A stretch of 64,000 bases of DNA from Flavobacterium praedii (GTDB taxonomy: Bacteria > Bacteroidota > Bacteroidia > Flavobacteriales > Flavobacteriaceae): the NCBI RefSeq assembly GCF_026810365.1, contig NZ_CP113948.1, forward strand, positions 3,435,001 through 3,499,000, given 5' to 3'. The notes below the pieces were generated by a model, which was not told the DNA's origin, did not search any database, and saw nothing but the letters and a program-made list of their open reading frames with translations. This document shows positions 1 to 64,000 of the stretch, piece after piece. Made by a program: the position numbers and the translations under genes. Position 1 is the first letter of the stretch. Each line of letters begins with the position of its first letter.

Positions 1-287
1 GTGGTGAAAGTGATAAGATCTCCATCATTTACAACTACTCCGTCTTCCATTACTCCAACTCGAAGTTTTGGCCCTTGTAAATCTCCAAGAATTCCTGTAG
101 TGTATCCAAATTCTTCGTTTATTCCACGAATAATGTTTATTTTATTTTTTACATCTTCATAATCAGCATGTGAAAAATTTACTCTAAATACATTTACACC
201 TGCCTCAATCATGTCTTTTATGATTTCTCGTGTACTACATGCAGGCCCAAGTGTGGCTACAATTTTGGTTTTTTTGTTTGTAAGCAT
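1..287 (-). CDS. pyk: Pyruvate kinase, N-terminal part (cut by window edge)
   Basis: Partial gene; the remaining 3' part lies beyond position 1. The visible 95 residues begin MLTNKKTKIVATLGPACST and carry the substrate-site motif RVNFSHADYEDV and the segment GDLQGPKLRVG, both diagnostic of pyruvate kinase (phosphoenolpyruvate + ADP to pyruvate + ATP, last step of glycolysis, cytosolic). The ATG at 287 is the only start before the motifs. It lies 5 bp after the stop of the IPExxxVDY gene, so both are probably on one transcript; this pairing is common in flavobacteria. The allosteric C-terminal domain cannot be seen. Confidence 0.95.
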   Translation of the reverse strand, partial: MLTNKKTKIVATLGPACSTREIIKDMIEAGVNVFRVNFSHADYEDVKNKINIIRGINEEFGYTTGILGDLQGPKLRVGVMEDGVVVNDGDLITFT

Positions 288-292
288 TTGTA

Positions 293-781
293 TTAAAAAA
301 TTAAATTGTTTTTAGATTTTATTTTATTAGTATCGACTATATATATTGTCGATATGTTTTCTATTGAATTCAATGTATTTTGTATTTTCAAAAGATTCAA
401 ACTCTCATCGGTGTTTTCTATTTTTAAAAAGTAATCTACTTTTTTAAATTCTGGAAGCATAAATACTTTTGTAGCAACTTCTATATTAACATTCGAAAAT
501 AAACTTTGGTTTTCTTCATTTTGTTGTTGAATGACTTCGTTTTTATTTTGTATCAAATCCCATGTGATTTCTTTCTTTTTTTCATAATAATGAAATCTAG
601 AAAAATGAGCTTCTCCTTCTTTAACAGCAATCTGAATATCTTTTATAGATTTATTCAGATTTACATGAAGTCCTTGATTAATAAAATAAGCCAATCTGTA
701 ATCCTCTAATGTGGTGTGAATAGCAATTAAACTATAATCTATTTCGTCAAATTCGCCAAAATCTAGTTTATGAATTGCCAT
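293..781 (-). CDS. IPExxxVDY family protein
   Basis: A 162-residue protein of a family found in Bacteroidota and named for its signature. Here the motif reads MLPEFKKVDYF (around residue 108), followed by a C-terminal segment rich in I, N and T. No signal peptide, membrane segment or catalytic motif is visible, so it is probably cytosolic. It sits between rnc and pyk, the usual flavobacterial position, 5 bp before pyk. The family has no established function; the linkage to pyruvate kinase and RNase III is positional only. Start is the ATG at 781, the first in frame. Confidence 0.85.
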   Translation of the reverse strand: MAIHKLDFGEFDEIDYSLIAIHTTLEDYRLAYFINQGLHVNLNKSIKDIQIAVKEGEAHFSRFHYYEKKKEITWDLIQNKNEVIQQQNEENQSLFSNVNIEVATKVFMLPEFKKVDYFLKIENTDESLNLLKIQNTLNSIENISTIYIVDTNKIKSKNNLIF

Positions 782-895
782 TTCATTAAAAAATAAGATG
801 TAAAGATACTATTTCTAATTTAGCAAAAGGATGCTTGATGGCTAGGATTTTGATATTTTATTAACGAAAACGATGTAGTATTGATAATAGAATAG

Positions 896-1636
896 TTATT
901 TTCTGTCAATTTTCTCTTGAAATGCAAAGTAAGCTCGTTGGGATGCTTTTTCTTCTGCTTTCTTTTTTGAAGTAGCTCTAGCTTTAGCAATGACTTTATC
1001 ATCAATACTTAGTTTTACTCCAAATAACCGTTGCCCATCTATAGCATTGTCTTCAAAAATATCATAGTGAAACAGTTTTTTTTCTTTTTGACACCATTCT
1101 ATTACGAGGCTTTTATAGCTGATTACTTTTCCTTCAAGACGAGCAATATCTACATATGGAATGATAACTCTCTTCTGAATGAATTTTTCGCAATATTCAT
1201 ATCCCCTATCTAAATAGATAGCACCAATTAAAGATTCAAATATGTTACCATGGATGTTTTCGCCAAAATGTTGTACAGGGACTTTACTTTCAACAAATTT
1301 TATCAAGTTCAAATCTTTTCCCAATTCATTTAAATGTTCTCTGCTGACAATTTTAGAACGCATCTTAGTCAAATATCCTTCATCTCCTAAAGGTGCTTCA
1401 TTGAATAAATAAGCCGCAATTACTGCACTTAACATGGCATCACCTAAAAACTCAAGTCTTTCATAATTAATTGGATTTCCTTTTAAATCAAGGCGATTTG
1501 AGGAACGATGAGTGAATGCTTTTTTATAACATTCTAAGTTAACGGGATTGAAACCTAGAATGGGTTGAATAGCATCAAAAAAAATCCCGTCTTCAAGAGA
1601 ACGGGATTTTGAGAATATTTTTCTAATTATACGCAT
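896..1636 (-). CDS. rnc: Ribonuclease III
   Basis: 246 residues, normal length. Endonuclease that cuts double-stranded RNA during rRNA maturation and mRNA processing. The signature YERLEFLGDAML at about 58-69 carries the metal-binding acidic residues, and a second catalytic patch NIFESLIGAIYLD at about 131-143 supplies another Glu. A double-stranded-RNA-binding domain occupies about 168-240 and ends with the basic helix TSKKKAEEKASQRAYFAF. The start codon directly abuts the fabF stop (no gap), so it is almost certainly co-transcribed with fabF. The acpP-fabF-rnc order is conserved in Bacteroidota. Confidence 0.97.
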   Translation of the reverse strand: MRIIRKIFSKSRSLEDGIFFDAIQPILGFNPVNLECYKKAFTHRSSNRLDLKGNPINYERLEFLGDAMLSAVIAAYLFNEAPLGDEGYLTKMRSKIVSREHLNELGKDLNLIKFVESKVPVQHFGENIHGNIFESLIGAIYLDRGYEYCEKFIQKRVIIPYVDIARLEGKVISYKSLVIEWCQKEKKLFHYDIFEDNAIDGQRLFGVKLSIDDKVIAKARATSKKKAEEKASQRAYFAFQEKIDRK

Positions 1637-2896
1637 TTATGATTTGTAATCTAATTTTTTAACTAATACGCATGCATTATGTCCGCCAAAACCAAAGGTA
1701 TTACTCATTACCACATTCATCTCTCTTTTTTGAGCTACATTAAATGTAAAGTTTAATTTAGTGTCAATGTTTTCATCATCTGTAAAATGATTAATAGTTG
1801 GAGGGACGATACCATGTTTTAATGATAATATGGATGAAATGGTTTCTATAGCTCCAGCAGCACCTAGTAAATGCCCTGTCATTGATTTTGTGGAATTCAA
1901 ATTCATGGTATAAGCATGTTCTCCAAATACATGTTGAATCGCTTTTGATTCTGCTAAATCTCCTAATGGAGTTGAAGTTCCGTGCATGTTTACACCATCA
2001 ACATCGGTTGGTTGCAAACCAGAATCTCTTAAGCAGTTTAGCATTACATTTTTGGCGCCCAATCCTTCTGGATGTGGAGCAGTTATATGGTATGCATCTG
2101 CAGACATACCGCCACCACCAATTTCGCAATAAATTTTTGCGCCACGGGCTACAGCGTGTTCGTATTCTTCCAAAATTAATGCTCCAGCACCTTCTCCAAG
2201 TACAAAACCATCTCTGTCTTTGTCCATTGGTCTAGAAGCAGTTTTTGGATCATCATTTCTTGTAGATAAGGCATGCATTGCATTAAAACCTCCCATACCA
2301 GCAATTGTTACTGCGGCTTCTGAACCTCCAGTTACCATAATATCGGCATGACCCAAACGAATATAGTTGAAGGCGTCAATAATAGCATTTGTTGATGAAG
2401 CGCAAGCTGAAACGGTTGCAAAGTTAGGGCCTCTAAATCCATATTTTATAGAAATATGCCCACAAGCAATATCCGAAATCATTTTAGGTATAAAGAAAGG
2501 ATTGAATTTTGGAGTTCCATCACCTGCAGCAAAATTTAGGACTTCAATTTGAAAAGTTTCTAATCCGCCAATTCCAGATCCCCAAATTACTCCAGCACGA
2601 TCTTTGTCTATAGTGTCTAGATTAAAATTTGCATCTTTCATAGCTTCTTCAGATGAAACCATCGCATATTGCGCATATCGGTCCATTTTACGAGCTTCTT
2701 TGCGTTCTATAAAATCTTCAACATTGAAGTTTTTTAATTCGCAAGCAAAGTGAGTTCTGAATTTTGAAGCATCAAAGTAAGTTATCGGTGCAGCTCCACT
2801 GATACCGTTAATAAGTCCATTCCAATATTCTTCTATAGTATTTCCAATGGGAGTAAGAGCACCAAGGCCTGTTACAACAACTCTTCTTAAAACCAT
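1637..2896 (-). CDS. fabF: Beta-ketoacyl-ACP synthase II
   Basis: Elongation condensing enzyme of type II fatty acid synthesis: condenses malonyl-ACP with acyl-ACP. The open frame extends to 2926, but the ATG at 2896 gives MVLRRVVVTGLGALTPIGN, 419 residues, the family length; the extra upstream peptide MLKDNKNKNV looks non-coding. Active-site Cys is in TVSACASSTN (about residue 165), and the two catalytic His lie in NMHGTSTPLGD and KSMTGHLLGAAG. Downstream of acpP (gap about 190 bp) and directly joined to rnc. A hairpin at 3036-3077 between acpP and fabF may adjust the ratio of the two transcripts. Confidence 0.97.
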   Translation of the reverse strand: MVLRRVVVTGLGALTPIGNTIEEYWNGLINGISGAAPITYFDASKFRTHFACELKNFNVEDFIERKEARKMDRYAQYAMVSSEEAMKDANFNLDTIDKDRAGVIWGSGIGGLETFQIEVLNFAAGDGTPKFNPFFIPKMISDIACGHISIKYGFRGPNFATVSACASSTNAIIDAFNYIRLGHADIMVTGGSEAAVTIAGMGGFNAMHALSTRNDDPKTASRPMDKDRDGFVLGEGAGALILEEYEHAVARGAKIYCEIGGGGMSADAYHITAPHPEGLGAKNVMLNCLRDSGLQPTDVDGVNMHGTSTPLGDLAESKAIQHVFGEHAYTMNLNSTKSMTGHLLGAAGAIETISSILSLKHGIVPPTINHFTDDENIDTKLNFTFNVAQKREMNVVMSNTFGFGGHNACVLVKKLDYKS

Positions 2897-3035
2897 AACG
2901 TTTTTATTTTTGTTATCTTTTAACAAATAAAGCCCATGCTTTCTATACTAAAAAGAGTAACTAAAAGAGTCATGGGTATTATTATGTATGTAATTTGATT
3001 GAAATTCAATCGAAAAATTTTTTATTAAAATAAGA

Positions 3036-3077
3036 ACACCCGATTCTTAAAATTTTAAATTTTTAGAAATCGGGTGT
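3036..3077 (-). terminator. Hairpin between acpP and fabF
   Basis: Inverted repeat ACACCCGATT (3036-3045) / AATCGGGTGT (3068-3077), 10 bp perfect, with an AT-rich loop. It lies 8 bp after the acpP stop and is not followed by a clean T-run on the minus strand. It is therefore better explained as a partial terminator or an mRNA-stabilising 3' end, allowing abundant acpP message and less fabF message. This role is inferred. Confidence 0.55.
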
Positions 3078-3084
3078 GTCATTA

Positions 3085-3321
3085 TTATTTTTTAGCTTCC
3101 TCGATGTAAGAGATAGCTTGACCTACAGTAGCGATGTTTTCTGCTTGATCATCTGGAATTTGAATATCAAATTCTTTTTCGAATTCCATAATAAGCTCAA
3201 CAGTGTCTAATGAGTCAGCTCCCAAATCATTAGTGAAGCTTGCTTCTGTTACAACTTCGTTTTCGTCAACACCTAATTTGTCTACGATAATCGCTTTTAC
3301 TCTTGATGCAATGTCTGACAT
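3085..3321 (-). CDS. acpP: Acyl carrier protein
   Basis: 78 residues, strongly acidic, normal ACP length. The phosphopantetheine attachment Ser37 is in [16 protein letters not shown]. Carries the growing acyl chain in fatty acid synthesis and supplies acyl groups for lipid A and phospholipids. First gene of a minus-strand cluster acpP-fabF-rnc. A clear flavobacterial promoter precedes it (see 3353-3382). Divergent from purN. Confidence 0.98.
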
Positions 3322-3352
3322 AATCTTTTAATTTTAGAATTTAATTTGTTGG

Positions 3353-3382
3353 CAAAAATAAAACAACTTTATTTTAAAACAA
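3353..3382 (-). promoter_or_regulatory. acpP promoter (TTG-N19-TAnnTTTG)
   Basis: On the minus strand, TATTTTTG (3360 to 3353) matches the Bacteroidota -10 consensus TAnnTTTG, and TTG (3382 to 3380) lies exactly 19 bp upstream. Predicted start of RNA is near 3348, giving a leader of about 27 nt before the acpP ATG. Confidence 0.75.
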
Positions 3383-3499
3383 CTATTTAGTTAATAAATA
3401 TGACTACTAATTTATAAAATTTATTTCAACAAAGATTTCGCAAACCTATTTATTTTCGTTTTTTATTCCTTTTTTTGCATAAATTTATAAAAAATAATT

Positions 3500-4075
3500 A
3501 TGAAAAAAATACTGATATTTGCTTCTGGATCGGGTACTAACGCTGAAAATATTATTAATTTTTTTGCAAAAAAATCTACAGGAACTGTAGTGGCAGTTTT
3601 TACAAATAATTCTACTGCGTCCGTTATTCAGAAAGCAAATAAGCTACAAGTTTCAACAGTAATTTTTTCAAAAGACGAGTTAAATTCAGGAATAGTATTA
3701 CAAAAAGTTAATAACTTTGAGCCTGATTTAATTGTTTTAGCTGGTTTTTTATTAAAATTTCCTCAAAATTTGATCTTTGCTTACCCAAATAAGATTATAA
3801 ATATACATCCTGCATTATTACCAAAGTTTGGTGGTAAAGGAATGTACGGTATGAATATTCACAAATCTGTAGTTGAAAATAATGAAAAAGAAACTGGAAT
3901 AACCATTCATTATGTAAATGAAAATTATGATGAAGGAAATATTATATTTCAACAAAGTGTTTTGCTTGCTGATAATGAGACACCAGAATCAGTAGCTATA
4001 AAAATTCATACCCTGGAGCAAGAATATTTTCCTGAGGTTATTGAAAAACTTCTTACCGCTACTTCAAACCTCTAA
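3500..4075 (+). CDS. purN: Phosphoribosylglycinamide formyltransferase (folate-dependent)
   Basis: 191 residues. Third step of purine synthesis: transfers a formyl group from 10-formyltetrahydrofolate to GAR. N-terminal nucleotide-binding motif ILIFASGSGTNAENI; catalytic Asn/His in NIHPALLPKFGGKGMYG; catalytic Asp in HYVNENYDEGNI. Divergent from acpP. The last residues are encoded by a run of degenerate heptamers (4061-4095), and the frame overlaps the upstream-most start of rnhA by 35 bp. Confidence 0.95.
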   Translation: MKKILIFASGSGTNAENIINFFAKKSTGTVVAVFTNNSTASVIQKANKLQVSTVIFSKDELNSGIVLQKVNNFEPDLIVLAGFLLKFPQNLIFAYPNKIINIHPALLPKFGGKGMYGMNIHKSVVENNEKETGITIHYVNENYDEGNIIFQQSVLLADNETPESVAIKIHTLEQEYFPEVIEKLLTATSNL

Positions 4076-4571
4076 CTTGAAATCTCTGACTTTGAATTAC
4101 GATGTACATATATATACGGATGGAGCTGCAAAAGGGAATCCTGGAAATGGCGGTTATGGTGTAGTCATGGAATGGGTTGGTAAACCTTATAAAAAAGAAT
4201 TCTATGAGGGTTTTCGCTATACTACTAACAATAGAATGGAACTGTTAGGTGTTATTGTGGGTTTAGAAAAACTAAAAAATGATAATACGAGCGTTTTAGT
4301 AATCTCTGATTCTAAATATGTGGTAGATTCTGTGCAAAAAAAATGGGTTTTGGGATGGGAGAAAAAAGGTTTTGCAGATAGAAAAAATGCGGATTTATGG
4401 AAAAGATTTCTCATTGTTTATAGAAAACATAAAGTCGATTTTAAATGGATTAAAGGACATAATAATCACCCCCAAAATGAAAGGTGTGATGAATTGGCTG
4501 TTATGGCTTCTATGCAAAAAAGCCTTTCTGTTGATGCTTTTTATGAAAATGTAGAGGGAAAATTGTTGTGA
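4041..4571 (+). CDS. rnhA: Ribonuclease HI
   Basis: Degrades the RNA strand of RNA-DNA hybrids, e.g. lagging-strand primers and R-loops. Catalytic carboxylates: Asp in HIYTDGAAKGNPGNGG, Glu in TTNNRMELLGVI, Asp in VISDSKYVVDS, and the late Asp in HPQNERCDELA. The start is uncertain: the ATG at 4041 gives 176 residues with a non-conserved leader of about 18 residues overlapping purN. A TTG at 4092 would give 159 residues beginning just before NYDVHIYTDG, close to the usual RNase HI length. No ATG lies between them. Confidence 0.93.
   Translation: MKNFLPLLQTSNLKSLTLNYDVHIYTDGAAKGNPGNGGYGVVMEWVGKPYKKEFYEGFRYTTNNRMELLGVIVGLEKLKNDNTSVLVISDSKYVVDSVQKKWVLGWEKKGFADRKNADLWKRFLIVYRKHKVDFKWIKGHNNHPQNERCDELAVMASMQKSLSVDAFYENVEGKLL
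4061..4095 (+). repeat. Degenerate heptamer repeat across the purN stop codon
   Basis: Five successive 7-mers: ACTTCAA, ACCTCTA, ACTTGAA, ATCTCTG, ACTTTGA. They fit a loose A(C/T)(C/T)T(C/G)(A/T)(A/G) pattern. The array spans the end of purN and the N-terminal leader of the rnhA frame, so it may have moved both the purN stop and the rnhA start. Confidence 0.6.
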
Positions 4572-4898
4572 TTTGTTTGTGTTTTAATATATGATTGGGA
4601 ACCAATTTTTTTTCAACAAAATTGCATTTCTAAATGCAAATTACTTATTGTTGTATATTTCAATTCTAATATAATTGTTACTATGAAAGTATCTAATTTA
4701 AGTTCAATGTACATTTTAGAATAAAATAATATTTGACTTGTTCTCTTTCTTTAAATGTACTAAATATTGATTTTTGTAGTAATTTCAAAAAGTACTTTTT
4801 TGTAGTCTTAATGTTTGCTTAAAGGATTATCTAGCAAGTGTTTGTAATTTGTATTCTACTAAGTTCTAATCTAACTTTGAATAATAAAATTTATTAAA
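4572..4898. other. Intergenic region with an inverted repeat at 4622-4639
   Basis: 327 bp without a gene, AT-rich. The one clear structure is TTGCATTT-CT-AAATGCAA (4622-4639), an 8-bp perfect inverted repeat with a 2-bp spacer. It has no T-run, so it resembles a dimeric-regulator binding site more than a terminator. No clean TAnnTTTG -10 was found in front of the cytochrome c peroxidase gene at 4899. Confidence 0.5.
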
Positions 4899-5915
4899 AT
4901 GAAAAAGTTAGTTTTTATTATCCTAGGGTTAGTTTTTTTTGGTTGCAAAAAAGAAACTAAAGAAGATTTCTCAATAAAGCCAATAATTGAGAAATCAGAA
5001 CTCGCAAAAAAAGCAAATAATTTTTTTAAATCCATTTCAACTATAGAGCCTGTGACGATTGCTCAAAATAAAATTGATTTAGGGAAAAAGTTGTATTTTG
5101 ATAAAGCTTTGTCAAAAAACGGAACTGTTAGCTGTAATTCATGTCATAATTTGGTAACTTATGGGGTTGATAACAAATCGTTTTCTCTTGGAGACACCAA
5201 ACAATTAGGAGGAAGAAACTCTCCCTCGGTAATTTATGCTTCATTACATGCAATGCAATTTTGGGATGGTCGTGCCAAAGATGTTGAGGAACAAGCTGGA
5301 GGGCCGTTATTAAACCCAGTTGAACATGGAATTCCAAACGAAGCTTTTTTAGAAAAAAAGGTAAGAGATCTGCCTGAATATCAAGCCGCTTTTAAGATCG
5401 TTTTTCCAAATGATAAAGAACCCATAACTTTTGCAAATTTAACTAACGCTATTGGGGCATTTGAGCGCCAATTAAATCCAAAAAGTAAATTTGACGATTA
5501 CTTAGATGGCAATGAAAAAGCCTTAAATGATCAAGAGAAAAAAGGATTAACTGCCTTTATCGACAATGGCTGTATTACTTGTCATAGTGGAGTTGCGGTA
5601 GGAGGTCAATTGATGCAAAAATTTGGAGTGTATGGCGATTATGCTAAATTGACACACAGCAAAAAAATAGATATGGGACTTTATGATAGAACTAAAAAAG
5701 AAGGGGACCAATTTATGTTTAAAACTCCAAGTTTAAGAAATAGCGAAAAGACGTATCCTTACTTTCATGACGGTTCTGTTGCTTCACTCAAGGAAGCTAT
5801 AAAAGTAATGGGAAAAATTCAGCTCAATAAAGATCTTTCAGTTGCCGATATCAACGATATTGAGAAATTTTTGAAAGCTTTAACGGCTGATGTAGATGCC
5901 AAATACAAAGAATAA
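4899..5915 (+). CDS. Di-haem cytochrome c peroxidase (MauG/CcpA family) lipoprotein
   Basis: 338 residues. Begins MKKLVFIILGLVFFGCKKE: a lipoprotein signal with lipidated Cys16, so periplasm-facing and membrane-anchored. Two haem-c motifs, CNSCH (Cys79-His83) and CITCH (Cys225-His229), with the arrangement of bacterial di-haem peroxidases that reduce hydrogen peroxide with electrons from cytochrome c. The segments SLGDTKQLGGRNSPS, FWDGRAKDVEEQ and FKTPSLRNSEKTYPYFHDG are family hallmarks. It stands alone, flanked by its own terminator, so it is probably an independently controlled oxidative-stress or low-oxygen gene. A MauG-type protein-oxidising role cannot be excluded. Confidence 0.92.
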   Translation: MKKLVFIILGLVFFGCKKETKEDFSIKPIIEKSELAKKANNFFKSISTIEPVTIAQNKIDLGKKLYFDKALSKNGTVSCNSCHNLVTYGVDNKSFSLGDTKQLGGRNSPSVIYASLHAMQFWDGRAKDVEEQAGGPLLNPVEHGIPNEAFLEKKVRDLPEYQAAFKIVFPNDKEPITFANLTNAIGAFERQLNPKSKFDDYLDGNEKALNDQEKKGLTAFIDNGCITCHSGVAVGGQLMQKFGVYGDYAKLTHSKKIDMGLYDRTKKEGDQFMFKTPSLRNSEKTYPYFHDGSVASLKEAIKVMGKIQLNKDLSVADINDIEKFLKALTADVDAKYKE

Positions 5916-5955
5916 TAAGGGTTTAAAGTTTTGATTTAATAAACATTATATACTA

Positions 5956-5990
5956 AAAAGTCTGAGATTTATTTTTCAGACTTTTTTTTT
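5956..5990 (+). terminator. Intrinsic terminator after the cytochrome c peroxidase gene
   Basis: Stem AAAAGTCTGA / TCAGACTTTT with an AT-rich loop followed by a run of T (5982-5990), about 40 bp after the stop at 5915. Confidence 0.85.
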
Positions 5991-6090
5991 TATTTTTTTA
6001 TTTTTAGAACTATTATTAGATCTTTACAGTAGTTGTGATTTAGTTTTAAAGAGCATCTTTTTTTTGTGAAAACTTTGAGAGCTTCATCCT

Positions 6091-6121
6091 TTGCAACTCT
6101 AAAACTTATAAACTATCTTTG
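6091..6121 (+). promoter_or_regulatory. Promoter of the PfkB-family kinase gene
   Basis: TTG (6091-6093), 20-bp spacer, TATCTTTG (6114-6121), matching TAnnTTTG. RNA would begin near 6126, about 30 nt before the preferred ATG at 6157. Confidence 0.7.
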
Positions 6122-6156
6122 CGCCTTAATTCGAATCACCTATATTGAAACTATTT

Positions 6157-7080
6157 ATGAATAAATTATTGATTGTTGGAACAGTAGCTTTCGACGCCAT
6201 TGAAACTCCTTTTGGGAAAACAGATAAAATTCTTGGTGGAGCAGCCACTTATATTGGTATCTCCGCTTCTTTTTTTAATGTAAAATCTGCTATAGTTTCT
6301 GTAGTTGGCGATGATTTTCCTCAAGAATATTTGGATTTATTAGTAGATAGAAATATTGATATTTCAGGGATAGAAGTTGTAAAAGGAGGTAAAACATTCT
6401 TTTGGAGTGGGTTGTATCATAATGATTTAAATTCTAGAGATACTTTGGTTACAGAACTTAATGTTTTGGCTGATTTTCAACCAAAAGTTCCTCAAGATTA
6501 TAAAAACGCCGAAATTGTGATGTTAGGTAACTTGCATCCCTTAGTTCAAAGCAGTGTTTTAGATCAAATGGAAACCAAACCAAAATTAGTGGTTTTAGAT
6601 ACTATGAATTTCTGGATGGATTGCGCTTTGCCTGAATTATTGGAAATTATCAAGAGAGTAGATGTTATAACGATAAATGACGAAGAAGCACGTCAGCTTT
6701 CTGGAGAATATTCATTGGTTAAAGCAGCTGCCAAAATCCATAAAATGGGACCTAAATATGTGGTAATCAAAAAAGGAGAACATGGTGCGCTATTGTTTCA
6801 TGGTGAAGAGATTTTCTTTGCTCCTGCATTGCCTTTAGAAGAAGTATTCGATCCAACAGGAGCTGGAGATACTTTTGCTGGTGGTTTCTCTGGATTTATT
6901 ACACAAAGTGAAAATGTTTCTTTCGATAATTTGAAAAAAGCAATAATTTATGGTTCAAATTTAGCTTCTTTTAGTGTAGAAAAATTTGGAACGGAACGAA
7001 TGATCGGCTTAACTGAAAATGAAGTGTTAACAAGGTTGAAGCAATTCAAAGCTCTGACCCATTTTGATATAGAATTATAA
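6157..7080 (+). CDS. PfkB-family carbohydrate/nucleoside kinase
   Basis: 307 residues from the ATG at 6157 (MNKLLIVGTVAFDAIETPFG). An ATG at 6145 would add only MKLF and is less likely. Ribokinase fold: N-terminal sugar-site motif KILGGAATYIGIS and the C-terminal catalytic signature DPTGAGDTFAGGF with the base Asp. Phosphorylates a sugar, nucleoside or related hydroxyl using ATP; the substrate cannot be read from sequence. It precedes the PurF-like gene but a terminator separates them, so a purine link is only suggestive. Confidence 0.9.
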   Translation: MNKLLIVGTVAFDAIETPFGKTDKILGGAATYIGISASFFNVKSAIVSVVGDDFPQEYLDLLVDRNIDISGIEVVKGGKTFFWSGLYHNDLNSRDTLVTELNVLADFQPKVPQDYKNAEIVMLGNLHPLVQSSVLDQMETKPKLVVLDTMNFWMDCALPELLEIIKRVDVITINDEEARQLSGEYSLVKAAAKIHKMGPKYVVIKKGEHGALLFHGEEIFFAPALPLEEVFDPTGAGDTFAGGFSGFITQSENVSFDNLKKAIIYGSNLASFSVEKFGTERMIGLTENEVLTRLKQFKALTHFDIEL

Positions 7081-7084
7081 TATC

Positions 7085-7113
7085 AAAAAGCCTCTAAAAT
7101 GAGGCTTTTTTTA
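7085..7113 (+). terminator. Intrinsic terminator after the kinase gene
   Basis: AAAAAGCCTC-taaaat-GAGGCTTTTTTT, starting 5 bp after the stop codon at 7080; perfect GC-containing stem with a T-run. Confidence 0.9.
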
Positions 7114-7218
7114 ATTAGTACAGTCAATATTTATAAAATAACGTGCGAATTTGCATCGTTATATTAAGAGTATAAATAGACACACCATTAAATACCAATA
7201 ACTACAAACAAAAAAACA

Positions 7219-9117
7219 ATGAGCGACGCTTTAAAACACGAATGTGGGATAGCTTTAGTTAGACTTTTAAAACCTCTTGAATTCTATAAAGAAAAGTACG
7301 GCACTGCATTTTATGGTATCCAAAAAATGTATTTAATGATGGAGAAACAGCACAACCGTGGTCAAGATGGTGCTGGTTTTGCAAGTATAAAAATGGATGT
7401 AGAACCTGGTGAAAGATACATTAGTCGTGTACGATCCAATCATGCTCAGCCCATTCAAGATGTTTTTAAACAAATCAATGATCGTATAAATGAAGAAATG
7501 CTGGCTCATCCTGAATATGCAGATGATGTGCCAAAATTGAAGGCAAATATTCCATATATTGGAGAACTGTTCTTAGGCCACGTCCGTTATGGTACTTTTG
7601 GTAAAAACAGTATCGAAAGTGTTCATCCTTTTTTGCGTCAAAGCAATTGGATGCATCGAAATCTAATTTTGGCTGGAAATTTTAACATGACTAATGTTAA
7701 AGAGCTTTTTCAAAACCTTGTAGAATTAGGACAGCATCCCAAGGAAATGGCGGATACCGTTACAGTTATGGAAAAAATTGGTCATTTTTTGGACAAAGAA
7801 GTGATGCAATTGTACCAGGATTGTAAAACGGAGGGGCTGTCAAAAAGAGAAGCTTCGCCTGTTATTGCTGAACGATTGGATGTTGCCAAAATTTTAACCC
7901 GTTCTTCAAAAAATTTAGACGGAGGATATGCTATGGCTGGTCTTTTAGGGCATGGCGATGCGTTTGTGTTTAGAGATCCTGCAGGTATTCGACCAGCATA
8001 TTATTATCAAGATGATGAAATTGTAGTAGTAGCATCCGAACGCCCTGTGATTCAAACTGTTTTCAATGTTCCTTTTGATAAAGTTAAGGAAGTAGAACCA
8101 GGTAGCGCTTTGATTATCAAAAAAAACGGAGACGTTTCTATGAAAGAAATCCTTACTCCTACTGTAAAAAAAGCGTGTTCTTTTGAACGCATCTATTTTT
8201 CTAGAGGAAGTGATGCCGAAATTTATCAAGAAAGAAAAAAATTAGGAAAACTTATTTTGCCAGCCGTTTTAGAATCGATAGATAATGATACTGATAATAC
8301 CGTTTTCTCTTATATTCCAAATACAGCTGAAACTTCTTTTTACGGTTTAGTTGAAGCTGCTCAAGATTTTTTGAACCAAAGAAAGAAAAATTATATTCTT
8401 GAAAACAAGGAGGTACTGAATGCGGATTCTTTAGAAAAATTATTGTCTGTAAAAATCAGAACGGAAAAAGTAGCCATAAAAGATGCGAAATTAAGAACTT
8501 TTATCACCGAGGATAGTAGTAGAGATGATTTAGTGGCGCACGTCTATGATGTGACTTATGGAGTTATAAAGCCATCAGATAACCTTGTTATAATTGATGA
8601 TAGTATTGTAAGAGGAACTACTCTTAAAATGAGTATTATCAAAATGATGGATCGTTTGAATCCTAAACGAATTGTTATTGTTTCTTCTGCTCCTCAAATC
8701 CGTTTTCCAGATTGTTACGGAATTGATATGGCAAAACTAGAAGGACTGGTAGCTTTTAAAGCAGCTTTAGAATTATTAAGAGAGCGAAATTTGTATCACA
8801 TTGTAGACGAAGTATATGCAAAATGCAAAGCACAAGAGAACTACAATGATTCTGATGTTGTAAATTATGTTACCGCTATATACGAACCTTTTTCAGCTCA
8901 AGAAGTTTCGGATAAAATAGCTGAAATGCTTAGTTCTCCAGAAATTAAAGCAGAAGTGAAAATTATATTCCAAACGGTAGAGGATTTACATATTGCATGT
9001 CCAAAAAATCTTGGCGATTGGTATTTTACTGGAAATTATCCAACACCAGGAGGGAATCGTGTAGTAAATAGAGCTTTCATGAATTTCTATGAAGGCAAAG
9101 ACGCAAGAGCATATTAA
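7219..9117 (+). CDS. PurF-like amidophosphoribosyltransferase, long form
   Basis: 632 residues, longer than typical PurF (about 470-510). N-terminal class II glutamine amidotransferase domain: MSDALKHECGIALVRL, with the expected nucleophile Cys9 preceded by an eight-residue leader that would have to be removed. RYGTFGKNSIESVHP and the NFNMTN segment also fit this domain. The C-terminal phosphoribosyltransferase domain has the PRPP loop LVIIDDSIVRGTTLKMS. The canonical reaction is PRPP + glutamine to phosphoribosylamine, the first step of purine synthesis. Extra length lies between the domains (around 300-440) and at the C-terminus (GDWYFTGNYPTPGGNR). Flavobacteria commonly carry such a long form beside a standard purF, so this may be a paralogue with altered regulation. 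Confidence 0.88.
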   Translation: MSDALKHECGIALVRLLKPLEFYKEKYGTAFYGIQKMYLMMEKQHNRGQDGAGFASIKMDVEPGERYISRVRSNHAQPIQDVFKQINDRINEEMLAHPEYADDVPKLKANIPYIGELFLGHVRYGTFGKNSIESVHPFLRQSNWMHRNLILAGNFNMTNVKELFQNLVELGQHPKEMADTVTVMEKIGHFLDKEVMQLYQDCKTEGLSKREASPVIAERLDVAKILTRSSKNLDGGYAMAGLLGHGDAFVFRDPAGIRPAYYYQDDEIVVVASERPVIQTVFNVPFDKVKEVEPGSALIIKKNGDVSMKEILTPTVKKACSFERIYFSRGSDAEIYQERKKLGKLILPAVLESIDNDTDNTVFSYIPNTAETSFYGLVEAAQDFLNQRKKNYILENKEVLNADSLEKLLSVKIRTEKVAIKDAKLRTFITEDSSRDDLVAHVYDVTYGVIKPSDNLVIIDDSIVRGTTLKMSIIKMMDRLNPKRIVIVSSAPQIRFPDCYGIDMAKLEGLVAFKAALELLRERNLYHIVDEVYAKCKAQENYNDSDVVNYVTAIYEPFSAQEVSDKIAEMLSSPEIKAEVKIIFQTVEDLHIACPKNLGDWYFTGNYPTPGGNRVVNRAFMNFYEGKDARAY

Positions 9118-9196
9118 TTAATTTTCCCGATAATCGATTATATGGGTACTTAGTCGGATTTATTTTTTAAATTTTATTTATAAAAGTACATTTGTT

Positions 9197-9270
9197 CTAC
9201 CATGATTTAGTAGGTTAAGTTTATGGTAGATTTGGGGCAAAAAGGGTGAAAGTAAAATTTCACCTTTTTT
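9197..9270 (+). ncRNA. Candidate sRNA copy 1
   Basis: -10 TACATTTG at 9187-9194. 5' stem CTACCAT (9197-9203) / ATGGTAG (9223-9229) closes a 19-nt loop containing AGTAGGTTAAGTTT. The linker ATTTGGGGCAAAAA follows, then terminator GGTGAAA (9245-9251) / TTTCACC (9258-9264) and six T. This copy is the most diverged: its loop is one base shorter than the others and its terminator loop is gtaaaa instead of gtaaca. Confidence 0.75.
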
Positions 9271-9424
9271 ATTGGAATAAAGTCAGGGTTTAGTTTTTTT
9301 GTTTCAATTTTCAGAAACTAAATTTTTTTAATTGTGCTGAAAATCAATATTTTAGTAGGTTATCGACTATTTGAGGAATTTATCGACTATATTTTTATTC
9401 ATAAACTTATCATAGTATATTTGA

Positions 9425-9499
9425 CTACCATGATTTTAGTAGGTTAAGTTTATGGTAGATTTGGGGCAAAAAGGGTGAAAGTAACATTTCACCTTTTTT
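9425..9499 (+). ncRNA. Candidate sRNA copy 2
   Basis: -10 TATATTTG at 9416-9423. 5' stem CTACCAT (9425-9431) / ATGGTAG (9452-9458), terminator stem 9474-9480 / 9487-9493 with T-run to 9499. Its upstream box contains an exact direct repeat ATCGACTAT at 9362-9370 and 9382-9390, which shows the 20-bp spacing best. Confidence 0.78.
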
Positions 9500-9665
9500 A
9501 TTGGACAATAGTCAAGATTTTAATGTTCAATAAAATTTTTAACCATAAAATAATTGCTAAATACACTATTAAAAGTATTGAAAATCAATTAGATAGCAAA
9601 TAAACGAGTATTTAGGATGTTCATCGAATATATTTCTATTAGCAGTAATACTATCGTATATTTGA

Positions 9666-9740
9666 CCACCATGATTTTAGTAGGTTAAGTTTATGGTAGA
9701 TTTGGGGCAAAAAGGGTGAAAGTAACATTTCACCTTTTTT
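9666..9740 (+). ncRNA. Candidate sRNA copy 3
   Basis: -10 TATATTTG at 9657-9664. 5' stem ACCAT (9668-9672) / ATGGT (9693-9697), one mismatch at the outer pair. Terminator stem 9715-9721 / 9728-9734 with T-run to 9740. Linker identical to the other copies. Confidence 0.78.
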
Positions 9741-9908
9741 ATTGGAATATAGTCACCTTTTAAATTCTATATGTTTGGCATCAATACCTATTAATTACAA
9801 TAATAAGTGCTATAATGAATCTGTAAATCAGTTAATTATCAATTAAACGAGTATTTAGGATGTTCATCGAAAATAATTTTATAACAGTATATTTCAAATT
9901 ATATTTGA

Positions 9909-9984
9909 CTATCATAATTTTTAGTAGGTTAAGTTTATGGTAGATTTGGGGCAAAAAGGGTGAAAGTAACATTTCACCTTTTTT
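9909..9984 (+). ncRNA. Candidate sRNA copy 4
   Basis: -10 TATATTTG at 9900-9907. 5' stem CTATCAT (9909-9915) / ATGGTAG (9937-9943): the C-to-T change keeps pairing as a U-G wobble, which supports a folded RNA. Terminator stem 9959-9965 / 9972-9978 with T-run to 9984. Confidence 0.78.
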
Positions 9985-10153
9985 ATTGGAATATAATCAA
10001 GATTTTAGTTCTATAAAATATTTTTTGAATTCTATAATTAAGAATATAATAACAAGTCAAATACTCTGAAAATCAATTATTTAGCATATAAACGAGTATT
10101 TAGGATGTTCATCGAAAATATTTTAAAATAAAGAATTACCATCGTACATTTGA

Positions 10154-10229
10154 GTACCATAATTTTTAGTAGGTTAAGTTTATGGTAGATTTGGGGCAAA
10201 AAGGGTGAAAGTAACATTTCACCTTTTTT
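10154..10229 (+). ncRNA. Candidate sRNA copy 5
   Basis: -10 TACATTTG at 10145-10152. 5' stem TACCAT (10155-10160) / ATGGTA (10182-10187). Terminator stem 10204-10210 / 10217-10223 with T-run to 10229. Core downstream of the loop identical to copies 2-4. Confidence 0.78.
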
Positions 10230-10307
10230 ATTGGAATAAAGTCAAAGCCCCATAACCCTTAAAGGAGGAATAAAAAGCAATTATAAGAACAAATTTTCGA
10301 GGATATT

Positions 10308-10363
10308 AAAAAAAAAGAGGTAAGTAAAAGATTTTTAAAATCCTTTTCTTACCTCTTTTTTTT
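10308..10363. terminator. Bidirectional terminator between the sRNA array and sod
   Basis: An A-run (10308-10316), stem GAGGTAAG (10317-10324) / CTTACCTC (10348-10355), then a T-run (10356-10363). Works as an intrinsic terminator on either strand: it ends sod on the minus strand and any read-through from the array on the plus strand. Confidence 0.85.
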
Positions 10364-10395
10364 ATTCTATAATTCCCCCTTGAGGGCTAAGAGTC

Positions 10396-11004
10396 TTATT
10401 TTTCTAAAGCAAAACGTCTAGCCACTTCAGTCCAGTTAATTACATTAAAAAATGCTTCAATATAATCCGGTCTTCTGTTTTGGTAATGCAAGTAATAAGC
10501 ATGTTCCCAAACGTCCATAGCAAGAATTGGAGTCCCTCCACATCCATTTTCTGGCATCAAGGGATTGTCTTGATTTGGAGTTCCGCAAACTTCAAGTTTA
10601 CCTCCTTTTTGTACACACAACCATGCCCATCCAGAACCAAATTGTGTTGCACCAGCCTTCGAAAATTTCGCTTTAAATTCTTCAAAAGTACCAAAAGAAC
10701 TTTCAATAGCGTCTAACAATTCACCAGTAGGCAAACCTCCACCATTTGGCGACATTACTGTCCAAAACAAATTGTGATTGTAAAATCCACCACCATTGTT
10801 ACGAACCGCTGCATTCGTTTTATCTAGGTTAATTAAAATGTTTTCAATCGTTTTTCCTTCCAAATCAGTTCCAGCAATAGCTGCATTCAAATTGGTGGTA
10901 TACGCATTGTGATGTTTTGTATAGTGAATTTCCATTGTACGAGCATCAATATGAGGTTCTAATGCGTCATACGCATAAGGTAATTGTGGTAATTCAAAAG
11001 CCAT
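10396..11004 (-). CDS. Superoxide dismutase (Fe/Mn family)
   Basis: 202 residues, full length. Converts superoxide to hydrogen peroxide and oxygen. Metal ligands: His in [20 protein letters not shown], the second His in the helix NHNLFWTVM, and Asp/His in [18 protein letters not shown]. The signature DVWEHAYY fits both metals; Fe, Mn or cambialistic use cannot be decided by eye. No signal peptide, so cytosolic. Monocistronic; a candidate -10 (TAATTTTG, minus strand) lies at 11047 to 11040. Confidence 0.96.
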
Positions 11005-11039
11005 AATATAGTTGTTTAATGATTTATAAATATTTTATT

Positions 11040-11047
11040 CAAAATTA
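11040..11047 (-). promoter_or_regulatory. Candidate -10 element of the sod gene
   Basis: TAATTTTG on the minus strand fits TAnnTTTG, about 36 bp before the start codon. No good TTG -35 was found at the expected distance. Confidence 0.45.
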
Positions 11048-11135
11048 AACATTTAACTTTGGAATATATAATTCTATTTTGTTATAATTTCATCAAATAA
11101 AATGATAGTGTAATTCTTACTATAAAATCTCTAGT

Positions 11136-11231
11136 AATTAGGAGCTATTTCCTGCTGTACACTATATCTTTTTATCTCGTCCAAAAAAAAGACGAGATAA
11201 AAAGGATGCCGTTCCCATCAGGGCTAGGGCA
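11136..11231. repeat. Flavobacterial palindromic interspersed repeat, copy A
   Basis: Left box GGAGCTATTTCCTGCTGTAC, then a hairpin TTTTTATCTCGTC / GACGAGATAAAAA (13 bp, loop of about 8), then right box GGATGCCGTTCCCATCAGGG. The boxes are almost identical to those of the copy at 38587-38692, but the hairpin stem sequence differs completely. Sits between the divergent sod and AddA-like genes. Confidence 0.85.
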
Positions 11232-11299
11232 TTAGGCATTTTAGGAATCATTAGTAAAATTCAAAAATATAAATCGTTAATCCTCATTCAAAAATAAAA

Positions 11300-14200
11300 A
11301 TGGAAAGACCTTCTTTCGCCATATACGATGCTTCCGCAGGTTCGGGAAAAACATACGCTCTTGTCAAAGAATACCTCAAAATTATTCTTACGGCAAACAA
11401 GAACGACGCTTACCGAAATATCCTTGCCATTACGTTTACCAACAAAGCGGTGCACGAAATGAAAAGCCGAATTGTAGGTAGTTTGTCCGAATTTGCCAAA
11501 GACGAACCCAATGCCAAAGCGTTGGAATTAATGCAGGATTTGGCAATAGATACGGCACTTTCAATCCTTCAAATTAAAACCAAATCCCAGCAAATCATCA
11601 AGCATATTATTCATAATTATGCTGCTTTTGATATATCCACGATTGATAAATTTACGCACAAAGTTATCCGCGCATTCGCACACGATTTAGGATTGCCCAT
11701 GACTTTTGAGGTGACTTTGGATACCGAAAACCTTTTAATTGAAGCCGTAGATGCGATCATTGCACAAGCAGGTGAAGACGAAACTCTAACCAAATTGCTC
11801 ATCGATTTCACGATGGAAAAAACCGATGATGATAAATCTTGGGACATCTCTCGCGAAATTCTGGAAACGGGAAAATTAGTGCTGAATGAAAATAGCCGAA
11901 ACGAGATTGTCCATTTTCACGACAAATCGATCAGTGATTTTATAGCTGTAAAAGAAAAATTAGTTAAGGTCTGTGCAACTTTAGAAAAAGAAAATGCAAC
12001 CCTTGCCGTAACTTCGTTGTCATTAATTGATAAAAATGGAATTGATTTAAAATCTTTTTCCAGAGGAACTTTTCCCAATCATCTTCAAAGTATTGCTGAT
12101 GAAAAGTTCAATCCGAAAAATAAAATGTTTAGGGAGTTCGAAGACATTGCTATCAATAAAACAGCCAAAGACCGCGCTTTAATAGAAAATATCATCCCTG
12201 AATTACTACAAACTCTTGCTGAAATTTACAAGAACTTCGAAAAGCGAAATTTCTATAAGGCGTTTTTAAAAAACATAACCCCCTTATCTTTATTAAATAC
12301 GGTAAGTAATGAATTGGCAAAAATTCAAAATGAACAAAATGTGCTTTCGATAACGGAGTTCAATGCGATTATTCATCGCGAAATACAAAATCAGCCAGCT
12401 CCTTTTATATATGAACGATTGGGCGAGCGCTACCGTCACTTTTTTATTGACGAATTTCAAGACACTTCCGAAATGCAATGGCAAAATCTGATTCCGCTTA
12501 TTGATAATGCACTTTCGGGTCAAGATGATTCGGGTCAAAAAGGAACTTTAATGATTGTGGGCGACCCAAAACAGTCCATTTACCGCTGGCGTGGCGGAAA
12601 AGCAGAACAGTTTATTGAGTTGAGCAAAGACCAAAATCCTTTTAACAATCCCGATAAAAAACTCGAACATTTAGACAAAAATTATAGAAGTTTTTCGCAG
12701 GTAATCGAATTCAACAATGATTTCTTTCAATTGTTGTCGAATGAGTTTAACAATGCAGATTATAAAGATTTATACGAAAATCACAGCCATCAAAAGATAA
12801 ATAATAAGGTAGGTGGTTATGTGAATATTTCTTTTTTGCCAGAAATTGAAACTTCAGATGAAGATGAAGAATCTCTAGATAAAGCCGATTTGTATGTTTT
12901 GGCTACTTTAGAGACCATTAAAAAAGTAACTAATGAAGGATTTGAATATAAAGATATTGTAATTCTAACTCGCAAAAGAAGTCAGGGAATTGCGGTTGCC
13001 AATTATTTAACGGAGCAAAGCATTCCGCTTTTGTCCTCCGAAACATTAATGATTCAAAACGCCACCGAAGTCCGATTGATTATTCATATTTTAAAATATT
13101 TAAAAAACAGTTCCGATTTAGAATCAAAGGCTAACTTTTTGCAATATTTGGCACAACACAAACAAAAGGAATTGCCTATTCATGACTTTATAGCCAAAGG
13201 AATGGAATTGAAAGAGGAACTGGCTTTTGAACAATGGTTGGAGAACTGCAATATTGAGCTTTCTTTTCAAAATATTAGAAAAAAATCATTGTATGAAGCG
13301 GTTGAGATTATTGTTTCAAAATTCCTAGCCTCCCCCGCACCCGAAGGGGGAGCTACTAAGATTGAGGAAATGCTTACGTCTAGTTTGTCAGCTCCCCCTT
13401 CGGGGGCGGGGGGGGCTTGTGGTGGGGCTTATGTTCAGTATTTTCTAGACATTGTTCTAGAACGCGATGTTCGTAATCAAGCAGGAATTTCAGATTTTCT
13501 CAATTATTGGGATAAAAACTCGGAGAAATTTAGTATTCCTTCTCCCGAAGGAACAAATGCGGTTCGAATAATGACCATTCATAAATCAAAAGGATTAGAA
13601 TTTCCGGTGGTTATCATGCCTTTTGCCGAAGAAGATTACAACAGAAAACCAAAAGATAAATTATGGTTGAACTCGGAAGAGCAAGATTTTGATATGCCGA
13701 AAGTGCTAGTGGATAACAGTAGCGCTATTGAGGAATTTGGTTCAGAAGCTTCAGCGGTTTATAATTTAAAGAAACAAGAGGAATTGTTGGATAATATTAA
13801 TGTGTTGTATGTGGCTTTGACCCGAGCTGAAGAGCAATTGTATATAATCTCTCAAAATCTAAAGCCAAGAAAAGATGGTGAATATCCAAGCAATATGGCT
13901 TCTTTTTTTATAAAATATTTGATTCAACAAGGACCTTACGATGAAAATCAATTGGAATATCCTTTTGGAAATCCTGCAAAGTTGTCTGCTAAAGAAAAAC
14001 ATATTGATACGACCAAGAATATCCCAGTTGTTTTGGAGGTATTGAATCCTAAAAATATAAAAATAGCACAAAAGGAAGCATTAATGTGGGGAACGCATCA
14101 GCAGGAAGCAATCGAATTTGGTAATGTAATTCACGAAATTCTTTCTTTTGTAGCGACAAAAAAGGATGTAGAACAAGCTATAAATAGAGCGCTAGAAAGT

Positions 14201-14533
14201 GGATTAATTTCGGCACTTCAAAAAGAAATTGTTTACAATGCTATAATTGAAATAGTAAATCATCAAGATTTAGGAATGCATTTTGCTGAAGGGAACGAGG
14301 TTTTGAATGAAAAAACGATTATTCAAAAAGAAGGAGGAACAATAAAACCGGACCGAATAGTGTTTAATAAAGCCAAAGAGGTTTTTTTATTGGATTATAA
14401 AACTGGGCTTTCTAGTCCAAAGTATAAATTTCAATTGGATAATTATCAAATGGCTATTGAGAAGATGGGCTACAAAGTGGTAAAAAAAGCTTTGGTATAT
14501 ATAGGAACCGAAATCGATGTAGTACATTTGTAA
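11300..14533 (+). CDS. AddA/RecB-like UvrD-family helicase-nuclease
   Basis: 1077 residues. Superfamily 1 helicase: Walker A ASAGSGKTYALVKEY at about 10-24, Walker B FFIDEFQDTSEMQW at about 380, motif III region VGDPKQSIYRWRGG, motif V TIHKSKGLEFPVV, motif VI VALTRAEEQLY. A C-terminal PD-(D/E)XK nuclease is marked by LLDYKTG near residue 1030. Probably works with the AddB-like protein at 17447-20212 to process double-strand breaks for recombination, replacing RecBCD. The two genes are separated by kbl and an ompA-type gene, a layout often seen in flavobacteria. Residues about 676-710 (SPAPEGG through SGAGGACGG) come from a GC-rich palindrome inserted in frame (13329-13416). Confidence 0.92.
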   Translation: MERPSFAIYDASAGSGKTYALVKEYLKIILTANKNDAYRNILAITFTNKAVHEMKSRIVGSLSEFAKDEPNAKALELMQDLAIDTALSILQIKTKSQQIIKHIIHNYAAFDISTIDKFTHKVIRAFAHDLGLPMTFEVTLDTENLLIEAVDAIIAQAGEDETLTKLLIDFTMEKTDDDKSWDISREILETGKLVLNENSRNEIVHFHDKSISDFIAVKEKLVKVCATLEKENATLAVTSLSLIDKNGIDLKSFSRGTFPNHLQSIADEKFNPKNKMFREFEDIAINKTAKDRALIENIIPELLQTLAEIYKNFEKRNFYKAFLKNITPLSLLNTVSNELAKIQNEQNVLSITEFNAIIHREIQNQPAPFIYERLGERYRHFFIDEFQDTSEMQWQNLIPLIDNALSGQDDSGQKGTLMIVGDPKQSIYRWRGGKAEQFIELSKDQNPFNNPDKKLEHLDKNYRSFSQVIEFNNDFFQLLSNEFNNADYKDLYENHSHQKINNKVGGYVNISFLPEIETSDEDEESLDKADLYVLATLETIKKVTNEGFEYKDIVILTRKRSQGIAVANYLTEQSIPLLSSETLMIQNATEVRLIIHILKYLKNSSDLESKANFLQYLAQHKQKELPIHDFIAKGMELKEELAFEQWLENCNIELSFQNIRKKSLYEAVEIIVSKFLASPAPEGGATKIEEMLTSSLSAPPSGAGGACGGAYVQYFLDIVLERDVRNQAGISDFLNYWDKNSEKFSIPSPEGTNAVRIMTIHKSKGLEFPVVIMPFAEEDYNRKPKDKLWLNSEEQDFDMPKVLVDNSSAIEEFGSEASAVYNLKKQEELLDNINVLYVALTRAEEQLYIISQNLKPRKDGEYPSNMASFFIKYLIQQGPYDENQLEYPFGNPAKLSAKEKHIDTTKNIPVVLEVLNPKNIKIAQKEALMWGTHQQEAIEFGNVIHEILSFVATKKDVEQAINRALESGLISALQKEIVYNAIIEIVNHQDLGMHFAEGNEVLNEKTIIQKEGGTIKPDRIVFNKAKEVFLLDYKTGLSSPKYKFQLDNYQMAIEKMGYKVVKKALVYIGTEIDVVHL
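13329..13416. repeat. GC-rich inverted repeat inserted in frame in the AddA-like gene
   Basis: Left arm 13329-13354 and right arm 13390-13416 are near-perfect inverted copies (about 24 of 26 positions). Each contains a CCCCCTTCGGG or CCCGAAGGGGG core. The composition is far from the AT-rich surroundings, yet the reading frame stays open and adds about 30 residues of Ala/Gly/Pro/Ser type. It resembles the intergenic 'cccccttcg...aggggg' elements of flavobacteria. Confidence 0.85.
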
Positions 14534-14545
14534 AAAATAAATTAA

Positions 14546-14577
14546 TTGTCAAATAATAGAAGTTTGCAGTACTTTTG
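14546..14577 (+). promoter_or_regulatory. Candidate kbl promoter
   Basis: TTG (14546-14548), 21-bp spacer, TACTTTTG (14570-14577); RNA would begin near 14582, about 30 nt before the kbl ATG. Confidence 0.6.
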
Positions 14578-14611
14578 GGCTCTAAACTTTTAGCTTTTAA
14601 ATCAAAATAAA

Positions 14612-15805
14612 ATGTACGGTAAAATTCAACAACATTTACAATCTGAACTTCGAACTATTGAAGAAAACGGAATTTTCAAAAAAGAAAGAATAATTACTTC
14701 ACCACAAGGAGCTGAAATCACTATTTCAACGGGAGAAACAGTTTTAAATTTTTGTGCCAATAATTATTTGGGACTTTCTTCACATCCAGAAGTAGTTCAG
14801 GCGGCCAAAGACGCTATGGATACTCATGGTTTCGGAATGTCATCGGTACGTTTCATTTGCGGAACTCAGGATATTCATAAAACCTTAGAAAAAAAGATAG
14901 CCGATTTTTACGGAACAGAAGATACTATATTATATGCTGCAGCTTTTGACGCCAATGGAGGCGTTTTTGAGCCTTTATTTGGAGAAAATGACGCCATTAT
15001 ATCGGATAGTTTAAATCATGCTTCTATTATAGACGGTGTTCGTTTGTGTAAAGCAGCTCGTTATCGCTATGAAAATAGCAATATGCAAGATTTAGAGCAG
15101 CAACTAATTAAAGCAAATGAGGCAGGAGCTCGTTTTAAAATAATAGTAACTGACGGTGTTTTCTCTATGGATGGAGTTGTAGCGCCATTAGATAAAATAT
15201 GTGATCTTGCAGATAAGTATGATGCTTTAGTTATGGTGGATGAATGCCATGCTGCGGGATTTATAGGTGCTACAGGCAAAGGAACACTTGAAGCCAAAGG
15301 AGTTATGGGGCGTGTCGATATCATTACGGGGACACTAGGAAAAGCATTAGGAGGAGCAATGGGAGGTTATACTACCGCTAAAAAAGAAATAATTGAATTG
15401 TTACGTCAGCGTTCTAGACCTTATTTATTTTCGAATTCGTTGGCTCCGGCTATTGTAGGTGCATCTATTAAGGTTTTTGAATTGCTAGAAAAGGATACAT
15501 CACTTAGAGATCAATTGGAATGGAATACTAATTATTTTAAAGCAGGGATGAAAGAGGCTGGTTTTGATATCGTAGAAGGAGATTCCGCAATCGTACCAGT
15601 TATGTTATATGATGCGAAATTAGCTCAAAATATGGCTAATGAGTTGTTGAAAGAAGGAGTTTATGTTATTGGTTTCTTTTTCCCAGTGGTGCCAAAGGAT
15701 AAGGCTAGAATAAGAGTACAGTTATCAGCAGCTCACACAAAACAACATTTAGATAAGGCAATTAGTGCATTTGTAACTGTAGGCAAGAGACTTGCTGTAA
15801 TATAA
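14612..15805 (+). CDS. kbl: Glycine C-acetyltransferase (2-amino-3-ketobutyrate CoA ligase)
   Basis: 397 residues, standard length. Pyridoxal-phosphate enzyme of the alpha-oxoamine synthase family: 2-amino-3-oxobutyrate + CoA to glycine + acetyl-CoA, second step of threonine breakdown after threonine dehydrogenase. Motifs: [15 protein letters not shown] near the N-terminus, [17 protein letters not shown] (cofactor Asp/His), and [15 protein letters not shown] with the Schiff-base Lys. A threonine dehydrogenase gene is not in the window. Own promoter; also close behind the AddA-like gene (78 bp). Confidence 0.93.
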
Positions 15806-15850
15806 TTGTTAAATTTTACAATTCCAAGGTGTATTATTTAACATTTTATT

Positions 15851-15880
15851 TTGATGTTACAGAAAATCATCCTACTTTTG
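15851..15880 (+). promoter_or_regulatory. Promoter of the OmpA-family gene
   Basis: TTG (15851-15853), exact 19-bp spacer, TACTTTTG (15873-15880). One of the best matches to the flavobacterial consensus in the window, fitting an abundant outer-membrane protein. Confidence 0.8.
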
Positions 15881-15916
15881 TTTGAAATTAACTAATTGTA
15901 ATTAAAATATCAAAGT

Positions 15917-17380
15917 ATGAAACATCTTAACAAACTTTTAGTTGCTGGTATGATGGTGATGGGATTAAGCTCTCAGGCACAAGACAGTAACAATAAATGG
16001 GCTATCGGTTTCGGAGTAAACGCGATTGACTACAGATCTAGTGCTGGAGGTGACTTTATGAGTCATTTTGATCAGCCATTTAAAGTAAGCGACAACTGGA
16101 ATATTCTTCCTTCAGTTTCTTACATCAACGTTTCAAGATACGTAGGAAGTGGTTTTATCGTGGGAGTTACAGGTTCTATCAACCAAGTAGATAAATTTGT
16201 TGTTCCAGTTCCTGGGCGTACACCAAATGGACCTAGTGATTTTATAGCTGTAAATCCTGGAGACTTAATGTACTACGGAGTAGATGCTACACTTACTTAT
16301 AGTTTCATGGAATTATTAAAATCTAAAGTAATTGAGCCTACATTAAGTGTTGGTGGAGGTTATACTTTCTTAGGTGACGAAAGTTACGGAACTGTAAACC
16401 CAGGAGTTGGATTAAACTTTTGGTTTACTGAAAATGTAGGTCTTTCTTTATTAGGAGTTTACAAAAAATCTTTTGGAGACAGACAATATGCTGGTACAAA
16501 TACTCCTGATGCTCCATCTTACACTCAATATTCTGCAGGACTTGTTTTCAAGTTTGGTGCTAAAGATACTGATGGTGATGGAATCTATGATAGAGATGAC
16601 GCTTGTCCAGAAGTGGCAGGTTTAAAACAATTCAATGGTTGTCCTGACACAGATTCTGATGGTATTACAGATGCTTCAGATAAATGTCCTACAATTGCTG
16701 GTCCAGCTGAATTTCAAGGATGTCCTGATACAGACGGTGACGGTGTAGCAGATCCTGATGATGCTTGTCCTACTGTTGCAGGTTTGAAACAATTCCAAGG
16801 TTGTCCTGATACTGACGGAGATGGTATTACTGACGCTTCTGACAAATGTCCTACAGTAGCTGGTCCTGCTAGCAATAATGGATGTCCTCTTCCATTAGAT
16901 GCTGATAAAGATGGTGTACCTGATACAGAGGATGATTGTCCTATCCTAGCTGGTCCTGCAAGCAACAAAGGTTGTCCTGAAGTAACTGAAGAAGTAGTTA
17001 AAGAATTAAGAGTTCAAGCTAGATCAATTTTCTTTGTAACTGGTAAAGCTACTTTAGATGCTGCTAAACCTGCAACTGCAACTAGTTTGGATGCTATCAA
17101 AGAAATTTTGAAAAACTATCCTAATGCTAGATTTGAAGTTAATGGACATACTGACAATGTTGGTAAACCAGCAATGAACAAAAAACTTTCTGAAGCTAGA
17201 GCAAAAGCAGTTGTTGATGCTTTAGTATCAAGAGGAATTAATCCAGCTAACTTGACTGCACAAGGTTTCGGAGATACTAAACCAGTAGCTTCAAACAAAA
17301 CAGCAAAAGGAAAAGCTGCAAATAGAAGAACTGAAATTGTATATGTTGGTGGACCTTCTGGAATGAAAGTAAACCCATAA
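15917..17380 (+). CDS. OmpA-family outer-membrane protein with thrombospondin type-3 repeats
   Basis: 487 residues. Signal peptide [22 protein letters not shown]; beta-barrel domain about 24-215; five calcium-binding-type repeats (DTDGDGI..D..D.CP) at about 216-355; OmpA-like peptidoglycan-binding domain about 365-480 with [24 protein letters not shown] and NRRTEIVYV. Links the outer membrane to peptidoglycan. The repeats are nearly identical in DNA (16565-16980), so repeat number may vary by recombination. Strong promoter upstream and strong terminator downstream: a single-gene, probably highly expressed unit. Confidence 0.95.
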
Positions 17381-17403
17381 TACTATTTAAATATTATTTT
17401 TCT

Positions 17404-17435
17404 AAAAAGCCGTTCTTAATTGAACGGCTTTTTTT
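17404..17435 (+). terminator. Intrinsic terminator after the OmpA-family gene
   Basis: AAAAAGCCGTTC-ttaatt-GAACGGCTTTTTTT, perfect stem and T-run. It ends 12 bp before the next ATG (17447), which argues against an AddB start at 17420 inside the terminator. Confidence 0.93.
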
Positions 17436-17446
17436 ATATTTATAAA

Positions 17447-20212
17447 ATGAATACTATTTCTTTTTTAGATAAAATTGCAACTGTACTACTTACAGATTAT
17501 AGAAATATACTAGCCGAGACGGTTATAGTTTTACCCAATAAGCGAGCCAAAATATTTCTTATTGAAGCTTTAAAAAACCAAACTGAGACAAATATATTTT
17601 CGCCTGAAATTATAAGTATAGAAGATTTTGTTCAAAACATTTCAGGAATAAGAACTATTGATCCTATAGAATTGTTATTTGAATTCTATGAAGTTTATTT
17701 GTCTATTACGGAAAAAAAGAATCAACAATCTTTTGAACTTTTTGCCAATTGGGGCAAAACCTTACTTCAGGATTTTAATGAAATCGATCGTTATTTATTA
17801 GACTCCAAACATGTCTTATCCTACTTGAAAGATATTGAAGATATTAAAAAGTGGGGAATTGAAGTTGAAAATAAAACTCAGTTACTCGAAAACTATATTG
17901 ATTTTTGGAAATTATTGCCCAATTATTACCAATCTCTTTACGAACATTTGTTGAAAAAAGGAATCGGATATCAAGGATTGATATATAGAGAGGCCGTAAA
18001 TAATATGTTGAATTTTTCAAAATTAATTCAAGGGAAACAATTTGTTTTTGCTGGTTTTAATGCATTGAATGCCGCAGAAGAAAAAATAATTCAACATCTT
18101 ATTGCTAATGAGCAAGCTAAGATTTATTGGGATTCGGATCAAACTTTTCTTAACGATCCATATCATGATGCGGGCTTGTTTGTACGTCGTTTCAAAGAAA
18201 GTTGGAAACATTATAAATCACACCCCTTTGAATGGATAGTAGATGATTTTTCGGCAACCAAAAACATTCACGTTATTGGTACACCAAAAACGATTGGTCA
18301 AGCCAAAATTGCTGGGAGTATTATTGAAAAAATCAATATTGAAAATCCCAATACTCCATTAGATAAAGTGGCTATTGTATTAGGAGAAGAGAATTTATTG
18401 ATTCCACTCTTGTATTCTCTTCCAAATTCTGTTGGTGCTTTGAATATTACGATGGGATATTCTAGTAAAAACAATCCAGCGCAAATATTGATCGCTAAAT
18501 TGTTTAAAATGCACACCAATGCATTGTCTAGAAGCAATAGTAGTTACGTTTTTTATTACAAAGACGTTTTGGATATTCTTACCCATCCATTAATTGAGCC
18601 ATATGCCAACACTAGTGCTTTGGTTAGCATTATCAATAAGAACAATTACACATTTATCAGTCATCATAAATTATTGGAATTAAATGATAATGCCAGTGAT
18701 TTATTCTCGCTTGTTTTTCAAAAATGGGAAAGTGGTTCTATTGCTGTTTTAAAAATAATTTCGAGTTTGTTACTAAAGGTGAAGAGCAATTTGAGTGATG
18801 AAAATGAAGAGGAAAAAATAACTAAATCTTTTGTTTACGCCATTTTTAAAGTAATTAATAAGTTGATTAATTATTATTCTCAACACAAAGAAATTGATAC
18901 AATTGATACTTTACATACCATTTACAAACAACTAATTGATCTGGCTGAAGTTTCTTTTGAAGGAGAACCTTTGAATGGACTTCAAATTATGGGTGTTCTC
19001 GAAAGTAGAGTATTGGATTTTGAAACGGTTATAATCACTTCTATGAACGAAGGGAAATTCCCTGCTGGGAAATCACAGAATTCTTTTATTCCTTATGATG
19101 TGAAACGCGAATTGGGATTGCCGACTTTTAAAGAGAAAGATGCCATTTACACCTATCACTTTTACCATTTGTTGCAACGCGCCAAAAACATTTATTTATT
19201 GTATAATACCGAAAGTGAAGGTCTTGATGCAGGAGAGAAAAGTCGTTTCATAACTCAACTAGAAGTAGAGAAACAACCCAAACACAATTTAACCCACGAA
19301 ATTTACAATGCTGTTTTGCCTGAAACTGCTTATCAGCCAATGGTTATTCCGAAATCAGAGAAGGTGGTGATGAGGCTGAGAGAAATTGCTGAAAAAGGTT
19401 TTTCACCTTCGGCATTAACAAGTTATATTAGGAATCCGATTCAGTTTTATTTTCAAAAGATTTTGCGGATTAGTGAAGTCGAAGAGGTTGAAGAGAATAT
19501 TGCTTTGAATACGTTAGGTACAATTATACACGAGACTTTACGGGTTTTATACGAACCTTTTATTGGTAAGTTTATTTCAGATACTGATATTCAAAATTGT
19601 ATTAAGAAAATTGATTCCGAAGTTTTGATTCAATTTAAATTGGTTTACAAAGAAGGGGAAATCAAAAAAGGAAGGAACTTATTGGCTTTTGAAGTAGCAA
19701 AACGAAATGTTTTCAATTTCTTGAAAGTAGAATTAGAAAGTATTAAAAACGGAGATGCTATAAAGATTCTGGAACTTGAAAAAACGTTTGAAAGAATGGT
19801 GCAACATCCGAGTTTGCCTTTTCCTGTTTTGATTAGAGGAAATGTGGATCGAATTGAAGAACGCAACGGCATCATCAGAATCATTGATTACAAAACGGGT
19901 AAAGTGGAGAAATCCAGTGTCACTCTTAAATCTTGGAAAGGATTAACGGATGATATAAAAAATGATAAAATCATTCAGGTTTTGGCATACGCCTATATGT
20001 ATGAGGAAAATGCAAAAGGCAAACCTATTGAGGCAGGAATCATTTCGTTCAAAAATCTAAAATCAGGTTTTTTGCCCTTTAATTTTAAAGAAGAAAAAGA
20101 GAGTGTTTCCATTATTAACAATGATATCCAATCCAATTATTTGGAGCAAATTGTTTTGTTACTGAATGAAATTTTGGATGTCACAATTCCTTTTGAGGAG
20201 AAAATTTTATAA
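17447..20212 (+). CDS. AddB-like PD-(D/E)XK nuclease / helicase-like subunit
   Basis: 921 residues from the ATG at 17447 (MNTISFLDKIATVLL). N-terminal half is an inactivated-helicase-like region (ETVIVLPNKRAKIFLIEAL; VIITSMNEGKFPAGK). C-terminal nuclease: FSPSALTSYIRNPIQFYFQ, then IRIIDYKTGKVEKS with catalytic Asp and Lys. Partner of the AddA-like protein for break resection. The Cys residues that bind iron-sulfur in Bacillus AddB are not evident near RNPIQFYF, which is usual for the Bacteroidota form. A short gap (4 bp) joins it to the next small gene. Confidence 0.87.
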   Translation: MNTISFLDKIATVLLTDYRNILAETVIVLPNKRAKIFLIEALKNQTETNIFSPEIISIEDFVQNISGIRTIDPIELLFEFYEVYLSITEKKNQQSFELFANWGKTLLQDFNEIDRYLLDSKHVLSYLKDIEDIKKWGIEVENKTQLLENYIDFWKLLPNYYQSLYEHLLKKGIGYQGLIYREAVNNMLNFSKLIQGKQFVFAGFNALNAAEEKIIQHLIANEQAKIYWDSDQTFLNDPYHDAGLFVRRFKESWKHYKSHPFEWIVDDFSATKNIHVIGTPKTIGQAKIAGSIIEKINIENPNTPLDKVAIVLGEENLLIPLLYSLPNSVGALNITMGYSSKNNPAQILIAKLFKMHTNALSRSNSSYVFYYKDVLDILTHPLIEPYANTSALVSIINKNNYTFISHHKLLELNDNASDLFSLVFQKWESGSIAVLKIISSLLLKVKSNLSDENEEEKITKSFVYAIFKVINKLINYYSQHKEIDTIDTLHTIYKQLIDLAEVSFEGEPLNGLQIMGVLESRVLDFETVIITSMNEGKFPAGKSQNSFIPYDVKRELGLPTFKEKDAIYTYHFYHLLQRAKNIYLLYNTESEGLDAGEKSRFITQLEVEKQPKHNLTHEIYNAVLPETAYQPMVIPKSEKVVMRLREIAEKGFSPSALTSYIRNPIQFYFQKILRISEVEEVEENIALNTLGTIIHETLRVLYEPFIGKFISDTDIQNCIKKIDSEVLIQFKLVYKEGEIKKGRNLLAFEVAKRNVFNFLKVELESIKNGDAIKILELEKTFERMVQHPSLPFPVLIRGNVDRIEERNGIIRIIDYKTGKVEKSSVTLKSWKGLTDDIKNDKIIQVLAYAYMYEENAKGKPIEAGIISFKNLKSGFLPFNFKEEKESVSIINNDIQSNYLEQIVLLLNEILDVTIPFEEKIL

Positions 20213-20216
20213 AGGA

Positions 20217-20513
20217 ATGAGTAGAAAATGGAACAACCTGTTTGCGTTTTTCAAAAGCACGCTTGTGATTAATTTTGCAGCTAGTTTTTTTGTCTTTCTT
20301 TTTGGTGGACTTATAGCTTTTAATTATTCGGTTCTGACTTTTGGTTTTGGTTTAAGTTTACTCTTTAAAGAAGTTAACTCCAAAAATGAATACGTGTTTT
20401 ATTTCAATAATAAAATTTCTAAAATGCAGCTTTGGATGTATTCTTGGTGTTTTACTTTTGCTTTTTTAATTATTTCGGTTTGTATTTTTAATGTAATAAA
20501 AAGATTGTTTTGA
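20217..20513 (+). CDS. Small membrane protein
   Basis: 98 residues from the ATG at 20217 (MSRKWNNLFAFFKSTLVI), 4 bp after the AddB stop; an ATG at 20166 would overlap AddB by 46 bp. Two hydrophobic stretches, about 14-45 and 75-95, separated by a charged loop (KEVNSKNEYVFYFNNK). The stop overlaps the TTG start of the ABC ATPase, so the two are translationally coupled. This suggests it may be a membrane partner of that ATPase, although it is too short to be a normal permease. Family not recognised. Confidence 0.65.
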   Translation: MSRKWNNLFAFFKSTLVINFAASFFVFLFGGLIAFNYSVLTFGFGLSLLFKEVNSKNEYVFYFNNKISKMQLWMYSWCFTFAFLIISVCIFNVIKRLF

Positions 20514-21181
20514 AAAATCATTTATTAGAAATAGATAGTGTTCAGAAATCTTTTGACAACAAAAACATTTTGTCGGATGTTTATTTAAAATGCGAGACAA
20601 ATGATATTATTGGACTTCTTGGCAGGAATGGTTCAGGTAAGTCAACTTTGCTAAAAATTATTTTTGGTATTGAATCTGCCGATTTTAAATTTGTTAGAAT
20701 TGATGGTAATGTCAAAACAAAGACTAAGGATTTATTCGATGAAATTAGTTATCTGCCTCAAGATAATTGTATTCCGAAGGCATTTTCAGTTAAAAAAGCG
20801 ATTCAACTTTCAGTTTCAAAAGAAAAGATTTCGGCGTTTTTTGCAGATGAAATGATTGAATCGATTTTAGATAAAGAGATTGCTCATTTGTCTGGTGGTG
20901 AATTACGCTATTTAGAAATTAAAATCATCCTCAATAATTCTTCAAAATTTGTCTTGTTGGATGAACCTTACAATGGTTTATCTCCTTTGTTAGTTTCTAA
21001 AGTGAATGAATTAATAGTTGCCAATTCAAAAAAGAAAGGGATTATTATTTCTGATCACAATTATGAAAACGTAATCAAAGTATCAAACAAATTGGTTTTG
21101 CTCAAAGAAGGCAAGGCGCATCATCTGCTTTGCAAAGAAGAATTAATTGAGAAAGGCTATTTGAAAGAAGGAATGCTTTAA
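20510..21181 (+). CDS. ABC transporter ATP-binding protein
   Basis: 223 residues. Walker A IGLLGRNGSGKSTLLKII, signature LSGGELRYLEI, Walker B FVLLDEPYNGLSP, switch His in IISDHNYENVIK. Starts with TTG at 20510, overlapping the preceding stop (TTGA); no ATG is near. Overall shape resembles LptB/LivF-type short ATPases. No permease of usual size is adjacent; the only candidate membrane partner is the 98-residue protein upstream. Substrate unknown. The stop overlaps the stop of the convergent hydrolase gene. Confidence 0.85.
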   Translation: MKNHLLEIDSVQKSFDNKNILSDVYLKCETNDIIGLLGRNGSGKSTLLKIIFGIESADFKFVRIDGNVKTKTKDLFDEISYLPQDNCIPKAFSVKKAIQLSVSKEKISAFFADEMIESILDKEIAHLSGGELRYLEIKIILNNSSKFVLLDEPYNGLSPLLVSKVNELIVANSKKKGIIISDHNYENVIKVSNKLVLLKEGKAHHLLCKEELIEKGYLKEGML

Positions 21182-21960
21182 ATTTTTTTCAAAAAGTTTC
21201 CTAAAACAGTTAGTAATTCGGCTTGATTTTCAATAGAACTCATGTGTCCATCTTCAAAAGTAACCAATTCAACATCAGTTCCTTTTATTTGTTCGAGGTT
21301 TTCTTCGTAATTGAGAACGGGGTCTTTTTTTCCCAGAATCAATAATTTTGGATAAGTAGTGGTGTGTAAAAGAAATTCTCGGTCTTTTCGAACTTTCATT
21401 CCTTCCAATGAGGCGACAATTCCTTGCAAAGGGGTTTGTAGAGCTTGAATTTTGACTGCTTCAATTTCTTTGATAAGAATTTCACGGTTCTCTTCACTGA
21501 ACAAATTGGCTATCGATAAGCGGATGAAGGTTTCGTAATCTTTTTTGACCGCTTTGATGGCTCGGTCTCTGTTTTTCTTTCTTTCGGGACTGTCTTCTTT
21601 GGAAGTAGAGTTTAGCAATACCAATCCTTTCATGTTTTCTGGATACAATTCGGCGAAAGCCAATGCCACGTAACCGCCCATAGAATGTCCTACAAGAATG
21701 GCTTTTCGAATTCGTAATTTGGATAAAACTTCATGAACCACATCGGCGTTTTCTTCCATGGTTTGTATGTAACCCAAACTTTCGGTTTTGCCGTGCCCCA
21801 ATAAATCGATGGTTATGATTCGGTTTCTTTTGCTCAATTCGGTAACATAAGCATCCCACATGGTTTTGTTTTCTAGAAAACCGTGCAGCAAAACTACAGT
21901 CGTTCCTTTTCCGGAATCCGAATACGAAATTTGCGTGTTTTTGTAGAGAAGTGTTTCCAA
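21178..21960 (-). CDS. Alpha/beta-hydrolase
   Basis: 260 residues. Oxyanion region VVLLHGFLENKTMWD, nucleophile elbow LVGHSMGGYVALAF (Ser), acid in LILGKKDPVLNYEEN, and His in FEDGHMSSIENQ complete the triad. Esterase/lipase-type enzymes of this group (BioH/MhpC-like) act on small carboxylic esters; the substrate is not predictable. No signal peptide. Its stop codon overlaps that of the convergent ABC gene by 4 bp. Confidence 0.88.
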   Translation of the reverse strand: METLLYKNTQISYSDSGKGTTVVLLHGFLENKTMWDAYVTELSKRNRIITIDLLGHGKTESLGYIQTMEENADVVHEVLSKLRIRKAILVGHSMGGYVALAFAELYPENMKGLVLLNSTSKEDSPERKKNRDRAIKAVKKDYETFIRLSIANLFSEENREILIKEIEAVKIQALQTPLQGIVASLEGMKVRKDREFLLHTTTYPKLLILGKKDPVLNYEENLEQIKGTDVELVTFEDGHMSSIENQAELLTVLGNFLKKI

Positions 21961-22022
21961 AAGAGTGAAGATTATGTTGATAGTTTACAATTGCAAAATT
22001 AATTTTTTAAATTCCTAAATGC

Positions 22023-22030
22023 TACATTTG
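22023..22030 (+). promoter_or_regulatory. Candidate -10 of the AbiH gene
   Basis: TACATTTG fits TAnnTTTG, 20 bp before the ATG at 22051. No well-spaced TTG -35. Confidence 0.4.
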
Positions 22031-22050
22031 ATGAAAGCATTTTATAAAAT

Positions 22051-23277
22051 ATGAACAGACTAGTAATTATTGGAAACGGTTTTGATTTGGCTCATGGATT
22101 GCCAACTAGATATAAAGATTTTATTGATGACTACTGGGAAAGTATTAAAGATACTAATCATAATGAGTTGGTTACATTTAATTTGGGTTGTTATGGTCAA
22201 TTCAACGGTCATAAAAATCTAAATAATTTAATTGATTTGATTGCTAATATTAATAGTGATTTTAGAAGAGAAGGGATAGAGATATATAAATTTAAGGAGC
22301 ATTTACAACCATTAACTGATAATAGAATTCAAATTTTGCAATATAAAAACAAATTATTTAAATTAATAAATGAAATTCCAATTGAAAATTGGGTCGATGT
22401 AGAAAATGAATATTACAAAGAATTAAAAAAAATACTCAAATCAAGTTCATTAAGTATTGAGTACAAAAAACGTTATGTAAAGAATCTAAATATAGAATTT
22501 GAACAAATTAAAAATTTATTTGAAATCTATTTGCAAGAAAGGGTTGTTGATAAATATGAATTAAATTTTACTAAGAATCAAAATGTTGATTGGATAAAGA
22601 TTTATAATTATCTAAAACCAATTTCATTAATGAGTAATGAACATAATATTTTTAAAGAATTTATTAAAGCTGAAGATGTCAATGAAATAAAAAAGCATTT
22701 TAAAAAAGAAGGAAATGAAGAAATAGTAAATAATTTGTATTTTTTAAATTTCAATTATACTCCAATAGCAAGTATTTATTCTGCAATATTTGAAAAAGAA
22801 GATCGGATTGAAAGTGTTGTAAATTTCATTCATGGAGAGCTACAAAATGTAAGCAATAACAAAATAAATTTTGGTTTTGGAGACGAAATGGATGATGATT
22901 ATAAACTAATTGAAAATATAGATGACAATGAATATTTGAAGAATTTTAAATCATTTCAATACTTGCAAAATTCTAATTACAATGATTTACTGAGGTATAT
23001 TGACAGTGAAAAATTTCAAGTTTTGATTATGGGTCATTCTTGTGGTTTGTCGGACAGGACTTTATTAAATACTATTTTTGAACATAATAATTGTCGTTCA
23101 ATAAAAGTATTTTATCATGAGAGAAAAGATGAGAATGGTAAAGTAATTAATGATAACTATACTGAAATTATTCAAAATATATCTAGACATTTCAATAAGA
23201 AGAAATTGATGAGAGAAAAAATCGTTAACAAAACACTTTGTCAACCTTTGCCCCAAATTAAGCTTCCATTAAAATAA
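22051..23277 (+). CDS. AbiH-family abortive-infection protein
   Basis: 408 residues. Begins MNRLVIIGNGFDLAHGLPT, the hallmark of the AbiH family (named from a lactococcal phage-resistance plasmid), and has later family motifs FLNFNYTPIASIY (about 231-243), FIHGEL (about 259) and LIMGHSCGLSDRTLL (about 331). The family is thought to abort phage infection by killing or arresting the infected cell; the biochemical activity is not established. Lys/Asn/Ile-rich and visibly more AT-rich than neighbouring housekeeping genes, suggesting horizontal acquisition. It stands alone, between divergent and convergent host genes, with its own -10 element. Confidence 0.9.
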   Translation: MNRLVIIGNGFDLAHGLPTRYKDFIDDYWESIKDTNHNELVTFNLGCYGQFNGHKNLNNLIDLIANINSDFRREGIEIYKFKEHLQPLTDNRIQILQYKNKLFKLINEIPIENWVDVENEYYKELKKILKSSSLSIEYKKRYVKNLNIEFEQIKNLFEIYLQERVVDKYELNFTKNQNVDWIKIYNYLKPISLMSNEHNIFKEFIKAEDVNEIKKHFKKEGNEEIVNNLYFLNFNYTPIASIYSAIFEKEDRIESVVNFIHGELQNVSNNKINFGFGDEMDDDYKLIENIDDNEYLKNFKSFQYLQNSNYNDLLRYIDSEKFQVLIMGHSCGLSDRTLLNTIFEHNNCRSIKVFYHERKDENGKVINDNYTEIIQNISRHFNKKKLMREKIVNKTLCQPLPQIKLPLK

Positions 23278-23307
23278 AAAAACGGCTTCCATCACTGAAA
23301 GCCGTTT
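23275..23307 (-). terminator. Terminator hairpin downstream of the AIM24-like gene (copy 1 of 2)
   Basis: AACGGCTT (23281-23288) / AAGCCGTT (23299-23306), with an A-run at 23274-23282 that becomes a T-run on the minus strand. Begins within 4 bp of the AbiH stop. Almost identical to the hairpin at 24341-24372. Confidence 0.82.
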
Positions 23308-23329
23308 GTAATAACTATTTAGAGAAAGT

Positions 23330-24136
23330 TTAAAATCGATTATCCCCATCCAAAAGATTGCCAAGTCCGCCTAGCAAACTTCCTTCTTCGCGACTGTTAC
23401 CGCCAGATCTTGGTGCCGAAGCAATGATTCTATCGGCCAATCTAGAGAAAGGTAATGATTGTATGTACACAGTTCCTGGACCTTTCAAGGTAGCGTAAAA
23501 TAAACCTTCCCCGCCAAAAATGGAGTTCTTGATTCCGCCGATGAATTCAATATCATAATCAACATCTTTGGTAAATCCGATGATGCAACCTGTATCTACT
23601 TTTAGGACTTCGCCTGGAGCCAATTCTTTTTTGGCCATTGTTCCGCCAGAATGAACGAAGGCCATTCCGTCTCCTTCTATTTTTTGCATGATGAAACCTT
23701 CGCCTCCAAATAAACCACGACCCAGTTTTTGGGAGAATTCTATTCCGACAGAAACACCTTTGGCAGCGCACAAAAAGGAACTCTTTTGGCAGATAAATTT
23801 TCCTTGAAATTGTGTTAAATCAATTGGGAGAATTTTTCCGGGATAGGGAGAAGCAAATGAAACCTTACTTTTGGTACTGCCTTGATTTAAAAAAGCGGTC
23901 ATGAATAAGCTTTCGCCTGTAAGAACTCTTTTTCCAGCATTTAGAAGTTTGCCAAATAATCCTGAACCTGATTGTTGTGCGGAACCATCTCCAAAAATGG
24001 TTTCCATTTGGATGTTGTTTTCCATCATCATAAAACTGCCAGCTTCGGCAATTACGATTTCTTGTGGATCTAATTCTATTTCGACATATTGCATTTCTTC
24101 GCCAAAAATCTGGTAATCTATTTCGTGTGCTTGCAT
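23330..24136 (-). CDS. TIGR00266 / AIM24-family protein
   Basis: 268 residues. Typical features: MQAHEIDYQIFGEEMQYVEI at the start, the segment VIAEAGSFMMMENNIQMET, many Gly-rich turns (GRGLFGGEGFIMQKIEGDG, FGGEGLFYATLKGPG), and an S/G/R-rich tail. The family folds as a beta-prism related to the yeast mitochondrial protein Aim24; bacterial role is unknown. No signal peptide or membrane segment. Single gene with its own terminator. Confidence 0.87.
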   Translation of the reverse strand: MQAHEIDYQIFGEEMQYVEIELDPQEIVIAEAGSFMMMENNIQMETIFGDGSAQQSGSGLFGKLLNAGKRVLTGESLFMTAFLNQGSTKSKVSFASPYPGKILPIDLTQFQGKFICQKSSFLCAAKGVSVGIEFSQKLGRGLFGGEGFIMQKIEGDGMAFVHSGGTMAKKELAPGEVLKVDTGCIIGFTKDVDYDIEFIGGIKNSIFGGEGLFYATLKGPGTVYIQSLPFSRLADRIIASAPRSGGNSREEGSLLGGLGNLLDGDNRF

Positions 24137-24210
24137 GATTTCTAGAGTTTTAATTTTTTTAATGAGTCGGTTAGAGATTTAGAATGTTACAAACGGTTAC
24201 CAAAATATGT

Positions 24211-24330
24211 GGTTTTACGCGCGAGGGATAGCAACGGAAAGCCCACAGTCCCGACTTTTTTCGGGACGAGGACTTGCAGTGAATAGCCCGACCCAACTGG
24301 AGTTTACGGAGGTTGGGACGCGCCCAAATT
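24211..24330. repeat. Flavobacterial palindromic interspersed repeat, copy B (inverted)
   Basis: Contains GAGGGATAGCAACGGAAAG, hairpin GTCCCGA / TCGGGAC around 24248-24267, then TTGCAGTGAATAGCCCGACC and a second hairpin CCCAAC / GTTGGG, ending near CGCGCCC. Read on the minus strand this has the same order of parts as copies A and C (left box, hairpin, 'gatagc/gatggaa' right box). GC-rich compared with its surroundings. Lies in the intergenic space between the AIM24-like and aminopeptidase genes. Confidence 0.75.
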
Positions 24331-24340
24331 ATGTAGGAAC

Positions 24341-24372
24341 AAAAAAACGGCTTCCATTACTGAAAGCCGTTT
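24341..24372 (-). terminator. Terminator hairpin downstream of aminopeptidase P (copy 2 of 2)
   Basis: A-run, then AACGGCTT / AAGCCGTT with loop ccattactga. Differs from the copy at 23275-23307 by one loop base. T-run on the minus strand ends the aminopeptidase transcript. Confidence 0.82.
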
Positions 24373-24393
24373 AAGATAGTATAAAATATAGAT

Positions 24394-25686
24394 TTAAGAA
24401 TGCATCAAACTTTCGATTTCTTCTACTTCAATCGGGATATTTCGCATTAAGTTGAAAGGCTCGCCAGTTTCTTGAATGACTAAATTATCTTCAAGTCGAA
24501 TACCGAAACCTTCGGCCGGGATGTAAATTCCTGGTTCAACGGTAAAGACCATGTTGGCTTTCATGGGTTCGTGCAATAATCCGTAATCATGCGTGTCTAA
24601 GCCCATGTGGTGTGAGGTTCCGTGCATGAAATATTTTTTGTATGCTGGCCATTCTGGGTTTTCATTTTGTACGTCAGCTTTGTCAATCAATCCTAGACCC
24701 AGTAATTCGGAAGTCATGATTTTGCCCACTTCTATATGGTATTGTTTCCAAAGTGTTCCAGGAGTCAGCATTTTGGAAGCTTCGTTTTTTACTCTCAAAA
24801 CAGCATTGTACACCTCTTTTTGTCTGTCTGAATATCTTCCGGATACTGGAATTGTTCGGGTCATGTCGCTGGAATAGTTGGCGTATTCTGCTGCTACATC
24901 CAATAAAATCAAATCACCAGCTTTGCATTGTTGGTTGTTTTCGATGTAATGCAACACATTGGCATTATTTCCAGAAGCAATAATTGGGGTATATGCAAAA
25001 CCTTTGGAACGGTTGCGGATGAACTCGTGAATTAATTCGGCTTCGATTTCATATTCGGTTACGTTTGGTTTTACGAAAGAAAGCAATCTTCGGAAACCTT
25101 TTTCGGTAATGTTGCAGGCATTCTGAATCAAATCTATTTCTTCAGTTTCTTTAACCGAACGGATGCGTTGCAAAATAGGGTTGCTTTTGGCCACTTGATG
25201 CGCAGGGTATTTGGCTTTCCACCATTTTACAAAGCGTGCTTCGCGGGTTTCAGTTTCTATAGCAGCGCGGTAATGTTCGTTGGTGTTGATGTACATGATG
25301 TCTGAATATGTCATCATTTCGTTTAAGATTTTTTCAAAATCTTGTAACCAATACACGGTTTTGATTCCTGAAACTTCAAAAGCACGTTCTTTGGTTAGTT
25401 TTTCACCTTCCCAAATTGCGATATGTTCGCTGGTTTCTTTTAGGAACAATATTTCTCTTTGATTTGCATAAGGCGCATCCGGAAAAAGTAATAAGATACT
25501 TTCTTCTTGATCTACACCCGATAAATAAAAGATATCACGATGTTGTGCAAACGGTAAAGTACTATCTGCAGAAACCGGATAAATATCATTGGAGTTGAAT
25601 ATAGCTACACTATTTGGCTTCATTTGAGCCGTGAATTTTGCTCTGTTTTTTATAAAAAGAGCACGATCTATTTGATGATATTTCAT
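24394..25686 (-). CDS. Aminopeptidase P family protein (Xaa-Pro aminopeptidase)
   Basis: 430 residues. N-terminal creatinase-like domain about 1-165 and C-terminal pita-bread metallopeptidase. Metal ligands: Asp in LLDVAAEYANYSSDMTR, His in MHGTSHHMGLDTHDYG, Glu in FTVEPGIYIP and GIRLEDNLVI. Removes an N-terminal residue preceding proline. No signal peptide, so cytosolic. A candidate -10 (TATTTTTG, minus, 25805 to 25798) would give a leader of about 110 nt containing a 9-bp hairpin (25720-25765). Confidence 0.93.
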   Translation of the reverse strand: MKYHQIDRALFIKNRAKFTAQMKPNSVAIFNSNDIYPVSADSTLPFAQHRDIFYLSGVDQEESILLLFPDAPYANQREILFLKETSEHIAIWEGEKLTKERAFEVSGIKTVYWLQDFEKILNEMMTYSDIMYINTNEHYRAAIETETREARFVKWWKAKYPAHQVAKSNPILQRIRSVKETEEIDLIQNACNITEKGFRRLLSFVKPNVTEYEIEAELIHEFIRNRSKGFAYTPIIASGNNANVLHYIENNQQCKAGDLILLDVAAEYANYSSDMTRTIPVSGRYSDRQKEVYNAVLRVKNEASKMLTPGTLWKQYHIEVGKIMTSELLGLGLIDKADVQNENPEWPAYKKYFMHGTSHHMGLDTHDYGLLHEPMKANMVFTVEPGIYIPAEGFGIRLEDNLVIQETGEPFNLMRNIPIEVEEIESLMHS

Positions 25687-25719
25687 ACGAATTTATTATT
25701 TGCTTTTTAATGAATATGG

Positions 25720-25765
25720 AATTGCCACTTTTTTTGGGAATTTGTGTTTTTTAATTGTGGCAATT
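25720..25765 (-). promoter_or_regulatory. Leader hairpin upstream of aminopeptidase P
   Basis: AATTGCCAC (25720-25728) / GTGGCAATT (25757-25765), 9 bp perfect with a 28-nt U/A-rich loop, located 34 bp before the start codon. Either an RNA leader structure or two half-sites for a regulator. Confidence 0.45.
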
Positions 25766-25922
25766 TCATTCTAAAACGAATTATGGTATTGAATTATCAA
25801 AAATACTAACTTTAAGGATGTAATTAGGTATTGTTTTAGTTTTTTTAAGATATAAATTAAGGTTAGTTTTATAAAATAATGAAAATCTTTATGTTGTCAT
25901 TTTTAGTGTTTTTTTTAAATAT

Positions 25923-25959
25923 AAAAAGCACGAAGAAATGAGCGTATCTTCGTGCTTTT
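25923..25959 (-). terminator. Terminator of the aceB-aceA operon
   Basis: AAAAGCACGAAG / CTTCGTGCTTTT, 12-bp stem; the minus strand ends in a T-run. 17 bp after the aceA stop. Confidence 0.88.
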
Positions 25960-25976
25960 GAGAAAAGTATTTAAAA

Positions 25977-27257
25977 TTAAAACTGGGCTGTCTCTGTAGA
26001 ATCTTTCATGGCTGTAGTAGACGATTTTCCTGTAGTAACCGTGTTTTGTACTGCATCAAAATAAGAGGTTCCTACGAAATTTTGGTGTTTTACAGCTCTA
26101 AATCCATGTTGTTGTAATGCAAATTCTCTTTCTTGTAATTCAGAATAGCCTGCCATTCCTCTTTCTTTATAGGCTTTAGACAATTCGAACATACTGGTGT
26201 TTAAGGCATGGAAACCTGCCAAAGTGATGAATTGGAATTTGTAACCCATTGCCGCCAAGTCTTCTCTGAATGTTTCCATTTCGGCTACTGATAATTTGGC
26301 AGCCCAGTTGAAAGAGGGTGAGCAATTGTAAGCCAGCATTTTACCTGGAAATTCTTTATGAATGGCATCTGCAAAGCGTTTAGCATAAGCCAAATCAGGG
26401 TTGCTGGTTTCCATCCAAATCAAATCGGCATAAGGTGCGTAGCTTAATCCACGGTCAATTCCTTGTTCTACGCCACAGTTTACATAGAAAAATCCTTCGG
26501 CTGTTTTTTCTCCAGTGATGAATTTGGCATCTCTAGGATCAATATCACTGGTTAGTAAATTGGCAGCATCGGCATCAGTTCTAGCTACTACCAAAGTTGG
26601 AGTTCCCATAACATCGGCAGCCAAACGTGCAGCAATTAGTTTATTGATTGCTTCTTGAGTAGGTACCAAAACTTTTCCTCCTAAGTGACCACATTTTTTG
26701 GCAGAACTCAATTGATCTTCAAAGTGAACACCTGCAGCACCAGATTCGATCATAGATTTCATTAATTCGAATGCGTTTAAATTCCCACCAAAACCTGCTT
26801 CGGCATCGGCTACAATCGGAACTAAATAATCTTTTTTATCAGCAGTTCCATTCACTACTTGTATTTGATCGGCACGTAAAAGTGCGTTGTTGATTCTTTT
26901 TACTACCAAAGGAACGCTGTTGGCTGGATATAAAGATTGGTCTGGATACATTTCGCCAGCCACATTGGCATCGGCCGCTACTTGCCACCCGCTTAAATAA
27001 ATGGCTTCAAGACCTGCTTCAACTTCTTGAATAGCTTGGTTTCCTGTAAGTGCGCCCAATCCTGCTACGAAATCTTGAGAATTTAGTTTGTCCCACAATT
27101 TGTTGGCACCAATTTTGGCAACACTATGCTCAATTTGGTAGGAGCCTTGCAATTTGATAACTTCTTCGGCGGTGTAAGGACGTTCTATTCCTTTCCATCT
27201 TGGGTTTGTAATCCAGTCAGTAACTAATTCTTGAATTCTTGTCTCGGTTGTTTTCAT
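25977..27257 (-). CDS. aceA: Isocitrate lyase
   Basis: 426 residues, the usual bacterial length. Splits isocitrate into glyoxylate and succinate in the glyoxylate shunt, allowing growth on acetate and fatty acids. Motifs: [20 protein letters not shown] (metal Asp), [15 protein letters not shown] with the catalytic Cys in KKCGH, and [13 protein letters not shown]. Immediately downstream of aceB (73-bp gap), same strand, ended by a strong hairpin. Probably controlled by the divergent regulator at 29053. Confidence 0.97.
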
Positions 27258-27330
27258 AATTTTAAGTTTAATAGCGTTTGTTGGTTATTTTTTTTGGTTT
27301 ATTTTTTATTTTAAAATTGACATTGACATT

Positions 27331-28932
27331 TTACAGGTATTTATAACCGATAAGAGTAAGAAACTCGATAAAATTTTCATTTACAACCAAAGTATCTAGC
27401 AATTGTTCCGCTAAGTGATAATTTTGGGTTTCATGATTTTCGTCTCCTACACTTTTTTTAATTTTTTCAAATTCTTCCATGGCAATACGATGGTAATAAT
27501 CTTCGGTCAATGTTTTTCCATTGTCTAAAATCACTTCATTTTGAAGCCATTGCCACAATTGAGATCTTGAAATTTCGGCAGTTGCAGCATCTTCCATTAA
27601 GTGGTGTAAGGCCGCAGCACCTTGTCCGTTAAGCCAAGAAGCAATGTATAAGACAGAAATGCTGATGTTTTTTCGAACCCCTTCTTCTGTTATTGTTCCT
27701 TTTGGGATAGCCAACAAATCTTCAGCGACCACATTTACATCCTCCCTGGTTACAAAGATTTGGTTGGGAGTAGGCATGTATTTGTCGAAAACAGATTTCG
27801 CTAAAGGCACTAAATCAGGATGGGCTACCCATGTACCATCATGTCCGTTTTTTACTTCTCTTCTTTTGTCGGTTACTACTTTGTCAAAAGCGATGTTGTT
27901 AGCTTCTATGTTATTTTTAATCGGAATTTGTGCTGCCATTCCTCCAATAGCATGTATGTTGCGTTTGTGACATTTTTGAATAACCAATAGCGAATAAGCA
28001 CTCATAAATGGCGTAGTCATGGTTACTTGATCACGATTTGGAACGATGTAGGTTTTGTTTCTTCTTAGTTTTTTAATGAAAGAAAAAATATAATCCCAAC
28101 GGCCACAATTTAGTCCTACGATATGATCTCTTAATTCGAATATGATTTCGTCCAATTGAAAACTAGCGGTAATTGTTTCAATCAAAACGGTCGCTTTGAA
28201 AGTGCCATTTTGTTCCCCCAAATATTCTTGGGCAAATTCGAATACTTCATTCCACCATCTTGCTTCTAAATAGTGTTCTAATTTTGGCAAGTAGAAATAC
28301 GGAGCAGTTCCGTTTTTGGACAATTGTTCATGATTATGAAAAGCATAAAGACCGAAATCAAGTAAAGAGCCTGAAGTTTCCTCACCGTCAATTGTAATAT
28401 TTTTTTCGTTCAAGTGTAATCCTCTGGGCCTTACAATTAAGATTGCCGTATTGTCATTTAGTTCATATTTTTTGTTTTTGGCTGTATCTTCAAGTGTAAT
28501 AGTTTTGTTTACGGCATCTATGAGGTTTTGCTGTCCTTCCATCAAATTTTTCCAAGTAGGAGAAGTACTGTCTTCAAAATCAGCCATAAATGTATTGGCG
28601 CCAGAATTGAGTGCATTGATGACCATTTTGCGATCCACTGGTCCTGTAATTTCGACTCTTCTGTCTAATAAATCTCTAGGAGTTTTGGCGGCAATCCAAT
28701 TGCTTTCTCTAATCATTCTTGTTTCGGTAGGGAATGAAGGCAAAGCACCTGCATCAAAGAGGACTTGTTGTTTTTTGCGGTCTTCTAATAACGAAAGTCT
28801 TTTGCTATTGAATTTTTCATGCAATTCTGTCAAGAATTCGATCGCTTCTTCCGTTAAAATTTCTGGATACTGTTGTGTGATTCCATTTGTGATTTGGAAT
28901 TTTTTTTCTGTGGTTTCAGTTTGGTTTTTCAT
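27331..28932 (-). CDS. aceB: Malate synthase A
   Basis: 533 residues from the ATG at 28932 (MKNQTETTEKKFQIT); the longer frame to 28983 would run through the promoter and operator. Condenses glyoxylate with acetyl-CoA to malate. Motifs: TFMADFEDSTSPTW, VRPRGLHLNEKN, NCGRWDYIFSFIKK (with conserved Arg/Asp region) and GHDGTWVAHPDLVP with the catalytic Asp region. First gene of aceB-aceA. Promoter elements and a perfect palindrome lie directly upstream. Confidence 0.96.
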   Translation of the reverse strand: MKNQTETTEKKFQITNGITQQYPEILTEEAIEFLTELHEKFNSKRLSLLEDRKKQQVLFDAGALPSFPTETRMIRESNWIAAKTPRDLLDRRVEITGPVDRKMVINALNSGANTFMADFEDSTSPTWKNLMEGQQNLIDAVNKTITLEDTAKNKKYELNDNTAILIVRPRGLHLNEKNITIDGEETSGSLLDFGLYAFHNHEQLSKNGTAPYFYLPKLEHYLEARWWNEVFEFAQEYLGEQNGTFKATVLIETITASFQLDEIIFELRDHIVGLNCGRWDYIFSFIKKLRRNKTYIVPNRDQVTMTTPFMSAYSLLVIQKCHKRNIHAIGGMAAQIPIKNNIEANNIAFDKVVTDKRREVKNGHDGTWVAHPDLVPLAKSVFDKYMPTPNQIFVTREDVNVVAEDLLAIPKGTITEEGVRKNISISVLYIASWLNGQGAAALHHLMEDAATAEISRSQLWQWLQNEVILDNGKTLTEDYYHRIAMEEFEKIKKSVGDENHETQNYHLAEQLLDTLVVNENFIEFLTLIGYKYL

Positions 28933-28953
28933 AACAAATTCATTTTGATACTG

Positions 28954-28996
28954 CAATACTACAAAAAGTTTTTTACAAAACAAGCGAACGTTCGCT
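28954..28996 (-). promoter_or_regulatory. aceB promoter with adjoining 14-bp palindromic operator
   Basis: Minus strand: TAGTATTG (28961 to 28954, one mismatch to TAnnTTTG), 19-bp spacer, TTG (28983 to 28981). The perfect palindrome AGCGAACGTTCGCT (28983-28996) touches the -35. The site lies between aceB and the divergent ScfR/RamB-like gene and is GC-rich in an AT-rich region. It is the obvious candidate binding site for that regulator; its position just upstream of -35 fits an activator. Confidence 0.78.
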
Positions 28997-29039
28997 AAAA
29001 TTGAAAAATATTTTTTTTGAGGATTTTATTTTTTTAGTT

Positions 29040-29047
29040 TATCTTTG
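29040..29047 (+). promoter_or_regulatory. -10 of the ScfR-like regulator gene
   Basis: TATCTTTG fits TAnnTTTG and ends 5 bp before the ATG at 29053, so the transcript would be leaderless or nearly so. Confidence 0.6.
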
Positions 29048-29052
29048 ATTTT

Positions 29053-30534
29053 ATGAATGTAGAAAAAGAGTATATCAAGTTGATTTTTGGCCTTAAACTC
29101 AAGCAGGCTCGAACAAATAAAGATTTATCATTATTTGGCTTGGCCAAAATAACGGAGCTGTCTAAGTCGTATTTGAATGAAATAGAAAAAGGAAAAAAAT
29201 ATCCAAAAACGGAAAAGATTATTCTTTTGGCAGAGAAATTAGATGTTTCTTACGATCATATGGTGTCCTTAAAACTCGATAATAATCTCGCTCCAATTGG
29301 AGAAATATTAAAATCGGGAATTTTAAAAGAGATTCCATTAGATTTATTTGGTATTCAAGAAGCCGATTTAATTGACATTATTGCCAATGCTCCTGCGAAA
29401 GTCAATGCCTTTATCAGTACCATTATTGAAATTGCACAACATTATAACTTAACCCGAGAAAGTTTTTTCTTGGCTTCCTTGCGCTCCTATCAAGAAGCGT
29501 ATAATAATTACTTTGAAGATCTGGAAGAGAAAGTTTTGTTGTTTTGCAAAGCATTTCATATTACAAACACAACCAATATTTCAATTGATGAATTGTCTGC
29601 CATCTTAATTGAAGAATATGGATACTCTATAAAAGAAATTGTTTTTTCGGAACAAGAAGAATTGGGGGATTTGAGATCTATTTTTGTACCCAAAAGCAGG
29701 ACTTTATTGCTTTCATTAGGAATTGACGATTCTCAAAAAGCGTTTATTTTGGCCAAAGAAATTGCATATAATTTTCTTGAAATAACAGAACGTTTGTATA
29801 CTTTCAGTTGGATCAAATTTGATAATTTCGATCAGGTTCTCAATAATTTTTATGCTTCCTATTTTGCGGGAGCGTTGTTGTTACCAAGACAACATTTGAT
29901 AGATGAGTTAAATGTGTTTTTATCCAACAGCAATCCAAAGCCTCAAGAAATGGTTCAATTGATGGGAAAATTCAATGTTTCTCCAGAATCTTTCTACCAA
30001 CGATTGACCAATATACTGCCGAAAGATTTTCAAATAAAGAATCTCTTTTTTCTTCGCTTATCACATGATATTGGAACAGATACCTATCAAATTAAAAAAG
30101 AATTACACATTACCAATCAGCAAGAACCTCATGCCAATGAAATGAATGAGCATTATTGCAGAAGATGGGTTTCTATTAAAACAATAGTAGAATCTTTGAA
30201 GCAAAAGAAGGCACATTTTTTTGATGCTCAAATTTCTCGTTATGAAAATAGTAATAATGAGTACCTCGTTTTTTCGTCGGCAACACCGGATCCTTTTAAG
30301 AAAAATTGTTTGCGCAGTATTTCGGTTGGAATCTTAATTACACCTTCGGTTAAGAAGAAATTCAAATTCATCGAAGGCGATTCGGTAAAAAAACAATTAG
30401 TAGGGGTTACTTGCGAAACCTGTTCGGTTAAGGATTGTTTGGAAAGGGCTTCACCTCCAATTCATCTAGATCGCAAAATTAGAAACGAAAAGACGGATGT
30501 TACTGTTCAGGACTATATGGCTAAATATAGTTAA
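29053..30534 (+). CDS. ScfR/RamB-like HTH transcriptional regulator of short-chain fatty acid/acetate metabolism
   Basis: 493 residues. N-terminal XRE-type helix-turn-helix at about 10-68 (LSLFGLAKITELSKSYLNEIEKGKKYP), a central IrrE/ImmA-like domain at about 165-275 (KEIAYNFLEITER; a zinc HExxH is not present, so probably a sensor), and the C-terminal domain with the Cys cluster VTCETCSVKDCLERASPP. This architecture is that of RamB (Corynebacterium) and ScfR-type regulators that sense CoA-ester or acetate status. Divergent from aceB-aceA with a palindrome between, so regulation of the glyoxylate shunt is very likely, though unproven here. Confidence 0.88.
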   Translation: MNVEKEYIKLIFGLKLKQARTNKDLSLFGLAKITELSKSYLNEIEKGKKYPKTEKIILLAEKLDVSYDHMVSLKLDNNLAPIGEILKSGILKEIPLDLFGIQEADLIDIIANAPAKVNAFISTIIEIAQHYNLTRESFFLASLRSYQEAYNNYFEDLEEKVLLFCKAFHITNTTNISIDELSAILIEEYGYSIKEIVFSEQEELGDLRSIFVPKSRTLLLSLGIDDSQKAFILAKEIAYNFLEITERLYTFSWIKFDNFDQVLNNFYASYFAGALLLPRQHLIDELNVFLSNSNPKPQEMVQLMGKFNVSPESFYQRLTNILPKDFQIKNLFFLRLSHDIGTDTYQIKKELHITNQQEPHANEMNEHYCRRWVSIKTIVESLKQKKAHFFDAQISRYENSNNEYLVFSSATPDPFKKNCLRSISVGILITPSVKKKFKFIEGDSVKKQLVGVTCETCSVKDCLERASPPIHLDRKIRNEKTDVTVQDYMAKYS

Positions 30535-30580
30535 AGTAATTAGTATTTGCATGGATGCAATTCAATTTTAGATTTTTTTA

Positions 30581-30644
30581 AACCATCAAGAAATTAAGAA
30601 TCATTTAGACCGAATGCTTAATGATTCTTAATTTTTTAATGGTT
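30581..30644. repeat. Hairpin repeat family 2, copy 1 (likely bidirectional terminator)
   Basis: Long imperfect hairpin from AACCAT to ATGGTT with inner AATTAAGAATCATT / AATGATTCTTAATT. Related in sequence and layout to 57661-57718. Lies between the convergent ends of the regulator gene and the HMG-CoA synthase-like gene. Confidence 0.7.
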
Positions 30645-30682
30645 AAATTTTTGGACTAAAGCTTTTATTAGTAATGCTAAAG

Positions 30683-32044
30683 TTACTCAACCCATTTGTA
30701 ATAGCGGGCTCCAATTAAATTTGGTATTTCGCTTTCAATTCGATCCAGAATCCATTCGTTTTTGGGTTCTTGAATGCTTTGTTTTTGTTCCTTTTTGTGT
30801 AATTTTTCATAAGTTTCAAAATCAATTTCAAAGCTATTTTCCAGTGTTTCAAAAAGAGAAACAGTAGCTAGAGCTGATTTCCATTCGGATTGAATAGTGC
30901 CTTCGAAAACTTTTGATTTAGAGCCACTTCCATAAGCAAGAAAGCCAAATTTTTCGGCTGCAATTTCTTTTTTGGAATCATAAAAATGCGCCAAAGTAGA
31001 AAGTAATCCCATAAAAATTGAACCAGTATATAAGTTTCCAATCAAAGAAGACGCGATTTCTGCAGGTTGTAATTTTTCGGAAACGAATGTTTTGTACTCC
31101 TCGGATTTGCTGATTTCTTTTAATTTGTTCTGGTATTCAGAAGCGGTTTCTTCTCCTGAAATAATCGGAGTTGAAGCGTCCAAAGCGTATATTTCAGACA
31201 ACATTCTTCGGCCTTGAAAAGCGTAAGGCAAATGCATTACAATACTTTTCCAGGAATGGTAAATAGTATCTTGGGTGTTTTTTAATTTCTTGAATGAAAA
31301 ATAAGCATCTCTAGTTCGATCCATATAGCACTGATTGGAGTATTGACCATCAAAAACGGGTTGGTCTTTGTGGATTTCAATTTCGCTTTCTAAATTGTCA
31401 AACCAAGATTCATTATTTGTATTTCCTGTGATCTGTTGTTTTGAAACTGTTCTGTATGGTTTGAAAAAATCAAAAACACCTTTTGTACTTACGCCCCAGT
31501 GATTTTCAAAAGTAATAATTCTTGGGTTTGAAGCAATCAGCATCGCCACTGCACCTGCGCCTTGTGTGTATTCGCCTGTAGAATTTAAGTCGTATTTGGC
31601 AAAATCAGTCGTAACAACTATCGCTTTTTTGGTTGGATTAAGTTGAACAAAATCAAGGCAGTTTTGCATCGCATCAACACCTCCAATGCAGGCAAAAGTA
31701 AAATCAACCACATCACATTCTGACAAAGTACCTTCTCCAAATTTTTGTTCCATCAGGGAAATCAAGAAAGAACTTATGGGTTTTGAACTGTCAATAGCAC
31801 TTTCGGTACCAACGTATATTCGGGCAATATCTTCTAATTTTATGTTATTGTCTTGGACTAATTTTGTCAAGGCATTGGCTCCAAACACTACGGTATCTTG
31901 GTGCGCATCTGGCAAAGTCATTTTTAATAGGCCCAATCCTTTTTCGAGTTTCTCAGGTTCTATGTTTCTAGCAAGTGCTAATGTTTTTATGGGTAAGTGT
32001 AATTTGGCAACATCAAAAGCTATTGCATCAATTCCGATTTTCAT
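30683..32044 (-). CDS. Hydroxymethylglutaryl-CoA synthase family protein
   Basis: 453 residues from the ATG at 32044 (MKIGIDAIAFDVAKLHL); the ATG at 32062 lies inside a -10-like element. Active-site Cys in VDFTFACIGGVDAMQNC; early GIDAIAF and TESAIDSSKP motifs; the late GSGSKSKVFEG segment is typical. HMG-CoA synthase condenses acetyl-CoA with acetoacetyl-CoA, the entry to the mevalonate route that Flavobacteriia use for isoprenoids. No other mevalonate genes are nearby, so assignment as the pathway enzyme (mvaS) rather than a paralogue is likely but not certain. Confidence 0.85.
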   Translation of the reverse strand: MKIGIDAIAFDVAKLHLPIKTLALARNIEPEKLEKGLGLLKMTLPDAHQDTVVFGANALTKLVQDNNIKLEDIARIYVGTESAIDSSKPISSFLISLMEQKFGEGTLSECDVVDFTFACIGGVDAMQNCLDFVQLNPTKKAIVVTTDFAKYDLNSTGEYTQGAGAVAMLIASNPRIITFENHWGVSTKGVFDFFKPYRTVSKQQITGNTNNESWFDNLESEIEIHKDQPVFDGQYSNQCYMDRTRDAYFSFKKLKNTQDTIYHSWKSIVMHLPYAFQGRRMLSEIYALDASTPIISGEETASEYQNKLKEISKSEEYKTFVSEKLQPAEIASSLIGNLYTGSIFMGLLSTLAHFYDSKKEIAAEKFGFLAYGSGSKSKVFEGTIQSEWKSALATVSLFETLENSFEIDFETYEKLHKKEQKQSIQEPKNEWILDRIESEIPNLIGARYYKWVE

Positions 32045-32062
32045 CTTTAATTTTTTTGGCAA

Positions 32063-32423
32063 AATTATAACTCCACTTTTGAATATCTATTGTTTTGACA
32101 TATAAAAAATGATGATTTGGTTGTTTTTATTTATTTGAACTCTAAAAGCTCATTTTTTAAGATTTTTGATAATTTTTATTCCCTTCCTAAAGTTTTTTTT
32201 GAGTTATTTATAAAGGATAAATTAGTGTTTTTTTAAGCTTTGTTTAATTAACATACGGATTTGCAAAGTGTTAAGCTTTGTTTTTTTTGCACTTGAAAAT
32301 AGGCAGGTTAAACACTTTAAAATGATTATAAATAGAGCAGTAAAAAGGGTTAAAAGGTTGTGATTCTTTATTAATTAACCTAAATTTGTTCGACTTTTTA
32401 AAAAATAAAACATTTATATTATT
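32063..32423. other. Divergent control region, HMG-CoA synthase / sdhC
   Basis: 361 bp, very AT-rich. Contains TAATTTTG on the minus strand (32067 to 32060) as a probable -10 for the HMG-CoA synthase gene and the sdhC promoter at 32358-32388. A short stem CAAAG / CTTTG followed by eight T (32264-32288) resembles a weak terminator on the plus strand. No ORF recognised. Confidence 0.55.
32358..32388 (+). promoter_or_regulatory. Promoter of sdhCAB
   Basis: TTG (32358-32360), 20-bp spacer, TAAATTTG (32381-32388). RNA would start near 32393, about 30 nt before sdhC. Confidence 0.7.
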
Positions 32424-33089
32424 ATGGCAAAATCTGCAATATTGAAGTCGTCTATAGCTAAAAAAGTAGCTATGGCGCTTTCAGGACTTTTTTTGATTAT
32501 GTTTCTATCGCTACACGTTTTTATTAATTTCGTTTCGGTTTTTAGTGCCGATGCTTTTAATGCGATGTCACATTTTATGGGTTACAATCCGTTAATCCAA
32601 TTTGTAATGCAACCCATCTTGGTTGCTGGAGTAATTTTTCACTTTGTTATGGGATTCGTTCTTGAATTGAAAAACAGAAGTGCTAGACCTGTTGCTTATG
32701 CAAAATATGATGGTGCTGCAAACGCATCATGGGCTTCTAGAAATATGATTATTTCCGGTTTAGTTGTGTTGGCTTTTTTAGGTTTGCATTTCTATGACTT
32801 TTGGGTTCAAGAAATAGCATACAAATATTGTTTAGGGAATCCTATAGATGAAACTCGTTATTATGGCGAATTGGTTCATAAATTTGAAAGCCCAGTTCGT
32901 ACAGGTTTATACAGTATTGCTTTCTTGTTATTATCCGTTCACCTTTGGCATGGATTTACTTCTTCTTTGCAATCAATAGGATTCGATAATAAAATCGGAA
33001 AATCACTGCATAAAATCTGCTATGCTTTTGCAATTATAGTTCCTTTTGGATTTATTTTCATTGCACTATTTCATCATTTTAATAATTAA
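32424..33089 (+). CDS. sdhC: Succinate dehydrogenase/fumarate reductase cytochrome b subunit
   Basis: 221 residues with five hydrophobic segments (around 17-40, 58-80, 108-130, 157-180, 195-217). This is the single-anchor, di-haem type-B arrangement with conserved His in LSLHVFINF, GVIFHFVMGF, LGLHFYDFW and LSVHLWHGF. Anchors SdhAB in the inner membrane and passes electrons to menaquinone. First gene of sdhCAB; the three-gene order matches Bacteroidota. Confidence 0.95.
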   Translation: MAKSAILKSSIAKKVAMALSGLFLIMFLSLHVFINFVSVFSADAFNAMSHFMGYNPLIQFVMQPILVAGVIFHFVMGFVLELKNRSARPVAYAKYDGAANASWASRNMIISGLVVLAFLGLHFYDFWVQEIAYKYCLGNPIDETRYYGELVHKFESPVRTGLYSIAFLLLSVHLWHGFTSSLQSIGFDNKIGKSLHKICYAFAIIVPFGFIFIALFHHFNN

Positions 33090-33190
33090 TATCACTCTAT
33101 AATGAAATGAGTTTAATTTAATTTGGTTTCTTAAAATCAAATTAGTTAAGCAAATTACATAAGACCGATAAAAAAAATAAAGATCAACTT

Positions 33191-35200
33191 ATGAAACTAG
33201 ATTCTAAAATACCTGAAGGTCACATTTCACAAAAATGGACTGATTATAAAGATCACTTAAAGTTGGTTGCTCCAAACAACCGACCAAAAATAGATATTAT
33301 CGTAGTAGGAACGGGATTGGCGGGTGCTTCAGCAGCAGCGTCTTTTGCCGAAATGGGTTATAATGTAAAAGCATTTTGTTATCAAGATTCTCCACGTCGT
33401 GCGCACTCAATCGCTGCGCAAGGAGGAATCAATGCTGCAAAAAATTATCAAAATGACGGTGATAGTACGTTCCGTTTATTTTATGATACAATCAAAGGAG
33501 GAGATTACAGAGCACGTGAAGCAAACGTTCACCGTTTAGCCGAAGTTTCTGGAAATATTATTGACCAATGTGTGGCTCAAGGTGTTCCTTTTGCTCGTGA
33601 TTACGGTGGATATTTAGATAACCGTTCTTTTGGAGGAACTCAAGTACAACGTACTTTTTATGCAGCAGGTCAAACAGGTCAACAATTGTTATTGGGAGCG
33701 TATTCCTCTTTGTCTAGACAAATTGGTTTAGGTAAAGTTGATATGTACAACCGTCACGAAATGTTAGAATTGGTAAAAGTAAACGGTAAAGCTAGAGGTA
33801 TCATTGCTCGTAACTTAATTACCGGTGAATTAGAAAGACATTCTGCTCATGCTGTAATTATTGCAACTGGAGGATATGGAAACGTTTACTTTCTTTCTAC
33901 CAATGCAATGGGATCAAATGTAACTGCTGGTTGGAAAGTGCACAAACAAGGCGCTTTGTTTGCAAATCCTTGTTACGTTCAAATTCACCCAACTTGTATT
34001 CCTGTTCACGGTACCAATCAATCTAAATTAACTTTAATGTCTGAGTCCTTAAGAAACTCTGGACGTATTTGGGTACCAAAGAAAAAAGAAGATGCTGAAG
34101 CTATTCGTGCTGGTAAAATGAAACCAACTCAAATCGCAGAAGCAGATAGAGATTATTATTTAGAAAGAAAATATCCAGCATTTGGTAACTTAGTACCTCG
34201 TGATGTGGCTTCAAGAGCAGCAAAAGAAGTTTGCGACGCAGGTCATGGTATCGAAGCTAATGATACCAATGAAGGAGTTTATTTGGATTTCTCTACAGAA
34301 ATTCAATCTAAAGGAAAACAAACGGCTTACGCCAAAGGAAATCATAATCCTTCTCAAGAAGAAATTCTTTCATTAGGAAAAAAATGGTTAGAGGAGAAAT
34401 ACGGTAACTTGTTTACAATGTACCAAAAAATCACGGATGAGAATCCTTATGAAACTCCAATGAAAATTTATCCTGCTGTTCACTATACCATGGGAGGTGT
34501 TTGGGTAGATTATAATTTACAATCAACTATTCCAGGTTGTTTCGTTGCAGGAGAAGCGAATTTCTCTGATCACGGAGCGAATCGTTTAGGAGCTTCTGCT
34601 TTGATGCAAGGATTAGCCGATGGGTATTTTGTATTGCCATACACTGTTTCAGATTATTTGGCAGATGATATTCGTACTGGAAAAATCTCTACAGATTTAC
34701 CAGAATTCGTTGAAGCTGAAAAAAATGTAAAAGATTCAATTGATAAATTCTTATCTAATAATGGAACAAAAACGGTGGATCATTTCCACAAACGTTTAGG
34801 TTTAATTATGTGGAATAAAGTAGGAATGGGTCGTAATGAAAAAGGTTTGCAAGAAGCTATTACTGAAATTGCTGCTTTAAAAGAAGAATTCTACAAAGAG
34901 GTGTACGTTCCAGGAAGTGCAGATGAATTAAATCCAGAATTGGAAAAAGCACTTCGTGTTGCCGATTTCATTGAATTAGGACAATTAATGGCTATCGACG
35001 GATTACAACGTAAAGAGTCTTGTGGAGGTCACTTCCGTGAAGAATACCAAGATGCCGAAGGAGAAACACTTCGTGATGATGAAAACTTTAAATTTGTTGG
35101 TGCTTGGGAGTACAAAGGAGATGACATCAGCAAAGAAGAGCTTCACAAAGAAGAATTGAAATATGAATTTATCAAAATAGCCGCAAGAAATTACAAATAA
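33191..35200 (+). CDS. sdhA: Succinate dehydrogenase/fumarate reductase flavoprotein subunit
   Basis: 669 residues. FAD-binding [21 protein letters not shown] at about 37-57; [16 protein letters not shown] contains the His used for covalent FAD; catalytic region with [12 protein letters not shown]; second FAD segment [19 protein letters not shown]. Oxidises succinate to fumarate in the TCA cycle. 101 bp after sdhC and 7 bp before sdhB. The long (about 670-residue) form is that of type-B enzymes. Confidence 0.97.
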
Positions 35201-35207
35201 AAAAATT

Positions 35208-35969
35208 ATGAGTGCAGCAAAAAATATCAATATAACCCTTAAAATTTGGCGTCAAAAAAACTCCAAAGAAAAAGGGAGCATGGAAAGTTATAAATTAGAT
35301 AATGTTTCTACTGCTAGTTCATTTTTGGAAATGTTAGACCAATTGAACGAACAATTAGTAAACGAAAGAAAAGAACCAATTGCCTTTGACCACGATTGTC
35401 GTGAAGGTATTTGCGGAATGTGTTCTTTATACATCAATGGGCGTGCTCACGGACCAGACACTGGGATCACAACTTGTCAATTGCACATGAGAATGTTCAA
35501 TGACGGTGATACTATTGTAGTGGAACCATGGAGAAGTGTTGCTTTTCCGGTGATCAAAGATTTAGTGGTAGATAGAACTGCTTTTGAAAGAATTCAACAA
35601 GCTGGTGGATTCGTTTCAGTGAATACTTCTGGAAACACAATCGATGCCAATACTATTTTAGTACCCAAAGATGATGCAGACAAAGCTTTTGAAGCGGCAG
35701 CTTGTATCGGTTGTGGTGCTTGTGTAGCTACTTGTAAAAACGGATCAGCAATGTTATTTGTTGGAGCAAAAGTTTCGCAATATGCATTATTGCCACAAGG
35801 AAAAGTAGAAGCTACAAACCGTGTATTAAACATGGTACGTCAAATGGACGAAGAAGGTTTTGGTAACTGTACCAATACCGGAGCTTGTGAAATTGAATGT
35901 CCTAAGGGAATTTCATTGGAGAATATTGCTCGTATGAATAGAGAATATTTATCAGCAAGTTTGAAATAG
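35208..35969 (+). CDS. sdhB: Succinate dehydrogenase/fumarate reductase iron-sulfur subunit
   Basis: 253 residues. N-terminal 2Fe-2S ferredoxin domain: [19 protein letters not shown] plus the later Cys in [10 protein letters not shown]-terminal clusters: [14 protein letters not shown] and [15 protein letters not shown]. Relays electrons from SdhA to the SdhC haems. Last gene of the operon, followed by a strong terminator. Confidence 0.97.
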
Positions 35970-35990
35970 TATTTCAATATAGTTTATATC

Positions 35991-36021
35991 AAAAACGTCC
36001 CAATTATTGGGACGTTTTTTT
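35991..36021 (+). terminator. Terminator of sdhCAB
   Basis: AAAAACGTCCCAAT-TATTGGGACGTTTTTTT, 22 bp after the sdhB stop; long perfect stem with T-run. Confidence 0.92.
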
Positions 36022-36035
36022 GTTTAATAAAACCT

Positions 36036-36068
36036 TTGTGAATCTCTTTTTATCTTTGTGTATCTTTG
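36036..36068 (+). promoter_or_regulatory. Tandem -10 elements of the amidase gene
   Basis: Two overlapping-phase -10 motifs TATCTTTG at 36051-36058 and 36061-36068, within a CTTTGTG-rich stretch; TTG at 36036-36038 is 22 bp before the second. RNA from the second would start near 36073, shortly before the ATG at 36090. Confidence 0.6.
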
Positions 36069-36089
36069 TGTAACAGCAAAGTATTCAAA

Positions 36090-36854
36090 ATGAAAATCGC
36101 ACTCGTACAATCGGCATTGTCCTGGGAAAACCCAGAAAAGAATCGAAAAAAACTTGGTGAGAAAATCAATGCTATTACCGAAAGTATTGATTTAATTATA
36201 CTACCCGAAATGTTTACTTCGGGCTTCACCATGCAACCCAATATTGTTGCCGAAACGATGCAAGGAGAAACGATTATTTGGTTAAAACAGTTGGCAAAAG
36301 ACAAAAATTGTGCCATTACAGGAAGTTTGGTTATTTCTGAAAATGGTAATTTCTATAACCGATTGGTCTTTGTTTTTCCAACAGGTGAAATTCAATTTTA
36401 CAACAAAAAACACTTATTTACACTGGCAGGAGAAGATGAAGTTTATACTGCTGGTGACAAAAAATTAATTGTAGAATATAACGGATGGAAAATTTGTCCG
36501 TTAATTTGTTATGATTTACGTTTTCCTGTTTTTGCTAGAAACGTCGAAGAATATGATGTGTTGCTTTATGTTGCCAATTGGCCAAAAGTACGAATCAATG
36601 CTTGGGATGCTTTGCTAAAAGCACGTGCTATAGAAAACATGAGTTATGTCGTTGGAGTCAATAGAATTGGTGAAGATGCCAACAAATTTGAATATAATGG
36701 TCATTCCCAAGTAGTCAATTTCTTGGGAGAATATACGTTGGAACCGATAGAAACTAAAGGTGTTTTTATTGTCGAATTAAATAAAGCAGAGTTGTTATTA
36801 GCTAGAAAAAAATTTAGTTTTTTAAACGATCAAGATGCTTTTGTGTTAAAATGA
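36090..36854 (+). CDS. Nitrilase-family amidohydrolase (omega-amidase-like)
   Basis: 254 residues from the ATG at 36090 (MKIALVQSALSWENP); the upstream ATG at 36066 lies in the promoter. Catalytic triad: Glu in IILPEMFTSGF, Lys in FYNKKHLFT, Cys in CPLICYDLRFPVFARN. The MFTSGFTM and LRFP signatures match omega-amidase/YafV-type proteins that hydrolyse alpha-ketoglutaramate or similar damage metabolites. Cytosolic. The end overlaps the end of the convergent Ig-like gene by 9 bp. Confidence 0.9.
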   Translation: MKIALVQSALSWENPEKNRKKLGEKINAITESIDLIILPEMFTSGFTMQPNIVAETMQGETIIWLKQLAKDKNCAITGSLVISENGNFYNRLVFVFPTGEIQFYNKKHLFTLAGEDEVYTAGDKKLIVEYNGWKICPLICYDLRFPVFARNVEEYDVLLYVANWPKVRINAWDALLKARAIENMSYVVGVNRIGEDANKFEYNGHSQVVNFLGEYTLEPIETKGVFIVELNKAELLLARKKFSFLNDQDAFVLK

Positions 36855-38519
36855 ACTAGATTTCTTTTTTTCTTTTTCTTTTTTCTTTTTCGGTTCTGGA
36901 GTATATGGAATACTCAAATCAAATGTTTGCGTGACATCCCAATTTGTTCTTACATCTACCTCCTTCGAAAGATAGATCACTTCTTCGGCCTGTTTTTTTT
37001 CAAGATAACTTCCAGTATCCCATTGTTTATTTTTATTGTCATCATAAATCGCTCGAAGGGTATATAAAAAAGGCTCAAGAAGATTGAATTCTATTTCTGT
37101 TTTACTGTCTGTATACTCAGTTGCTTTGACTATGGTGCCTTTTTCATCCGTCAATTGAATGATAACTGGGAAACGTTTTACGTTTTTCAAACTCAAAATA
37201 AGATTCCCGTAATCAGCACGATTTCTTGTACTGGTGCTAAATGATATGGTGTCATTTGTTTTTTCAAAAAAATCAGTAACAGCACCTGGCATCATTTTCA
37301 AATTGTATTTCTGTGCTTCTTCAATTTTAAAATCAATATATAATTCTTGAGTGTATTCATCATATGCTGTTGTAAAGTTGACTGCTGCCGAATCTTTATC
37401 AATAAGTTTTATTTTGGATTTATCAAATTTCACCAATGGTGTATTGGATTCCAATGTAAATCGGTCTCTAAAATTCAATACGCCACTTTGTACTGCTTTG
37501 AGTGTCAAAGTATCGTTTTTTTGTTTTTTGATTTTAAAAGTAAAATCCTTTTTGTAATTATCTTTTACAACATTTAAGGAAAGAGAATCGACTTTCAACG
37601 GTTTAAACCAGATTTGTAAAGAGTCTTTTTTGGCTATTTTTGTTACAATTGTTGGTAATATGTCGCCTTTGCTTTTTAATGTTATTTTAGGTTTCGTTTC
37701 TTGGGTATAATTCTTGCCTTCGTAGCCCATAATTAGTCTGTTTCCAGACGCTTGGGCGGGTTTTATAGCTTTAAATGGCAAATCTTCCTTGAATAATTCC
37801 AGTTCAAAAACAGTATCATTGGGGATGGTCACAATTTGTTTGTTAAACCCAATTCGATCTGATTTAGGATTGAATTTGTTATTTTTATTGTTGTCTTTCA
37901 AAGCAATCAGGAAATATTTACCCGCTTTTAGATTCTCCAGTCGAAACGTTTTTAAACTGTCTAAAGTATTGGTAACATATCTAGGGTTTTCTTTGTAAAT
38001 AGTAGAATCATTAAATTTTTCATTAGCTTCATAAAGCATAATCGACACAAAAGAAGCAACTTCTTTATCGTAGGCATCTTTTACTTTTCCGCCCAGTGCC
38101 AATGAATCAATATAATCGCCTGTAGAAAACACATATTTGAATTGGTTGTACGGATTTCCCTCGTTATTATCAGCAATACTCTGTCCAAAATTCAAGCTAT
38201 AAGTTGTATTAGGAAGTAAGGTGTCTTTTAATGTAATAGTAAGATTCTTTGTTGGAGTTGTCGGAATGATTAAGGGTTCATTCTTCATCGGAGGCGAAAT
38301 AATCAACTGCTTGTTTAGATCTTTAAGTTTGATATTTTCATCAAAAACAAGTTTAATTTTATTGCCTTGAAATTTAATCGAATAATTTTCAGGAAAACTA
38401 GATTTCAAAGTTGGTGCAATAGTATCTTTTGCACCGCCAGTTATAGAACCCCTTTTTGCACAACTCATAAAAAAAAGCAAGAGTAAAAAAGGAATATATT
38501 TAAAAATGTTTTTGAACAT
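36846..38519 (-). CDS. Ig-like domain lipoprotein
   Basis: 557 residues from the ATG at 38519 (MFKNIFKYIPFLLLLFFMSC); lipobox FFMSC, so lipid-anchored in the cell envelope. Residues about 30-130 form the bacterial Ig-like domain (APTLKSSFPENYSIKF ... NTTYSLNFGQSIADNN) typical of a conserved Bacteroidota lipoprotein. The rest is beta-rich with YFLIALKDNNKNNKFNPKSD and TLRAIYDDNKNKQWDTGSY, two related 'D.N.N..F/W' modules. The tail after residue 540 is highly basic (KKKKEKEKKK). Function unknown; probably structural or an envelope-assembly factor. Confidence 0.85.
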   Translation of the reverse strand: MFKNIFKYIPFLLLLFFMSCAKRGSITGGAKDTIAPTLKSSFPENYSIKFQGNKIKLVFDENIKLKDLNKQLIISPPMKNEPLIIPTTPTKNLTITLKDTLLPNTTYSLNFGQSIADNNEGNPYNQFKYVFSTGDYIDSLALGGKVKDAYDKEVASFVSIMLYEANEKFNDSTIYKENPRYVTNTLDSLKTFRLENLKAGKYFLIALKDNNKNNKFNPKSDRIGFNKQIVTIPNDTVFELELFKEDLPFKAIKPAQASGNRLIMGYEGKNYTQETKPKITLKSKGDILPTIVTKIAKKDSLQIWFKPLKVDSLSLNVVKDNYKKDFTFKIKKQKNDTLTLKAVQSGVLNFRDRFTLESNTPLVKFDKSKIKLIDKDSAAVNFTTAYDEYTQELYIDFKIEEAQKYNLKMMPGAVTDFFEKTNDTISFSTSTRNRADYGNLILSLKNVKRFPVIIQLTDEKGTIVKATEYTDSKTEIEFNLLEPFLYTLRAIYDDNKNKQWDTGSYLEKKQAEEVIYLSKEVDVRTNWDVTQTFDLSIPYTPEPKKKKEKEKKKSSSF

Positions 38520-38552
38520 AATACGTCGAAATTTGATTCTACAAAATAACAA

Positions 38553-38928
38553 TTATATTTACTGTAATCGAAATATTTTGCCAATTATTAGGAGCTATTT
38601 CCTGCTGTACACTATATCTTTTTATGAGGTGAAGAAAAATCACCTCATAAAAAGGATGCCGTTTCCATCAGGGCTAGGGCTTTACGGTAAAACACCTATT
38701 TTGAAAACCAATCAGCCACAGACGAAATACTCACACTTTTTTCTTGTAAATTCGCTACAGCTACATTAGGAGTTTTGATACAATTACTAAACGATCCTAA
38801 AAATCTTTAAGGGTCTTTCTGAATACTTCGAGAATCTTTGTGAAATTATTAAACAAAAACGTTTGTCCAACATTTACGGGTCATTTCTCATGCTAATTCA
38901 TTAAATTTGCAACCAAAATCGATCTTCA
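38553..38928. other. Intergenic region holding repeat copy C and a queD -10
   Basis: 376 bp. Besides the repeat, TAAATTTG at 38902-38909 fits the -10 consensus 20 bp before queD. The stretch at 38810-38850 has CTTTGTG-like words as at 36030. No gene recognised. Confidence 0.55.
38587..38692. repeat. Flavobacterial palindromic interspersed repeat, copy C
   Basis: Same left box (GGAGCTATTTCCTGCTGTAC) and right box (GGATGCCGTTTCCATCAGGG) as copy A at 11136-11231, but a different perfect stem: TTTTTATGAGGTGA / TCACCTCATAAAAA (14 bp). Lies between the Ig-like lipoprotein gene and queD. Confidence 0.87.
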
Positions 38929-39381
38929 ATGAGCAATATTAGAATCACCAAACAATTTAATTTTGAAACCGGTCACGCTTTATACGGTTATGACGGGAAA
39001 TGTAAAAATGTTCACGGTCATAGTTACAAATTATCGGTTACAGTTATCGGTAAACCAATTACGGATCGGAATAATGTAAAGTATGGAATGGTCATTGATT
39101 TTTCGGATCTAAAAAAAATTGTCAAAGAAGAAATAGTCGATCAATTTGATCACGCTACCGTTTTCAATGAGACAACTCCTCATATCGAATTGGCAAACGA
39201 ATTAAAAAATCGCGGACATCATGTAATATTGGTAGACTATCAACCCACAAGCGAAAACATGGTAGTCGATTTTTCTCAAAGAATTATTCGAAGATTACCT
39301 AAAAATATTCAATTATTTTCTTTGAAATTACAAGAAACCGAATCGTCATTTGCCGAGTGGTTTGCCAGCGACAATCAATAA
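38929..39381 (+). CDS. queD: 6-carboxytetrahydropterin synthase (6-pyruvoyltetrahydropterin synthase family)
   Basis: 150 residues. Zinc-binding His in FETGHALYGYDGKCKNVHGHSYKL, with catalytic Cys in the same segment (GKCKNVHGH). Glu/His/Asp residues follow in DQFDHATVFNE and LKLQETESSFAEWF. Converts dihydroneopterin triphosphate to 6-carboxytetrahydropterin on the way to queuosine. The GKC-KNVHGH arrangement is that of QueD rather than of animal PTPS. Next gene begins 16 bp later; other queuosine genes are not in the window. Confidence 0.9.
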   Translation: MSNIRITKQFNFETGHALYGYDGKCKNVHGHSYKLSVTVIGKPITDRNNVKYGMVIDFSDLKKIVKEEIVDQFDHATVFNETTPHIELANELKNRGHHVILVDYQPTSENMVVDFSQRIIRRLPKNIQLFSLKLQETESSFAEWFASDNQ

Positions 39382-39397
39382 TATACACTTCATTTTC

Positions 39398-40150
39398 ATG
39401 CAATTATCAAACCATAAAAAAATCTATTTCGCTTCCGATCAACATTTTGGAGCGCCAACTCCTGAACTTAGTTTTCCTAGAGAACAAAAGTTTGTAGCTT
39501 GGCTCGATGAAGTCAAACAGGATGCCGAAGCTATTTTTCTTTTAGGTGATTTATTTGATTTTTGGTTCGAGTATAAAACCGTTGTTCCCAAAGGCTTTGT
39601 TCGAATTTTAGGAAAATTGGCCGAAATTCGTGACAGCGGTATTCCTATTTATTTCTTTGTAGGCAACCACGATTTATGGATGTCCGATTATTTTGAAACA
39701 GAATTGAATATTCCTGTTTACCACGACAATCAAGAATATATTTTTGGAAATAAAACTTTTCTAATAGGGCATGGCGATGGAAAAGGACCAGGTGATATGG
39801 GATACAAACGCATGAAAAAAGTATTTACCAATCCCTTTTCAAAATGGCTTTTTAGATGGCTACACCCCGATATTGGAGTAAAATTGGCACAATACCTTTC
39901 AGTAAAAAACAAACTTATTTCTGGAGCTGAAGATGTTAAATTTTTAGGTGAAGAAAACGAATGGCTGATGCTTTATGCCAAACGAAAATTGGAAACAAAG
40001 CATTATAACTATTTTGTTTTTGGCCACCGTCACTTACCAATGATTAAATCAGTAGGCGAAAATTCTGAATACGTTAATCTTGGGGATTGGATCAGTTATT
40101 TTACCTACGGAGTTTTTGATGGAGAAACATTTGAGGTCAAAAAGTATTAA
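39398..40150 (+). CDS. lpxH: UDP-2,3-diacylglucosamine diphosphatase (LpxH-type)
   Basis: 250 residues from the ATG at 39398 (MQLSNHKKIYFASDQHFG); a longer frame from 39350 overlaps queD and is unlikely. Calcineurin-like metallophosphatase: FASDQHFGAP, LLGDLFDFWFEY, FVGNHDLWMSD, GHGDGKGPGD, FGHRHLP. Fourth step of lipid A synthesis: UDP-2,3-diacylglucosamine to lipid X + UMP at the inner membrane. Stop codon adjoins that of the convergent MFS gene. Confidence 0.9.
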   Translation: MQLSNHKKIYFASDQHFGAPTPELSFPREQKFVAWLDEVKQDAEAIFLLGDLFDFWFEYKTVVPKGFVRILGKLAEIRDSGIPIYFFVGNHDLWMSDYFETELNIPVYHDNQEYIFGNKTFLIGHGDGKGPGDMGYKRMKKVFTNPFSKWLFRWLHPDIGVKLAQYLSVKNKLISGAEDVKFLGEENEWLMLYAKRKLETKHYNYFVFGHRHLPMIKSVGENSEYVNLGDWISYFTYGVFDGETFEVKKY

Positions 40151-41419
40151 TTACTCTTGTTTTTCATGGTCTTCCAGATCTTTTGTTAAATCTAAGTTTC
40201 TAAATTCGGGAGAAATAAATCCAGTAAATAATACAATAATTAATGTCATAGTTCCGCCAAAAACGACTGCTGTTACTGTTCCCATTAATTTGGCTGTCAA
40301 TCCACTCTCAAAAGCACCCAATTCATTCGATGACCCTACGAAAATCGAGTTTACTGACGCTACACGCCCTCGCATGTGATCTGGAGTTTTGAGTTGCAAA
40401 ATGGTTTGACGAATCACCATTGATATTCCATCTACAATCCCACTAAAGAATAATGCCAAAAGCGAAATCCAAAAGATTGTTGAAAGTCCGAAAATAATAA
40501 TACAAACACCAAAAAGGAAAATAGCCGTTAGTAATTTCATTCCTGCATTTTTGTTCACAGGAACATAGGCTGTAAAAAACATAGTCAAAATGGCGCCAAC
40601 CGCTGGTGCTGCTCTCAAGAAACCAAATCCTTCTGGTCCTACTTTTAAAATATCTAAAGCAAAAATAGGGAGTAGAGCAACTGCACCTCCAAACAAAACA
40701 GCAGCCATATCGAGTGTCAAAGCACTCAAAATGGTTTTGTTGTTATACACAAATTTAACTCCCTCAATCAAACTGTCCATTACAGGTTCTCCAATTTTTG
40801 GATTTAAAATAGGTTTTTTTTCAATTTGTGTTAGAAGAAGCGAAGCAAATACAGAGCATCCAAGAACGGTGCTCAAAGACCAATGAACCCCAATTAAATG
40901 AATAGAAAAGCCCGCAACGGCAGGTCCTACGACAGAACCAACTTGCCAAACCGAACTACTCCAAGTTGCAGCATTCGAGTATGCTTTTTTAGGAACGATC
41001 AATGCCAATAGCGAAAAAACGGTTGGTCCCAAAAAGGAACGAACAATTCCTCCTAAGAATACCAAGAAGTAAATGGTGTATAATACAATTGGGGTAGATA
41101 ATCCTGTATTTACTATTGGCCAAGTGATTAAAAATAATCCTAAACTGATAACAGAGAAACCCAAAATGCACTTGAGTAAAAGTCCTTTTTTTTCATTTTG
41201 ATCGACAAAGTGACCAGCAAATAATGAAACTGCGATAGCAGGAATAATCTCCATTAATCCAATAATTCCAAGGGATAAAGCACTTTTCGTCATTCTATAT
41301 ACTTCCCATTCAATAATGATAAACTGCATGGACCAAGCAAATACCATGGCGAAACGAATTAATAAAAAAGTATTAAATTCTTTATATCTCAAGGCTGCGT
41401 AAGGGTCGTTTTTTTTCAT
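40151..41419 (-). CDS. MFS transporter (probable efflux type)
   Basis: 422 residues with about 12 hydrophobic segments. N-terminal MKKNDPYAALRYKEFNTFLLIRF and the loop AGHFVDQNEKKGLLLK match the DHA3/enterobactin-exporter-like group of the major facilitator superfamily. LRAAPAVGAILTMFF and DHMRGRVASVNSIFVGSSNELG are group signatures. Exports a small compound by proton antiport; substrate unknown. Same strand as recJ, 6 bp downstream, so co-transcribed. Confidence 0.87.
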   Translation of the reverse strand: MKKNDPYAALRYKEFNTFLLIRFAMVFAWSMQFIIIEWEVYRMTKSALSLGIIGLMEIIPAIAVSLFAGHFVDQNEKKGLLLKCILGFSVISLGLFLITWPIVNTGLSTPIVLYTIYFLVFLGGIVRSFLGPTVFSLLALIVPKKAYSNAATWSSSVWQVGSVVGPAVAGFSIHLIGVHWSLSTVLGCSVFASLLLTQIEKKPILNPKIGEPVMDSLIEGVKFVYNNKTILSALTLDMAAVLFGGAVALLPIFALDILKVGPEGFGFLRAAPAVGAILTMFFTAYVPVNKNAGMKLLTAIFLFGVCIIIFGLSTIFWISLLALFFSGIVDGISMVIRQTILQLKTPDHMRGRVASVNSIFVGSSNELGAFESGLTAKLMGTVTAVVFGGTMTLIIVLFTGFISPEFRNLDLTKDLEDHEKQE

Positions 41420-41425
41420 TTTAAA

Positions 41426-43114
41426 TTATTTAATATCTTTTAATCGTAATTGAATGCTCACTTTGTCTTTCCATTCATTTTCATCGATGCAATATACGGC
41501 TTCAAATTCTTTTTGGTTGTCAGTAATTTCTTTTTTATTTCCTAGTCCAAAACCTATAGCTGTTAAGCCTTCGGAGTTGTTTTGTTTGACGAATAGTTTT
41601 AAATGCTCCTCATCAGAACCCAAAGTTTTAGCATAGCCAGTATCTTTTATTTTTTTGGTTAAAAAAACAGGAGTCATATTCAATGGACCAAATGGTTCGA
41701 ATTGTTTTAAAATCCGAATTAATTTAGGAGAGATATCACCAAAACTAATTTCGGCATCAATAGCTATTTCCGGCGTTAATTGATCGGGCTGAATGGTTTT
41801 TTGTACTATTTTCTCAAATGCATTTTTAAAATTTTGGTAATTCTCTGCTTTCAAAGTCATTCCTGCAGCGTACATGTGTCCTCCAAATTGCTCTAAATGT
41901 TCGGAACAGGCTTCGAGAGCATTATACACATCAAAGCCTTTTACGGATCGTGCTGAAGCGGCATATTTGTCACCACTTTTTGTAAAAACTAGAGTGGGAC
42001 GGTAGTAGGTTTCTATCAATCGCGAAGCTACAATCCCGATTACTCCTTTGTGCCAATCTTCTTGAAAAACGACTGATGTAAAGTTTTTTTCTTCTTGATT
42101 TTCGGTTATTTGCAATAGTGCTTCTTTGGTGATTTGCTTGTCTAAATCTTTTCGATCCGAATTGTATTGCTCAATTTCGGAGGCAAATTGTTGTGCTTGT
42201 TCAAAATTGAATTCAGTCAATAATTCAACTGCATGGTTGCCGTGTTTTATTCGCCCTGCGGCATTGATTCTTGGAGCAATTATAAATACAACATCTGTTA
42301 TATCGAGTGTTTTCTTTTTTACTTGATGTACTAATGCCTTGATTCCAGGTCTTGGTTCTGCATTAATAACTTGAAGTCCAAAATAGGCCAAAACCCGATT
42401 CTCTCCGGTCATTGGGACAATATCTGCGGCAATTGCTGTAGCCACCAAGTCAAGGTACAATACGAGGTCTTCAATAGTTTGATCCCGGTTTGTTCCTAAG
42501 GCTTGAATGAGTTTGAATCCTACTCCGCATCCGCATAGCTCATCATAAGGATAATGACAATCTTCTCTTTTTGGATCCAAAACTGCAACTGCTTCTGGCA
42601 GTGTTTCTCCTGGTCTGTGGTGATCACAAATTATGAAATCGATGTTTCGTTCTTTTGCGTAAGCGACATGATCGATTGATTTTATACCACAATCCAGCGC
42701 TATAATTAGTGAAAAACCATTATCGTCTGCAAAGTCAATTCCTTTATACGAGATGCCATATCCTTCGGCATAGCGATCTGGAATATAGGTAGCAACGTTT
42801 GGGTAAAAGGTTCTTAAATAGGAAGAAACAAGTGACACCGCAGTGGTTCCATCGACATCATAATCGCCAAAAACGAGTATGTTTTCTTGATTTGCAATCG
42901 CTTTTTCAATGCGTTCGACGGCTTTATCCATGTCTTTCATCAAGAAAGGATCATGCAAATCATCTAAACTTGGTCTAAAAAAAAGACGAGCTTGCTCAAA
43001 TGTTTCAATACCTCTTTGTATTAATAAAGCAGCAACAAATTTTTCAACATTCAACGCTTGGGCTAGATGCTCTATTTTTTCTTCAGTAGGTTTTGGCTTT
43101 AAAGTCCAACGCAT
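41426..43114 (-). CDS. recJ: Single-stranded-DNA-specific 5'-3' exonuclease
   Basis: 562 residues, normal RecJ length. DHH-family motifs: VFGDYDVDGTTAVSLV, ALDCGIKSIDH, CDHHRPGETLP, DLVATAIAADIVPM, and DHHA1 motif GVIGIVASRLIE with FGGHMYAAGMTL. Degrades single-stranded DNA 5' to 3' in recombination and mismatch repair. Complements the AddAB-like pair elsewhere in the window. Divergent from hipB. Confidence 0.96.
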   Translation of the reverse strand: MRWTLKPKPTEEKIEHLAQALNVEKFVAALLIQRGIETFEQARLFFRPSLDDLHDPFLMKDMDKAVERIEKAIANQENILVFGDYDVDGTTAVSLVSSYLRTFYPNVATYIPDRYAEGYGISYKGIDFADDNGFSLIIALDCGIKSIDHVAYAKERNIDFIICDHHRPGETLPEAVAVLDPKREDCHYPYDELCGCGVGFKLIQALGTNRDQTIEDLVLYLDLVATAIAADIVPMTGENRVLAYFGLQVINAEPRPGIKALVHQVKKKTLDITDVVFIIAPRINAAGRIKHGNHAVELLTEFNFEQAQQFASEIEQYNSDRKDLDKQITKEALLQITENQEEKNFTSVVFQEDWHKGVIGIVASRLIETYYRPTLVFTKSGDKYAASARSVKGFDVYNALEACSEHLEQFGGHMYAAGMTLKAENYQNFKNAFEKIVQKTIQPDQLTPEIAIDAEISFGDISPKLIRILKQFEPFGPLNMTPVFLTKKIKDTGYAKTLGSDEEHLKLFVKQNNSEGLTAIGFGLGNKKEITDNQKEFEAVYCIDENEWKDKVSIQLRLKDIK

Positions 43115-43262
43115 TTTTTATGAAAATTTGATAGGTTAGGTGTAATAAAGAGATGTACTCCAGTAAGAATCTTTGGAATACGAATTTAAAATTTTTAAAT
43201 TAAAACAGGGGCAAAATAGTTTTTTAATTTGTGGATAATAATGTTTAAAAATAAAAAGAAAA

Positions 43263-43279
43263 TTGTATTTTTGATACAA
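43263..43279 (+). promoter_or_regulatory. Candidate HipB operator over the hipBA -10
   Basis: Inverted repeat TTGTAT-TTTTG-ATACAA (43263-43279). It overlaps TATTTTTG (43266-43273), a match to the TAnnTTTG -10, so a dimer bound here would block the promoter: classical toxin-antitoxin autoregulation. About 30 bp before hipB. Confidence 0.65.
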
Positions 43280-43311
43280 ATAAGCGTCGTTATAGTTTAA
43301 TTTATGATATA

Positions 43312-43659
43312 ATGGAACAAAAAAGTTACTATAAAAACTGGTATGCATTGACAGATAATGCAATTGTGGAGACCCTTTGCAAAAGCATAAAACAAATGCG
43401 TTTGAATAAAAACATTTCGCAGGAAGAACTTTCGGAAAAATCGGGTGTTAATAGAATTACCATAAGCAGAATGGAAACAGGAAAAGCAATCAATTTAATG
43501 ACTTTGATACAGTTGCTGCGTGCTTTAGAAAAATTAGAATTATTAAATTACTTGAATGAAGAACCCGAAATAAGCCCGATAATGGTTATGGAAGCTCAAA
43601 GAAAGCTTCGTAAAAAAGCTTCGCCTACTTCAAGAAATTCGGATCCTAACTCCTATTAA
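43312..43659 (+). CDS. HipB-like antitoxin (XRE-family HTH)
   Basis: 115 residues. Helix-turn-helix at about 22-80: IKQMRLNKNISQEELSEKSGVNRITISRMETGKAINLMTLIQLLRAL. C-terminal tail basic and disordered (RKLRKKASPTSRNSDPNSY). In HipBA systems this protein binds the operator and masks the HipA kinase. Two bases separate its stop from hipA. An inverted repeat lies over its own -10. Confidence 0.9.
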   Translation: MEQKSYYKNWYALTDNAIVETLCKSIKQMRLNKNISQEELSEKSGVNRITISRMETGKAINLMTLIQLLRALEKLELLNYLNEEPEISPIMVMEAQRKLRKKASPTSRNSDPNSY

Positions 43660-43661
43660 TT

Positions 43662-44954
43662 ATGATTGCAATTGCCGATGTAAAAATTTGGAATCATAAA
43701 GTTGGGGTTGTTCTTTGGGATCAACAAAAGAATTATGGTGTTTTTGAATACGACAAACAGTTTTTTAAATTGGGATTGGATCTTTCTCCTTTAATGATGC
43801 CTATTGCAGACGCTCAAAGAGGTAGAAAAGTTTTTTCGTTTCCGTTATTAAATCCGGATACTTTTAAAGGATTGCCAGGATTATTGGCAGATAGTTTGCC
43901 GGATAAATTTGGTAATCAAATCATTGATGCTTGGCTGGCACAACAAGGTAAAAGCAGTGACGATTTTAATCCTGTGGATCGTCTTTGTTATATTGGCAAA
44001 AGAGGGATGGGCGCTTTGGAATTTGAACCTGCAAGTAATGCTACTGTTGAAAAATCGAATCCTATCGAAATTCAGGAATTGGTAAAATTTGCCAAGGAAG
44101 TTTTGGATACGCGCAGTGATTTCCATTCCAATATGGATTCCGAAAAGGGGTTTTCGGATATTTTGCAAGTGGGTAGTTCTGCGGGAGGAGCAAGAGCCAA
44201 AGCCATTATTGCGTACAATAAAACTTCGGGGGAAGTACGTTCGGGACAAGTTGATGGACTGGCAGGTTTTGATTATTGGCTGATTAAGTTTGATGGTGTT
44301 ACCAATCATCAATTGGGAGATCCCAAAGGGTACGGAAATATTGAATATGCTTATTATTTGATGGCTATCGATGCCAGAATTGCTATGTCTGAGAGTAAAT
44401 TGATGACCGAAAATAATCGTTCGCATTTTATGACTAAGCGGTTTGATAGGCAAAACAACCAAAAAATTCACATGCAAACGTTGTGCGGGATTGCTCATTT
44501 TGACTACAATCAACCACGGGCTTATTCTTATGAGCAGGCTTTTCAGGTAATGCGTCAAATGCGTTTGCCGTATTCGGATATGGAAGAATTGTACAGGCGT
44601 ATGGTTTTTAATGTAATGTCCAGAAATCAAGACGATCATACCAAGAATATTTCTTTTTTGATGTTTCCAAATGGGGATTGGCAATTGTCTCCAGCCTATG
44701 ATGTGACTTATGCTTACAACCCAGACAATTTTTGGTTAAAAGCGCATCAAATGAGTGTGAATGGAAAAAGAGAAAATATTTTATTGGAAGATCTTTTGGC
44801 AGTTGCCCAAAACATAAACCTTAAAAAGCCAAAACCAATAATTGAGTTGTGTAACGAAGTGCTTTCGAATTGGAAAGATTATGCATTTAAAGCAGGAATA
44901 GACCAAACACAGATAGAGCAAATTGGCAAACAAATTATGAATTATAAAATGTAG
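43662..44954 (+). CDS. hipA: HipA-family serine/threonine kinase toxin
   Basis: 430 residues, full length. N-terminal HipA domain with FPLLNPDTFKGLPGLLADSLPD; P-loop-like region VGSSAGGARAKAIIAYN around 172-188; catalytic loop VMSRNQDDHTKNISF and metal motif SPAYDVTYAYN. E. coli HipA phosphorylates glutamyl-tRNA synthetase, stalling translation and producing persister cells; HipA-like toxins of other types hit other tRNA synthetases. Key residues appear intact, so it should be active. Bicistronic with hipB; neighbours (recJ, HopJ-like) are ordinary host genes. Confidence 0.92.
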   Translation: MIAIADVKIWNHKVGVVLWDQQKNYGVFEYDKQFFKLGLDLSPLMMPIADAQRGRKVFSFPLLNPDTFKGLPGLLADSLPDKFGNQIIDAWLAQQGKSSDDFNPVDRLCYIGKRGMGALEFEPASNATVEKSNPIEIQELVKFAKEVLDTRSDFHSNMDSEKGFSDILQVGSSAGGARAKAIIAYNKTSGEVRSGQVDGLAGFDYWLIKFDGVTNHQLGDPKGYGNIEYAYYLMAIDARIAMSESKLMTENNRSHFMTKRFDRQNNQKIHMQTLCGIAHFDYNQPRAYSYEQAFQVMRQMRLPYSDMEELYRRMVFNVMSRNQDDHTKNISFLMFPNGDWQLSPAYDVTYAYNPDNFWLKAHQMSVNGKRENILLEDLLAVAQNINLKKPKPIIELCNEVLSNWKDYAFKAGIDQTQIEQIGKQIMNYKM

Positions 44955-45019
44955 CATTTATGTTTCATTATAATCATAAATAAAACATAACGAAACACAA
45001 AAGCTACAAAAAGAATGTT

Positions 45020-45364
45020 TTATTTTTGCACTAATGCTACTCCTTCAAATTGAATTCCGTCCCAACCTGTTTTTATAAAGTTGCGAATGTTTTGATGATT
45101 GGTTCCGTTTGGATCTCCTAAAACTTCTTCAAAATAATAGTCTCCAAAACAAGCTAATGTTTCTGCAGCAGATAGTTTTTGCAATTGTGCAAAAGCAAAT
45201 AATTTACAAGAACCTGAATTTTCTCCAGCATTATTAAGTTGTTCTCCGTTTTGAAAAGCGGTTGGTGTAAATGTGTAGTTTTCTTCTATTGTTGCAATAG
45301 TTTCTGCAAAGGTTATAGATTTTGGAATTTCTTTTAGTTTTTCTAAAAATATAGATATAGACAT
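45020..45364 (-). CDS. HopJ type III effector-like small protein
   Basis: 114 residues. Matches the HopJ family by ITFAETIATIEENYTFTPTAF, the GSCKLFAFAQLQKLS block, and CFGDYYFEEVLGDPNGTNHQNIRNF near the end. The family name comes from a Pseudomonas effector, but the protein is widespread in non-pathogens without type III secretion, so an effector role here is unlikely. No signal peptide. 15 bp downstream of the amine oxidase-like gene; last of the minus-strand group rsmI-oxidase-HopJ. Function unknown. Confidence 0.85.
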   Translation of the reverse strand: MSISIFLEKLKEIPKSITFAETIATIEENYTFTPTAFQNGEQLNNAGENSGSCKLFAFAQLQKLSAAETLACFGDYYFEEVLGDPNGTNHQNIRNFIKTGWDGIQFEGVALVQK

Positions 45365-45379
45365 GTTGATGAATTTATA

Positions 45380-46432
45380 TTAAAATTGAGAGGCAATAGT
45401 TTGAGCAGCGTTTATTGCGCCATCCATATAGCCTGGATTCTGTGTGGCCGTTTCAGAGCCTGAAATGTATAATTTATCTTCAAAAAATTTATTTTTATAC
45501 ATTGCATGCCCATTGTTTTGATGCGCCATTATTAATTGTTCATAGGGAAGAAAGGCAAGGGGCTCCTCTCTCCAAACTTTCTCATAGTAGGCAGTATAAT
45601 TTTTCGCTTCCACACCAAAAAAGGCAATGAGTTGTTGAATTACTTTTTCTTTTCTTTCTTCTTTCGAAAGGGTGTTTGTCCCGCCATTCAAGAATCCTTT
45701 TAATGCAAATTTTGTGTGATCTGCACTACTGTGATCGTACATTTCTTGAATGATGCTAGCTTGACTGAATAAGGTTCCCGAAAAATTATTTTCTTTCCAA
45801 AAGGCAGTTGGATATTCTACTGCAAATTTAATGGATTCTCCCATCCAAGTGTGCGTTTTCTTGGCCAATTGTAATAAAGAATCAGGTAAATTGGGTTCAA
45901 ATACTATTGTTTTTACTAGCAAATGAGGGGGTAAGGTAGATATCACTTTATCGGCCAAATAGGTTTCGCCTTTTTCAGTTGTAATTTCGATTTGGTTATT
46001 TAGCAATTTTAAAGCAATCACTTTTGAGTTGTTTTTAAGGTTGTCCAAACCAATTTTTGCAATCAAAGTGTTTATTAGTTTCGCAGTCCCACCCTCTATT
46101 CGATAGGAAGCCGCCTCTGCATCTGGAATTTCAAATTTTTGAGGAGGCACAAAAGACATCGTTTCAAAAAGTGAAATTCCACTAGTATGTTGTTTAAAAT
46201 AAGATAGCTGGAGTTCGTCTAATAAAGCCAAAAGGGAAGGATGTTGTTGACTGAACCACGTAGCGCCCATTTCTATAGTTACACCAGATTCTCCTGAAAT
46301 AGTTTCAATTCGTCCACCAATTCTAGAATTAGCTTCTAATAATTGACATTGAATTCCTTTCTTTTGAAGTAAATAGGCAATGGTCAAGCCAGTTAGTCCA
46401 GCACCAAGAATATAAATTTTAGGTTGAGGCAT
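45380..46432 (-). CDS. FAD-dependent amine oxidase-like oxidoreductase
   Basis: 350 residues. N-terminal FAD-binding Rossmann motif KIYILGAGLTGLTIAYLLQKKG followed by LLEANSRIGGRIETISGE; C-terminal FAD contact LYISGSETATQNPGYMDGAINAAQ. Flavin-containing monoamine-oxidase superfamily; shorter than classical members (about 450), so a compact version. Substrate not predictable. 3 bp after rsmI on the same strand. Confidence 0.88.
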   Translation of the reverse strand: MPQPKIYILGAGLTGLTIAYLLQKKGIQCQLLEANSRIGGRIETISGESGVTIEMGATWFSQQHPSLLALLDELQLSYFKQHTSGISLFETMSFVPPQKFEIPDAEAASYRIEGGTAKLINTLIAKIGLDNLKNNSKVIALKLLNNQIEITTEKGETYLADKVISTLPPHLLVKTIVFEPNLPDSLLQLAKKTHTWMGESIKFAVEYPTAFWKENNFSGTLFSQASIIQEMYDHSSADHTKFALKGFLNGGTNTLSKEERKEKVIQQLIAFFGVEAKNYTAYYEKVWREEPLAFLPYEQLIMAHQNNGHAMYKNKFFEDKLYISGSETATQNPGYMDGAINAAQTIASQF

Positions 46433-46435
46433 GAT

Positions 46436-47149
46436 TTATTCGTCTTTCGAAAATTTACTTTTCTTGGCTTCTTTTACAATTGGTTTACCAGCTACCACGA
46501 CTACAATTTCACCACGAGGGGCTATTTTTTCAAAATGAGTTAAAACTTCACGAGTTGTACCTCTTACGTTTTCTTCGTGTAGTTTTGATAATTCTCTACT
46601 CACACAAATGCTGCGTTCTTCGCCAAAATAGGTAATAAATTCGGCTAAAGTTTTAACTAACTTATGCGGGGAAACATACAAAATCATGGTGCGAGTTTCT
46701 TCGGCAAGTTCGAGATAACGGGTTTGTCTTCCTTTTTTTTCGGGAAGAAAACCCTCGAAAACAAACTTGTCATTGGGCAATCCGCTATTGACAAGAGCAG
46801 GGACAAAAGCCGTTGCACCAGGCAAACATTCTACGGTTATTCCATTTTCGATGCAAGCACGAGTCAGTAAAAAACCAGGGTCTGAAATGGCTGGTGTTCC
46901 TGCATCCGAAATCAAAGCAATGGTTTCTCCCGCTTTCATTCTAGAAATTAAATTCTCGATAGTTTTGTGCTCGTTGTGCATGTGATGGCTGTACATGTGT
47001 GTGCCAATCTCGAAATGCTTGAGCAATTTTCCGCTGGTTCTAGTGTCTTCAGCTAGTATTAAATCTACTTCTTTTAGAATCCGAATGGCACGAAAAGTCA
47101 TGTCTTCGAGATTGCCAATAGGTGTAGGGACGATATATAATTTTGACAT
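46436..47149 (-). CDS. rsmI: 16S rRNA (cytidine-1402-2'-O)-methyltransferase
   Basis: 237 residues. YVPTPIGNLED-type start (LYIVPTPIGNLEDMTF), LAEDTRTSGKLLKHF, and the SAM-site segment ALISDAGTPAISDPG identify RsmI, which methylates C1402 in the ribosomal decoding centre. The C-terminus (about 225-237) is basic. First of a tight minus-strand group with the oxidase and HopJ-like genes. Confidence 0.95.
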   Translation of the reverse strand: MSKLYIVPTPIGNLEDMTFRAIRILKEVDLILAEDTRTSGKLLKHFEIGTHMYSHHMHNEHKTIENLISRMKAGETIALISDAGTPAISDPGFLLTRACIENGITVECLPGATAFVPALVNSGLPNDKFVFEGFLPEKKGRQTRYLELAEETRTMILYVSPHKLVKTLAEFITYFGEERSICVSRELSKLHEENVRGTTREVLTHFEKIAPRGEIVVVVAGKPIVKEAKKSKFSKDE

Positions 47150-47199
47150 TTTAATGGCTTAAAGAGAGAATTTATTATATAGAAAGTGATTTAGTTTTC

Positions 47200-48210
47200 T
47201 TAAAAGGATAAGAATTTTTTCTCAATGATTTCCACAAAGCGAAGTTCATATTCTTCTTTACCTTCCCAATTATTGTAATCTGGTTTTACCATTTCGTCAA
47301 TAAAAGTTTTGGTTTCTAAAAAAGTGTCAAATGTGATGAGTTGATTGAGAACTCGGTTGTAATCTTCGTTATTTCCTCCAAACAAATGTTTGACAAAAGC
47401 AATTCGGTCATTTAGTCCAATGGTGATTTCCTTTGCTAATTTGTCATTCAGAGGAACTGGTTTGGGCTCTTCTTTTTCAAATGGTGTTGGTTCAGCAGTT
47501 GTAGTCGTTTCTTTTTTAAAATTAAATGAAGGGGCGGAATTACTGGAATCAGATTGTTGCTTTTTTTCCGATGGAGAAACTTTTACAAAATCGGGGTCTA
47601 TATATTTTCCACCAAGAAGATCATCAAAGGAAATTTGAACCGCTTCTTTTTTCTTTTGAGTTTCTGGTTTTTCAGATTCTATTGGCTTAGTAATAGGTTC
47701 AATTTCTGTTTTTTCTAAAACGAACAGTGGTGCTTCAAGGGAGGCAATTTCTTCTTTTTTTTCAGCTATAACTTCTTTTGATTCTTCAATTTCAGCTATA
47801 GGTTCTACAGGTATTGATACTGGAATATCATCTATAGTTGCAATGACTTCTTCTAGTTGCTCTTTGGTTTGTTCGTTTTTGGTTTCTTCAATTTCTGCTG
47901 TAGGAATAGGTTCTTCCTCTATGATTTTATCTTCAGGAGATTCTTCTACGGCGGATTTGATAATTGCAGGGGGTCTTTGAAATTCTGGTACAGCAATGTT
48001 TTCGAAAAATTCTTTCATTTTCGCTACAACTTCTGCTTGACCAATGGTTGGTTTAGGCTCCCCAAAATGTTCTTCGACAAAACGTAGGACAGCTAATTTT
48101 TCATATAGTTTCTGGGTTTCTAAAAACAATTGATTGACATCAGATTTGTTTTTAAGTTGCAAAATTCTATGTGCTATGCTGATTAAGTCGGCTTCCAATT
48201 TTTTTTTCAT
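47200..48210 (-). CDS. Hypothetical protein with Glu/Pro-rich linker
   Basis: 336 residues, not assigned to a named family. Three parts are visible: an N-terminal helical segment (about 1-65, MKKKLEADLISIAHRILQL); a long acidic low-complexity linker rich in E, P, I, K (about 80-245); and a C-terminal helical domain (about 250-336) beginning KEITIGLNDRIAFVKHLFGG and including NQLITFDTFLETKTFID. This pattern is common in flavobacterial genomes next to rsmI/tdk. No signal peptide or membrane span. Probably a cytosolic scaffold or adaptor, but function is unknown. Confidence 0.75.
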   Translation of the reverse strand: MKKKLEADLISIAHRILQLKNKSDVNQLFLETQKLYEKLAVLRFVEEHFGEPKPTIGQAEVVAKMKEFFENIAVPEFQRPPAIIKSAVEESPEDKIIEEEPIPTAEIEETKNEQTKEQLEEVIATIDDIPVSIPVEPIAEIEESKEVIAEKKEEIASLEAPLFVLEKTEIEPITKPIESEKPETQKKKEAVQISFDDLLGGKYIDPDFVKVSPSEKKQQSDSSNSAPSFNFKKETTTTAEPTPFEKEEPKPVPLNDKLAKEITIGLNDRIAFVKHLFGGNNEDYNRVLNQLITFDTFLETKTFIDEMVKPDYNNWEGKEEYELRFVEIIEKKFLSF

Positions 48211-48339
48211 GGCTTCTGAAATTATAATGAATATGGCTTTTTGTACTATTGTTCTTTGTTTGTAATTGTTGGCAACGGATTAACTTTTTTTTATTATCGA
48301 AATAAGACCTCTCAAATTTCTGAATTGATAAAAATTATC

Positions 48340-48347
48340 TACTTTTG
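48340..48347 (+). promoter_or_regulatory. Candidate tdk -10 element
   Basis: TACTTTTG fits TAnnTTTG. RNA would start near 48352. This makes a tdk start at 48345 impossible and supports the ATG at 48438. Confidence 0.55.
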
Positions 48348-48437
48348 AAACGAGGTAAAATTGAAGTTTACCCAATTGATTTATTACCGTTACAAAGTAA
48401 TAAAAACTATTCATTTTTTAAGGTAGAAAAATACAAA

Positions 48438-49064
48438 ATGTTTCTCGAAAACACAGTAAATCATAAAGAGCAGTTTGGTTGGATTGAAGTCATTTGCGGC
48501 TCCATGTTTTCGGGAAAAACCGAAGAGCTTATTCGTAGATTAAAGCGAGCACAATTTGCCAAACAAAAAGTGGAGATTTTCAAACCCGCTATTGATACCC
48601 GCTATCATGATGAAATGGTAGTGTCTCATGACAGTAATGAAATTCGTTCTACACCCGTTCCTGCTGCAGCCAATATTGCGATTTTGGCACAAGGCTGTGA
48701 TGTGGTTGGAATTGATGAAGCACAGTTTTTTGATGATGAGATTGTAACCGTTTGCAATGACCTTGCTAACCAGGGAATTCGTGTGATTGTTGCAGGTTTG
48801 GATATGGATTTTAAGGGAAATCCTTTTGGTCCAATGCCAGCGCTTATGGCCACTGCAGAGTATGTAACCAAAGTGCATGCCGTGTGTACCCGAACGGGGA
48901 ATTTAGCCAATTATAGTTTTCGAAAAACCGACAATGATAAACTCGTAATGCTTGGTGAAACCGAAGAGTATGAACCATTAAGCCGCGCGGCCTATTATCA
49001 TGCAATGCGGAAAGATGATAAAAATGAGGAGAGTCAAAAAACTAAAAATAAAGACCAAAATTGA
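48438..49064 (+). CDS. tdk: Thymidine kinase
   Basis: 208 residues from the ATG at 48438 ([18 protein letters not shown]). Type II thymidine kinase: Walker [29 protein letters not shown], and the lasso/substrate loop [12 protein letters not shown]. Zinc-site Cys is seen in HAVCTRTG. Phosphorylates thymidine to dTMP in nucleotide salvage. Stop overlaps the murF-alr TTG start (TTGA), so the two are translationally coupled. Confidence 0.93.
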
Positions 49065-51535
49065 ATTTAAATACTGCAAATATTGAAAGTATCCTAAAAT
49101 CGAAATGGAATGGAAATCTAATAGGAGAAACTATAGATACCATTTCAATAGACAGTCGTTCTTTGCAAAATAATCAAAAAACTCTCTTTTTTGCTTTAAC
49201 AGGAATCAATAACGACGCGCATATTTACATCAAGGATTTAATTAGCAAGGGAGTTCACAATTTTGTTGTAACCCATATTCCTGAAGGACTTGAAGGGAAG
49301 GCTAATTTTTTAATTGTCCAAAATACTTTAGAGGCTTTACAACAAATTGCGGCCTATTACCGAAGTCTTTTTTCATTTCCAATTATTGGTGTGACAGGAA
49401 GTAACGGTAAAACGATTGTGAAGGAATGGCTTAACTTTCTTTTGAGCCCTGATTATAACGTTATTCGAAGTCCTAAAAGTTATAATTCACAAGTTGGAGT
49501 ACCTTTATCAGTGCTTGCTATCAATGAGCAACACAATCTTGGAATTTTTGAAGCTGGAATTTCGACCGTTTCAGAAATGGAGAAACTGCAAAAAATCATT
49601 CAACCCACAATTGGAATTTTAACCAATATAGGTTCTGCGCACGATGAAGGTTTTACTAATTTGGAAGAAAAAATAAAAGAAAAAATACTGCTTTTCCAAC
49701 AATCGGAGGTTTTGGTTTATCAAAAAAGTAAATTAGTTGATAACTGTTTATCTTATTGTAGTGGACATATTCCCCCTTCGAAGGCTAGAGGGCTTTTTTC
49801 TTGGTCTTTCACAGATACAACAGCTACAGTTTTTATATCCAAAAAAGGACATACCCACGACAGTACGATTGTCGAATGCCATTATAAAGGGAATGTTTCG
49901 ACTTTGCAAATTCCTTTTATAGACGATGCTTCGGTCGAAAATGTAATGAGTTGTCTTTTGGTTTTACTGTATTTAGAATACGATACCAAAACCATTCAGA
50001 ATAGAATTGAGTTGTTGTATCCGATTGAAATGCGCTTGAAAGTAAAAAAAGCAATCAATAATTGCAGTATTATCGATGACAGTTATAGTTCCGATTTTCA
50101 ATCTTTAAAAATAGCATTGGATTTTCTGGAAAGTCAAAAACAACATCAGAAAAAAACCGTCGTGCTTTCAGATATCTTTCAGAGCGGATTGTCAAATGAA
50201 GTATTGTATTCTAAAGTCGCCGAATTGATAGTCTCTAATAATATCAGTCGCGTTATTGGAATTGGCGAAACGATTTCAACTTTAAAAACCAAGCTTCCCA
50301 ATGCAGTTTTTTATAAAGATACCGAAGCGTTTTTATTGCAATTGGGGCAATTGAATTTTGAAAACGAAACTATTCTAATCAAAGGAGCACGATCATTTCA
50401 GTTTGAAGAAATCGTGGCTGCAATGGCTGAGAAAACACATGAAACGGTTCTGGAGATTAATCTGAATGCGATAAGTCACAATTTTAATTTCTTTAAATCA
50501 AAACTAAAACCCAATACCAAAATGATGGCGATGGTAAAAGCATTTGGTTATGGAAGTGGTGGTTTTGAAATCGCAAAATTACTAGAACATCACAAAGTTG
50601 ATTATTTAGGTGTGGCTTTCGCCGATGAAGGAATCTCTTTGAAAACGGCGGGAATCAAATTGCCTATTATGGTTTTGAATCCTGAAAACACAAGCTTTCC
50701 TGCAATTATTCAGCATCAATTGGAGCCAGAGATTTACAGTATAAAAGGACTGAATGCCTTCTTGAAAATCGCAGAGCAAAAGAAACTAAAAGATTTCCCG
50801 ATACATATAAAGTTAGATACCGGAATGCATCGTTTGGGTTTTGAAGCCAATACAATCGATGGTTTGATAACTACTTTGAAAGGAAATCATTCGGTAAAAG
50901 TGAAAAGTATTTTATCTCATTTGGCAACAAGTGATGATTTGCAACATATAGATTTTGTAACATATCAAATTAATTTATTCGAAAAATTATCGTCTCAGTT
51001 GATGAATGAATTGCAAATTACACCCATTCGCCATATTTTGAACACTTCCGGAATTAGTAATTTTCCACAAGCACAATATGATATGGTTCGTTTGGGAATT
51101 GGACTTTATGGTGTTTCTAATGATCCAAAAGAACAAAAATACCTCGAAAATGTAGGGACTTTAAAATCTATTATTTCTCAAATTAGAACCATTCAATCAG
51201 GAGAAAGTGTAGGCTATGGCAGACGATTTATAGCAAACAGAGAATCTCGGATTGCCACCATTCCTATTGGTTATGCCGATGGTATTGCTAGGAGTTGGGG
51301 AAATGGAGTGGGATTTGTAACCATAAAAAATAAAAAAGCACCCATTCTAGGAAGTGTGTGTATGGATATGCTCATGGCAGATGTCACTGAGATTGATTGC
51401 AAAGAAGGGGATTCGGTAGTGATTTTTGGCGAAAGCCCAACAGTAACTTATATGGCGGAGCAATTAAAGACGATTCCGTATGAAATCATGACGAGTATTT
51501 CACAACGGGTAAAACGTGTTTTTTATAGAGAATAA
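49061..51535 (+). CDS. Bifunctional MurF / alanine racemase
   Basis: 824 residues; start TTG at 49061. N-terminal half (about 1-455) is UDP-N-acetylmuramoyl-tripeptide:D-Ala-D-Ala ligase with ATP loop [29 protein letters not shown] and [11 protein letters not shown]-terminal half (about 458-824) is PLP-dependent alanine racemase: the Lys in [14 protein letters not shown], and a Tyr in GYGRRF and [13 protein letters not shown]. The fusion couples D-Ala supply with its use in peptidoglycan precursor synthesis and is characteristic of Bacteroidota. A palindromic GC-rich element lies in frame at 49772-49792 (residues PPSKARG). Confidence 0.95.
49772..49793. repeat. Short GC-rich palindromic element in frame in murF-alr
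   Basis: CCCCCTTCGAAGG-CTAGAGGGC contains the perfect palindrome CCTTCGAAGG and the 'cccccttcg...ctagaggg' words of the intergenic flavobacterial element. Encodes P-P-S-K-A-R-G in the MurF half (about residue 238-244) without breaking the frame. Confidence 0.7.
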
Positions 51536-51576
51536 TAATATTTTGTTTTCAAAAAATAAGTATATTCGTTATTCGA

Positions 51577-51584
51577 TATCTTTG
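51577..51584 (+). promoter_or_regulatory. Candidate mscL -10 element
   Basis: TATCTTTG fits TAnnTTTG, 25 bp before the mscL ATG. No TTG at the usual -35 distance. Confidence 0.5.
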
Positions 51585-51609
51585 TAAAACTAATTAAAAC
51601 CAATATGTT

Positions 51610-52038
51610 ATGGGATTCATAAGTGATTTTAAGGCCTTTTTAATGAAAGGTGAAATAGTAAATTTGGCAACAGCAGTAATCGTTGGAGGTGCTTTTGGAA
51701 AAATTGTAACCTCTTTTACCAATGACGTTTTAATGCCGCCAATTGGGTTGTTACTAGGGAAAGTAGATTTTAAAAATCTAAAAGTGGTACTTCAAGATGG
51801 CGTTCCTGCAGTTATGGAAAAAGGAACCGAGAAAGTTCCTGCAATTGCTGAAGTCGCAATTAATTATGGTGCTTTTGTTCAAACCATTTTTGACTTTGTC
51901 ATTATTGGATTCTGTATTTTTATGGTATTAAAAGCATATGAAAGGACCAAAAAACAAGAAGTTGTGGTTGAAGCTCCACCTGCTGGACCAACACAAGAAG
52001 AATTGCTTACACAAATTAGGGATTTACTGAAGAAATAG
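51610..52038 (+). CDS. mscL: Large-conductance mechanosensitive channel
   Basis: 142 residues. MscL start GFISDFKAFLMKGEIVNLATAVIVGGAFGKIVTSFTNDVLMPPIG with TM1 at about 15-40; TM2 at about 87-107 (FVQTIFDFVIIGFCIFMVLK); cytoplasmic helix TQEELLTQIRDLLKK. Emergency pressure valve opened by osmotic down-shock, inner membrane, pentamer. The periplasmic loop (KVDFKNLKVVLQDG...) is of normal size. Confidence 0.96.
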   Translation: MGFISDFKAFLMKGEIVNLATAVIVGGAFGKIVTSFTNDVLMPPIGLLLGKVDFKNLKVVLQDGVPAVMEKGTEKVPAIAEVAINYGAFVQTIFDFVIIGFCIFMVLKAYERTKKQEVVVEAPPAGPTQEELLTQIRDLLKK

Positions 52039-52098
52039 ACTCTAAGCGACTAAGTTGCTAAGATTCTAACTTAAATTAAAAATTACATTATTTCAAAT

Positions 52099-52169
52099 CT
52101 CAGGAACTATTTCAAACCCGCTTTACACTATATATTCTAACCAAACCACTCTGTAATGGAGTGGTTTTT
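52099..52169 (+). repeat. Solo left half of the palindromic repeat plus mscL terminator
   Basis: 52101-52138 resembles the left box of copies A and C (AGGAACTATTTCAAACCCGC then TTTACACTATAT) but the right box is missing. It is followed by a stem AACCACTC (52144-52151) / GAGTGGTT (52159-52166) and T-run. The half-repeat seems to have supplied or merged with the mscL terminator. Confidence 0.65.
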
Positions 52170-52215
52170 CTATTTTGTTTGATTTATAACAATTTGTTAA
52201 TTTTTGTGAATCCCC

Positions 52216-52245
52216 TTGTTATCTTTTGAATATTACTTACTTTTG
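52216..52245 (+). promoter_or_regulatory. asd promoter
   Basis: TTG (52216-52218), exact 19-bp spacer, TACTTTTG (52238-52245). RNA would start near 52250, 34 nt before the asd ATG. Confidence 0.78.
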
Positions 52246-52283
52246 TACTTCAAAAATAAATATACAAATATAAAAGATATACG

Positions 52284-53273
52284 ATGAGAATAGCAGTTGT
52301 TGGTGCTACCGGAATGGTTGGCGAAATAATGTTGAAAGTATTGGCAGAAAGAAATTTTCCTGTAACCGAATTAATTCCTGTTGCTTCTGAGAAATCAGTA
52401 GGAAAAGAAATTGAATTTCAAGGAAAAAAATACAAAGTGGTAGGAATGCAAACAGCCGTTGATATGAAAGCGGATATTGCATTGTTCTCTGCAGGTGGAG
52501 GAACATCATTAGAGTGGGCTCCAAAATTTGCTGCAGCAGGAACAACTGTTATTGATAATTCTTCAGCTTGGAGAATGGATCCAACTAAGAAATTAGTAGT
52601 TCCAGAAATCAACGCTGGTGAATTAACAGCAGCAGATAAAATCATTGCCAATCCAAACTGTTCTACAATTCAAATGGTATTGGCGTTGGCTCCATTACAT
52701 AAAAAATACAACATCAAACGTGTGATTGTTTCTACTTACCAATCCATTACGGGTACTGGTGTAAAAGCAGTTCAACAATTTGAAAACGAAGTTGCTGGTA
52801 TCGAAGGGGACATGGTTTACAAATACAAAATCAACAGAAACTGTATACCACAATGTGATAGTTTTGAAGACAATGGTTATACTAAAGAAGAAATGAAATT
52901 GGTAAACGAAACCAAAAAAATCTTAAGTGATGATTCTATCAAAGTTACAGCAACTGCTGTTCGTGTGCCAGTTGTTGGTGGACATAGCGAAGCTGTAAAT
53001 GTTGAATTCACCAATGACTTTGATGTAAACGAAGTAAGAAACATTTTGCACCATACAGATGGTATCGTGGTTCAAGATAATTTAGACACTTTTACTTACC
53101 CAATGCCTCGCTATGCTGAAGGGAAAAATGAAGTTTTTGTAGGTAGAATTCGTCGTGACGAAAGCCAAGACAATACATTAAATATGTGGATTGTAGCTGA
53201 TAACTTGAGAAAAGGAGCAGCAACCAATACGATTCAAATTGCAGAATACTTAATTGCAGCAAAATTGGTTTAA
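52284..53273 (+). CDS. asd: Aspartate-semialdehyde dehydrogenase
   Basis: 329 residues. NADPH motif AVVGATGMVGEIMLKVL; catalytic Cys in IANPNCSTIQMVLAL; PVVGGHSEAVNVEF with the catalytic His. Reduces aspartyl phosphate to aspartate semialdehyde, the branch point to lysine/diaminopimelate, methionine and threonine. Single gene with its own consensus promoter and terminator. Confidence 0.96.
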   Translation: MRIAVVGATGMVGEIMLKVLAERNFPVTELIPVASEKSVGKEIEFQGKKYKVVGMQTAVDMKADIALFSAGGGTSLEWAPKFAAAGTTVIDNSSAWRMDPTKKLVVPEINAGELTAADKIIANPNCSTIQMVLALAPLHKKYNIKRVIVSTYQSITGTGVKAVQQFENEVAGIEGDMVYKYKINRNCIPQCDSFEDNGYTKEEMKLVNETKKILSDDSIKVTATAVRVPVVGGHSEAVNVEFTNDFDVNEVRNILHHTDGIVVQDNLDTFTYPMPRYAEGKNEVFVGRIRRDESQDNTLNMWIVADNLRKGAATNTIQIAEYLIAAKLV

Positions 53274-53300
53274 TTCATTTTTAGATATTTTAAATCAGAA

Positions 53301-53331
53301 AACTACAACTTTAAGCGGTTGTAGTTTTTTT
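53301..53331 (+). terminator. asd terminator
   Basis: AACTACAAC / GTTGTAGTT stem with a T-run to 53331. The right arm contains the TTG (53319-53321) used as -35 for the next gene. Confidence 0.85.
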
Positions 53332-53346
53332 GTTTTATTACCTTTG
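53319..53346 (+). promoter_or_regulatory. Promoter overlapping the asd terminator
   Basis: TTG (53319-53321) inside the terminator stem, 17-bp spacer, TACCTTTG (53339-53346). The ATG at 53352 is only 5 bp after the -10, so the mRNA would be leaderless. Confidence 0.55.
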
Positions 53347-53351
53347 CGGTG

Positions 53352-53696
53352 ATGAAAAGAAAACAGCTCCTACTTATTCTTTCTTTGATTGTTGCAGTAT
53401 TGTTCTCAATAGTGTTTCAGTCGGTGGACAGTATTGGGCATTTACGAGATAAATTTTCTCAAAAACAATGTCATCATACCTATAATTCTAGCTCTGAATT
53501 TACCCATCAGCATCACAGTTTTGAGCATTGTTATGTATGTGAATTTGGCTTCAGTAGTTTTATTACACCAACAAATTATTCCCCAGCATTCTACACTGAT
53601 AATTGGAATATCCCTTATTTCTTTGCTAATCCTAAAACAATTATTTCGTTTTCGGGTAGTTTGTATTCCCTTCGCGGACCTCCAAATCGAATCTAA
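53352..53696 (+). CDS. Small His/Cys-rich envelope protein upstream of a TonB receptor
   Basis: 114 residues from the ATG at 53352 (a GTG at 53349 is also possible). N-terminal hydrophobic signal/anchor (LLLILSLIVAVLFSIVF), then a segment dense in His and Cys (CHHTYNSS; THQHHSFEHCYVCEFGF) and a C-terminal SLRGPPNRI. The shape (one N-terminal span, His/Cys metal motif, ending in R-(G/A)-PP) resembles DUF2946-like proteins that often precede metal-uptake TonB receptors. Likely a metal-binding periplasmic protein working with the receptor at 54055; the metal is not known. Confidence 0.65.
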   Translation: MKRKQLLLILSLIVAVLFSIVFQSVDSIGHLRDKFSQKQCHHTYNSSSEFTHQHHSFEHCYVCEFGFSSFITPTNYSPAFYTDNWNIPYFFANPKTIISFSGSLYSLRGPPNRI

Positions 53697-54054
53697 ACAA
53701 TCCTTTATTTTATTTAAAGAAAGTACAGTCAAAAGTTATTTGAAGCTAAAGAATTGGCTTTGTCAGCAGACATCGTTCCTGTCCCGATAGATATTGGGGT
53801 TACAATCTTTTTGCCCGCTGAAAAAGCGTTCAAAAAGGATTTTCCCTTCCATCAGGGTTAAAAAGCCAGCATAGTACATTTTTACAAACATTGCCTAACA
53901 TAACGATTTGGGTTGTTGTTACATTATTACTGTATTTAAGGATAACTTTCTTTTCTAAAAGATTTTTTCGACTGTGTTATTATTCACAAAACCATTTCCA
54001 ATCACTTGTTACTTTTTTATAGTACACTTTGATTAGGAGCAATAAATTATTCAA
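53697..54054. other. Intergenic region with degenerate palindromic repeat copy D
   Basis: 358 bp. 53765-53860 is a diverged copy of the interspersed repeat: GGGGTTACAATCTTTTT, hairpin with inner CGCT / AGCG, then CAAAAAGGATTTTCCC and CCATCAGGG. The remainder, 53880-54054, is AT-rich and must hold the receptor promoter, but no clean TTG/TAnnTTTG pair or obvious Fur/Zur box was seen. Confidence 0.6.
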
Positions 54055-56262
54055 ATGAAACAATATATTTTGGCTCTATTTCTGGGGCTTACCTCTTTTG
54101 TACAAGCCCAAAATTCGATAACAGGAAAAGTTACGGATTCAAAAAACAATCCTTTGATTGGAGTTACCGTCGATGCCTCCGATTTGCACAAATCAACCAA
54201 GACAGACGAAAATGGAGTGTACACTTTGTCGGCACTTCCAAATGGAAATTTAACTTTAGTTTTTACTTATTTGGGTTTTTTAACTTTAAACAAGAAGATT
54301 GAAAAAGCTCAAAACACAAAAACACTAGATGTAATTTTGGATGAATTGGCTTTTCAAATGGATGAGGTAATTGTCTCTACACCATTTTCTAAATTACAGT
54401 CCCAGAATGTGATGAAAGTAGATCGCGAAAGTGTCAAATCGATGCAGGAAAAAGGGAGCGCCACTTTGATAGAAGGCTTAGCTACTATTCCTGGAGTTTC
54501 TCAAGTTTCTACAGGAACTTCAATTGGGAAACCTGTAATTCGAGGATTGAGTGGCAATCGAGTGTTGGTCTATACGCAAGGCGTACGATTAGAAAATCAA
54601 CAGTTTGGAGACGAACACGGCCTGGGGCTAAACGATGCAGGAGTAGAAAATGTTGAGGTTATAAAAGGACCAGCTTCTTTGCTTTACGGCTCGGATGCTT
54701 TGGGAGGTGTGTTGTTTTTTAATCCTGAAAAATTTGCTCTGGCCAATACTTTTCAAGGGGATTTCGGTCAACGATTGTTTTCGAATACGCTAGGGAGTAG
54801 TACTACTTTGGGTTTAAAAACATCTACTACAAATTGGAAATACTTAATTCGCGGCGCTTATAATACCCAATCCGATTATAAAATCCCAGATGGAGATCGT
54901 GTTACCAACACTCGCTTTCAGGAAATTGATTTCAAAGCAGGAATTGGATACAGTAATGCTAAGTTTTCGAGTGTTTTGAGATACAATTACAATAATTTGG
55001 ATATTGGAATTCCAGAAGATGGTATTGCAGATCAAACTACAACCAAGAAGACTACTTTCCCCAAACAAGGTGTTTTTAATAATTTATTCTCTTTAAATAA
55101 TACACTATTTTTTAGCGATTCAAAATTAGATGTGAATTTAGGCTATATCCAGAATGATCGAAGCGAATTTGAAGATAGCAATGTTGCAGTTTTACACATG
55201 ATTTTGCATACTTTCGATTATAATGTCAAATATTATTTACCAAAGATTGGTAAAGTAGAAACAATTGTAGGTGTTCAAGGAATGTCTCAGGAAAATAAAA
55301 ACCGTGCCGAAGAGTTTTTAATTCCAAATGCGAAAACCAATGATTTTGGAGTTTTTGGAACTGGAATTTATGACTGGGGTTCAAATTCCTTGCAAGCGGG
55401 TATTCGCTTTGACTATAGACATTTAGTTGCTGAAGAGCATGGGGTACTTGGAGAGGAAGGTTATTTTGAAGCACTTCATAAAAATTATGATAGTTTCAAC
55501 GCTTCATTGGGATATAAAACCAATTTTGATAAGGATTTGACCTTCCGATTGAATGCTGCAACTGGGTTTAGAGCGCCAAATTTGGCAGAGTTGTCTTCAA
55601 ATGGAGTACACGAAGGTACTTTTCGGTATGAAGTAGGAAATCCAAATTTAAGAACGGAGCAAAATATACAAACCGATTTGGATTTGGAATATAAAAGCAC
55701 TCATTTTGAATTTAGTGTTAGTGGTTTTTACAATCATATTAACGATTATATTTATTCTTCACCAACAGGAGCCGAAATTGATGGGTTTAAAGTGTATAAC
55801 TACATTCAAAACAATGCCAATTTGTATGGGGGAGAGGTAGCATTGCACATTCACCCGCATCCTTTAGATTGGTTGCATATAGAAAGTAGTTTTGAAACCG
55901 TAACTGGAAAATTGCAAACGGGTGGATATTTGCCTCAAATTCCAGCTAACAACTGGGACAATACCATAAAAACTGATTTTGAAATTGGAAAATGGCTTCA
56001 AGAAGCATTTGTTACTTTTAATGTTTCAACTACTTTCAGTCAGGATAAAGTTAGCGGTTTTGATATTTCTTCGGATGGTTATACTCTACTGAATATGGGT
56101 TTTGGAGGAAAAGTTAAGTTGGGAAAATCTACTTTTGATCTAAACTTAAACGGAAATAATTTGCTCAACAAAACCTACATCCCTCATTTATCACGACTGG
56201 CAACTGCTGGAATACCGAATCTGGGAAGGAATTTTGTTTGTGGTGTAGCTTTCAAATTCTAA
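54055..56262 (+). CDS. TonB-dependent outer-membrane receptor
   Basis: 735 residues. Signal peptide MKQYILALFLGLTSFVQAQ; carboxypeptidase-regulatory-like domain about 20-105 (ITGKVTDSKNNPLIGVTVDASD); plug domain about 115-225 (GVSQVSTGTSIGKPVIRGLSG, VIKGPASLLYGSDALGG); barrel to the C-terminal Phe (FVCGVAFKF). Imports a substrate across the outer membrane using TonB energy. No SusD partner follows, so a glycan importer is unlikely; together with the His/Cys-rich protein upstream, a metal or metallophore receptor is the best guess. Confidence 0.9.
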   Translation: MKQYILALFLGLTSFVQAQNSITGKVTDSKNNPLIGVTVDASDLHKSTKTDENGVYTLSALPNGNLTLVFTYLGFLTLNKKIEKAQNTKTLDVILDELAFQMDEVIVSTPFSKLQSQNVMKVDRESVKSMQEKGSATLIEGLATIPGVSQVSTGTSIGKPVIRGLSGNRVLVYTQGVRLENQQFGDEHGLGLNDAGVENVEVIKGPASLLYGSDALGGVLFFNPEKFALANTFQGDFGQRLFSNTLGSSTTLGLKTSTTNWKYLIRGAYNTQSDYKIPDGDRVTNTRFQEIDFKAGIGYSNAKFSSVLRYNYNNLDIGIPEDGIADQTTTKKTTFPKQGVFNNLFSLNNTLFFSDSKLDVNLGYIQNDRSEFEDSNVAVLHMILHTFDYNVKYYLPKIGKVETIVGVQGMSQENKNRAEEFLIPNAKTNDFGVFGTGIYDWGSNSLQAGIRFDYRHLVAEEHGVLGEEGYFEALHKNYDSFNASLGYKTNFDKDLTFRLNAATGFRAPNLAELSSNGVHEGTFRYEVGNPNLRTEQNIQTDLDLEYKSTHFEFSVSGFYNHINDYIYSSPTGAEIDGFKVYNYIQNNANLYGGEVALHIHPHPLDWLHIESSFETVTGKLQTGGYLPQIPANNWDNTIKTDFEIGKWLQEAFVTFNVSTTFSQDKVSGFDISSDGYTLLNMGFGGKVKLGKSTFDLNLNGNNLLNKTYIPHLSRLATAGIPNLGRNFVCGVAFKF

Positions 56263-56496
56263 AATGAAATCTGCGACAAACCTCTGTTGAAAGCATAGAA
56301 TTGAATTTCACAGGGCACTAAAATAATGCGGAATCAAAACAAAAAACGTATTCCTAATAATTTATTTAGAGTAGCAAAACTAATTAAATTAGATACGATT
56401 CCTAGTTTTCTTTGAGAAACAAAATGTCTTAAAAAGAGATAATAAACTATGAATCATAAAAATATAAAAGATTTAAAATTATTTGGATAAAAAATG

Positions 56497-56504
56497 TATC
56501 TTTG
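56497..56504 (+). promoter_or_regulatory. rpsP -10 element
   Basis: TATCTTTG fits TAnnTTTG; RNA would start near 56509, giving a 45-nt leader before rpsP. Confidence 0.6.
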
Positions 56505-56553
56505 CACCCTTAATTAATCGAGGTCGAGTACCTCAAAATTTAATCATAAGATT

Positions 56554-57102
56554 ATGTCAGTAAAAATTAGATTACAAAGACACGGTAAAAAACAAAAACC
56601 TTTTTACTGGGTTGTAGCAGCAGATGCTCGCTCAAAAAGAGATGGTAAATACTTAGAGAAAATCGGTACTTACAATCCAAATACTAACCCAGCAACTATC
56701 GAATTAAACCTTGATAGTGCAGTGAAATGGTTGCACAATGGTGCTCAACCAACGGATACTGCAAAAGCAATTCTTTCTTACAAAGGTGCTTTATTGAAAC
56801 ACCACCTTGATGGAGGTATTCGTAAAGGAGCTTTAACTCAAGAACAAGCTGATGCAAAATTAGCTGCTTGGTTAGAAGCTAAAGCTGGAAAAGTGGATGC
56901 TAAAAAAGAAGGTTTGACTAAAGCTCAAGCTGCTGATAAAGCAAAAGCATTCAAAGCAGAACAAGAAGTAAATGCAAAACGTTTAGCTGCTGCTGCTCAA
57001 GCTGAAGCTGACGCAATTGCTGCTGCAACTCCTGCTGTTGAAGAAGTAGAAGCTGAAGAAGCTCCTGCTGCAGAAGAAAATAACGAAACAACTGAAGCAT
57101 AA
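56554..57102 (+). CDS. rpsP: 30S ribosomal protein S16 with long C-terminal extension
   Basis: 182 residues. Residues 1-80 are the conserved S16 fold (MSVKIRLQRHGKKQKPFYWV; YLEKIGTYNP; VKWLHNGAQPTDTAKAIL). Residues about 85-182 form an extension, first lysine/alanine-rich helical, then acidic Ala/Glu-rich (VEEVEAEEAPAAEE). Typical S16 is about 80-90 residues; the extension is common in Flavobacteriia. Assembly protein of the 30S subunit. Followed by rimM after 14 bp, the conserved rpsP-rimM pair. Confidence 0.97.
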   Translation: MSVKIRLQRHGKKQKPFYWVVAADARSKRDGKYLEKIGTYNPNTNPATIELNLDSAVKWLHNGAQPTDTAKAILSYKGALLKHHLDGGIRKGALTQEQADAKLAAWLEAKAGKVDAKKEGLTKAQAADKAKAFKAEQEVNAKRLAAAAQAEADAIAAATPAVEEVEAEEAPAAEENNETTEA

Positions 57103-57116
57103 TTTAGTAGGCGACG

Positions 57117-57641
57117 ATGCGTAAAGAAGATTGTTTCTATTTGGGTAAAATCGCCAAAAAATTTAGTTTCAAAGGGGAAGTTCTTGCTTATTTAGACACG
57201 GACGAACCTGAGTTATACGAAAACTTGGAATCAGTGTTTGTTGAATGCAACAAACACTTGGTTCCTTTTTTTATAGAAAATAGCTCGTTACACAAAAATG
57301 ATTTCCTAAGAATTCGTTTTGAAGATGTTAACACGGAAGAAGAAGCGGATGCCATTTTAGGCAACGATCTTTATCTTCCTTTAAAAATGTTACCCAAACT
57401 TACGGGTAACAAATTCTACTTTCATGAAGTTATTGGCTTTGAAGTAGAAGATAAACGTCTGGGAATTGTTGGTCAAATTCAATCGATCAATGATACCACT
57501 GCGCAACCACTATTTGAAGTATTAAATGGTGATGTTGAAATTTTGATTCCCATGATTGACCATTTCTTGGTTAAAATAGACCGTGAAAACAAAAAGGTCG
57601 TGATGGATTTACCAGAAGGACTCATTGAAATGTATTTATAA
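57117..57641 (+). CDS. rimM: Ribosome maturation factor RimM
   Basis: 174 residues. N-terminal DCFYLGKIAKKFSFKGEVLAYLDTD and C-terminal PRC-barrel with YFHEVIGFEVEDKRLGIVG and ILIPMIDHFLVKID. Helps fold the 30S head and binds S19. Second gene of rpsP-rimM. Confidence 0.95.
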   Translation: MRKEDCFYLGKIAKKFSFKGEVLAYLDTDEPELYENLESVFVECNKHLVPFFIENSSLHKNDFLRIRFEDVNTEEEADAILGNDLYLPLKMLPKLTGNKFYFHEVIGFEVEDKRLGIVGQIQSINDTTAQPLFEVLNGDVEILIPMIDHFLVKIDRENKKVVMDLPEGLIEMYL

Positions 57642-57660
57642 AAAAAAAAATAATTTTTTG

Positions 57661-57718
57661 AACCATTAGATTAAAGAGATTAAGAATACACTTAATGAAA
57701 CTTAATTTCTTAATGGTT
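57661..57718. repeat. Hairpin repeat family 2, copy 2
   Basis: AACCATTA ... TTAATGGTT with inner GATTAAG / CTTAAT-type arms. Same outer arms and inner 'attaagaat/cttaattt' words as 30581-30644. Acts at least as a terminator-like hairpin between rimM and trmN6 (followed by AATTTTTTT). Confidence 0.68.
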
Positions 57719-57735
57719 TAATTTTTTTAAATATC

Positions 57736-58455
57736 ATGAGTGTGTCAAAATTTTCCTTTAAACAATTCTCAGTAGAACAAGACCGTTGCGCCATGAAAAT
57801 TGGCACTGATGGTGTTTTATTAGGTGCTTGGACCCCAGTAGGTCATAATCCTTTTAGTATTCTAGATATTGGAACAGGAACAGGAATTATCGCTTTAATG
57901 CTTTCGCAAAGAAGCTATGCAGAACAAATTGATGCACTAGAAATCGATGAGGATGCATACGAACAAGCAGTAGATAATTTTGAAAATTCACCTTGGAGCG
58001 ATCGACTTTTTTGCTTTCATGCTGGAGTTGATGAATTTGTAGAAGAGCCAGAAGATGAATATGATCTTATTGTTTCCAATCCTCCATTTTATACTGAAGA
58101 TTATAAAACTGAAGACGGGAAACGTGATTTGGCTCGATTTGCTGATGCCTTGCCTTTTGAAGATTTAATTGAAGCTGCAGCATTGTTACTTTCAGAAAAT
58201 GGTGTTTTTTCGACCATAATTCCATTTAAAGAAGAAGAAAAATTTTTGGCTCTTGCTATTGAATATGAATTGTATCCAATGAAAATCACCAGAGTTAAAG
58301 GTACACCTTCCTCTGATATCAAACGCAGTTTGTTGGCTTTCAGTCGCGATAATAAAACATCCGTTATCATTGAGGAATTAGTTATCGAAACTGCAAGGCA
58401 CGTCTATACTCCTGAATATATTGAACTGACAAAAGATTTTTATTTAAAAATGTAG
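57736..58455 (+). CDS. tRNA1(Val) (adenine-37-N6)-methyltransferase-like
   Basis: 239 residues. SAM-binding motif ILDIGTGTGIIALMLSQ and the adenine N6-methyltransferase motif NPPFYTED. N-terminal FKQFSVEQDRCAMKIGTDGVLLGAW is the TrmN6/YfiC signature. Methylates A37 of tRNA1(Val). No signal peptide. Placed after rpsP-rimM but separated by a hairpin. Confidence 0.9.
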   Translation: MSVSKFSFKQFSVEQDRCAMKIGTDGVLLGAWTPVGHNPFSILDIGTGTGIIALMLSQRSYAEQIDALEIDEDAYEQAVDNFENSPWSDRLFCFHAGVDEFVEEPEDEYDLIVSNPPFYTEDYKTEDGKRDLARFADALPFEDLIEAAALLLSENGVFSTIIPFKEEEKFLALAIEYELYPMKITRVKGTPSSDIKRSLLAFSRDNKTSVIIEELVIETARHVYTPEYIELTKDFYLKM

Positions 58456-58824
58456 TTTAATGTTTTTTTTATTTCTGTGCTGTTTCTTAATTTATAATCA
58501 TGATATTTGATTATCCATTTTAATCACATTTGTTATTATAAATCAATTAATGGGTTTCTTTCTTGAAAAACATGTTCAGTAAGGTGTTATTATTTAGTAG
58601 TTTGTAAAAAAAATAATATTTTTATTGAGAAAATTAACACAAAAAAACAATTTATTCCTTGTCCTTCAATTCTTTATTTTAAATCTTATTTTTTTTACTA
58701 AAATTTACTTAAATTTGATTTGAATCAAAAATTCAATCCTTTTGAATTCTATTTATCAATACGGATTAGTTATCATAATTGATAAATATGAAAATGCTTT
58801 TGGATTTCATTTAATATTTGAAAG
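58456..58824. other. Intergenic region before the LamB-like porin gene
   Basis: 369 bp, extremely AT-rich. TAAATTTG at 58710-58717 fits the -10 consensus and would give a leader of about 100 nt; no matching TTG -35. TTTGAATC words around 58718-58748 repeat loosely. No gene or hairpin of note. Confidence 0.45.
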
Positions 58825-60231
58825 ATGAAAAGACATTTAATACTTCCATTCGTTTTTGCTTTATCACTACAAATAATAGCACAATCTCCGACAATATCGA
58901 ATAAAAAAATTTCACTTGGAAGTTATGGTCGAGTTGGAATAGGGTATAGTCTTGGAGCTGAAAATAGTGATTTTCCTCAAGCTCTTAATTTGAATGGTAT
59001 GGGGTCTATTGGAGGTCGTTTTGAAGAGAATGACTACTTTGAATTAGCGGCTGCCATGCACTTTACTCCGACAATTGCAAATAAAGAAACTACCCAGATT
59101 AATGTTCAATCGCGATTTTCATTTTATACCACTCGAGGGCAATTGATTGGCAATGTTTCTAACAAATCAATAGGAGGAATTACAACCGCTCTGCCGGAAT
59201 TATATGCTGAAGCCTTAAATATAATGGGAAGTGATTGGAGTGTATGGTTAGGGGCACGATTATTTAGAGCAGATGATATTCAAATTATAGATCATTTTTA
59301 TTTTGATGATCATTCAGGTCAAGGAGTAGGTGTTAAATACAAAAAAACTCAATTTTCACTTATTTTTACTGGCTCAATAGATACTACATCGACTTTGCCA
59401 CCCAATTTCTATCTTAATATTGTAAATGGGACACCTACATTGGGATTGCGAAACAGATATGTTTCCATCTTGGAACATACAATAGATGTAAAAAATGGAA
59501 CTGTCAAGTTAATGGGTGAATTTCAACGTTTACCTTCTGGTACCACAAAAGATGCTAATTCAAAATATAATTATCCAGCCGATTTTGGCTATGTCGTTGG
59601 TGCAAAATACTTCAAAACCATCCCATCCAAAATTTCTGGTTCTTTTAATGCTATAAGTGCTCGATATGGTGCTGGTATTGCCAATGGCGGAGATGGAGGT
59701 AGTAGTAGAACATATGTTACTTATGGAGGACCCAACCTGGAAACGAATAGTTTTAGAAAAGCCTATTCATTGGCATTGACTGAAACTTTCTTGTTGAATA
59801 TTAATAAAAAATATTCCTTGAATGGATATGCTATTTATACCAAAAGTAAAGGGGCAAGTGATAGTCTAAACACCACTAGTGATTATCTTGGAAAACAAAA
59901 ATTATTCAATAGAAAACAAGATATCGCTTTTGGAGCACGAGGAACTTGGTATATTAAAAACTGGCTTCACCTGCTTCACGAATTTGATCTTACTTGGAGG
60001 AAAGATGGTACGCAAGATTTTGCACAAATGACAAAATTTACTATAGCCCCAACAATAGTGCCTACTGGTCAACAAGATGTTTGGGCTAGACCCCATTTTA
60101 GGCTAGTGTATAGTGTAGCACATTATAACCAGTTTGCTGCAGACAACCTATATTCTCCCTATCTAGCTCAGAGTGGTACCAAAAATTGGGGACAATATTT
60201 AGGCTTTAAAGTCGAGTGGTGGGTTTGGTAA
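58825..60231 (+). CDS. LamB/maltoporin-like carbohydrate porin
   Basis: 468 residues. Signal peptide MKRHLILPFVFALSLQIIAQ. SLGSYGRVGIGYS near the N-terminus and a C-terminal GQYLGFKVEWWVW with terminal aromatic residues are features of outer-membrane trimeric porins of the maltoporin type; WSVWLGARLFRADDIQIIDHFYFDD is a LamB-like loop. Passive uptake of sugars. Bacteroidota mostly use SusCD instead, so a lone LamB-like porin without transport or hydrolase neighbours is somewhat unusual. Substrate unknown. Confidence 0.82.
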   Translation: MKRHLILPFVFALSLQIIAQSPTISNKKISLGSYGRVGIGYSLGAENSDFPQALNLNGMGSIGGRFEENDYFELAAAMHFTPTIANKETTQINVQSRFSFYTTRGQLIGNVSNKSIGGITTALPELYAEALNIMGSDWSVWLGARLFRADDIQIIDHFYFDDHSGQGVGVKYKKTQFSLIFTGSIDTTSTLPPNFYLNIVNGTPTLGLRNRYVSILEHTIDVKNGTVKLMGEFQRLPSGTTKDANSKYNYPADFGYVVGAKYFKTIPSKISGSFNAISARYGAGIANGGDGGSSRTYVTYGGPNLETNSFRKAYSLALTETFLLNINKKYSLNGYAIYTKSKGASDSLNTTSDYLGKQKLFNRKQDIAFGARGTWYIKNWLHLLHEFDLTWRKDGTQDFAQMTKFTIAPTIVPTGQQDVWARPHFRLVYSVAHYNQFAADNLYSPYLAQSGTKNWGQYLGFKVEWWVW

Positions 60232-60559
60232 ATAATACTGAATAACCCGTTTTGTGAAATTTAAATTAAAAATAATAATCATATAGAATTATAGATATGT
60301 GCTAAATAGGCAAAGAATAATTGGGAATAGTACTTTTTCAGACGTAGAATATCTATTTGAATAGTAAAACTTCTATTGTTTTGTTTTAAAAACTATAAAT
60401 TATTATGTTTATGTGTTGTAAAAAAAATAATTTCAGCCAATGGGTATTGAAAAATTAAAAATCCCTATCCATAAATAAATAGTGGTAGGGATTTTTAAAT
60501 GTCAAAATAAATAAGTTGACAATAATTTGGACTAGAGTAAAGTTTACTTCATATAACTG
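60232..60559. other. Intergenic region between convergent genes
   Basis: 328 bp, AT-rich, no gene. Contains the hairpin terminator at 60457-60496; nothing else recognised. Confidence 0.6.
60457..60496. terminator. Bidirectional terminator
   Basis: AAAAATCCCTA (60457-60467) / TAGGGATTTTT (60486-60496), 11-bp stem with A/T-runs on both strands, between the porin gene (+) and the small secreted-protein gene (-). Confidence 0.82.
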
Positions 60560-60946
60560 TTATTTCGATAAACAATAAGTACTCCCTGGATCTATATCTC
60601 CTTCTGGAAAGTTTTTACAATAGAAAGTTCTTTTGAGAGTAAAACAATCACCGTCTATACTTACAATATCCATTACTATTCTATCGCCAACTTCGATTTG
60701 ATTCTCCACTGTTTTTTTAGTGCAGGTTACTTCATATTGACAATCTGTTATCCATTTTACACTCCATACCATTTGAAGGATGCCATTGTCATAACTTTCT
60801 TGAGTTGCCCCTTTTATCAGAAAAGTCTTTTTCGGATAGTCTGGATTGAATGCTTTAATATTTTTAAATTTACTGCAATCAAGAGTTTGTGAATACCCAA
60901 TTGCTCCTACTAGTAGTAATAAAATAAGTGCTGCCTGCTTTTTCAT
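60560..60946 (-). CDS. Small secreted protein of unknown function
   Basis: 128 residues. Signal peptide MKKQAALILLLLVGAIGYSQ. Mature part begins TLDCSKFKNIKAFNPDYPKKT and has six Cys (DCSKF, DCQYEVTCTK, DCFTLK, FYCKNF, TYCLSK), suggesting disulfides outside the cytoplasm. Contains a beta-rich lipocalin-like pattern (QMVWSVKWITDCQYEVTC). Not assigned to a named family. Single gene; no close neighbour on the same strand. Confidence 0.75.
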   Translation of the reverse strand: MKKQAALILLLLVGAIGYSQTLDCSKFKNIKAFNPDYPKKTFLIKGATQESYDNGILQMVWSVKWITDCQYEVTCTKKTVENQIEVGDRIVMDIVSIDGDCFTLKRTFYCKNFPEGDIDPGSTYCLSK

Positions 60947-61312
60947 ATTTATTTATTGATTAATTTCTTCTTGTATTACTAAATTAAATTATTATTTTGA
61001 TTGACTTTTCTTTTTTAAATGCTAATAATGACTAGCCTTAATTAGAATTTTTAAAAAAGCTAAAATGTTAATATTGTATAGATTAGATGTCTGTTTTTAA
61101 AAATTTAAGTAAACTTTAAAAACTTTTCAAATATATATGTTTATTTAGACAAATGAAAGATGAAATTAGGAGTAACAATTGTTAGTTTTAAACATTCGTT
61201 TTTTAATGCCTATCCAACAAGTATATAAAACATCTGCTTTTGCATTTATAACATTTTAGATTAGTTTTGTTATATTTCTTTGTGTAGATTTGTATCACTA
61301 AAACGTTTTATT
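60947..61312. other. Divergent intergenic region
   Basis: About 366 bp, AT-rich. A candidate -10 TAGATTTG (61285-61292) lies 20 bp before the acyl-CoA dehydrogenase ATG. No promoter was seen for the minus-strand gene. No repeat or RNA recognised. Confidence 0.45.
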
Positions 61313-62491
61313 ATGAGACCCGATTTATTTCAAGCCCCAGATTATTACAATCTTGACGATTTATTAAGTGAAGAACACAAACTTGTTCGTGACTCAGCTC
61401 GTGCTTGGGTAAAACGCGAAGTTTCTCCCATCATAGAAGAATATGCTCAAAAAGCCGAGTTCCCGAAACAAATCATAAAAGGTCTTGGAGAAATTGGTGG
61501 CTTTGGTCCTTATATCCCAGAAGAATATGGAGGTGCAGGATTAGACCAGATTTCTTATGGCTTAATTATGCAAGAAATAGAAAGAGGGGATTCTGGTGTT
61601 CGTTCAACTTCTTCTGTGCAATCTTCTTTGGTTATGTATCCGATTTGGAAATATGGAAACGAAGAGCAACGAATGAAATACTTGCCAAAACTAGCTACTG
61701 GTGAATTTATGGGTTGTTTTGGATTAACAGAACCCAATTACGGTTCTGATCCTGGAAGCATGATTACCAATTTTAAAGATATGGGGGATTATTATCTTTT
61801 GAATGGTGCCAAAATGTGGATTTCAAATGCTCCATTTGCTGATATTGCCATCGTTTGGGCAAAAAATGAAGAAGGAAGAATTCATGGATTAATCGTAGAA
61901 CGTGGTATGGAAGGTTTTACAACTCCTGAAACACATAACAAATGGTCGCTACGTGCTTCGTCAACTGGAGAATTGATCTTTGACAATGTAAAAGTACCTA
62001 AAGAAAATTTACTTCCTAATAAGTCTGGACTTGGAGCACCTCTTGGTTGCTTAGATTCGGCTCGTTATGGAATTGCATGGGGCGCAATTGGTGCCGCTAT
62101 GGACTGTTACGATACAGCTTTACGTTATGCCAAAGAAAGAATTCAGTTTGACAAACCTATTGCAGGAACTCAACTGCAACAAAAGAAATTGGCTGAAATG
62201 ATTACTGAAATTACCAAAGCACAATTATTAACGTGGAGACTTGGAGTTTTAAGAAACGAAGGAAGAGCGACAACGGCTCAAATTTCTATGGCAAAAAGAA
62301 ACAATGTAGACATGGCTATTCATATTGCACGCGAAGCGCGACAAATGCTTGGCGGAATGGGAATCACTGGTGAATATTCAATCATGCGCCATATGATGAA
62401 CTTAGAATCGGTAATTACTTACGAAGGAACGCATGACATTCATTTATTAATTACTGGAATGGATATTACTGGAATTCCAGCTTTCAAATAG
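61313..62491 (+). CDS. Acyl-CoA dehydrogenase (glutaryl-CoA dehydrogenase-like)
   Basis: 392 residues from the ATG at 61313 (MRPDLFQAPDYYNLDDLL); an ATG at 61280 would overlap the -10. FAD-dependent family: CFGLTEPNYGSDPGSM, KMWISNAPFADIAIVW, QLQQKKLAEMITEITKAQL. C-terminal NLESVITYEGTHDIHLLITG with the catalytic Glu in TYEGTHD. The end YEGTHDIHLL-ITG..ITGIPAF closely parallels glutaryl-CoA dehydrogenases (lysine/tryptophan breakdown) rather than short-chain enzymes. A terminator follows, so it is a single gene. Confidence 0.9.
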   Translation: MRPDLFQAPDYYNLDDLLSEEHKLVRDSARAWVKREVSPIIEEYAQKAEFPKQIIKGLGEIGGFGPYIPEEYGGAGLDQISYGLIMQEIERGDSGVRSTSSVQSSLVMYPIWKYGNEEQRMKYLPKLATGEFMGCFGLTEPNYGSDPGSMITNFKDMGDYYLLNGAKMWISNAPFADIAIVWAKNEEGRIHGLIVERGMEGFTTPETHNKWSLRASSTGELIFDNVKVPKENLLPNKSGLGAPLGCLDSARYGIAWGAIGAAMDCYDTALRYAKERIQFDKPIAGTQLQQKKLAEMITEITKAQLLTWRLGVLRNEGRATTAQISMAKRNNVDMAIHIAREARQMLGGMGITGEYSIMRHMMNLESVITYEGTHDIHLLITGMDITGIPAFK

Positions 62492-62530
62492 CACTAAACA
62501 ACTATTAAAGTATTTATAAAGTTAATAGTA

Positions 62531-62557
62531 AAAGCTTCTTGGAAACGAGAAGCTTTT
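62531..62557 (+). terminator. Terminator after the acyl-CoA dehydrogenase gene
   Basis: AAAGCTTCT-tggaaacg-AGAAGCTTTTTT, 40 bp after the stop; clean stem and T-run. Confidence 0.88.
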
Positions 62558-62582
62558 TTAATTTTACATAAAAAAATCCCCA

Positions 62583-63365
62583 ATGAATATTTCAGCTATA
62601 AATTCGAAAATACAAAATCATAAACAGCAATTATTAGATCATTCTTTATATGAAAAAGTAAATACGATTGATGATTTACATTATTTTTTGGAAAACCATG
62701 TATTTGCAGTTTGGGATTTCATGTCATTATTAAAAGCATTACAAAATAAATTAACGTGCACTACTATACCTTGGTTTGCTACAGCAAGTCCAGAAACTAG
62801 ATATTTAATTAACGAAATTGTATTGGCCGAAGAAAGTGATTTAAGCTTTGATGGTCGTCGTTTAAGTCATTTTGAAATGTATATTGAAGCCATGCAAGAT
62901 TGTGGAGCTGACACTTCTGGTATAGAGTGTTTTTTAGAAGAGGTAATTTCACTTCAAAATATATTTGTTGCCATTAAAAAGAGTACACTGCATCCAAACA
63001 TAAAAGCTTTTCTAGATTTTACATTTAGAGTAATAGAAGAAGGAAAACCACATGAAATAGCTGCGGCATTTACATTTGGCAGGGAAGATTTAATACCAAG
63101 TATGTTTACCGAAATTCTAAAAAGTTTTCAATCGAATTTTCCAGAAAGAGATTTGAAAAAATTGCTTTATTATTTTGAAAGACATATAGAATTAGATTTG
63201 GATGAACATGGACCAATGGCAATGACAATGATCACAGAACTTTGTGGGGATGATTACAAAAAATGGTCAGAGGTAGAAGCGATTTCAATTTTAGCATTAG
63301 AAAAAAGAATTGGCCTTTGGGATGCCATAGAAGAACAAATTATTCGAAGACCTGAAATGGCTTAA
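62583..63365 (+). CDS. DUF3050 domain-containing protein
   Basis: 260 residues. Family features: [23 protein letters not shown]-like segment at about 31-53, [42 protein letters not shown], and [13 protein letters not shown]. All-helical with conserved His ([25 protein letters not shown]), recalling the haem-oxygenase/TenA-like helical fold, which often binds metal. Biochemical function not established. Cytosolic. Confidence 0.87.
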   Translation: [260 protein letters not shown]

Positions 63366-63417
63366 GAGGTAATAGGATGACTTTCAGCTAAAAACAAACA
63401 AACATAAAATACTGAAT

Positions 63418-64000
63418 ATGTTTCGAAAATCAAGGTTGCTAGTTTGTATAATAATTCTATTGAATAGTAGCTGTCAAACGGATAACAGTTCAAGTCAGCA
63501 AACAACTATTGTTCCATCCACAAATATACCAGTATTAACTTTAGATACTAAAACGGATGTCATTAAGTATTTGGCGCTTGGTGATAGTTACACTATTGGT
63601 CAAAGCGTATGCGAAACCTGTAGATTTCCAGAACAATTAAAAAATAATCTCTTTAACTTAAACAAACAGAATACTTTTTATTTGAATATCATTGCGAAAA
63701 CGGGATGGACAACAGGAAATTTAATCTCATCCATAAATAGTCAAAACCCAAATAATGATTATGACTTAGTTACTTTGCTTATAGGAGTAAACAACCAATA
63801 TCAGGGAAACTCTTTTTCCGTATATGAAAAAGAATTTCCTGAATTAGTAAATAAAGCCATTTATTTGGCCAAAGGGGATAAATCAAATGTAATTGTTGTT
63901 TCTATTCCGGATTATGCTTTTACTCCTTTTGGAAATGGAAATAAAACAATTACTGCTGAAATAGATCTTTACAATGCTTATGCTGAAAGTTTTTGTTCAA
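63418..64000 (+). CDS. SGNH/GDSL hydrolase lipoprotein, N-terminal part
   Basis: Partial at the right edge. Frame from the ATG at 63418 reads MFRKSRLLVCIIILLNSSC, a lipoprotein signal with lipobox LNSSC (Cys19). GDSL block YLALGDSYTIGQS carries the nucleophile Ser; block III reads LLIGVNNQYQG (Asn). Envelope esterase/lipase of the SGNH fold; substrate unknown. The catalytic Asp-His block would lie beyond 64000. 52 bp after the DUF3050 gene on the same strand. Confidence 0.9.
   Translation, partial: MFRKSRLLVCIIILLNSSCQTDNSSSQQTTIVPSTNIPVLTLDTKTDVIKYLALGDSYTIGQSVCETCRFPEQLKNNLFNLNKQNTFYLNIIAKTGWTTGNLISSINSQNPNNDYDLVTLLIGVNNQYQGNSFSVYEKEFPELVNKAIYLAKGDKSNVIVVSIPDYAFTPFGNGNKTITAEIDLYNAYAESFCS

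Follow-up and report, generated by a model that had tools for sequence, protein, structure and literature searches.

The interval between a purF-like gene and sodA in Flavobacterium praedii is occupied by five units of a small RNA (positions 9131-10240 of the window, the whole 64,000-nucleotide stretch of DNA that was analysed). The best explanation of this array, and one that we regard as likely, is a trans-acting multicopy sRNA that pairs with the leaders of mRNAs for CAP-domain lipoproteins and operates with sponge RNAs under one shared regulator. By pairing just before the start codon, the sRNA would probably silence these surface-lipoprotein mRNAs. The locus has the sequence features of a multicopy trans-acting sRNA, namely near-identical cores, a promoter for each copy, intrinsic terminators and complementarity to mRNA leaders encoded elsewhere.

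Five sRNA units in one conserved interval

The gene upstream of the array, which we take to be purF, encodes class II glutamine amidotransferase domains in Pfam, and the Fe/Mn superoxide dismutase gene sodA lies downstream in convergent orientation; both are conserved neighbours (Table 1). The earlier note had described the layout of the array from the letters of the window, and this description proved accurate. Five tandem units are spaced by 229-245 bp, each with a pair of CGAnTAT-like direct repeats 20 bp apart, and the start of the distal half-site precedes the start of the -10 element by 52 bp in every unit. Each -10 matches TAnATTTG, as either TACATTTG or TATATTTG, and none of the five promoters was found on reading to have a TTG-type -35. 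The stem at the 5′ end is kept in copy 4 by a U-G pair, with copies 3 and 5 each lacking one of the two outer pairs, and the linker before the intrinsic terminator, ATTTGGGGCAAAAA, is identical in all five units. Between the last copy and sodA there is a long inverted repeat, which is probably the terminator of sodA.

Table 1. Features of the array and its surroundings, in window positions
Feature	Positions	Strand	Remarks
purF-like gene	7219..9117	+	conserved upstream neighbour
Unit 1 regulator box	9131..9161	+	half-sites CGATTAT at 9135 and CGGAT at 9155, 20 bp apart
Unit 1 -10 element	9187..9194	+	TACATTTG
Unit 1 sRNA	9196..9281	+	covariance model match; pairing core 9209-9243, terminator in 3′ part
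Unit 2 regulator box	9360..9390	+	two exact ATCGACTAT, at 9362 and 9382; distal CGAnTAT at 9364
Unit 2 -10 element	9416..9423	+	TATATTTG
Unit 2 sRNA	9424..9510	+	covariance model match; core 9438-9472
Unit 3 regulator box	9601..9631	+	distal CGAnTAT at 9605
Unit 3 -10 element	9657..9664	+	TATATTTG
Unit 3 sRNA	9665..9751	+	covariance model match; core 9679-9713
Unit 4 regulator box	9844..9874	+	distal CGAnTAT at 9848
Unit 4 -10 element	9900..9907	+	TATATTTG
Unit 4 sRNA	9908..9995	+	covariance model match; core 9923-9957
Unit 5 regulator box	10089..10119	+	distal CGAnTAT at 10093
Unit 5 -10 element	10145..10152	+	TACATTTG
Unit 5 sRNA	10153..10240	+	covariance model match; core 10168-10202
Inverted repeat	10309-10363		27-nt arms, 93% complementary
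sodA	10396..11004	-	conserved convergent downstream neighbour
Flavo-1 RNA (RF01705)	11144-11229	-	~75 bits
Flavo-1 RNA (RF01705)	38594-38679	-	~75 bits
S16-Flavobacteria ribosomal protein leader (RF03138)	56513-56544	+	barely above gathering score

The sRNA would be approximately 75-80 nt long and consists of a 5′ hairpin, the linker AGAUUUGGGGCAAAA and an intrinsic terminator. Folding z-scores of the five units lie between -3.2 and -4.7, with none or one of 200 shuffles equally stable. The F. praedii genome, a single contig of 4.17 Mb, was searched whole: a pattern made of the linker and the start of the terminator, with up to three mismatches, was found at the five array places only, and a covariance model built from the five units (R1) recovered all five at 106-110 bits. 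A second model without pairs, R2, was left out of searching. R1 also gave three weak places on the forward strand (25-31 bits), two of which, L042 and L040, look on reading like partial relatives, whereas L041 does not. L042 (1440-1600; G000:C1:4057606-4057741, with the R1 place at 4057666) has an sRNA-type box, a -10 and a core, lacks a terminator and carries AGGAGG ahead of the ATG of an 18-codon ORF; it may be a decayed copy or a sense mimic. At L040 (1550-1620; G000:C1:1207638-1207749) the sequence AAGTAGGTTTGGGGCGAA fuses the loop to the linker without the intervening strand, and a terminator-like hairpin follows.

For 149 matches (73 loci and the window) the covariation score was 0.222 compared to 0.101 in shuffles, none of 500 being as high, in an alignment that was fitted to R1 and leans towards its structure. 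Pairing in the terminator helix stands at 99.7%, and 10 of its 13 pairs have changed on both sides; from these compensatory changes we infer that the units are transcribed. No real covariation was observed for hairpin 1, where both sides change in one of nine pairs and in one sequence; as this hairpin is nearly invariant, the argument for it is sequence conservation, and it is neither proved nor refuted by covariation. RNAalifold returned no consensus pairs on a plain MAFFT alignment. The letters of the core hardly vary across the 149 matches, a conservation that is biased by the choice of the named loci on an exact core pattern, although their additional copies were not so chosen.

The family is widespread. 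R1 matched 121 of 150 genomes of the genus at E <= 0.001 (102 of the 124 good ones) and 194 of 249 genomes of the family at E <= 0.01, in 184 of 235 genera. From the named matches we read the family searched as Flavobacteriaceae, the genera among them being Flavobacterium, Winogradskyella, Algibacter, Xanthomarina, Psychroserpens, Lacinutrix, Gaetbulibacter and others. At the level of the order 27 of 196 genomes matched, one of the 27 lying outside the family (G568, E 9e-4). Matches number one to seven per genome and are not always clustered together. A scan of named GTDB contigs for the exact core gave at least 120 stretches, 80 of which were checked against the PurF-like protein and against SodA; one or both genes adjoin the RNA in 75 of these 80. 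A MAG titled Lentimicrobium (L108) has the RNA beside Flavobacterium-like purF and sodA, with 86% identity each, and is perhaps a mis-binned contig.

The earlier note had named as one case against it a mobile DNA repeat, spread over many unlinked loci without -10 elements. No such spread was seen. A mobile repeat is rejected because the pattern occurs at no place in the genome beyond these five and because the synteny of the locus is mostly preserved. The claim of a multicopy regulatory RNA is well supported by the terminator pairs, by this synteny and by the breadth of the family.

Complementarity to CAP lipoprotein leaders and candidate sponges

The leader of the CAP-domain lipoprotein genes, UUUGCCCCACAAUCUACUUUAAACUUAAACUACU...AUG, is the complement of the sRNA core AGUAGGUUAAGUUUAUGGUAGAUUUGGGGCAAA except for a bulge and a few mismatches. 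This complementarity extends over ~33 nt, beginning ~40 nt upstream of the AUG and stopping a few nucleotides short of it. Either the linker or the loop had been suggested as the pairing site; both, together with the strand between them, are complementary to a single leader site. Target prediction from the linker had likewise been proposed; it led by chance to one stretch with two sites (L286), and a simple linker seed was rejected as unenriched. Exact linker complements TTGCCCCAAA occurred at 90 distinct places in six genomes (G139 being represented by part of its loci only), and those near start codons divided into 7 sense and 7 antisense sites. The loop complement CTTAACCTACT was found, besides the sRNAs, at three places in the six genomes against 62 matches for the reversed control, a scarcity that may reflect either composition or avoidance.

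Two intergenic sites, L286 from the linker search and L314 from the loop search, were conspicuous by their duplex energy, and it was thus through the loop search and L314 that the CAP leaders were found. A 17-mer from L314, TTTGCCCCACAATCTAC, was searched in 299 genomes of the genus with up to two mismatches. Among the matches listed were 31 exact sites in 20 genomes, all of which were examined: 26 precede an ORF of 164-169 amino acids, with the ATG 39-43 nt from the start of the site, and the other five have no ORF. Every one of the 27 ORF products scanned, 26 from these sites and one from a near-match, contained the CAP domain PF00188. These 26 sites were selected by a linker-complementary pattern and are a biased set. 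For a less biased one, CAP genes were collected by protein homology alone from 16 chosen genomes, 14 of which gave a match; among the five non-genus or odd genomes, G398 and G312 gave none. The leader site was unequalled by any of 100 mononucleotide shuffles in 10 of 15 genus CAP genes, from 7 of 10 genus genomes, and the remaining five genes (L445, L447, L448, L449 and L450) lack it; for L445, one of the three CAP genes of F. praedii, 19 of 100 shuffles were as good. With five CAP leaders outside the genus, the shuffles as good per 100 numbered 0 (L453), 1 (L452), 3 (L454), 26 (L451) and 90 (L459). The claim was dropped there as too weak, only L453 beating all 100.

In F. praedii itself, the leader of the CAP gene adjoining pdxH, for pyridoxamine-phosphate oxidase (G000:C1:1250906-1251379), pairs with the sRNA at -38.0 kcal/mol and that of a second CAP gene (1228952-1229425) at -29.8 kcal/mol, with cofolding gains of -20.0 and -18.3 kcal/mol for the two leaders. 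No leader site was found for the third (973427-973903). The background, from 45,220 windows in 340 kb of the same genome, has a mean of -12.6 kcal/mol, a standard deviation of 3.5 and a minimum of -30.3, with two values at or below -29.8. Over 27 CAP leaders the energies range from -28.9 to -43.8 kcal/mol (mean -39.0), and shuffled cores reached -28.0 kcal/mol at the lowest against the same leaders (200 mononucleotide shuffles per leader). The target leaders also contain a hairpin around GCCCC that is conserved but weak (-2.15 kcal/mol) and shows no covariation. Outside the genus, at L323 (1480-1640; G423:C1:1961659), a core complement AATCTACTTAACCTACT immediately precedes the ATG of a small hydrophobic ORF of 40 aa, which is a possible second target.

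Sites of the same kind also occur in stretches that lack an ORF. Five genomes (G273, G293, G204, G234 and G139) have such a stretch (L426, L429, L437, L439 and L440) between pdxH and a gene for a nucleoside symporter, and in each it comprises a box, a -10 and a terminator together with one to three anti-core sites. The assignment of the neighbours follows Pfam for pdxH of G000 and the symporter of G139, and likeness for the others. The same pdxH-side interval has a CAP gene in other genomes (L411, L413, L414 and F. praedii), and a CAP gene with the site stands elsewhere (L427, L430, L398, L417) in four of the four genomes examined for it (G273, G293, G204 and G234). Six of seven sponge sites have the motif CTTAACC, a match to the sRNA loop, at the place where CTTAAAC stands in most of the mRNAs; three have the full CTTAACCTACT. 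We infer from these sequences that ORF-less RNAs are probably made and act as sponges. No sponge-like stretch was found in the F. praedii genome. In another genus, L286 (G338:C1 ~113383-113432) follows a gene pair that is presumably CoA-transferase-like; it has no ORF but carries a box, two or more anti-core sites and a terminator, and by its sequence it would be a comparable sponge-like RNA outside Flavobacterium.

Other readings of these data have to be weighed. The ORF-less stretches could be decayed CAP genes that have no sponge function, and their position beside pdxH, where the CAP gene stands in other genomes, is what one would then see. We nevertheless think this somewhat unlikely, as box, -10, one to three sites and terminator have all been kept at the same locus in five genomes, and the seven sponge sites pair slightly better on average (-37.1 to -44.7 kcal/mol, mean -41.8) than the CAP leaders at their mean of -39.0, with overlapping ranges. 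Pairing with the CAP leaders might also activate them, for example if it opened a leader hairpin that is inhibitory or shielded the mRNA. The conserved weak hairpin around GCCCC would suit such a role, and positive sRNA effects do occur in Flavobacterium, because deletion of Rfp18 is reported to lower two of its target mRNAs (Guerin et al. 2021, PMC9723704). But the pairing reaches to within a few nucleotides of the AUG, which is the usual repressing geometry, and the leader folds are weak at ~-6 to -11 kcal/mol compared to a duplex of -38 kcal/mol, so that activation appears to us unlikely. Finally, the core might code for a tiny peptide started by its conserved ATG, given that all five units read MVDLGQKG-stop in frame and that a sixth relative, L042, reads its longer ORF after AGGAGG. 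A peptide-coding core is hardly credible, and was rejected, because third codon positions are nearly unvarying in the 149 matches and the stops are not conserved, being absent in many relatives where the frame continues (GGGTGG). Moreover, the same core letters are complementary to the CAP leaders. Silencing of these leaders, with candidate sponges, is the preferred reading.

The shared box and a proposed circuit

Support for the earlier claim of a shared activator-type box came from half-site placement and a lag-20 period in 231 distinct sRNA promoters of the genus. Their autocorrelation peaks at lag 20 (0.54 versus 0.24-0.39 at other lags), as it does outside the genus (0.56), with other lags in both groups at 0.20-0.39. 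The half-site TTYRTC, with at most one mismatch, stands at both expected places in 152 of the 231, compared to 0-17 at shifted places; most of the 45 exceptions listed are box variants, as in the F. praedii clade, or belong to another promoter class. A half-site profile, derived from the same 231 promoters that it scored, gave a lag of 20 for 208 of them and placed the proximal half-site 37 bp upstream of the -10 for 180. In one clade a second promoter class was seen (second copies of L043, L048, L050, L051, L055, L056, L059 and L061), in which the same core follows TTTGCCTATCATCCCAATATAT in place of the box; since this upstream sequence is unrelated, it points to another control input.

Searched in its own genome, the box gave 10 exact matches: the five units, L042, L214 and L216, which sit inside long ORFs, and L215 and L217, upstream of protein genes with a -10-like element at +53 and +52. 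With one mismatch there were 67 matches against 46 for a reversed-pattern control, a modest excess. The genes at L215 and L217 (G000:C1 ~1525656 and ~2174910) are possible further members of the regulon; one codes for a secreted protein that is laminin-G-like and ends in a T9SS sorting tail, the other for a small protein without Pfam matches.

In the VirR/VR-RNA and AgrA/RNAIII systems, a LytTR response regulator bound to two spaced direct repeats drives a regulatory RNA; these RNAs are long and single-copy, unlike the array described here, and what is shared is the spaced direct repeats. Two reports on LytTR regulators describe an AlgR site CCGTTCGTC and direct repeats that lie 11-13 bp from each other beside the -35 region (PMC6193735, PMC4064291). 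A period of 20-22 bp for two imperfect repeats near -35 would be expected of LytTR control; the lag was 20 in both sRNA promoter groups and 21 in 31 of 43 target and sponge promoters, and the half-site TGCA(T/G)TTYRTCG was compared with CCGTTCGTC by eye. The likeness lies in the fit of the 11-13 bp gaps and the AlgR site to the 20-21 bp period and the GTTCGTC/GTTCATC half-sites; the first core position has T more often than G (144 T and 25 G in the distal half-site, 102 T and 68 G in the proximal), where LytTR/AlgR sites have G. The regulator of the box would most likely be a LytTR-type response regulator.

The promoters of the CAP and sponge genes carry the half-sites in another position. They lie 21 bp apart in 31 of 43 such promoters, and in 23-24 of the 43 their distances to the -10 are 38 and 17 bp; in five of the 43 no -10 was found. 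At the best target in F. praedii (L457) the second half-site is degenerate; there the repression geometry was not recovered by the profile. Comparison of the sRNA positions (-57/-37) with those of targets and sponges (-38/-17) shows that a half-site near -37 is common to all gene types, with the second half-site at -57 in the sRNA promoters and at -17, between the -35 and the -10, in the others.

These observations suggest how the parts might work together. One transcription factor would bind the 20/21-bp direct repeats of sRNA, target and sponge genes and, by the usual logic of promoter geometry, would activate from -57/-37 and repress from -38/-17. Pairing would begin between the exposed GGGGC linker and the GCCCC of the target, and the duplex would extend through the opened hairpin, such that translation initiation is blocked. 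With the factor on, the lipoprotein would be switched off twice over while the sponge falls, which amounts to a coherent feed-forward loop; with the factor off, the sponge would clear leftover sRNA. The copies of the sRNA would add dosage. We give even weight, and no more, to the full proposal of a previously undescribed circuit that would be widespread in Flavobacterium, made up of tandem sRNAs, leader sites of ~33 nt, sponges that arose by loss of the CAP ORF with the sites kept or duplicated, and one regulator whose box is shifted by one repeat about the half-site near -37, upstream for activation and downstream for repression. The second promoter class of the one clade would add a further input to that circuit.

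Relation to known RNAs and significance

The comparison with Rfam that the earlier note had called for, Flavo-1 included, was negative: no unit matched any of the 4227 models of Rfam 15 at gathering score, and the best match over a unit, HrrF, reached 23.0 bits where 77 are needed. Flavo-1 (RF01705) is also a flavobacterial RNA and matches none of the five units. Two Flavo-1 RNAs stand elsewhere in the window, one of them just beyond sodA, as does an S16-Flavobacteria leader (Table 1).

The parallels drawn previously with Listeria and Vibrio hold for function and for nothing beyond it. The Qrr sRNAs of Vibrio are redundant genes under one response regulator, with sigma-54/LuxO promoters, Hfq and other targets. 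LhrC of Listeria comprises several homologous copies under the two-component regulator LisR and acts on envelope and surface proteins (PMC4132741, PMC5880928); it differs from the sRNA described here in phylum, box and targets, and no sequence link is expected. A closer comparison is FopS of Bacteroides thetaiotaomicron, a family of sRNAs of ~65-70 nt by which the translation of mRNAs for surface proteins is blocked close to the start codon (PMC11697453). Both are thus multicopy paralogous sRNAs of Bacteroidota directed at surface-protein mRNAs near the start codon. FopS, however, is described there as having 14 copies at separate loci, a single-stranded 5′ seed, canonical sigma promoters and SusC-type targets, whereas the present sRNA is tandem and mostly syntenic, with a 5′ hairpin and linker, a regulator box, CAP lipoprotein targets and pairing over ~33 nt. 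The FopS layout of a single-stranded 5′ seed directly before the terminator was not seen, the units folding with a 5′ hairpin.

It is quite improbable, in our view, that the array family is Rfp18 of F. psychrophilum, or another Rfp RNA, in other species. Rfp18 does share its genus-wide conservation, strong structure and secreted or surface protein targets, such that both would be conserved Flavobacterium sRNAs acting on surface or secreted proteins; but the pairing of Rfp18 with mRNAs for metalloproteases and adhesins involves a third stem-loop (PMC9723704), while the unit here has two stem-loops and CAP lipoproteins as its conserved partner, and is set apart by that description. No F. psychrophilum title was among the matches listed (at least 120 core stretches). 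We accordingly treat the array as a family of its own. Among the papers listed for the openly licensed literature, none dealt with this locus, with a flavobacterial sponge or with an sRNA that acts on CAP lipoproteins, and Rfp18 was named in a single one.

To our knowledge, few trans-acting sRNA circuits have been worked out in Bacteroidota outside the gut Bacteroides, and the phylum is, so far as we are aware, said to lack Hfq. Blocking of surface-protein mRNAs at the start codon by multicopy sRNAs is already known in Bacteroidota from FopS (PMC11697453). We judge the sRNA family, which is absent from Rfam 15, to be probably new, and we consider the new aspects to be an sRNA array matched to its target, a candidate sponge that occupies the locus of the target itself and a single box used in two positions. 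As the target site is named, the sponge candidate given and the box defined, all of this is testable in one genus. If correct, the leader of a target mRNA would have become a dedicated antagonist of its own sRNA, and the system would provide a regulatory handle, absent from the literature searched, on the CAP-domain (SCP/PR-1-like) lipoproteins of flavobacteria.
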